From positions 1-20,601 of IMG/VR virus record IMGVR_UViG_3300021378_000206: a stretch of 20,601 nucleotides of DNA; one strand, 5' to 3'. The translations under genes and the position numbers were made by a program. Of the stretch, positions 1-20,601 are shown in pieces. Within the stretch, counting starts at the first letter, position 1. Every line of letters starts with the position of its first letter. Below the pieces are notes generated by a model. It was not told the origin of the DNA. It ran no database searches and saw nothing but the letters and a program-made list of their open reading frames with translations. The DNA comes from a virus.

Positions 1-1212
1 TTCTGATAGAAAGTCTTCTGTTAATAATAAACCATCAAGCTGTTCCATTTCAGATAACACAATGCCTCTTAATGTTTCTTCTTCTTTAATACCTAAACGT
101 AATGCTGAATAAGCAGGAGCTCCGCCGCCGCCTGACTTAAATGAAACGACAGGTTTAACTGTTTGTGCGTATTTAATAATGATTGGATCTGCGATACTGT
201 TAATAGGCTGAACTTCAATAGTACCTGTTAAACTAAACTTACCTAAAAGATTGGCTGCAGCTTTAGAACCTGCGCTTCCAAATTTATGATTACCAGTTGC
301 TGCCTCAAGTACAATATGTTTACTAAATAAAGCATTAACTGCGGTGTCTTGGTTGATAAGGGATTCGAGCATTTTAGTTAATTCTCTATTACCTTTGTCT
401 TTTGCTTGGAAATCAATCACTGCATCGGTCTTTACACCAGCTTTTGATTGTTTACGTAATTCACCAGCTGATGTTCTTGATACTAAAGATGACATATTAG
501 TTTCCATTGTAGAAATTAACTTATCTGCCATTTTTCTATCTTCGCCCATTTCTGCCATTGCGGCTTTAACGATTGCGATTGCTTCTGCCTTTGTTGGTGA
601 AGCAAGTTGAGAACCACCTTCTTTCTTTAATGATATCTTTTCTTTAAAATCAGAAGATGCAATATCAGTCTTTGGTGTTTTGTTCTTTGCTCCAACTTCT
701 TTCCATATAGGACCTAAGTTAACAGAACCAATACCTCTACCTGTTTGAACTAATTGAGATGCCTTTAATTGACTGTTAAAGTTTTTTGCGATCTTATCAG
801 CAACATCCATATAATTACTAAACTTCAATGCAACTTCTTCAGTCTCAGGGTCTGTTGATTTACCATTGTGTTTATTATAAGCGTAAACAATTACATCTTC
901 CCATTCAGCTCCAGTAGGTGGAGAACCTGATTCTTTAACGTGAGTAAACGAACTGGCTTTATAACCAGTTGCGCCTTTCATATGAAGTACTTTTCCATCA
1001 GGGCCTTTGAGAAATTTCTCTTCAGCACCGTCAGCAGAACCAAATGTTTTTATTGCTGTAGTAGCTCCGACGATTTCAAATACATCGCCTTTCTTATAAC
1101 CTAGTCCTTCAAGTTCTGAAAAGCCTTTTCCGTTGAACATTATTTTATGTCCTATAACGTAATCAGGTTTAAGAAAACTAGCTTCTGCAATAAATGAACT
1201 AAATCGTTTCAT
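1..1212 (-). CDS. Partial gene: probable capsid-internal (ejected) protein, 3' end beyond the left edge
   Basis: The frame is open from an ATG at 1212 to the left edge, giving the first 404 residues. I do not recognise the family. The N-terminus MKRFSSFIAEAS closely resembles the capsid-targeting peptide of T4 internal protein IPII (MKTYQEFIAEAS), which directs proteins into the prohead core and is cut by the gp21 protease after an (I/L)xE motif; here the cut would follow residue 10 (IAE/A). The rest is hydrophilic, Lys/Ser/Ala-rich, with no transmembrane segment, a Gly-rich stretch (SFKSGGGGAP) and helical segments. A TATAAATA late promoter lies 35 bp upstream, as expected for a virion component. 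Alternatives are a prohead scaffold component or another head-associated protein. The gene is surely real; its role is inferred from the N-terminus and promoter only. Confidence 0.75.
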   Translation of the reverse strand, partial: MKRFSSFIAEASFLKPDYVIGHKIMFNGKGFSELEGLGYKKGDVFEIVGATTAIKTFGSADGAEEKFLKGPDGKVLHMKGATGYKASSFTHVKESGSPPTGAEWEDVIVYAYNKHNGKSTDPETEEVALKFSNYMDVADKIAKNFNSQLKASQLVQTGRGIGSVNLGPIWKEVGAKNKTPKTDIASSDFKEKISLKKEGGSQLASPTKAEAIAIVKAAMAEMGEDRKMADKLISTMETNMSSLVSRTSAGELRKQSKAGVKTDAVIDFQAKDKGNRELTKMLESLINQDTAVNALFSKHIVLEAATGNHKFGSAGSKAAANLLGKFSLTGTIEVQPINSIADPIIIKYAQTVKPVVSFKSGGGGAPAYSALRLGIKEEETLRGIVLSEMEQLDGLLLTEDFLSE

Positions 1213-1246
1213 TATTTACCCTATAATTGTGTATATATCTAGAGTT

Positions 1247-1254
1247 TATTTATA
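1247..1254 (-). promoter_or_regulatory. T4-type late promoter (TATAAATA)
   Basis: The minus strand reads TATAAATA here, an exact match to the T4 late -10 element recognised by gp55-RNA polymerase with gp33 and the sliding clamp. It lies in the short gap between the gp41 stop (1264) and the ATG at 1212, leaving a leader of about 30 nt. Position and orientation fit only the left-edge gene. Confidence 0.75.
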
Positions 1255-1263
1255 CAGAACAGT

Positions 1264-2715
1264 CTATCGCAACTCTACATCTCCAAAGACATTCTTCCCA
1301 CCAGGCTTGCGTTTATTTAGTCTCATACCAATATCGGTCTTATCAAAGACAGGGCCGTCATCATACGAGTTCTTTTTTCCTGGTTGGCCACCACCTCCGG
1401 ATGGTCCATCTAAATTGATATTCTCTTGAGCAGAATCTTCAAGTTCATAGATCTTCATCTTTGCTCTTTCAATACCTACAAGGAATCGACGATAGTAACT
1501 GATATCTCCCCAACGATTCTTCAACTGTTTAATCATCAGCTGATTCATTTCATCAAGGTATTCAGAACTGACCAAACCTAATATACAATCTGCAGTATGA
1601 GTAATACCCATTGACTCAGATGTATTTGTTAGATCAACATCGGAATTACCATACGCATCTCTATTATATTGAGAAGAAGTAACGACTGCACAATTATATT
1701 CCATTGCCAATCCACGAACTTCTTCTGCGATTGATTTGACTAAGGTATAACTGTTTGCAGCTGCCGCACCTTTTACTCGAGCTGATGAACAGATGTTCAA
1801 GTAATCGAGAAAGATAACGTCAGGAGTAAAATTCTTTTTAAGTTTCAACTCATTCAATAAATGTCGGAAGTGACCACTATGAGCAGAACCAGTTGGGAAT
1901 TCTTTAATTACCAGTTTGCCTGATGTCTTTGTTTTATATCGGGCCATACGTTTCTCAAATACATCACGAGGTACTTCAGCAACTTCGTCGAGAGTAATAT
2001 CCATAATGTTTGCGTCAATACGACGGCCGATTTCTTCAGCAGCCATTTCCATTGTAATATACAGAACGTTCTTTCCATACATTAAATGATTTGCTGCCAT
2101 GTGACATTTTAGTAAAGACTTACCACCACCCGTCGTCGCCAACAGTACAGTCATAGATTTACGAGGTATGCCACCCTTTGTAATTTTGTTTAAGATTTCA
2201 ATGTCAAACGGTGTACGTTCTTCAACTCTGTGATAATGGTCATAACGATCATCAACATCTTCAAGGAAGTCATGACCAACTGATTGGTCAAAGTTGATAC
2301 CTAAAGAATCGGAGAGCAACCCTGGGATTGCTCCTTTGTCCATTCCGTCGCTACCTTGATCGTCAAGAATAAGAATTGCTTTACGTATACTATTATATAG
2401 ATCTTTGTCTTGACAAAACTTTTCTGTTTCATCAACCAAAAATTCCATATTGGTATCAGCATCAACTGACATACTGTCAACTAATTGGTGGACACCTTGA
2501 TACGTATCTTCGTTCAGATCCTTACGTTTATCAACAGCAATCTTTAAAGCTTCAAGTGAAGGCGGCTCCTTGTACTTTTCCATGTACTCGGAAGCCGTTT
2601 CAAATACTTTGCGAAGTACGGTGTCATCGAAGTAATCTTCTTTTAAATATGGAAATACCTTACGGCAATAGTCCTCATTCAGTATCAGATTCGATAAGAT
2701 CGTCTTCTCGAGCAT
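1264..2715 (-). CDS. 41: Replicative DNA helicase, T4 gp41 type (DnaB family)
   Basis: Hexameric 5'-3' replicative helicase that unwinds the phage fork and works with the primase. At 483 aa it is close to T4 gp41 (475 aa). The N-terminal domain (about 1-150) is helical. The RecA-like ATPase domain begins near residue 170, with Walker A ATTGGGKS at 193-200 and a Walker B region PDVIFLDYLNIC, followed by a conserved TSSQYNRDA segment of the DnaB type. The C-terminal tail is Gly-rich then basic (SGGGGQPGKK, LNKRKPGGK). The start at 2715 lies inside uvsX: the two frames overlap by 41 nt, so translation is probably coupled. It is the last gene of the gp33-59-32-uvsX-41 block, the same order as in T4. 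Confidence 0.95.
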   Translation of the reverse strand: MLEKTILSNLILNEDYCRKVFPYLKEDYFDDTVLRKVFETASEYMEKYKEPPSLEALKIAVDKRKDLNEDTYQGVHQLVDSMSVDADTNMEFLVDETEKFCQDKDLYNSIRKAILILDDQGSDGMDKGAIPGLLSDSLGINFDQSVGHDFLEDVDDRYDHYHRVEERTPFDIEILNKITKGGIPRKSMTVLLATTGGGKSLLKCHMAANHLMYGKNVLYITMEMAAEEIGRRIDANIMDITLDEVAEVPRDVFEKRMARYKTKTSGKLVIKEFPTGSAHSGHFRHLLNELKLKKNFTPDVIFLDYLNICSSARVKGAAAANSYTLVKSIAEEVRGLAMEYNCAVVTSSQYNRDAYGNSDVDLTNTSESMGITHTADCILGLVSSEYLDEMNQLMIKQLKNRWGDISYYRRFLVGIERAKMKIYELEDSAQENINLDGPSGGGGQPGKKNSYDDGPVFDKTDIGMRLNKRKPGGKNVFGDVELR

Positions 2716-3739
2716 TGTTTCCCTCCACGTTTTGAAGTTTATATTTACGTTCTACATATTTACCAAACGATTCGTTTTGACATAATTCTTTGAAGAATTC
2801 ATCATCATCTTCAATATCCTTACCTCTACGTTTCGGTTCAATAATTTCTCCAGTACTTAGATCAGTTAGATTATACCAACCTTGAGTAGCTTTTTGAATA
2901 TGACCGGATTCAATCGCAAGATCCATTAAGGAACTATTCTTTTGAATACCTGAATCATATAATACCTTGAACGGTAACTTTGCTTTCTCTTTTACATATC
3001 TTGACTTTTCGATATTGATAGTAAACTTCCAACCTGCGAGGTCGGTACCTTCTTTTTCTTGAGCCTTAGAAATAATAAAGATCTGATTAGCAGAATAGTA
3101 AATACCTGTACCGCCTGATATAATGTTCTTAGGAAATAACCCAATCTCTTTATATGTATGGTTAACTGCGATACAAGGAATATCCTTTGTAGTCAGTCTA
3201 GGTGTAATGATTCTAAATAATGACTTAAGAGCTTTTGCTCTCGACATATCAGCAACTGATTTTTCATTCAGAGCATCCTCAACTTCTTTCTTCGAAGCAA
3301 GGTTACCGATTGAGTCAATCATTACCATTATGTTATCACCTTTAGCAACTTCGTCCAAACGACCAACAATATCAAACTTTAATTGTTCAACATCTTCAAT
3401 CGGAATATGAAGTACTCTACTAGTATCAATATCAAAAGATTCCAAATATTCTGGTGTAATACCATATTCAGAATCGTATAACAAAGCAACACCTTTCGGG
3501 TACTTTTTCAAATAAGCCTTCATACAGTATAAGCCGAGTAAAGTTTTGAAACTTTTAGATTCTCCTGCTACAACTGTTAGACCTGGAATAAGACCACCTT
3601 TCAACGAACCACTGAATGCAATATTTACAATTGGTAGTTCTGTTTGAATAGGATCCTTATCTTTAAAGAAAGCTGAATCACTTAGAGCAGCTGCCTGCTT
3701 TACTGATCCTGCCTTCAACATTTTATCGAGTAAACTCAT
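2675..3739 (-). CDS. uvsX: UvsX, RecA-like recombinase
   Basis: Strand-exchange ATPase for recombination-dependent replication and repair; it forms filaments on ssDNA after displacing gp32. The protein is 354 aa, somewhat shorter than T4 UvsX (391 aa). Walker A is GESKSFKT at 59-66, and Walker B is the IMVMIDS segment followed by IGNLASKKE, as in UvsX/RecA. A further RecA-like stretch (IAVNHTYKEIG, then a GGTGIYYSA segment corresponding to the DNA-binding loop region) follows. The C-terminus is acidic (AREDDLIESDTE), as usual for UvsX. It starts 3 nt after the stop of the upstream 94-aa gene and its 3' end overlaps gp41 by 41 nt. Assignment is firm. Confidence 0.95.
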   Translation of the reverse strand: MSLLDKMLKAGSVKQAAALSDSAFFKDKDPIQTELPIVNIAFSGSLKGGLIPGLTVVAGESKSFKTLLGLYCMKAYLKKYPKGVALLYDSEYGITPEYLESFDIDTSRVLHIPIEDVEQLKFDIVGRLDEVAKGDNIMVMIDSIGNLASKKEVEDALNEKSVADMSRAKALKSLFRIITPRLTTKDIPCIAVNHTYKEIGLFPKNIISGGTGIYYSANQIFIISKAQEKEGTDLAGWKFTINIEKSRYVKEKAKLPFKVLYDSGIQKNSSLMDLAIESGHIQKATQGWYNLTDLSTGEIIEPKRRGKDIEDDDEFFKELCQNESFGKYVERKYKLQNVEGNNAREDDLIESDTE

Positions 3740-3742
3740 ATT

Positions 3743-4027
3743 TTATTCTCCACTTAGAATTTGATGTAACTTATCGGCAAACGCATCAAGTTTCTCATAT
3801 CGGTTTGGCCAATATATGTAATCCTTTTCTGGGTTTGCTTTTAAGTTGTTTATTAAAGGAACTACTGCATCATACAATAACTGAGCTTTCGCTGCGTTAG
3901 ATTCTGCGGTAGCGTTTGAAGTTGTAGCAACTTCTTTGGCTTGTTGAACTACTTCTAGTTCATCAGCGTCAACAGCTGTGAAACCAAAATCGAAATCGAG
4001 AATGGTTGTTTCTTTTTCAATAGTCAT
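3743..4027 (-). CDS. Conserved phage protein of unknown function between gp32 and uvsX
   Basis: A 94-aa acidic, soluble protein. It begins with a short acidic/aromatic segment (LDFDFGFTAVDADELE), continues with a helix that looks coiled-coil-forming and rich in Ala/Glu/Lys, and ends with a motif NPEKDYIYWPNRYEK that I associate with small proteins of marine T4-like phages. No catalytic signature is visible. The ATG at 4027 follows a near-perfect Shine-Dalgarno (AAGGAGGT) placed immediately after the gp32 terminator, so strong translation is likely even if transcription past the terminator is limited. Its place between the ssDNA-binding protein and the recombinase suggests a role in replication or recombination, but that is by association only. 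Confidence 0.85.
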   Translation of the reverse strand: MTIEKETTILDFDFGFTAVDADELEVVQQAKEVATTSNATAESNAAKAQLLYDAVVPLINNLKANPEKDYIYWPNRYEKLDAFADKLHQILSGE

Positions 4028-4036
4028 AAGACCTCC

Positions 4037-4062
4037 TTAAAAGAGGGGACCCGAAGATCCCC
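4037..4062 (-). terminator. Rho-independent terminator downstream of gp32
   Basis: Reading the minus strand, GGGGATC-TTCG-GGTCCCC forms a 7-bp stem (one G-T pair) capped by a UUCG-type tetraloop and is followed directly by TCTTTT. It starts 7 nt after the gp32 stop. It should cap the abundant gp32 message and act as an attenuator for the 94-aa gene, uvsX and gp41. The T-run is interrupted by one C, so read-through is expected. Confidence 0.8.
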
Positions 4063-4069
4063 ACAGTTG

Positions 4070-4999
4070 TTAACTACGTGCCAATTCCTTGAATATACTA
4101 AGGTCATCATCATCAGCGGAAGAACCAATATTAGATTCTGCTGTTTCCATTACTGGTTCAGAGGTATCGTTAGATAGTCCACTTAAATCCAGATCCGAAT
4201 CAACGGCGGCTGCCGCCATTGGTGCTGCTTCAGCAACTGGTGCATCAGCTTGCAGATCAAGTACTCTATACAATTTAGTTTTCAAATCTGAATACGACTT
4301 AAAGTTGCTTTCAGATACTAATTCTTGTAGAGAATGCTGTTCTCCCCAAACTCTTTCCAACTCGGCATCGTCATCAGACAATGGAGATGCTGGATCGAAT
4401 TCAGACTTATCATAGTTTGGGTAACCTTCAAACTGTCTGATCTTTAAACGAAAGTTTGCACCTTCCCATAGATCAAACGGATTGGTTGGTTCTTCGTCCT
4501 CAAAAGTTGGATTCATTAAATCATTCAACTTATCAAAGATCTTTTTACCAAACTGATACATGAACACTTTCCCTTCATTCTCAGGATTTGCTGCGTCTTT
4601 AACAACAAAGATATTAGCAGTATACTTCAGCCTACGCTTCTGTTTACGTGCTTGTTCTTTATCAGACTCAACACCACTGTTCCAAAGTTTAGAGTTAAAC
4701 TCTGATACAGGGTCATCCTGGTTTAATGTGGTTAGCGAGTTTTCGATATACCAAAGTCCTGTTGGTCCTTGGAAACCGTGATCCCAAATTCTAACGAAAG
4801 GCATTTCTTCACCTTGAGAGGCTGGAAGGAAACGAATGACTGCGAAGCCATTACCTGCCTTATCTCTTGTTGGTTTCCAGAATTTTCCTGCGTTAGGATC
4901 TTGGTATGATTTTGAAGATATCTTTTCAAGTTGAGAGTTCAACTTATCTAGAGTCTTCGAGCGATTTTTCTTCAATGAAGAGAAGTCTGTTAGTGCCAT
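4070..4999 (-). CDS. 32: Single-stranded DNA-binding protein gp32, cysteine-free variant
   Basis: Coats ssDNA during replication, recombination and repair and contacts gp59, UvsX and the polymerase. The length, 309 aa, matches T4 gp32 (301 aa). Visible are the basic N-terminal cooperativity region (SLKKNRSKTLDKL), the OB-fold core with FWKPTRDKAGNGFAVIRFLP, WYIEN, ANIFVVKDAANPENEGKVF, FGKKIFDKLND and WEGANFRLK blocks typical of gp32, then an Ala-rich linker and an acidic C-terminal tail (SSADDDDLSIF) like the protein-interaction tail of T4 gp32. The T4 zinc site (His-Cys-Cys-Cys) is absent: where T4 has CPVC this protein has DPVSEFNS, and there is no Cys in the whole sequence. SD AGGAG precedes the ATG. 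Family assignment is firm. Confidence 0.95.
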   Translation of the reverse strand: MALTDFSSLKKNRSKTLDKLNSQLEKISSKSYQDPNAGKFWKPTRDKAGNGFAVIRFLPASQGEEMPFVRIWDHGFQGPTGLWYIENSLTTLNQDDPVSEFNSKLWNSGVESDKEQARKQKRRLKYTANIFVVKDAANPENEGKVFMYQFGKKIFDKLNDLMNPTFEDEEPTNPFDLWEGANFRLKIRQFEGYPNYDKSEFDPASPLSDDDAELERVWGEQHSLQELVSESNFKSYSDLKTKLYRVLDLQADAPVAEAAPMAAAAVDSDLDLSGLSNDTSEPVMETAESNIGSSADDDDLSIFKELARS

Positions 5000-5038
5000 A
5001 ATTTTTCTCCTGTGTATATAGCGTTATATTGCGTAGTA

Positions 5039-5647
5039 TTAAATACTAAAACGATCTTTGACAATTGCCGCGAATCGTTCTTCGTTATAATCGAGAAAGG
5101 GTTTATACTTTCGCGATTTGTTTATTATATCAAAAGATACGTGTTTGTCAACTACTTTTTCTTGCCAGTATGAAAATATATTCGCACTGTGAGCAAGAAT
5201 AGTAAATGTTTCTAAACTAATCTTCCTTTGTAATAACAAAGTCATAAGCAACGGATGCTGCCCATCTCTTGATATAAAGTTTTGCTTGTATTCATCATTA
5301 AGATGAGCAAGCTCGGATTTAAAGATATAACCTAATGATTCTATCTTCTTCCTCCAATTCGTATGTCTGGCCTCGCCTTCGCTATCAAGCAAATCGCGTA
5401 CCCAGCATGATTTATTTATTAAAATATTACTCAAAATTAACCCTTCAACGTCATCTTTTTTCGATAATTTCGCGAAAGAATATGCATCGTTTCTGGATAT
5501 AAACGTGTCAAAGTTTGCTCTGACTTTACCGTTATATTTAAAGTAATCGTAATTGTCTGCTGTAAAATGTTTTCTTAGTGCAAGGAACTTAACGTATGCA
5601 CCAAACGAATCATCATTCGCAATAGTCTGTGATATCTTTTGACTCAT
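5039..5647 (-). CDS. 59: Helicase loader gp59
   Basis: Loads the gp41 helicase onto gp32-coated forks and D-loops. The 202-aa length fits T4 gp59 (217 aa). Shared features with T4 gp59 include an early motif for a helical domain (Y-x-K/L-F-L-A-L-R-K-H-F, then YDYFKYNGKVR against T4 YDVIKYNWCMR), a basic R-x-D-x-Y-x-F-x-K-L-S segment (RNDAYSFAKLSKK), and a C-terminal helical domain with a QRKISLETFTIL segment corresponding to T4 QSNIISFETFILL. The start at 5647 lies within gp33 (35-nt overlap), the same gp33-gp59 coupling as in T4. Assignment rests on these motifs plus position directly upstream of gp32. Confidence 0.9.
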   Translation of the reverse strand: MSQKISQTIANDDSFGAYVKFLALRKHFTADNYDYFKYNGKVRANFDTFISRNDAYSFAKLSKKDDVEGLILSNILINKSCWVRDLLDSEGEARHTNWRKKIESLGYIFKSELAHLNDEYKQNFISRDGQHPLLMTLLLQRKISLETFTILAHSANIFSYWQEKVVDKHVSFDIINKSRKYKPFLDYNEERFAAIVKDRFSI

Positions 5648-5894
5648 CTTCTCTTTTCACCATTCTCAAGTCAACTGCTTCCGTTCGGATCTTTTCTTTC
5701 AACACCGAACTCTTCTTTACTATCTGAGCAATTGTTTCAATCTCAATGCCATTCTTTTCGGAATAGTCAACGAGCGCATCAATATAAGGTACTCCTCGAG
5801 AGATATGTCTACTAATCTCATGATGTATTTTATCAGGCGTTAGTGCTACTACTGCCATTTCATTGGTTCCATCTGTTGTTTTCTTTTTTGACAT
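5613..5894 (-). CDS. 33: Late transcription co-activator gp33
   Basis: In T4, gp33 binds the RNA polymerase beta flap and the gp45 clamp so that late promoters fire on replicating DNA. This 93-aa protein shows the same helical pattern as T4 gp33: a block with Y-x-x-A-x-x-x-x-x-E-x-N-x-I (YIDALVDYSEKNGIEIE here, YLEATTAFLEENSIPET in T4), then a block ending in E-K-I-x-(T/S)-E-A-(V/I)-D. The C-terminus is ITDYCE instead of the hydrophobic LDFLL clamp-binding end of T4. The ATG at 5894 is only about 4 nt from the predicted start of the nearest promoter; an internal Met at codon 13 (5858) is the alternative start. Gene order 33-59-32 supports the call. Confidence 0.85.
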   Translation of the reverse strand: MSKKKTTDGTNEMAVVALTPDKIHHEISRHISRGVPYIDALVDYSEKNGIEIETIAQIVKKSSVLKEKIRTEAVDLRMVKREDESKDITDYCE

Positions 5895-5904
5895 GTATAC
5901 CTAT

Positions 5905-5933
5905 ATTATAATCTAATTGACACCGTATGTCAA
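5905..5933 (-). promoter_or_regulatory. Sigma70-type early promoter P1 upstream of gp33
   Basis: The minus strand has TTGACA (5928-5933), a 17-bp spacer and TATAAT (5905-5910): a perfect consensus, preceded by CTA. Predicted transcription start is near 5898, which would give a nearly leaderless gp33 message. Confidence 0.85.
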
Positions 5934-5959
5934 TAGTTATTTTAGTTTATTTAGAAACT

Positions 5960-5990
5960 CGGCCAAGCGGGCTATAAGCCGACCTGACCG
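5960..5990 (-). other. Compact 5' hairpin in the leader downstream of promoter P2
   Basis: The RNA from promoter P2 would start near 5988 with CGGTC pairing to GGCCG (outer 5 bp) around a symmetric 5x5 internal loop and an inner GGCU-UAU-AGCC hairpin. It is much more GC-rich than its surroundings. A 5' stem-loop could protect the message from degradation or be a binding site; no known RNA family is recognised. Confidence 0.5.
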
Positions 5991-5994
5991 ATAT

Positions 5995-6023
5995 ATTATA
6001 CCACAGTTCCTTTGTCTTGTCAA
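5995..6023 (-). promoter_or_regulatory. Sigma70-type early promoter P2 upstream of gp33
   Basis: Minus strand TTGACA (6018-6023), 17-bp spacer, TATAAT (5995-6000), preceded by CTA. The transcript would run through the hairpin at 5960-5990 and promoter P1 into gp33-gp59-gp32. Confidence 0.85.
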
Positions 6024-6032
6024 TAGTTATTT

Positions 6033-6176
6033 TTAATAACTTGAACTAAAGGCTATGATAATGAAGGGAATGGCTATTGGGAATGTAAGTTGAAAAGTCA
6101 TATTTGCCATATCGCAAAATAGGCATACTTTTTTATTTTCTTTAAGTTGGTCGAAGGTCGCGTTAATTGTTTTCAT
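6033..6176 (-). CDS. 47-aa membrane mini-protein in the control region
   Basis: An ATG at 6176 opens a 47-codon frame. The N-terminal half is hydrophilic and carries a CLFC motif (Cys18, Cys21); residues about 29-46 form one hydrophobic segment (QLTFPIAIPFIIIAF), so a single-pass inner-membrane peptide is likely. It overlaps the 15-aa ORF (6163-6210) by 14 nt in another frame, and GGAGGG sits just before its ATG, so translation is probably coupled. It is the first sizeable gene on the transcript from promoter P3 and would be an immediate-early product. I recognise no family. Small early membrane proteins in T4-like phages often act against the host or against superinfection, but nothing here proves that. 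Confidence 0.55.
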   Translation of the reverse strand: MKTINATFDQLKENKKVCLFCDMANMTFQLTFPIAIPFIIIAFSSSY

Positions 6177-6210
6177 TACCCTCCATCTCCACGCATACTA
6201 ATGCTATCAT
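6163..6210 (-). CDS. 15-codon leader ORF
   Basis: The ATG at 6210 has the better ribosome site of the two mini-ORFs: AGGAG with 7-nt spacing, about 31 nt after the predicted start of promoter P3. The product would be 15 residues ending EGNENN. It ends inside the 47-aa ORF, so it may be a leader peptide that feeds ribosomes to that ORF. It is too short for homology to say more. Confidence 0.4.
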   Translation of the reverse strand: MIALVCVEMEGNENN

Positions 6211-6247
6211 TGTGTTTCTCCTAGGTCGGTTTGTTTCTACAGGTTCT

Positions 6248-6276
6248 ATTATAAACTAATTGATGGTTTATGTCAA
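6248..6276 (-). promoter_or_regulatory. Sigma70-type early promoter P3
   Basis: Minus strand TTGACA (6271-6276), 17-bp spacer, TATAAT (6248-6253), preceded by CTA. It shares with P1 the block CAATTAG(A/T)TTATAATA, so the two look like duplicated copies. It serves the mini-ORFs and probably the gp33 block. Confidence 0.85.
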
Positions 6277-6286
6277 TAGTTTTACG

Positions 6287-6348
6287 ATCGTATAGGAGAT
6301 TTTTTTCAGTTTCAATTTGATACTAGAGGTAACACCATCCTATACGAT
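6287..6348. repeat. Perfect 11-bp inverted repeat flanking a 40-nt spacer
   Basis: ATCGTATAGGA at 6287-6297 is exactly reverse-complementary to TCCTATACGAT at 6338-6348. It lies between the end of the bilin reductase gene (6441) and promoter P3. It may act as a transcript-end structure, an operator pair, or a processing site. The loop is long for a terminator, although the minus-strand RNA carries A-rich and T-rich tracts inside it. The remaining bases 6349-6440 are AT-rich and hold nothing I can name. Confidence 0.6.
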
Positions 6349-6440
6349 TCTATATATACAAACTTGAAGAGATATTGTAATAAATATGTAATAAATATCC
6401 AGTATATTTAGTAATAGATTATATTACATTTCGTTATATG

Positions 6441-7148
6441 TTAAACTTCCTCAAAGAGAACATTTTCTACATACTGATTCTTTCTTTCTTCCGATATTCC
6501 CATCGCTAAAATTGAACTATGAAGCATTCTATTTAGCTTTTGTTTTTCACAATACTTATTTTGCCTTTCGAGAGTATTAATCCATCTCTTAGTGTATTGA
6601 GGATTGCCCATCTCCATTGTATAAAATCTTGAAAGTTCCAAAGCCATGTTAACGAGTTGCTCTGTTTCTTCGCCTGTGCGAATTGATCCTGCACCTATAA
6701 TGTTTTCTGAAAATATCTCTAATGCCCAGTCTGGCATTACTCTTTCTTTTGTCCAAGTAAACTTTTCAGTAGCAGTTTTAAACTTAATCATATATGGATG
6801 ATGATCATTATGACCAGGATCAGTTGGAGAGTAGTCACAAAAGCAACCACTAATCTTTTTAGGATTCGCAACAATATCTAAACCGAAGATTGGTAAATCA
6901 ATATGTTCTTGTGGAAATATATTGATATGCATTAGCCACAATTTATTTTTACCAACAGGTTCAATTGTTTTTAAATGAGCTTTACGAATTATTGATGATT
7001 CCCAAAAGTAATCTTGCCAACCTTCAAGGTCAGCCGTATGTTTAGGATTCTCGACTCTTGTCATAGAGTCGTCAAATTCGTTAATTAAAGTAGCTGATAA
7101 CTTTCTTAATTGGTCAAAGAGTGGACTATCAACTATCACCGTCTTCAC
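6441..7148 (-). CDS. pcyX: Ferredoxin-dependent bilin reductase, PcyA-related (probable PcyX)
   Basis: Reduces biliverdin IXalpha with electrons from ferredoxin. At 235 aa it matches the family (PcyA about 250, PebS 233). Motifs: RKAHLK (55-60), LMHINIFP (72-79), LPIFGLDIV (85-93), CDYSPT (104-109) and EIFSENI (144-150); all align with Synechocystis PcyA. Of the PcyA active-site residues, His74 (here H58), His88 (H74) and Asp105 (D91) are kept, Asn219 aligns with N206, but Glu76 is Lys60 and Asp220 appears to be Arg207. Cyanophage PebS lacks the second His, so this protein sits nearer PcyA. PcyX from uncultured oceanic phages is PcyA-like yet makes phycoerythrobilin; loss of Glu76, which PcyA needs for exovinyl reduction, fits that. 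It overlaps the heme oxygenase gene by 20 nt. Family certain, product inferred. Confidence 0.85.
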   Translation of the reverse strand: MKTVIVDSPLFDQLRKLSATLINEFDDSMTRVENPKHTADLEGWQDYFWESSIIRKAHLKTIEPVGKNKLWLMHINIFPQEHIDLPIFGLDIVANPKKISGCFCDYSPTDPGHNDHHPYMIKFKTATEKFTWTKERVMPDWALEIFSENIIGAGSIRTGEETEQLVNMALELSRFYTMEMGNPQYTKRWINTLERQNKYCEKQKLNRMLHSSILAMGISEERKNQYVENVLFEEV

Positions 7149-7755
7149 CCCAAGGATTCATTTGTCTAGACATAACTGAACCTTGTGAGTCGTATTCTGC
7201 TGTATTGTTTTGATAGTTATCTATGAGATCATGAAATAATCTTTCTGCGTATTCAAAACATATCTTTGCTTCGTCGGCCATATCGTCATGCAGTAATTCT
7301 CTAACACCTTGTATTAGTTCTCTACGATTTTCAAATTCATACATCTGGCCTGAACCAGGAACACCTTTCTTAATGATTTGGCCACCATGAGCATCTCCAA
7401 AGTGTCTTACATATAAATGAGCAAGTAAAGCATCGTTATCATCGTCTTCTATTAATGTTTCAATATGCTTACCGTATTCAACAGTTGATTGAAAATGATC
7501 TTCGATTTCTTCAAGATCAAATAGATTTTCTAATTCTTGAAGGTCTTCTTCAATTTGAGTAGATCTAAAAATTGGTTCAAGTTCCATTGGAATTTCAACT
7601 GCATTCTCTAGGACCATGTAATTTTGTAATTGTGCGTGTAAATATTCTTGATACAGTCTTGGACTGATACCACCGCCTAATAACATATCTGCGAACTCGG
7701 TTCTTTCTGCGTTATCGTGGTGGGCTCTTGTTAATTCTTTTAGATTGTTTGACAT
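7129..7755 (-). CDS. ho1: Heme oxygenase (biliverdin-forming)
   Basis: Opens heme to biliverdin IXalpha, Fe2+ and CO using ferredoxin electrons and supplies the substrate for the overlapping bilin reductase. The 208-aa length fits soluble heme oxygenases. The N-terminal LKELTRAHHDNAE aligns with human HO-1 LKEATKEVHTQAE, making H13 the proximal heme ligand. The signature LLAHLYVRHFGDAHGGQ at 110-126 carries the distal-helix glycines (G120, G124, G125), with Ala-His in place of the usual Leu-Ser. The C-terminal tail after about residue 185 is extra and polar. Leader of about 40 nt with AGAGGTG before the ATG; the late promoter at 7803-7810 drives it. The reductase starts inside it, so the pair is one translational unit. 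Assignment firm. Confidence 0.93.
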   Translation of the reverse strand: MSNNLKELTRAHHDNAERTEFADMLLGGGISPRLYQEYLHAQLQNYMVLENAVEIPMELEPIFRSTQIEEDLQELENLFDLEEIEDHFQSTVEYGKHIETLIEDDDNDALLAHLYVRHFGDAHGGQIIKKGVPGSGQMYEFENRRELIQGVRELLHDDMADEAKICFEYAERLFHDLIDNYQNNTAEYDSQGSVMSRQMNPWGEDGDS

Positions 7756-7802
7756 TTTCTTTCACCTCTGTTTTTAATAATAAAGTCTTTGTTATCTGCA
7801 AC

Positions 7803-7814
7803 TATTTATAAATA
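7803..7814. promoter_or_regulatory. Palindromic, bidirectional T4-type late promoter
   Basis: TATTTATAAATA is a perfect 12-bp palindrome that contains TATAAATA on the plus strand (7807-7814) and on the minus strand (7803-7810). It lies midway between the divergent heme oxygenase ATG (7755) and lipase-like ATG (7855). Leaders would be about 40 nt each way. No sigma70 -35/-10 pair is visible in this 99-bp gap, so both operons appear to be late genes. Confidence 0.75.
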
Positions 7815-7854
7815 ATAACTGAACACAATTGTATATATCGCAGTAGGAGCGCTT

Positions 7855-8601
7855 ATGAACAAAAAAGTACAATTTTGTGATGTAAAAGGTGAGGCTGAAA
7901 AGAAAGCCGAAATGGCAAAGATTGCCTATGAAGATGGAAAGGAAGCAAAGCCCTTCTTCAAAAATCTAGGTTATACAGGTCATAAATTTATTGACCATGA
8001 CGGCGCACAAGCTCATTGTGTATGGAACAAAGAAGAATTTGTTTTATGTTGCCGTGGTACTGAACCAACCGAACTCAACGATCTTAAAGCTGATCTCAAC
8101 ATTTGGCCTGATAAAGCTCAGGTTGGTGGTTGGGTACACAATGGATTCCAAAACGAAATAGATGATATCTGGGATGATATTATTAAAGTATTAGTTAAGC
8201 ATGGAGAAAAAAGAATCAGCATATGTGGTCATTCATTAGGTGGAGCAATGGCAACAATTGCTGCTTCAAGATTACTTGAATATAAACCCGTTCTATATAC
8301 TTTTGGATCACCAAGAGTTGGTAATGCTGCGTTTGTTAAAGAATGCGCTGACCTAGAACATTATCGTTTTGTAAATAACAATGATTTAGTCACTGTCATA
8401 CCACCTTGGTTTATGGGTTACCGACATCACGGCCAAGTTATGTATTTTAACTACAACGGTATTATTAAGAACCTTGCTTGGTGGAGAAAGTTAAAAGATA
8501 AACTACGAGGTATTGCTACTTCGTGGATCAATTTAAAACCTTTTGACGGCCTTTCTGACCACTCAATGGATAACTATACAAAATATACTAAGGATAACTA
8601 A
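7855..8601 (+). CDS. Class 3 lipase-like alpha/beta hydrolase
   Basis: A 248-aa serine hydrolase with the lipase-3 architecture. The nucleophile elbow is GHSLGG (S127 nucleophile); the preceding block VLCCRGTEP (63-71) corresponds to the oxyanion/RGT motif of class 3 lipases, VHNGF (94-98) is also typical, and the catalytic Asp is probably D177 in NNNDLVTVIPP, with H236 (LSDHSMDNY) the likely His; spacings of 50 and 59 residues fit known lipases. There is no signal peptide, so it should act in the cytoplasm or be released at lysis. The start has a good SD (AGGAG). It opens a plus-strand operon of six tightly packed genes driven by the palindromic late promoter. The substrate (host phospholipid, neutral lipid, storage polyester) cannot be told from sequence. 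Confidence 0.88.
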   Translation: MNKKVQFCDVKGEAEKKAEMAKIAYEDGKEAKPFFKNLGYTGHKFIDHDGAQAHCVWNKEEFVLCCRGTEPTELNDLKADLNIWPDKAQVGGWVHNGFQNEIDDIWDDIIKVLVKHGEKRISICGHSLGGAMATIAASRLLEYKPVLYTFGSPRVGNAAFVKECADLEHYRFVNNNDLVTVIPPWFMGYRHHGQVMYFNYNGIIKNLAWWRKLKDKLRGIATSWINLKPFDGLSDHSMDNYTKYTKDN

Positions 8602-8972
8602 TGGACATTTTGGAGAGACTGACAGACGATACTCTATGGATTTATACAGCAATCCTTGGCTCAATTACAGGTGCTGCATTCTTATTTTGGTTTAAAGATA
8701 CAAAGATGGCTTTATGGGGTGTTGGTAAATTTGATGCTTTCTTAGAGTATTTGGCTATAAGATGGGGTTGGACTTGGTTAGAATCAGATCCCTTTGCTTG
8801 GAGAAAAAAGTATCCACATATTACAAATAAGATCGATGAACTTGAAGATAGAATTCAAGATTTAGAAATTGATACACATCCTCCTGTTGCTCCTGGCGGA
8901 ACAACTGAACTTAAATCACTTATCGATGATATCAACGTAAGACTTGATAAAATAGAAAAGAAAAGAAAGTAA
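8601..8972 (+). CDS. Membrane-anchored coiled-coil protein of unknown function
   Basis: A 123-aa protein with one strong transmembrane helix near residues 12-30 (LWIYTAILGSITGAAFLFWF), a Trp-rich amphipathic stretch (LAIRWGWTWLESDPFAW), and a C-terminal half with heptad patterning (NKIDELEDRIQDLEI and IDDINVRLDKIEKKRK) separated by a Pro/Gly-rich hinge. Its ATG overlaps the lipase stop by one base (TAATG), so the two are co-translated. In the lysis context one could imagine a spanin-like or lipase-partner role, but there is no lipobox or signal and I do not recognise a family. Confidence 0.8.
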   Translation: MDILERLTDDTLWIYTAILGSITGAAFLFWFKDTKMALWGVGKFDAFLEYLAIRWGWTWLESDPFAWRKKYPHITNKIDELEDRIQDLEIDTHPPVAPGGTTELKSLIDDINVRLDKIEKKRK

Positions 8973-9286
8973 TGGAACTTACCGATGCAGCAATATCTAA
9001 GGCGGTTGAAAGAACGGCAGGATCGCAACCTAGCAATATTAGGTTGGGTGTCACTGCTGGTGGGTGTGTTGGGTTTGAGTATATTATTGAATATGCTCGT
9101 GAAATTAGTAACGATGATACTGTAACTGATTACGGAAAGTTTAAAATAGTTATGGATAAATTGTCCGAACCGTATTTTAAGGATGCAAAGTTGGACTGGG
9201 TAAAAGAAGGATTGAACGAATCATTTAGAATTATCAATCCAAACGAAACCAATTCTTGCGGTTGTGGTGAATCAATAGGATTTTAA
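8972..9286 (+). CDS. A-type iron-sulfur cluster carrier (IscA/HesB-like)
   Basis: A 104-aa protein with the A-type carrier layout: GVTAGGCVGFEYIIEY at 26-41 (Cys32), a middle region with FKIVMDKLSEPYFKDAKLDWV, and a C-terminal CGCGES (Cys96, Cys98). Three Cys in the pattern C-x63-C-x-C are the cluster ligands in IscA, SufA and HesB. The family transfers Fe-S clusters or iron to apoproteins. The ATG overlaps the previous stop (TAATG). Similar genes occur in other marine T4-like phages. Here it could supply cluster to host ferredoxin, the electron donor of the bilin enzymes transcribed in the opposite direction from the same promoter; that link is my inference. Confidence 0.9.
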   Translation: MELTDAAISKAVERTAGSQPSNIRLGVTAGGCVGFEYIIEYAREISNDDTVTDYGKFKIVMDKLSEPYFKDAKLDWVKEGLNESFRIINPNETNSCGCGESIGF

Positions 9287-9303
9287 AAATAAAGGAGAAA
9301 AAT

Positions 9304-9462
9304 ATGTTAGATTGGATTAAAGGAAGACTAGGAGAAAGAACTTCATTAGACGGTGCCGTTGCTATTGGCGGTGGTATTGTTATGATATTAATACCAACAA
9401 GTTTAATTGGTTGGGGTCTTATTGCATACGGTGCATGGACTATTTGGAAGAAGGAAGACTAA
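9304..9462 (+). CDS. 52-aa membrane protein
   Basis: The ATG at 9304 follows AGGAG (7-nt spacing). The product is 52 residues: a short amphipathic start (MLDWIKGRLGERTS) and a long hydrophobic Gly-rich stretch from about 18 to 47 (AVAIGGGIVMILIPTSLIGW and onward), probably two short helices or one long hairpin, with a positively charged end (WKKED). The stop overlaps the start of the next gene (TAATG). Function unknown; a holin-like role is conceivable next to a hydrolase gene but not shown. Confidence 0.75.
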   Translation: MLDWIKGRLGERTSLDGAVAIGGGIVMILIPTSLIGWGLIAYGAWTIWKKED

Positions 9463-9785
9463 TGAGTGAAGAAATAAAATCAAGCGGACACCATCCTGCT
9501 GATTCTAATGGAGACGGTAAAGTTTCCAAAGCCGAAGAAGCAATGTATTTAGAGTTTAAAAGAAAAGAACTTGAAGATGCTGACGCAATGCGCGATGCTC
9601 AAAGAAAAATGGCATGGTTCTCATTATATGGAATGTTAGCATATCCTGTTTTAGTAATAGGATCTAATGTTGTTGGGTACGAAAAGGCAGCCGACATTTT
9701 AGGCGATATGGCAGGAGTATATTTTATTGCTGTTGCTGGTATTGTTGCTGCGTTCTTTGGTGCGCAGGCATGGACGAAAAAGTAA
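9462..9785 (+). CDS. EF-hand-containing membrane protein
   Basis: A 107-aa protein starting at the ATG in TAATG that overlaps the previous stop; a longer in-frame start at 9411 lies inside the upstream gene and is rejected. Residues 14-25 (DSNGDGKVSKAE and E25) form a canonical EF-hand loop, with Asp14, Asn16, Asp18 and Glu25 as calcium ligands. A charged helix follows (LEFKRKELEDADAMRDAQRK), then two transmembrane helices at about 50-70 and 84-102. I recall close homologues in marine T4-like phages, but no known function. A calcium-sensing membrane protein would fit roles at adsorption, lysis or exclusion. Confidence 0.85.
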   Translation: MSEEIKSSGHHPADSNGDGKVSKAEEAMYLEFKRKELEDADAMRDAQRKMAWFSLYGMLAYPVLVIGSNVVGYEKAADILGDMAGVYFIAVAGIVAAFFGAQAWTKK

Positions 9786-9916
9786 CCATAACTTGTAAAA
9801 CAAAAAAATGTAATTATACAGGACCTGTATTACACTTTGCATTTATATATGGAACTACCCTTTGTCCACGTTGTGCTACAAAAGCACTCTGGGTAAAAGG
9901 TATGCGATCTCGCTAA
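9770..9916 (+). CDS. 48-aa zinc-ribbon mini-protein
   Basis: The ATG at 9770 overlaps the end of the EF-hand gene by 16 nt. The product has paired cysteines CKTKKC (9, 14) and CPRC (32, 35), spaced like a small zinc ribbon, and a basic end (KGMRSR). It is the last gene of the plus-strand operon and stops 4 nt before the convergent minus-strand gene. No family recognised. Confidence 0.7.
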   Translation: MDEKVTITCKTKKCNYTGPVLHFAFIYGTTLCPRCATKALWVKGMRSR

Positions 9917-9920
9917 TTCT

Positions 9921-10184
9921 TTATTTCTCTACGGAGTGTAAAGTTTCGATTTTAACAGTGTCATGATAATCGCCGTCTGAAAAATCTCGGATGGCGGTTT
10001 CTTTATACAGATAACCATCTTTGACTCTATAACTAACAATCTCTTTTCTAAAAACGCCTTCCATCTTAGCAAGAGATGTTTCAAAAGGTCCTTTATTAAA
10101 AGGTCCAAATCCTTCGCCTACTCTATCAAGAATTTCTTTCTTTGCTTGTGTTAATACCTCAACGTTGTGGCCTCTATATTTCAT
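9921..10184 (-). CDS. Hypothetical 87-aa protein
   Basis: A soluble, mixed-charge protein beginning MKYRGHNVEVLTQAKKE and ending KIETLHSVEK. It looks like a short alpha-helix followed by beta strands (FRKEIVSYRVKDGYLYKET). No motif is recognised. It has a clear SD (AGGAG) and sits 3 nt after the gene at 10188-10898, so it ends the transcription unit that starts with the tail-fibre-like gene. The convergence with the plus-strand operon leaves only 4 bp, with no terminator hairpin visible. Confidence 0.75.
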   Translation of the reverse strand: MKYRGHNVEVLTQAKKEILDRVGEGFGPFNKGPFETSLAKMEGVFRKEIVSYRVKDGYLYKETAIRDFSDGDYHDTVKIETLHSVEK

Positions 10185-10187
10185 AAT

Positions 10188-10898
10188 CTATTCTCCTACG
10201 GTGTTTGCTACACCATCTATCCATATTTGACCCGTTGGGTCGTCGTTAGCATCCGCAGGATCTTCTCCGCGGACAATTTGTTCGTGTACTGTTATTTTTA
10301 AACTTGAATTACCCATCTGATGTTCAGTGACTTCAGCTTCAGGTACAATAACAGTATTAGCAGTTCCTGGGATGGCGGTTCCTGTTATTGAAACTTCGTC
10401 TTTACCTCTACGTGTTCTTGCATCAGTAAGCCATGTTGGATCGGTGGATACTGTTTCATCATATACTGTTTTAACATGATCATAGAACGCTGTGTTTGGT
10501 CCTAATGTTTGAAATTCCCAAGTAAGAAAGTTTACATCATCCCAAAATGCTTCTCTTGCTGTATGGTAATCAACGTGATGCATATATGATTTACTACCTG
10601 CTTGATTTCTACCTATTAATATCATTGCACCAGTAAAATGAGTTCCATTTACAAGGCCGTTAGAAATTGTTAAGGCATATCCATCTTCAGAACATACAAA
10701 GACAACACCATCAGAAGCATCAAGAAAACCTTGATATTGCGCTTTAATAAAGACTCTCTTTTCTTCGTTAGTACCTGTTGCTACAGGCGTTAGTTCCCAA
10801 GGATAGGAACCTGCATTCATATTATCAATACAGTCATTAAACATACGATCAAAAGATACATCGTCAATCTCTGTTATCATATCAAAACTAATTGCCAT
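10188..10898 (-). CDS. Hypothetical 236-aa protein paired with the tail-fibre-like gene
   Basis: A soluble, acidic protein without signal peptide or transmembrane helix. Its N-terminal part (YPWELTPVATGTNEEKRVFI, FLDASDGVVFVCSEDGYALT) looks alpha/beta, and a C-terminal part is beta-rich (VSITGTAIPGTANTVIVPEA, SSLKITVHEQIV). No catalytic motif stands out. The ATG overlaps the stop of the fibre-like gene (TAATG), so the two products are made together. A chaperone, cap or second adhesin for the fibre is a reasonable guess from position; the sequence alone does not decide. Confidence 0.75.
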   Translation of the reverse strand: MAISFDMITEIDDVSFDRMFNDCIDNMNAGSYPWELTPVATGTNEEKRVFIKAQYQGFLDASDGVVFVCSEDGYALTISNGLVNGTHFTGAMILIGRNQAGSKSYMHHVDYHTAREAFWDDVNFLTWEFQTLGPNTAFYDHVKTVYDETVSTDPTWLTDARTRRGKDEVSITGTAIPGTANTVIVPEAEVTEHQMGNSSLKITVHEQIVRGEDPADANDDPTGQIWIDGVANTVGE

Positions 10899-11479
10899 TA
10901 CTGTATAAACTCCGGTGAGATGTTAGCACCATTTGAATAACCACCGTTAAGGTTACTAACGTATTGTGATCCCCAAATCCATTGTGTTCTATTTGCGCTA
11001 GGGTTGCTGTAGTAACTTGCATTGGATGTATATAAAGTATAAGAACCGTCGGTATATCTATTAAACCAGTTTCTTGGTAATTGACCTTGTAAATAAATTA
11101 CCTGCGAATGCTGAGTTCCTTTAAATGTTGTTCTTACTCTATAAATACCTACGACAGTTGCTCCACGATAATTTGTTGGGTTAATTGAACCCATAGCAGG
11201 AATTGCTGCACCATTTGAATAACCGATATTTGTTATTGAGGATCCGAAGTTAACTTGTCCGCAGGTCAGATACCAACCTCTATGAGCACCATAGAATTGA
11301 GACATACTAATTGTTCCGCTTGTTGGAATATTAGTGTTGTGTCCTGATCCATAGCTATGAACTCGAGCTGCATTGGTGCCGCCTCGATAATACTCTGCCA
11401 TGTCAGGAGTACCACTTGCTCCAAACTCATTACGAATTTGGTCCATGGTAATTGTGCCTGATGTTACGAGTCTACCCAT
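10898..11479 (-). CDS. Tail-fibre/adhesin-like structural protein
   Basis: A 193-aa protein rich in Gly, Ser, Asn, Tyr and poor in Lys. It carries two copies of a motif common in phage virion fibre proteins: SGTITMDQIRNEFGA near the N-terminus and SGTISMSQFYGAHRG at about 54-68. The remainder is predicted beta-rich with repeated YSNGA(A/N)I segments, encoded by a 17-bp direct repeat. Short length suggests a fibre tip or decoration protein rather than a full fibre. No TATAAATA lies immediately upstream, although a degenerate AT-rich octamer is present near 11508. Virion association is inferred from motif and composition. Confidence 0.7.
   Translation of the reverse strand: MGRLVTSGTITMDQIRNEFGASGTPDMAEYYRGGTNAARVHSYGSGHNTNIPTSGTISMSQFYGAHRGWYLTCGQVNFGSSITNIGYSNGAAIPAMGSINPTNYRGATVVGIYRVRTTFKGTQHSQVIYLQGQLPRNWFNRYTDGSYTLYTSNASYYSNPSANRTQWIWGSQYVSNLNGGYSNGANISPEFIQ
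10926..11224. repeat. 17-bp direct repeat within the fibre-like gene
   Basis: GCACCATTTGAATAACC occurs at 10926-10942 and again at 11208-11224. Both copies encode G-YSNGA-type segments in the same frame, so this is an internal coding duplication. Such repeats in adhesins may promote recombination and receptor-range change. Confidence 0.7.
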
Positions 11480-11509
11480 TTATTAATCCTCTTACTGTAA
11501 AACTATTTA

Positions 11510-11725
11510 TTAGTCTACAAGTAATTGGATCAAACCATTTTCCCAGTTCTCACAAACGTCATTTGCGTATGATTCGCTTTTACCAGGAAGTTTTCTTGAT
11601 TCAACGACGGAGCCGTTCTCAATAAGGTCAACAACGTACATTGAGTCTGGGCCACCTGAGCCTGATTCGTTTGTACCACCACTGTGTACCTTTCTAATAG
11701 AACTTGTTCTTACTCTACTCATCAT
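11510..11725 (-). CDS. Hypothetical 71-aa protein
   Basis: Begins MMSRVRTSSIRKVHSGG; AGGAG lies 4 nt before the first ATG, so either of the tandem Met codons (11725 or 11722) may be used, the second with better spacing. A Gly/Ser-rich linker (GGTNESGSGGPDS) separates a basic N-terminus from a beta-like segment (YVVDLIENGSVVESRKL). No family recognised. Its 5' end overlaps the zinc-motif ORF (11715-11846). Confidence 0.7.
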   Translation of the reverse strand: MMSRVRTSSIRKVHSGGTNESGSGGPDSMYVVDLIENGSVVESRKLPGKSESYANDVCENWENGLIQLLVD

Positions 11726-11846
11726 CTTTCTCCTGTTTGTTGTGCCATGTTAAACTGCACTGTGCTCCACAAAATATGTGTTGCTTGTCCTTTGTGTGGT
11801 ATGGAGATGTAAAGTATGTTACTCCGCATTCACTACACTTATTCAT
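11715..11846 (-). CDS. 43-aa zinc-finger-like mini-protein
   Basis: Start ATG at 11846, 8-nt overlap with the upstream membrane-protein gene and 11-nt overlap with the downstream gene. Cysteines at 4, 7, 26 and 30 (CSEC and CGAQC) make a C-x2-C-x18-C-x3-C pattern of a small treble-clef or HNH-type zinc knuckle. The tail is polar (NKQEKDDE). Overlaps on both sides and the intact Cys pattern support a real gene; function unknown. Confidence 0.65.
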   Translation of the reverse strand: MNKCSECGVTYFTSPYHTKDKQHIFCGAQCSLTWHNKQEKDDE

Positions 11847-12039
11847 CTTCTTTTTCCAAATCGCTTTCGCGAATTATAATACCATGATCTGTATATCCTA
11901 CGATGTCATCGCTTTTAAACGTAGCATCATATATCATTACCCCAATTAATCCAACCCAAAAGGCTATTCCTATTATAATAAGACCTCTAATTGACCACAT
12001 AGCCAAGTTATCTAGAAACTTATCTAAATAGTTCAGCAT
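11839..12039 (-). CDS. 66-aa single-pass membrane protein
   Basis: One strong transmembrane helix at about 17-37 (RGLIIIGIAFWVGLIGVMIY) flanked by a short N-terminal amphipathic segment and a 28-residue acidic tail (ending ESDLEKEDE). The ATG directly follows the stop of the gene at 12040. No family recognised. Confidence 0.75.
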   Translation of the reverse strand: MLNYLDKFLDNLAMWSIRGLIIIGIAFWVGLIGVMIYDATFKSDDIVGYTDHGIIIRESDLEKEDE

Positions 12040-12243
12040 TTACTTCTTCTCACTTGGATGCAATTCACCGCGCCTAACAAGCTCGTTACGAACTTTTTGC
12101 TTAACCTTAGGTACTGTATTTGATCTTGTATACATATCTAATAATTCCATAAGCGGCATTGATTTTGCATATGTATGCTGAATTGTTGTTTTACCAGTAT
12201 TTCTATCTTTAACCACCTGGCTTGGTTTTAATTTTATCGGCAT
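12040..12243 (-). CDS. Conserved small basic phage protein
   Basis: A 67-aa basic protein beginning MPIKLKPSQVVKDRNTGKTT and ending KVKQKVRNELVRRGELHPSEKK. The pattern IKLKPS..........GK........ and the closing N-E-L-x-R-R-G is one I associate with a small protein conserved across marine T4-like phages; its role is not known to me. The Lys/Arg-rich helix could bind nucleic acid. SD GGAG lies inside the overlapping upstream gene (10-nt overlap). Confidence 0.8.
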   Translation of the reverse strand: MPIKLKPSQVVKDRNTGKTTIQHTYAKSMPLMELLDMYTRSNTVPKVKQKVRNELVRRGELHPSEKK

Positions 12244-12515
12244 AACTTCTCCACCGCTTGTATTATCCTATCAGCTTCAGGATCATTTAAAAATCCATAG
12301 ATCCCTGGGTCAGCTTGTGGATACTCGTTTAATATGTCAATAGGTGGATCTACAAACTCTTGAGTATCTCCATCTAAAATTGCTAACTCCCATAGTCCAT
12401 CTCTCCAACCATAAGAGCCTGTAAATCTAACAAGAGAAATAATATATCCATTGTCAAATCTAAATTCCTTTCTTTCGCCGTCGTGCCATTCCGTGGACTC
12501 AGGCCACTTACTCAT
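12234..12515 (-). CDS. Hypothetical 93-aa protein
   Basis: A Trp-rich, acidic, probably beta-sheet protein (EWHDGERKEFRFDNGYIISL, GSYGWRDGLWELAIL) with a C-terminal helix (PEADRIIQAVEKLCR). The pattern of a short sheet followed by LWELAILDG and a closing helix is seen in several small phage proteins but I cannot name the family. AGGAG inside the upstream gene drives it; the overlap is 8 nt. Confidence 0.75.
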   Translation of the reverse strand: MSKWPESTEWHDGERKEFRFDNGYIISLVRFTGSYGWRDGLWELAILDGDTQEFVDPPIDILNEYPQADPGIYGFLNDPEADRIIQAVEKLCR

Positions 12516-12789
12516 TAACTGCTCCTGATGGAAAGCCTACTTCCCATGATACAACTGTATTTATTCTAAACGATCTCCAAGCTTCTTTATCAGTTGCCCA
12601 CGCAGCAATGTGATCTGAATCTGAATCTATATCTTTAATGCCAACCTTAATGCCATTCTCTTCAAGAATCGTTTCATTAATAGTACATGGCATAATACGA
12701 ATCTCTTCGGTATTAATCTTTTTAAATACAACAGTCACAACACCTTTTTTCAGTGCCGTGATTAAGTTTTGTAATTCTGGCTTTTCCAT
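12508..12789 (-). CDS. WYL_2/Sm-like (DUF2693-type) small phage protein
   Basis: The longest open frame reaches a TTG at 12849, but that TTG is the -35 box of a perfect promoter, so the true start must be the ATG at 12789, 25 nt after the predicted transcription start. The 93-aa product has the DUF2693 pattern: a helix (MEKPELQNLITALKKGVV), beta strands FKKINTEEIRIMPCTI, and the closing AWRSFRINTVVSWE in which the W-R-S-F block is diagnostic in my recollection. This SH3-like fold family is widespread in phages and is thought to bind nucleic acid, without a settled role. It heads the early unit that runs to 11839 and probably beyond. Confidence 0.78.
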   Translation of the reverse strand: MEKPELQNLITALKKGVVTVVFKKINTEEIRIMPCTINETILEENGIKVGIKDIDSDSDHIAAWATDKEAWRSFRINTVVSWEVGFPSGAVNE

Positions 12790-12820
12790 AATATATTTTC
12801 CAAATGATTTAGTAGTGTCT

Positions 12821-12849
12821 ATTATAACAAACTTTTCAGTGAATGTCAA
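12821..12849 (-). promoter_or_regulatory. Sigma70-type early promoter
   Basis: Minus strand TTGACA (12844-12849), 17-bp spacer, TATAAT (12821-12826), preceded by CTA. It begins 3 nt after the CCA end of the tRNA-Arg gene. Its first 17 bases (CTATTGACATTCACTGA) recur exactly at the plus-strand promoter at 17034. Confidence 0.88.
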
Positions 12850-12852
12850 TAG

Positions 12853-12927
12853 TGGCGCCCTTGAAAGGAATCGAACCTCTAGTTGTCGGTTCGTAGCCGA
12901 CTGTTTTATCCGTTAAACTACAAGGGC
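12853..12927 (-). tRNA. tRNA-Arg (anticodon ACG)
   Basis: A full cloverleaf with encoded CCA. Acceptor GCCCTTG/CAAGGGC (7 bp), D arm GTTT/AAAC with A20-type loop (AACGGATA), anticodon stem GTCGG/CCGAC with loop CTACGAA giving ACG at 12892-12894, a 4-nt variable loop, T stem AGAGG/CCTTT with loop TTCGATT, discriminator G, then CCA. It reads CGU (and CGC/CGA if A34 is deaminated by host TadA). It lies in the minus-strand gene series, 5 nt from the stop at 12933. Confidence 0.93.
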
Positions 12928-12932
12928 AGGCC

Positions 12933-13226
12933 TTATCCGACCAACCATGCAATCAATTGAAACTTTTGCATAAGTGGTCCAAATTCTTTTAATATTCCAA
13001 CACAGAGTACAAAGAAAGAAACACCATTTAATAATATAAGTGCTCTATCTTCCCACAACAGTGATACCCATAACCATAAACCAATACCTAGTGTGCCTGA
13101 GATTAAATCAATGTCCCTCCATTCAGGACCTGCGGCTCTTGCACATATTGCTGTCATAACTAACATAGATGCTGCCCACTTGACATACCAATCTATCTTT
13201 CTTTCACCTCTATCACTACGTATCAT
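12933..13226 (-). CDS. Three-helix membrane protein, paralogue of the gene at 14095-14484
   Basis: A 97-aa protein with a short basic N-terminus (MIRSDRGERKID) and three hydrophobic helices at roughly 13-32, 45-58 and 62-80, with LWEDRALILLNG between helices 2 and 3. The pattern D-x-Y-(I/V)-K-W-A-A-(S/T)-x-L ... W-x-x-V-x-x-x-W-x-D-(K/R)-A-(I/L) is shared with the C-terminal part of the 14095-14484 protein, so the two are paralogues. Similar small membrane proteins exist in marine T4-like phages as far as I recall, with no known role. It starts 2 nt after the 55-aa ORF. Confidence 0.8.
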   Translation of the reverse strand: MIRSDRGERKIDWYVKWAASMLVMTAICARAAGPEWRDIDLISGTLGIGLWLWVSLLWEDRALILLNGVSFFVLCVGILKEFGPLMQKFQLIAWLVG

Positions 13227-13227
13227 A

Positions 13228-13395
13228 TTATCCTATGTTTGTCTCTTCTGTTATATTTGCAGTAGGAAAATCAACAAGACAGTTATCAATTCTACGAACG
13301 TATGTTGTATCTCCTTCTACTCTTTCAACTATACCAACTACTTCTAACGTTACGTCAGGTTTCATTGGATGTGTATATTTAATTTTCTTTTTCAT
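13228..13395 (-). CDS. 55-aa hypothetical protein
   Basis: ATG at 13395, 17-nt overlap with the end of the phosphomannomutase-like gene. The product starts with a basic patch (MKKKIKYTHPMKPD) and continues as short beta strands (VTLEVVGIVERVEGDTTYVR) with a single Cys. The layout resembles a small OB- or SH3-like barrel. The next gene begins immediately after its stop. No family recognised. Confidence 0.65.
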   Translation of the reverse strand: MKKKIKYTHPMKPDVTLEVVGIVERVEGDTTYVRRIDNCLVDFPTANITEETNIG

Positions 13396-14098
13396 TTAAC
13401 AATTCCCATGTTTGTTTCCAGCCTGAGACTGGATATGTTTTTCCCATCTTACTTAATTCTATTGTTAATGCAAGAGGATAATCGTTTCCACCGAACTCCA
13501 TTCTGTCTCCGAAGAAATGAATGGTTTCATATTGTTTATTTAGGATATCAGCGATTTGCGATTTATTATTTCCTCGTGGACTAATATCAATACTAATCTG
13601 TCCACCTATTGAAGCATGAAGCTTAGGATAGTCATGATTGAGATTCTTTACAATACAAGATCTTTCATGATTCTGCGAATCCCAATCAAAATATTGCTGT
13701 CTTTGTATATCGTTGCTATCTCTTCCTGGAATTGAAAAGTTAACCATGCCAGTTCTTTTTTCAATATGATTACCTGTCTTAATTGGATAACGAGTACTTT
13801 GAACAAGATTATCCAGATAACTCTTAAACTCATAGTCAATTGTCATTTCGTTTTGACTTACTCTACGACTCTTTTCCCAATATTCATTTCCATTACATTG
13901 CCAAACTCCTTTGACAGACTCATATAGAATAGGTCCTATTTGTTCAAAGGTCTTTCGTCTATCGGATCCAGTTACGAGGTATACATCGTTATCTTTACAG
14001 AATGTCAACATAAAGGTTAAAAACTGTGGAGATATAGGTTGTCTTGAATCTGTTAGTGTTCCATCTACGTCAAATACGAATACTTCTTTTTCTCTCAT
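13379..14098 (-). CDS. HAD-family phosphomannomutase homologue (eukaryotic PMM type)
   Basis: A 239-aa HAD phosphatase/mutase. Motif I is FDVDGT (D10 nucleophile, D12). The cap and later motifs follow eukaryotic PMM1/PMM2: VTGSDRRKTFEQIG (PMM2 NGSDFEKVQEQLG), IEKRTGMVNFSIPGR (PMM2 IEFRNGMLNVSPIGR, with the two sugar-phosphate-binding Arg kept), SIGGQISIDISPRGNNK (PMM2 SIGGQISFDVFPDGWDK) and IHFFGDRMEFGGNDYPLA (PMM2 IYFFGDKTMPGGNDHEIF). PMM converts mannose-6-phosphate and mannose-1-phosphate, feeding GDP-mannose; a related phosphatase is the alternative because the whole pathway is not in the window. ATGA overlap with the downstream side of 14095. Confidence 0.85.
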   Translation of the reverse strand: MREKEVFVFDVDGTLTDSRQPISPQFLTFMLTFCKDNDVYLVTGSDRRKTFEQIGPILYESVKGVWQCNGNEYWEKSRRVSQNEMTIDYEFKSYLDNLVQSTRYPIKTGNHIEKRTGMVNFSIPGRDSNDIQRQQYFDWDSQNHERSCIVKNLNHDYPKLHASIGGQISIDISPRGNNKSQIADILNKQYETIHFFGDRMEFGGNDYPLALTIELSKMGKTYPVSGWKQTWELLNEKEN

Positions 14099-14484
14099 AT
14101 ATATTCCGTTAAGTTTAATAAAACAGCAGTTCCTGTTATTGCACTACCAATCATAATTGCTTTATCATTCCAACAGTGTCCTACATACGTCCAAGCAATA
14201 GAACTACAAGCATATGCAACTTTACCTATAAAAATAAAACCTGCTGATTGAGTAAACACTCCTACGACTGCAAGTATCGTTGCTGCCCATTTAATATAAC
14301 TATCAAGGGTGCCCGTAGGAGTGGCAGGACTGAGGTCTTCAACCTGTACCTGTAATTCTTCCATCTCCTGTCTTAATCTTGCTCGTTCAGCTGTAAGCTC
14401 CATCGCAAGTCGACCAGTTCTTGTCATTGTACTGTCTTTGAACTGTTCCTTAATGTCTTTTTTAATTTCTTCTGTACTAACCAT
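14095..14484 (-). CDS. Coiled-coil membrane protein, paralogue of the gene at 12933-13226
   Basis: The start is taken at the ATG at 14484, where ATGGTTAG overlaps the upstream stop; an in-frame TTG at 14502 is the alternative and would add six residues. The 129-aa product has a charged coiled-coil N-terminal half (ELTAERARLRQEMEELQVQV) and a C-terminal half with three transmembrane helices beginning DSYIKWAATILAVVGVF and including WTYVGHCWNDKAIMIGS. That half matches the 97-aa protein at 12933-13226. The stop overlaps the PMM-like start by 4 nt (ATGA). A coiled coil joined to a membrane domain suggests it positions something at the inner membrane; no family known to me. Confidence 0.75.
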   Translation of the reverse strand: MVSTEEIKKDIKEQFKDSTMTRTGRLAMELTAERARLRQEMEELQVQVEDLSPATPTGTLDSYIKWAATILAVVGVFTQSAGFIFIGKVAYACSSIAWTYVGHCWNDKAIMIGSAITGTAVLLNLTEYI

Positions 14485-14650
14485 TTGTAATTTGTGCTTC
14501 AATAAGCTCTTTAACTTTATCTATTTTATACCACAGCCCACTGTACATAGTGGTTCTGCCGTCACCATATTCGACGATATACCTTTTATAACCGTAAGGT
14601 CGTTCAGAGAAGATTCTTACATCTCCATAGTTTGCTTCTAATAATCTCAA
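14477..14650 (-). CDS. 57-aa hypothetical protein with TTG start
   Basis: The frame from a TTG at 14650, which overlaps the upstream stop (TTGA), runs 57 codons to a TAG at 14477 that overlaps the next start. The product begins MRLLEANYGDVRIFSE, has a Tyr/Gly/Arg-rich middle (RPYGYKRYIVEYGDG) and ends in a helix (WYKIDKVKELIEAQITNG). The tight stop/start overlaps at both ends and protein-like composition support it; no ATG is available in frame. Confidence 0.65.
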   Translation of the reverse strand: MRLLEANYGDVRIFSERPYGYKRYIVEYGDGRTTMYSGLWYKIDKVKELIEAQITNG

Positions 14651-14880
14651 TTTAAAAAATCCTTGAGCTGAGGTCTTTCTAAACCTTCTCTTTCTTCAAG
14701 TGGCTTAAACATATAATCTGAATAGGCCAAATACATTCGTGTAAATAATGAATGTTCTTGAATGATTGCTTGTAAGCGATGGGATTCATTCTTTCCTTTC
14801 TCCCAAGCTCTGTGATCATCTGAATAATTGTAATACCAATCATGCTTTTCTAATAAGCTAAAAAATTCGCTTGCATCCAT
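14647..14880 (-). CDS. 77-aa conserved phage protein (HDWYY...SDDHR)
   Basis: Helical, Tyr-rich protein. The motif LLEKHDWYYNYSDDHRAWEKG is one I associate with a small conserved protein of marine phages, usually hypothetical. The C-terminal extension (LFTRMYLAYSDYMFKPLEER) is helical. TAATG overlap with the coiled-coil ORF upstream; AGGAC-like SD inside that ORF. Function unknown. Confidence 0.8.
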   Translation of the reverse strand: MDASEFFSLLEKHDWYYNYSDDHRAWEKGKNESHRLQAIIQEHSLFTRMYLAYSDYMFKPLEEREGLERPQLKDFLN

Positions 14881-15023
14881 TAAGATGTCCTCCGTAATTT
14901 TTCGATCTCTTTTTGTAATTCCTCGATCCTTTTATACGCCGCGTACTTTTGTTGCTGCTCTTCAGCGACAGCTTTCTTTAACATCTCTATTTCAGATTGA
15001 GGAGACCATGTTGTTTTTTCCAT
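14880..15023 (-). CDS. 47-aa coiled-coil protein
   Basis: ATG at 15023. Almost the whole product is a charged helix with heptads (EIEMLKKAVAEEQQQKYAAY, then KRIEELQKEIEKLRRT). It begins 1 nt after the stop of the upstream basic mini-protein and ends in TAATG with the next gene, so it is embedded in the operon. It probably forms a dimer or binds a partner helix; no family recognised. Confidence 0.7.
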   Translation of the reverse strand: MEKTTWSPQSEIEMLKKAVAEEQQQKYAAYKRIEELQKEIEKLRRTS

Positions 15024-15024
15024 A

Positions 15025-15156
15025 TTATTCCTTAACATAACGTTTGTACTTATCATAACCTCGTGCAGCAGCCTTCTTACGATCTTTGTGTGTCGCAGGT
15101 TTATTGAACTTATTGCAGTTCTTCGCGACTGGATTTCTCAACTTCTGCTTTGCCAT
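15025..15156 (-). CDS. 43-aa very basic conserved phage mini-protein
   Basis: Starts at ATG 15156 inside the previous gene (47-nt overlap, different frame). The product begins MAKQKLRNPVAKNCNKFNKP and has the pattern K..RNPVAKN..KFNKP.....DRKK, which I associate with a tiny basic protein widespread in phages and bacteria, of unknown role (DUF7230-like). It is about 40% Lys/Arg/His-Asn and may bind nucleic acid. Confidence 0.72.
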   Translation of the reverse strand: MAKQKLRNPVAKNCNKFNKPATHKDRKKAAARGYDKYKRYVKE

Positions 15157-15298
15157 TTTTCCTAAACCTTTTATTATACTGTTTCTTAATCTTTTTCACA
15201 ACACCTGCGCGAGTTAGATATACATACCACTTGCGAGCTTTAGTTAGAGCGTCGTATTCTTCTCCACCTTTTAACGGTATTCTTTCCTTCTTCTTCAT
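15110..15298 (-). CDS. 62-aa conserved basic protein (LKGGEEYDALTKARK)
   Basis: A basic protein with the core RIPLKGGEEYDALTKARKWY and TRAGVVKKIKKQYNKRFRK, a pattern I associate with small conserved marine phage proteins without known function. The last ~16 residues (KNGKAEVEKSSREELQ) are encoded in the region overlapping the 43-aa mini-protein. The ATG at 15298 lies only 4 nt after a TATAAATA octamer, which would make a leaderless message if that octamer is active. Confidence 0.75.
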   Translation of the reverse strand: MKKKERIPLKGGEEYDALTKARKWYVYLTRAGVVKKIKKQYNKRFRKNGKAEVEKSSREELQ

Positions 15299-15302
15299 AG
15301 GT

Positions 15303-15310
15303 TATTTATA
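15303..15310 (-). promoter_or_regulatory. Possible T4-type late promoter (TATAAATA)
   Basis: Exact TATAAATA on the minus strand between the tRNA-Arg(UCU) gene and the ATG at 15298. The spacing of 4 nt to the ATG places the predicted transcription start at or near the start codon, so it would either give a leaderless mRNA or serve genes further down. Confidence 0.45.
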
Positions 15311-15323
15311 CCTCTTTTTTAAT

Positions 15324-15400
15324 TGGCACGCCCACCAGGAATCGAACCTGGAACCTACAGCTTAGAAGGCTGTTGCTCTATCCTATTGAGCTATGAGCGC
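15324..15400 (-). tRNA. tRNA-Arg (anticodon UCU)
   Basis: A full cloverleaf with encoded CCA: acceptor GCGCTCA/TGGGCGT (two G-T pairs), D arm GCTC/GAGC with loop AATAGGATA, anticodon stem ACAGC/GCTGT with loop CTTCTAA giving TCT, variable loop AGGTT, T stem CCAGG/CCTGG with loop TTCGATT, discriminator G, CCA. It reads AGA and AGG, codons favoured in AT-rich phage genes. It sits between the metalloprotease gene (ends 15409) and 15298. Confidence 0.95.
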
Positions 15401-15408
15401 ATTTCCAA

Positions 15409-15831
15409 TTAACTTTCAAACTCACTCATATACTCATTCATAAGTTTCTTCTGTAGCCTTCGAGCTTCTTTCTCCCAAGGCTGTTCCCAATACTTTGTTT
15501 CGGAATGGTCTTTACCTTTCCAATACTGGAGATTATCCGTTAACTCTCCTCGAGCAAACTGTTTCACATGGACTAACTCATGAGCCAATGTCGACATCCA
15601 ATTCCCATACAACGCGATGTCTATAATAAAATTTCTCGAATCCACAGACTCGCAAAGTCCCTCACTGTGGGAGTTGTCTACAAAGAGCTTGTGATGAAAC
15701 CTGACTTGAATGTTGGTTCGGAGTCGATGGATATTAAGCTTCTTTGTGAATAACTTAACTGCCATCAGTGCCGATGCCTGTAGATTCATGTCTAATTGTC
15801 CGTCACGTGGACCCGAGAAAAAAACTTTCAT
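15409..15831 (-). CDS. HExxH zinc metalloprotease-like protein (SprT-like)
   Basis: A 140-aa protein with zincin motif HELVH at 84-88 in STLAHELVHVKQ, the two His as zinc ligands and Glu85 as general base. A later WEKEA (119-123) can supply the third ligand or a structural Glu, as in SprT/WLM-like folds. Its N-terminal half is basic (MAVKLFTKKLNIHRLRTNIQ). No signal peptide, so it is cytosolic. Phages of this group often carry such small metallopeptidases; the target is unknown. ATGA overlap with the upstream 53-aa membrane gene. Confidence 0.85.
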   Translation of the reverse strand: MKVFFSGPRDGQLDMNLQASALMAVKLFTKKLNIHRLRTNIQVRFHHKLFVDNSHSEGLCESVDSRNFIIDIALYGNWMSTLAHELVHVKQFARGELTDNLQYWKGKDHSETKYWEQPWEKEARRLQKKLMNEYMSEFES

Positions 15832-15989
15832 ATGTTATATCCTATCAATATAAAACATGTAATTATTAATAATACACTTACGAATGTATTATCCCAAACA
15901 AATGTTAGAATACCTAATCCTAACTTTACGATGCCAATCAAAATGACTAACATCGCGAATAAACTAAGTAATGTAAATACTAGTTCCAT
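15828..15989 (-). CDS. 53-aa two-helix membrane protein
   Basis: ATG at 15989. Two hydrophobic helices, about 4-30 (VFTLLSLFAMLVILIGIV) and 35-52 (TFVSVLLIITCFILIGY), joined by a short WDN turn, with hardly any charged residues. It overlaps the stop of the upstream gene by 10 nt and the metalloprotease start by 4 nt (ATGA). Holin-like size, but no support beyond topology. Confidence 0.7.
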   Translation of the reverse strand: MELVFTLLSLFAMLVILIGIVKLGLGILTFVWDNTFVSVLLIITCFILIGYNI

Positions 15990-16219
15990 TCTGGGTCAAA
16001 TCCACCCTCACTATATGATTGAGTAAAATTCAACTCTGAAGCAGCATCAAACTTATCATCTGAATACAATGAAAAATCTTTCATCTTTGCTAACTTGGCA
16101 GTAGCACGTTCATTCTTTGCTGCTTCTCTGCGTTCTTTATTAGCTTCTTGCTTGTCGTACTTCTTCTTTTCCTTTAATAGGAACTTTTTGATATCTTCGA
16201 AACTCATTTGTTTAGCCAT
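15980..16219 (-). CDS. 79-aa Lys-rich helical protein
   Basis: A highly charged protein: a Lys/Glu/Ala-rich helix (EKKKYDKQEANKERREAAKN, then ERATAKLAKMKD) followed by an acidic/aromatic tail (LYSDDKFDAASELNF, ending GGFDPEWN). It begins 1 nt after the stop of the gene at 16221. No motif recognised; the tail could be a short linear binding motif. Confidence 0.75.
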   Translation of the reverse strand: MAKQMSFEDIKKFLLKEKKKYDKQEANKERREAAKNERATAKLAKMKDFSLYSDDKFDAASELNFTQSYSEGGFDPEWN

Positions 16220-16220
16220 G

Positions 16221-16562
16221 TTACGCTACCTCCATTTCATTTTGAAAGAATTCATTAACATAAGCAGATACAATCTTTGAAGTACCACCGATATGCCATC
16301 TGTATTCTTTGTTAGACATTGCTTCATAACCACCGTCGTAATCTTTCCAATTATAAATTGTAAAAGGACGTATTGCATTGTGGTCAAAATCTTCGACCTT
16401 CAGCTCCCACTCAATATCGACCTTGCCGTCACCGGAAGATTCTGTGCATTGTGGATGACCGAAGACCTTAACAAGATCTGCGTAAGAGGCTGTGATATAG
16501 CCTTGAAGACTGGTCGATACGAAGGACGACCTTGGTTTGATTTCGTAATTTTCTAAATTCAT
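16221..16562 (-). CDS. Conserved phage protein (QGYI.ASY..LV..FG.P type)
   Basis: The first ATG (16574) overlaps GGGAG, which is spaced 5 nt from the second in-frame ATG at 16562; I choose 16562 (113 aa). The core TSLQGYITASYADLVKVFGHP, then DGKVDIEWELKVED, TIYNWKDYDGG and WHIGG is a pattern I have met in many small phage proteins of unknown role; it resembles an alpha/beta domain with the W-x-I-G-G near the end. It heads an early unit with a perfect promoter 32 bp upstream. Confidence 0.82.
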   Translation of the reverse strand: MNLENYEIKPRSSFVSTSLQGYITASYADLVKVFGHPQCTESSGDGKVDIEWELKVEDFDHNAIRPFTIYNWKDYDGGYEAMSNKEYRWHIGGTSKIVSAYVNEFFQNEMEVA

Positions 16563-16593
16563 AACAACTCCCATTGATTTAATTTATACAACC

Positions 16594-16622
16594 ATTATAC
16601 TCTAGTTTCGTAGACTTGTCAA
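16594..16622 (-). promoter_or_regulatory. Sigma70-type early promoter
   Basis: Minus strand TTGACA (16617-16622), 17-bp spacer, TATAAT (16594-16599), preceded by CTA. Leader to the 16562 start is about 25 nt. It should transcribe the dense small-gene series to at least the metalloprotease gene and tRNA. Confidence 0.88.
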
Positions 16623-16687
16623 TAGTTTTATGATAAAAAGTTCATATTTGTTAGAACTTTTCGTTATATTGATACAATTATTAATAA

Positions 16688-16879
16688 CTAGACTCCATGC
16701 GTCATATGTTCGTAAGCATCAGGACATGTATTGATTTGATCTCCGCAACCGCAGATTTGATCCTCTTCAATTGATGGTGCTCCGACCATATCCCTGATTT
16801 GTGATTCAGTATACCTTTGTTTGCCACCTACGGTGGATTGCTGCGCAAGCAGCGATATTTGTTGTTCTGTTAATCCCAT
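16688..16879 (-). CDS. 63-aa hypothetical protein
   Basis: Clear SD (AGGAG) before the ATG at 16879 and its own promoter. The N-terminal half is helical (MGLTEQQISLLAQQS, then YTESQIRDMVGAPSIEED) and the C-terminus has CGCGDQINTCPDAYEHMTHG, with three Cys and two His that could bind a metal. The coding region for residues 10-20 contains two adjacent GC-rich hairpins. No family recognised. Confidence 0.75.
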   Translation of the reverse strand: MGLTEQQISLLAQQSTVGGKQRYTESQIRDMVGAPSIEEDQICGCGDQINTCPDAYEHMTHGV

Positions 16880-16932
16880 AATGTACTCCTTTTAATGTTA
16901 ACACTCTATTATTGATTAGAGACGATAAGTCT

Positions 16933-16961
16933 ATTATACACAGTACTTTTGGATCTGTCAA
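16933..16961 (-). promoter_or_regulatory. Sigma70-type early promoter
   Basis: Minus strand TTGACA (16956-16961), 17-bp spacer, TATAAT (16933-16938). Unlike the others it is preceded by GG rather than CTA. Predicted start near 16926; leader of about 47 nt to the 63-aa gene. Confidence 0.85.
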
Positions 16962-17036
16962 CCATTTTCTGAAATTATTTTAGTCCAGCACTCCTTATAC
17001 AATATATAGATAACTGAGGGATACTGAAATTAACTA

Positions 17037-17065
17037 TTGACATTCACTGAGAACTGTTGTAGAAT
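17037..17065 (+). promoter_or_regulatory. Sigma70-type early promoter, distal one for the topoisomerase operon
   Basis: TTGACA (17037-17042), 17-bp spacer, TAGAAT (17060-17065; one mismatch). Preceded by GAAATTAACTA, nearly identical to the proximal copy. The transcript would carry a leader of about 135 nt to the topoisomerase start. Confidence 0.78.
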
Positions 17066-17088
17066 GGTATCATAATGAATTGTTTGAG

Positions 17089-17124
17089 AGGGTGGTAAGG
17101 CATGATTCGGAAAGATGCAGCCCT
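17089..17124 (+). other. Structured leader segment between the two topoisomerase promoters
   Basis: AGGG (17089-17092) can pair with CCCT (17121-17124) and, inside an asymmetric internal loop, GCAT (17100-17103) with ATGC (17115-17118). A 22-codon ORF from the ATG at 17102 runs to 17170. The block is more GC-rich than its flanks and lies only on the distal transcript. Not matched to any riboswitch I know; it may be a regulatory leader or an ORF relic. The rest of 16962-17206 holds the two promoters and AT-rich sequence. Confidence 0.35.
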
Positions 17125-17153
17125 GACGACAGATCATTTATTTGAATTAACTA

Positions 17154-17182
17154 TTGACATGAACCCCTAACTGTGGTATAAT
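17154..17182 (+). promoter_or_regulatory. Sigma70-type early promoter, proximal one for the topoisomerase operon
   Basis: TTGACA (17154-17159), 17-bp spacer, TATAAT (17177-17182), preceded by GAATTAACTA. Predicted start near 17189, giving an 18-nt leader that contains the GGAG site of the TTG-started topoisomerase gene. Confidence 0.88.
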
Positions 17183-17206
17183 GGTGGTTGATGATGGAGA
17201 TTACAA

Positions 17207-19033
17207 TTGACAAAAAATACTGAACAGTTCAGAATCCTAACTGCTCGACAGCATGTTCGAGAAAGGATTGGTATGTACATGGGCTCAGCTTCTAAGGAAG
17301 AGATCGAAAGATTCGTTCTTGGAGAATGGAAGAAAGCTACTTATGTACCTGCACTATCAAAAATGGTAGACGAGATTCTCGATAATGCTATCGACGAAGC
17401 TATCCGTACTAATTTCAAATTCGCAAACAAGATTAATGTATCTATTAATAACAACGAAGTAACGGTCACTGACAACGGTCGAGGTATTCCTCAAGACAAG
17501 ATCTTTGACGAAGCTTCAAATGAAAACATCTTAAGACCTGTTGCTGCTTGGACGAAAGTCAATGCAGGTACTTCTTTCGATGACGAACGAGTTACGATCG
17601 GTACTAACGGTGTCGGTTCAGCTGCAACCAATTTCCTATCCAAATCATTCACAGGTAAAACATGGTCTAATAAAAAGTCAATTCAACTTGACTGTAAAGA
17701 CGGTGCTGATACCATGAAGGTTAAGACAGGCAACAAAGCAGGGAACGGTACTGAGGTATCATTTGTTCCTGACTTTGAGTTGTTTGAGGTTGACTCATTG
17801 GACCAACTTGATACAATTATATTAATAGAAGATCGACTCATCAGTTTGCAGATGGCATTTCCTGAGATTCAGTTTTCCTTTAATAAAAAGAAGATCATGG
17901 TTAACAACTTCAAGAAGTATACTGAAATGTTTTCTGATATCGCAATCATGGAGAAGACCAATAATCTTTCCTACTTTATTGCACCTTCGGAAGATGGGTT
18001 CAGAACTAACAGTTATGTTAACGGAGTGAATACAAGACAGGGTGGTACTTACGTTGACCACTTTATGAATACTATTATTGATTCGTTAACTGTCAAAATT
18101 AAAAGACGTCATAAGGTCGAAGTTCTTAAGACTACGATCAAGAGTGGTATTACATTTGTTATGTTCGCTCGAAACTTTGTGAATCCTAAATTTGATTCTC
18201 AAACGAAAGAACGTCTAACTAATCCAATTGGTAATATTAAGGAACACCTAGATATCTGTCAGGTACGTGATGCTGAGTGGCTCGCGCAGAAGATATTAAA
18301 TACTCCTGATATTATTGACCCAATCATTGAGGCTCAACTTGCGAAGAAGCTAGCGGCCGATAGAAGAGCTGCTACTTTGGCTCAGAAAAAGTTACGTAAG
18401 GTAAAAGTTGCGAAACATATCTCTGCTAATAAAGACAATGCAACTCTGAAAATTGTGGAAGGTGATTCTGCAATGGGATTCTTATTAAAGGTTCGTGACC
18501 CTGATACGATTGGAGCTTTTCCACTTCGTGGTGTGATTATGAATACTTGGGATATGAAACCTGCAGAAGTATTAAAGAACAAAGAACTATCGGAATTAGT
18601 AGCGGTTCTGGGTCTCGATATTAACGATCCAGACAGTGTGGATAATATGACATACAAATATATAGCCACATTAACAGATGCTGACCATGACGGTATAGGA
18701 CATATATCACCATTACTAATTGCATTCTTTTACAAATTTTGGCCTCGACTGTTATTGGAGAATCGTGTTCAGATTACAAGAACACCTATTATGATCTCTA
18801 CCAAAGCAAAAGATGTCAAGTGGTTCTATACTTATGAAGATGCTCAAGCGTTCAAAAAGAACGGTGGATATCATCATAGATATATTAAAGGTCTAGGTTC
18901 TTTAACCGAAGACGAATACCATATCATTATTAATAAACCTGAGTATGATACAGTTACTGTTGACGATGCTTCGGTATTTCAGATGATGTTTGGTAAAGAT
19001 TCAAGTTTAAGAAAGGAGTATATGTTCGCATGA
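17207..19033 (+). CDS. 39: Type II DNA topoisomerase, large (ATPase + TOPRIM) subunit, gp39/gp60 fusion
   Basis: ATP-dependent strand passage that relieves supercoils during phage replication; partner of the gp52 subunit encoded next. 608 aa. GHKL ATPase: DEILDNAIDEA (Asn60 binds Mg-ATP), DNGRGIP (89-95), GTNGVGSAA (132-140) and the QTK lysine in QTKERL (332-337). TOPRIM: EGDSA (418-422) and DADHDG (491-496). In T4 this protein is split between genes 39 and 60, with the famous 50-nt bypass in gene 60; here both parts are one uninterrupted frame, as in many T4 relatives. The start is a TTG at 17207 behind GGAG (7-nt spacing); no in-frame ATG lies upstream. ATGA overlap with gp52. Firm. Confidence 0.96.
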   Translation: MTKNTEQFRILTARQHVRERIGMYMGSASKEEIERFVLGEWKKATYVPALSKMVDEILDNAIDEAIRTNFKFANKINVSINNNEVTVTDNGRGIPQDKIFDEASNENILRPVAAWTKVNAGTSFDDERVTIGTNGVGSAATNFLSKSFTGKTWSNKKSIQLDCKDGADTMKVKTGNKAGNGTEVSFVPDFELFEVDSLDQLDTIILIEDRLISLQMAFPEIQFSFNKKKIMVNNFKKYTEMFSDIAIMEKTNNLSYFIAPSEDGFRTNSYVNGVNTRQGGTYVDHFMNTIIDSLTVKIKRRHKVEVLKTTIKSGITFVMFARNFVNPKFDSQTKERLTNPIGNIKEHLDICQVRDAEWLAQKILNTPDIIDPIIEAQLAKKLAADRRAATLAQKKLRKVKVAKHISANKDNATLKIVEGDSAMGFLLKVRDPDTIGAFPLRGVIMNTWDMKPAEVLKNKELSELVAVLGLDINDPDSVDNMTYKYIATLTDADHDGIGHISPLLIAFFYKFWPRLLLENRVQITRTPIMISTKAKDVKWFYTYEDAQAFKKNGGYHHRYIKGLGSLTEDEYHIIINKPEYDTVTVDDASVFQMMFGKDSSLRKEYMFA

Positions 19034-20373
19034 ATTTAGAAATGTTTACAGAAGAGCTGAAGGGTAATAACTATCCAATCTCAAAGGTTGCCTCTAACGA
19101 ATGGAAATCATTCGCAATGTATACCGTTGAGAGTCGTGCTATTCCTAATATGATTGATGGTCTTAAACCTGTTCAGAGGTTCTACCTTTATTCTTCATTA
19201 TTAAATAGCAAGAAGGATTTCAAAAAGGTATCTGCGGTGTCAGGTATTATTTCTGATTACGGTTATAACCACGGAGAATCATCTGCGGCTGGTGCAGGAC
19301 AACTGATGGCTGCTGAATGGAATAACAACATCTGCTTAATTGAAGGTCGTGGATCATTTGGTACTCGATTGGTTCAAGAAGCTGGTGCTGCTCGTTATGT
19401 CTATTCAAGAGTACATGATAATTTCAATAAGTACATTAAGGATATTGATTTAAGTCCTATTCACGAAGATCCTGAGCATCAACCTCCATCATTCTATTTG
19501 CCAATTCTACCTTTAGTGTTGGTCAATGGAACAAAAGGTATTGCGACAGGATTTGCGACTAACATCCTACCACACAACCCAAAAGATTTAAAGAGAGCTT
19601 GTTTACAATATTTAGATAAAGGCAAAATAACTACAAAGCCTAAAGTAATGTTTCCTGAGTTCAAAGGAATGGTTGAGCAATCCAAAGAGGACCCAACCAA
19701 ATATGTTTCGTATGGTATCTTCAAACGTACTGGTAAAACAGGCGTCTCCATCACAGAGGTACCATACGGATTTGACCGAGAAGGATATGTAAAGGTACTC
19801 GATAAGCTCGAGGAAGATGGAGATATTGTATCCTACGAAGATAAATGTAATAAGGAAGGTTTCCGATTTGAAGTAAAGCTCAAATTGTCTTCGGTTAAAT
19901 GGACAGATACCAAACTTATTACCAAGTTTAAACTCAGTAAGCCATTTGCTCAAAACCTAACAGTTATTGATTTTGATGGTAAACTTCGCGAATACACAGA
20001 TGCTCGAGACCTTGTAAAGGACTTTTGTGATTACCGCCTTGGTATATTGCAGCAGAGAATTGACGCTCGTATAGAAGAGTTTAATGAAGAGGTCCGATGG
20101 CTTAATGTCAAAATGGAATTCATTCAAGCAAATATTGATGATCGTATAGTATATAAAAATAATACTAAAGAACAGGTCGTCAATCAAATAATGCAAGAGA
20201 CATCTGCGCTAGGAGGTGACACAAACAGATTGCTCGCATTAAGTTTCTTAAATGCAACAAATGAAGAAATTGTAAAGTTAAAGAAACAGATTGAAGAATC
20301 TAAAACAACATTAAGCTTTTGGCAATCAACCAATCCTGCCGAACAATTTAATACTGACTTGGAGAATGTATAA
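19030..20373 (+). CDS. 52: Type II DNA topoisomerase, medium (DNA-cleaving) subunit gp52
   Basis: Forms the transient protein-DNA phosphotyrosine bond; corresponds to GyrA/ParC. 447 aa, close to T4 gp52 (441). The winged-helix region shows SRAIPNMIDGLKPVQRFYLY (35-54), YNHGESSAAGAG (79-90), GRGSFGTR and the active-site GAARYVYSR with Tyr123 as nucleophile. Then the tower (LPLVLVNGTKGIATGFATNI) and a long C-terminal coiled coil (about 360-430) that forms the exit gate. There is no GyrA-type beta-pinwheel, so it should relax rather than supercoil. Co-translated with the large subunit (4-nt overlap) and with the next gene (1-nt overlap). Confidence 0.95.
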   Translation: MNLEMFTEELKGNNYPISKVASNEWKSFAMYTVESRAIPNMIDGLKPVQRFYLYSSLLNSKKDFKKVSAVSGIISDYGYNHGESSAAGAGQLMAAEWNNNICLIEGRGSFGTRLVQEAGAARYVYSRVHDNFNKYIKDIDLSPIHEDPEHQPPSFYLPILPLVLVNGTKGIATGFATNILPHNPKDLKRACLQYLDKGKITTKPKVMFPEFKGMVEQSKEDPTKYVSYGIFKRTGKTGVSITEVPYGFDREGYVKVLDKLEEDGDIVSYEDKCNKEGFRFEVKLKLSSVKWTDTKLITKFKLSKPFAQNLTVIDFDGKLREYTDARDLVKDFCDYRLGILQQRIDARIEEFNEEVRWLNVKMEFIQANIDDRIVYKNNTKEQVVNQIMQETSALGGDTNRLLALSFLNATNEEIVKLKKQIEESKTTLSFWQSTNPAEQFNTDLENV

Positions 20374-20601
20374 TGGAAAATAAAATAGTTAAAGTAGAAC
20401 TTGACACAAGCACTTATATAGATGAGCACGGAGTATCTATTGTTGTCTATATGGGTGAAGGATCATGTGATCCTTTAGTTGAACATACGTTTGATTGGGA
20501 AACCATGATAGAGAATCATTTTGAGTCTTATACGGTTAATGATAAGATTCGAGAAATGGATACAATGGATGCTGGGCTGCTTGTAGATAAATTAGAAGAA
20601 A
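20373..20601 (+). CDS. Partial gene downstream of gp52, unknown function
   Basis: ATG in TAATG overlapping the gp52 stop; 76 codons are visible before the right edge. The protein is acidic, with an N-terminal beta segment (KIVKVELDTSTYIDEHGVSI), GEGSCDPLVEHTFDWE and helical Asp/Glu-rich sequence after it (NDKIREMDTMDAGLLVDKLEE). No motif recognised. Co-translation with the topoisomerase suggests an early gene. Confidence 0.75.
   Translation, partial: MENKIVKVELDTSTYIDEHGVSIVVYMGEGSCDPLVEHTFDWETMIENHFESYTVNDKIREMDTMDAGLLVDKLEE

Follow-up and report, generated by a model that had tools for sequence, protein, structure and literature searches.

Genomic context of the mini-gene

The locus lies in a 20.6 kb virus record, the whole stretch of DNA that was analyzed and that we refer to as the window, in which T4-type gp32, gp59 and gp33 were identified with Pfam and PHROGs. 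Genes for a bilin reductase and a haem oxygenase, recognized with the same two resources, adjoin these three. An ORF near the haem oxygenase and bilin reductase genes (8972–9286, plus strand) may encode an IscA/HesB-type Fe-S protein, which it seems to resemble. The window haem oxygenase is 35.5% identical to that of the pelagiphage Mosig, and a paper on tetrapyrrole genes describes marine phage copies of haem oxygenase and bilin reductase as resembling those of Mosig (PMC11480375). A DNA search of phage records with window positions 5000–8000 returned no match.

Between the bilin reductase and gp33, and upstream of gp59 and gp32, is a mini-ORF of 47 residues, whose start is overlapped by a shorter leader ORF. 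The features of this region, from high to low coordinates, are as follows.

6441–7148: bilin reductase
6248–6276, minus: P3, perfect sigma70-type promoter (TTGACA-17-TATAAT) before the leader, read from the sequence
6218–6222, minus: AGGAG ribosome-binding site of the leader, 7 nt from the leader ATG, read from the sequence
6163–6210, minus: 15-codon leader ORF MIALVCVEMEGNENN, with its stop 14 nt inside the mini-ORF
6179–6190, minus: purine-rich GGAGATGGAGGG within the leader, a possible ribosome-binding site of the mini-ORF, read from the sequence
6033–6176, minus: mini-ORF of 47 residues, a CxxC followed by a single hydrophobic segment with two prolines (from relatives and pN/pS)
6114–6125, minus: CxxC motif, residues 18–21 (alignments A1 and A3)
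6045–6101, minus: predicted membrane segment, residues 26–44 (hydropathy and AlphaFold2 helix)
5995–6023, minus: P2, perfect promoter right after the mini-ORF stop, read from the sequence
5960–5990, minus: stem-loop immediately downstream of P2, PeSL-like, a possible terminator (folding and covariation)
5905–5933, minus: P1, perfect promoter ending 10 bases 5' of the gp33 ATG, read from the sequence
5613–5894: gp33

An earlier, sequence-only reading of this DNA had described a perfect promoter, a well-spaced AGGAG and a 15-codon ORF overlapping a membrane-type mini-protein with a CxxC motif, just upstream of the replication block. The positions listed above bear out each of these descriptions, with the membrane character of the protein resting on its sequence.

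The mini-ORF is a conserved gene

Judged by comparison with its relatives, the 47-residue ORF is a real, conserved gene. Relatives were gathered first through the neighbouring bilin reductase, and all 21 bilin-reductase relatives contain the mini-ORF. Alignment-based scans afterwards extended the family to 88 viral contigs other than the window (80 kept of 87 from one scan and eight from another, an earlier set of 55 loci being included). The encoded proteins are 38–61 residues long, except in L163, where the frame extends to 136. The CxxC motif is found at all 89 loci (the 88 relatives and the window), and both cysteines and the two prolines are invariant in alignments A1 (14 sequences) and A3 (17 sequences). 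The usual pattern is KVCxFC...FPIALPFFII; the most distant members, L166 and L167, are without its prolines in the usual arrangement.

Purifying selection on the mini-ORF is supported by the pattern of substitutions. The 55 loci and the window, minus L040 (whose start was not assigned), were collapsed to 35 distinct sequences; pN was lower than pS in each of the 586 pairs with pS above 0.05, at a median ratio of 0.45, and the remaining nine of 595 pairs had a pS of 0.05 or less and were dropped.

The best 19-residue stretch of the window protein covers residues 26–44, with a mean hydropathy of 1.79. For the comparison of hydropathy and charge, as for that of the leader peptides below, 60 of the 80 kept loci were used, near-duplicates being left out. 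All 42 distinct proteins have one hydrophobic stretch (best 19-residue mean 1.65–2.51), which is long enough to span a membrane, and in all 42 lysine and arginine are more numerous before this stretch than after it, which points to an N-in topology. These properties suggest that the product is an N-in, single-pass membrane peptide. The AlphaFold2 model of the mini-protein, of moderate confidence by pLDDT (71) and with a pTM of 0.34, consists of two helices, one of them spanning residues 15–45.

Database searches

None of the 14 mini-proteins of A1 has a Pfam match with an E-value of 1 or less, and the mini-protein has no match among PDB sequences. NCBIfam and PADLOC each gave a single weak match of one member, neither of them credible, while PHROGs gave a borderline match (E 0.008) of four of the 14 members to an unnamed family. 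Foldseek returned no match of the mini-protein model to viral models. A tblastn search of isolated phages, with the relatives from L003, L026 and L070 as queries in place of the window's own protein, gave a single row at E 6 and nothing credible. A degenerate pattern scan for the CxxC stretch of the window gave no match and, in one scan of cellular genomes, none of 106 pattern matches was confirmed as the mini-protein. Among the matches listed from open-licence literature, we found no prior description of the 47-residue peptide. With relatives in 88 viral contigs besides the window, the mini-gene represents an additional family of phage micro-proteins, for which Pfam, NCBIfam, PADLOC and PDB sequences offer no credible match, the borderline unnamed PHROG aside. 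ORFs of this kind are short enough for ordinary gene calling to miss.

The upstream promoter P3

The window contains eight perfect promoters (spacers of 16–18), against 0.05 expected from dinucleotide shuffles. Late-type promoters of the form TATAAATA show no enrichment (five, with 2.7 expected). T4 early promoters have been described as excellent sigma70 matches (PMC2988021). When the 250 nt upstream of the mini-ORF were checked in the 88 other contigs, a counterpart of P3 was found only in L117, L145 and L146, at −97 (3/88); five of the 88 loci hold less than 250 nt of upstream sequence, and a leader or promoter could be missed there. The term "immediate-early", which the sequence-only reading had applied to the ORF pair, therefore describes the variant in the window, shared with a minority of relatives, rather than the family.

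An exact palindrome with a variable centre, GTTACCnnnGGTAAC, lies 52–60 nt upstream of the mini-ORF at 27 of the 55 loci (e.g. L036), where it closely follows a TATATAAT-like stretch and could be an operator or a 5' hairpin. The copy in the window, near 6320–6333, is degenerate.

T4 Imm is an early inner-membrane protein that blocks the entry of later phage DNA. By analogy, the mini-protein could be a superinfection-exclusion or host-takeover protein that acts at the inner membrane to keep later phage DNA out of the cell or to block a host function. What it shares with Imm and other small phage membrane proteins is a small size, a membrane-type sequence and, in the window, an early-type promoter of perfect consensus; the absence of a confirmed cellular copy among the 106 candidates is also in keeping with such a role. 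However, the mini-protein carries a CxxC before its hydrophobic segment, and it is likened here to Imm as generally described. The lack of a credible Pfam, NCBIfam or PADLOC match, with a PHROGs match that is borderline and unnamed, and the restriction of the perfect promoter to three of 88 relatives argue against this role, which we consider unlikely.

The leader ORF and its overlap with the mini-gene

An ORF of 15–21 codons that is led by its own Shine-Dalgarno (SD) sequence and ends 14–20 nt inside the mini-ORF is present in seven of the 88 contigs as well as in the window. The two ORFs have the same relative frame at every such locus, with the leader ending at +14, +17 or +20. Given their relatedness, these loci represent about three lineages. 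The leader peptides are MIALVCVEMEGNENN in the window, MTAVCNMVGVNENFI in L117, MTAVRKMVEVNENSN in L145 and L146, MKNLIIACSRMEQEGHEQFYI in L154, and MKNLIIANHRMEQEGHEQPSV in L126–L128. Thus, the amino-acid sequence of the leader is not conserved, though the arrangement recurs; the leaders of L117 and L145 differ by five nonsynonymous and no synonymous codon changes. A degenerate pattern scan for the leader peptide gave no match. A six-frame search of the loci with the window leader, run before L117 was included, returned only the self-match, and two of three shuffled leaders outscored the best other match. That the leader might be private to the window was rejected on finding its counterpart in L117. 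The check suggested in the earlier reading, a search of relatives for the same ORFs between the bilin and gp33 loci, has a positive outcome for the mini-ORF, which is conserved, and for the overlap, which recurs, but not for the amino-acid sequence of the leader.

We estimate that its length alone makes a 15-codon ORF unremarkable. A short overlapping leader is found before six of 50 distinct mini-ORFs (8/89 loci, window included), compared with one of 157 distinct control ORFs, which were drawn from the same loci and have at least 100 residues and an SD of their own. In L163 and L164 the short leader is replaced by an ORF of 83 residues that makes the same overlap with the mini-ORF:

L163:3775–4023 and L164:2034–2282: 83-residue ORF, signal-peptide-like by eye (MKNFIAAVC...AEQEGNEQLLP)

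Pfam gave no credible match for this ORF, whose last 48 residues are also present in the cut locus L165. In the eight loci of the L086 group, a 66-residue ORF stops 4 nt inside the mini-ORF, in a different frame.

A leader of 8–25 codons is absent from 81 of the 88 relatives, ten of which have a longer overlapping ORF. Many of the leaderless relatives have AAGAAGGAG immediately 5' of the mini-ORF ATG, and the mini-gene therefore does not need a leader. A sequence similar to GGAGATGGAGGG of the window, GGAGCAGGAGGG, precedes the mini-ORF ATG in L154, L162, L163 and L164. Folding of the leader region revealed no structure beyond chance (z 0.69) and so gives no sign that the start of the mini-ORF is unmasked by translation of the leader.

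The leader could be without function, a promoter and ribosome-binding site having landed before the mini-gene with 15 codons as an incidental spacer. The peptides are unconserved even between L117 and L145, and most relatives lack a short leader, both of which agree with this explanation; we regard it as a reasonable one that falls short of being probable. It sits less well with the recurrence of the overlap, the relative frame and the end position in about three lineages, and with the 83-residue ORF that overlaps the mini-ORF in the same manner against a background of 1/157.

Translationally coupled leader ORFs form a general class, with which the leader shares its own SD, a short ORF and a stop inside the next gene. 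It differs in that its peptide is not conserved and that an 83-residue ORF takes its place in L163 and L164. As far as sequence comparison goes, the recurring overlap fits translational coupling without a conserved peptide, and the leader probably helps ribosomes to reach the mini-gene.

It is conceivable, if rather doubtful, that the leaders are the shrunken remains of a true upstream gene, kept so that ribosomes reach the mini-gene. The 21-codon leaders of L126 and L154 resemble both ends of the 83-residue ORF (MKNLIIA...MEQEGHEQ), and MIALVCVEMEGNENN of the window is shorter still; the likeness extends over a few residues at either end, and at the 3' end these are constrained in part by the ribosome-binding site and the overlap. 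Change may also have gone in the opposite direction, from a leader ancestor that grew into a gene. If erosion did take place, what survives of the gene would be its start site and its overlapping stop, which serve the membrane gene downstream. Loci lacking a leader and loci with one of 15, 21 or 83 codons form a ready-made series among the relatives for probing what a coupled upstream ORF does.

Promoters and stem-loop downstream of the mini-gene

At least one perfect promoter lies between the mini-ORF and gp33 in all 42 gp33-linked relatives. P1 ends so close to the gp33 ATG that the gp33 mRNA may be nearly leaderless. P2 runs straight into the stem-loop in 19 distinct aligned sequences (the window and 18 from the 55 loci, each with at least two downstream promoters), and the P2 transcript might therefore be only ∼45 nt long. 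The stem-loop of the window has a folding z of −4.0. In the alignment, from which the structure itself was also derived, 99% of cells are paired, compared with 21–53% in slid controls, and five of the 11 pairs have changed on both sides, a number reached in three of 500 shuffles. Seven T follow the stem in L126 and L154. The T-run of the window is poor, and the stem-loop at 5960–5990 is not among the entries of the terminator listing for the window. Rfam gave one sub-threshold chance match only.

Judged from sequence, the combination of P2 and the stem-loop resembles the PeSL (promoter early stem loop) cassettes of T4-like phages (Arbiol 2010 and Comeau 2014, as cited in PMC4503421). In both, a perfect promoter adjoins a stem-loop between genes of a T4-like phage; the comparison follows the account in the citing paper, and the order of elements here places the stem-loop downstream of P2. 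Among 20 chosen relatives, the best match to the window shifts by segment, from L001 for the bilin gene (654/703) to L117 for P2 with the stem-loop and again to L001 for the mini-ORF, a pattern compatible with exchange at PeSL-like sites. We also considered whether the cassette as a whole came from an L117-like phage. The stem-loop would agree with such a transfer, but the mini-ORF DNA is nearest to L001, and we rejected it. The covarying promoter/stem-loop element could be traced in transcript data.

Settings of the mini-gene in relatives

In 39 of the 88 loci, the mini-gene has both neighbours, a bilin reductase no more than 1.5 kb upstream and gp33 no more than 1 kb downstream. Three loci have only gp33 (these are cut upstream) and one only the bilin reductase (cut downstream). 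At the remaining 45 loci neither neighbour is present at these distances, although gp33, gp59 or gp32 is a few kb away in a few of them; the mini-gene thus occurs in different settings. In L029 the mini-ORF is flanked on both sides by NifU-like genes within 0.7 kb.

These neighbours bear on whether the peptide could be a redox or metal accessory, its CxxC acting at the membrane as a ligand of zinc or of an iron-sulfur cluster, in the service of neighbouring haem/bilin or Fe-S genes. The 39 loci between bilin reductase and gp33 and the NifU-like neighbours in L029 would be consistent with this, as would the invariance of both cysteines in A1 and A3. However, the 45 contigs that have neither bilin reductase nor gp33 close by, and the absence of a common neighbour among the four such loci inspected, make this function improbable in our view.

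A lysis function, as a small holin or antiholin, agrees with the size of the peptide and its one hydrophobic segment, and with the second small membrane-type ORF that adjoins the mini-gene in L126 and L026. In the window, however, the mini-gene has replication genes around it and an early-type promoter in front of it, and no endolysin was found among the eight window proteins scanned with Pfam. We consider a lysis role very unlikely.

Proposed expression unit and function of its product

On balance, we lean towards a reading in which P3, the coupled leader, the membrane mini-gene and the promoter/stem-loop element form a small expression unit of a T4-like marine phage with a helix-binding product. 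The perfect consensus of P3 suggests that host polymerase would transcribe the unit early in infection. Ribosomes would load at the AGGAG of the leader, terminate 14 nt into the mini-gene and start again from the mini-gene ATG. The leader would then act as a translation ramp whose amino-acid sequence is irrelevant, as the recurring overlap and unconserved peptide suggest.

The product, from its hydropathy and charge distribution, would be a peptide that crosses the inner membrane once, its N-terminus and CxxC lying on the cytoplasmic face. Most likely, it would bind a host inner-membrane protein helix-to-helix through the conserved PIAxPFxI segment, while the CxxC may give a redox- or metal-dependent dimer.

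Other small ORFs adjoining the mini-gene

The mini-gene is connected with the DUF1127 (YjiS) family through L063, where its end is overlapped by the ORF of a DUF1127 protein that carries a CAFCDIV stretch close to the N-terminus; none of the 14 A1 members matches DUF1127 (PF06568). YjiS has been reported to associate with the inner membrane (PMC11707872). The same contig contains three adjacent small ORFs (L063:2786–3326), each with a CxxC stretch near its start, the third being the DUF1127 protein. By eye, a second small membrane-type ORF (MKKPTDSKKEDRIAIIALSVILILS...) starts at the mini-ORF stop in L126 (from position 1312 onward), and another such ORF adjoins the mini-ORF in L026.

Follow-up and report, generated by a model that had tools for sequence, protein, structure and literature searches.

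A palindrome of two late octamers as the predicted shared promoter of divergent bilin and lipase operons in a T4-like marine phage

The 20.6 kb virus record analyzed here (the window) is a genome fragment of a T4-like marine phage. It contains a 12 bp palindrome, TATTTATAAATA (7803-7814), that is very probably a bidirectional late promoter of the T4 (gp55) type, placed between a bilin operon on the minus strand and a lipase/Fe-S operon on the plus strand. The gap between the heme oxygenase and the class 3 lipase spans 99 bases (7756-7854), and TATTTATAAATA lies near its center. The palindrome consists of two perfect copies of the late octamer TATAAATA that share their central four bases, TATA. 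The minus-strand copy (7803-7810, read from 7810 to 7803) points toward the bilin operon, with a predicted transcription start near 7797, and the plus-strand copy (7807-7814) points toward the lipase/Fe-S operon, with a predicted start at about 7820-7822. An initial sequence-only reading had proposed a perfect late octamer on each strand, centered between divergent genes, and both points are borne out. T4 late promoters consist of an 8 bp element without a -35 region; gp55 recognizes this element, and gp33 together with the clamp gp45, once loaded on DNA, activates it (PMC2988020). At this junction an exact TATAAATA stands at the -10 position on both strands without a conserved -35, in all 30 clusters of related loci described below. 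The leaders, 47 nt from octamer to ATG for the heme oxygenase and 40 nt for the lipase, fall in the range of about 25-60 nt of T4-type late promoters. One symmetric core between divergent genes, as in a bidirectional promoter, is found in all relatives with upstream DNA. We infer polymerase use, start sites, late timing and exclusivity at TATTTATAAATA from sequence evidence of this kind.

The bilin operon begins with the heme oxygenase (7129-7755, minus strand; PF01126, E 3.9e-19), preceded by a GAGGTG ribosome site (7768-7763), and continues with a ferredoxin-dependent bilin reductase (6441-7148, minus strand; PF05996). The nearest solved structure to the reductase is PcyX (5owg; phmmer E 2.1e-26 to PcyX_EBK42635), not PcyA or PebS, and among solved structures the protein is closer to PcyX (2e-26) than to PcyA chains (5e-12). 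The same order of heme oxygenase and PcyX-like reductase is found in the ho1/hemO-pcyX cassettes of marine phage metagenomes (PMC11480375). Promoter control of the cassette is not addressed in that study, and the term "late promoter" is absent from its text. On the plus strand, the divergent operon starts with the class 3 lipase (7855-8601; PF01764, E 2.1e-22), which has an AGGAG ribosome site at 7845-7849. It is followed by a coiled-coil-like protein of unknown function (8601-8972), an A-type Fe-S cluster biosynthesis protein (8972-9286; PF01521), a small membrane protein (9304-9462) and a last gene at 9459-9785, the ORF of which is listed from a TTG at 9411, although the ATG at 9459 is the more likely start. 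Also on the minus strand are a gp33-like late transcription coactivator (5613-5894; PF16805, E 1.7e-13) and gp41-like, UvsX-like, gp32 and gp59 genes, named by sequence and by synteny with T4-like records. Neither gp55 nor gp45 is among the genes of the 20.6 kb fragment; gp55 homologs are present in two long relatives (G001 and G003), with 56% identity to the gp55 of phage Mosig. The window further contains two tRNA genes (12856-12927 and 15327-15400, minus strand) and a minus-strand gene (13379-14098) that matches the eukaryotic-type phosphomannomutase family PF03332, here in a phage.

TATTTATAAATA occurs once in the window, where 0.01 copies are expected per dinucleotide shuffle, and it arose in 4/20,000 shuffles of the gap alone. 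Single octamers are not significantly enriched in the window (5 observed, 2.7 expected), and thus the decisive evidence for TATTTATAAATA is its comparative conservation. With the heme oxygenase as query we retrieved 76 viral contigs, 75 of which include upstream sequence. The sequence-only reading had called for a search for the same palindrome at this junction in related phages; it is intact and exact in 75/75. A further 10 contigs, found via the lipase and gp59, carry it as well. After the related contigs were collapsed to 30 clusters (<90% identity, the window counted in), all 12 palindrome bases were invariant in 30/30 clusters, while the best flanking column reached 0.83. The heme oxygenase gene itself has 64-89% nucleotide identity between clusters and about 52% at third codon positions, and its longest invariant run across the 30 clusters is 5 bases. 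A chance origin of TATTTATAAATA is ruled out by the invariance across clusters together with the shuffle expectation. The more distant phages L201 and L212 have no such octamer ahead of the heme oxygenase.

The invariance might also stem from a symmetric protein-binding site. The palindrome would then be mainly a dyad operator or other protein site, for a repressor or a replication or recombination protein, and its likeness to a promoter would be secondary. Perfect dyad symmetry and complete invariance would fit the site of a homodimer. We nevertheless regard this as most unlikely, as the sequence corresponds exactly to two known late octamers with a four-base overlap, and the leaders are as long as those found at other octamers. 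The palindrome is also confined to the divergent junction, with 0 copies elsewhere in 621 kb of loci, its halves occur singly once the genes stand apart, and the identical sequence is found at an unrelated divergent late junction of T4-like phages. A genome-wide repeat or operator is ruled out, given a single copy per locus and per long relative.

The other late octamers of the clade put the palindrome in context. In the long relatives, 44/60 copies of TATAAATA are followed by a gene start on the same strand, with the start codon mostly 27-40 nt away; among control octamers this held for 11-24% of cases with six permuted versions and for 45% with the reversed one. The extra TATT that completes the palindrome accompanies 0/31 ordinary gene-associated octamers, and of the 72 other octamers in the heme oxygenase loci, none forms a palindrome. 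TATTTATAAATA is therefore specific to the junction at which the bilin and lipase-side operons diverge. The genes that follow the other octamers of the clade are, as far as identified, a cytidyltransferase/DUF5824 gene, a methyltransferase and unknowns, with no clear capsid genes among these families. The sole link to the capsid comes from a relative, the pelagiphage Mosig EXVC030M, in which the same octamer is found ahead of the genes for neck, sheath, protease and scaffold proteins. In the marine T4-like cyanophages S-PM2 and Syn9 and in pelagiphages, the same octamer (NATAAATA/TATAAATA) likewise occupies promoter-like positions ahead of late genes (PMC2984593). Within the window, another late octamer (1247-1254, minus strand) with a conserved downstream aaactctagatatat lies ahead of a large gene of unknown function; octamer and downstream sequence are identical in G001 and G003.

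A late promoter that serves the bilin operon in one direction only would leave the second half of the palindrome (the left half, which faces the divergent gene) as a bystander or as an extended promoter element. The heme oxygenase-facing octamer alone would account for half of the conservation, and the distant heme oxygenase loci L195 and L196 have only that octamer nearby. In these two loci about 2 kb, filled with plus-strand genes (L195:1600-3640, and L196), separates the two sides, and one single octamer is retained on each side. It is as if the palindrome had been split, or as if two promoters had later merged. Still, one-way use is very unlikely. A general extension of the late promoter by TATT is ruled out by its absence from the 31 ordinary octamers, and the left octamer is as invariant as the right one and always faces the divergent gene with a short leader. 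Moreover, locus L192 keeps this divergent half intact although the heme oxygenase half has changed to TATATATA. The comparison indicates that both halves of the palindrome are under selection. The first divergent gene varies among relatives (lipase, coiled-coil protein, Fe-S protein or small membrane protein), and despite this TATTTATAAATA persists, and the leader mostly measures 25-50 nt. Judging from the gene orders, the divergent operon in the relatives looks like one operon trimmed at its promoter-proximal end.

The window is rich in sigma70 promoters, with eight TTGACA-17-TATAAT sites at one mismatch or less versus 0.43 expected. Three perfect copies on the minus strand form a tandem ahead of gp33 (5905-6276): two before the gene (5905-5933 and 5995-6023) and one in the interval between bilin reductase and gp33 (6248-6276). 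Full matches of this kind (12/12) are common among these phages, and those of this region are conserved, occurring in the reductase-gp33 interval of 28/29 cluster representatives. Conserved 12/12 sites (TTGACA-16/18-TATAAT) are found in the gap between the heme oxygenase and the divergent gene in 0/30 clusters, an absence that is informative because the rest of the window has many full consensus promoters. The initial claim that the gap is without a sigma70 promoter was thus right in substance, with two caveats on the plus strand. One is a 9/12 match at 7789-7816. The other is an 11/12 match at 7749-7778 (TTGACA-18-TTTAAT), the TTGACA of which complements the sequence around the heme oxygenase start codon; its -10 is without the A at position 2 and is not conserved among relatives. 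The best sigma70 scores in the gaps of relatives are no higher than those of flank-shuffled controls. As a conserved site is absent, we rejected a sigma70 promoter concealed in the gap.

These results bear on the possibility that the site is an early or middle promoter for the host sigma factor, with TATAAA as its -10 element and bilin genes that are not late. TATAAA is a good -10 hexamer, symmetric -10 elements drive bacterial bidirectional promoters (PMC12825309), and the 11/12 match would point the same way. We consider it improbable nonetheless. Against it stand the absence of a conserved -35, scores that equal those of the shuffled controls, the use of complete 12/12 sigma70 promoters at other places, among them the stretch immediately behind the bilin genes, and selection on an eight-base octamer, which goes beyond what a -10 element needs.

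With perfect sigma70 promoters absent from the gap and present between the reductase and gp33, the bilin genes fall in a predicted late module, upstream of the early replication block and apart from it. Their late expression, as first proposed, is well supported by this architecture, in which the genes are preceded by the octamer and conserved perfect sigma70 promoters appear only downstream of them, ahead of gp33. The initial reading contrasted this with early placement as the rule for metabolic genes; here early should be replaced by middle: in cyanophage P-HM2, auxiliary metabolic genes are exclusively in the middle class (PMC5082946). We found no terminator between the bilin reductase and gp33, so that late read-through into gp33-gp59-gp32 is possible. 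In two relatives (G002:32512-32521 and G006:26854-26863, minus strand), a late octamer directly adjoins a perfect sigma70 promoter before gp33, an arrangement that suggests that the replication genes are under both early and late control. Elsewhere in the window, perfect sigma70 promoters lie on both strands upstream of topoisomerase II (16594-17182; at 16622 and 16961 on the minus strand and 17154 on the plus strand). This divergent early promoter region has separate promoters, unlike the shared late TATTTATAAATA.

T4 has exactly one such palindrome, in the 50-base gap between the divergent late genes 26 and 51, where the depositors of M77695 annotated overlapping TATA boxes for the two genes. 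It is conserved in Mosigvirus, Jiaodavirus, Karamvirus, Marfavirus, Tegunavirus and an Acinetobacter phage. The Krischvirus examined (L245) has a single octamer facing gene 51 in its place, and thus the palindromic arrangement can be lost. A palindromic copy is absent from Syn9, P-SSM2, P-SSM4, HTVC008M, KVP40 and Mosig. The Straboviridae site is the same 12-base palindrome and also lies between divergent genes, but it feeds baseplate genes, whereas the site described here, in a marine T4-like phage, is predicted to serve bilin, lipase and Fe-S genes next to the replication block. The difference in locus implies either independent origin or reuse. The device is therefore already known from T4; what is new is its place and the metabolic genes served. 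Searching the literature for TATTTATAAATA itself returned only unrelated papers. Conservation, gene placement and the 26/51 precedent together lend strong support to the original proposal of one predicted late promoter shared by two divergent operons. The bidirectional sigma70 promoters of bacteria (Warman, Grainger) likewise have a symmetric -10-type element and mutually exclusive polymerase binding, and the roughly 23 bp predicted between the two starts of TATTTATAAATA is a spacing that is common among them (PMC12825309). They use the host sigma70, whereas TATTTATAAATA is a late octamer site without a -35 at which gp55, gp33 and the clamp would be expected.

In the bidirectional late promoter that we favor, a gp55-like phage sigma factor on the host RNA polymerase, assisted by gp33 and by the sliding clamp gp45, would read TATTTATAAATA. 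The site is readable either way because the two octamers overlap by the central TATA. Facing one way, the polymerase would transcribe the lipase/coiled-coil/Fe-S/membrane-protein operon; facing the opposite way, it would transcribe the operon of heme oxygenase and bilin reductase. As the octamers share bases, two polymerases should be unable to bind together, and with a single polymerase per TATTTATAAATA at a time each DNA copy would fire in one direction per event. Late in infection, the numerous replicated copies would supply both transcripts, and with many genome copies present simple sharing is as likely as alternation. Clamp activation in T4 is some 300-fold or more, and given such activation TATTTATAAATA may reach the range of activity in which exclusion matters. 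At E. coli bidirectional promoters, competition occurs only when one direction is strongly activated or activity is high (PMC12825309). A more speculative idea, which we think doubtful, is that the replication machinery sets the direction in which TATTTATAAATA fires, making the site a switch that couples the ratio of the two metabolic operons to replication. The side that fires would then follow the orientation of the clamps left on the DNA, through fork direction and lagging-strand ends.

The phage bilin cassette is placed by these results in a probably late, replication-coupled module apart from the early genes. Such a placement predicts the timing of pigment or heme turnover. TATTTATAAATA also joins T4 26/51 as a second case of a promoter with perfect symmetry that is probably activated by the clamp. 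It would be a clean natural substrate for asking whether the direction of transcription depends on how the clamp is oriented.
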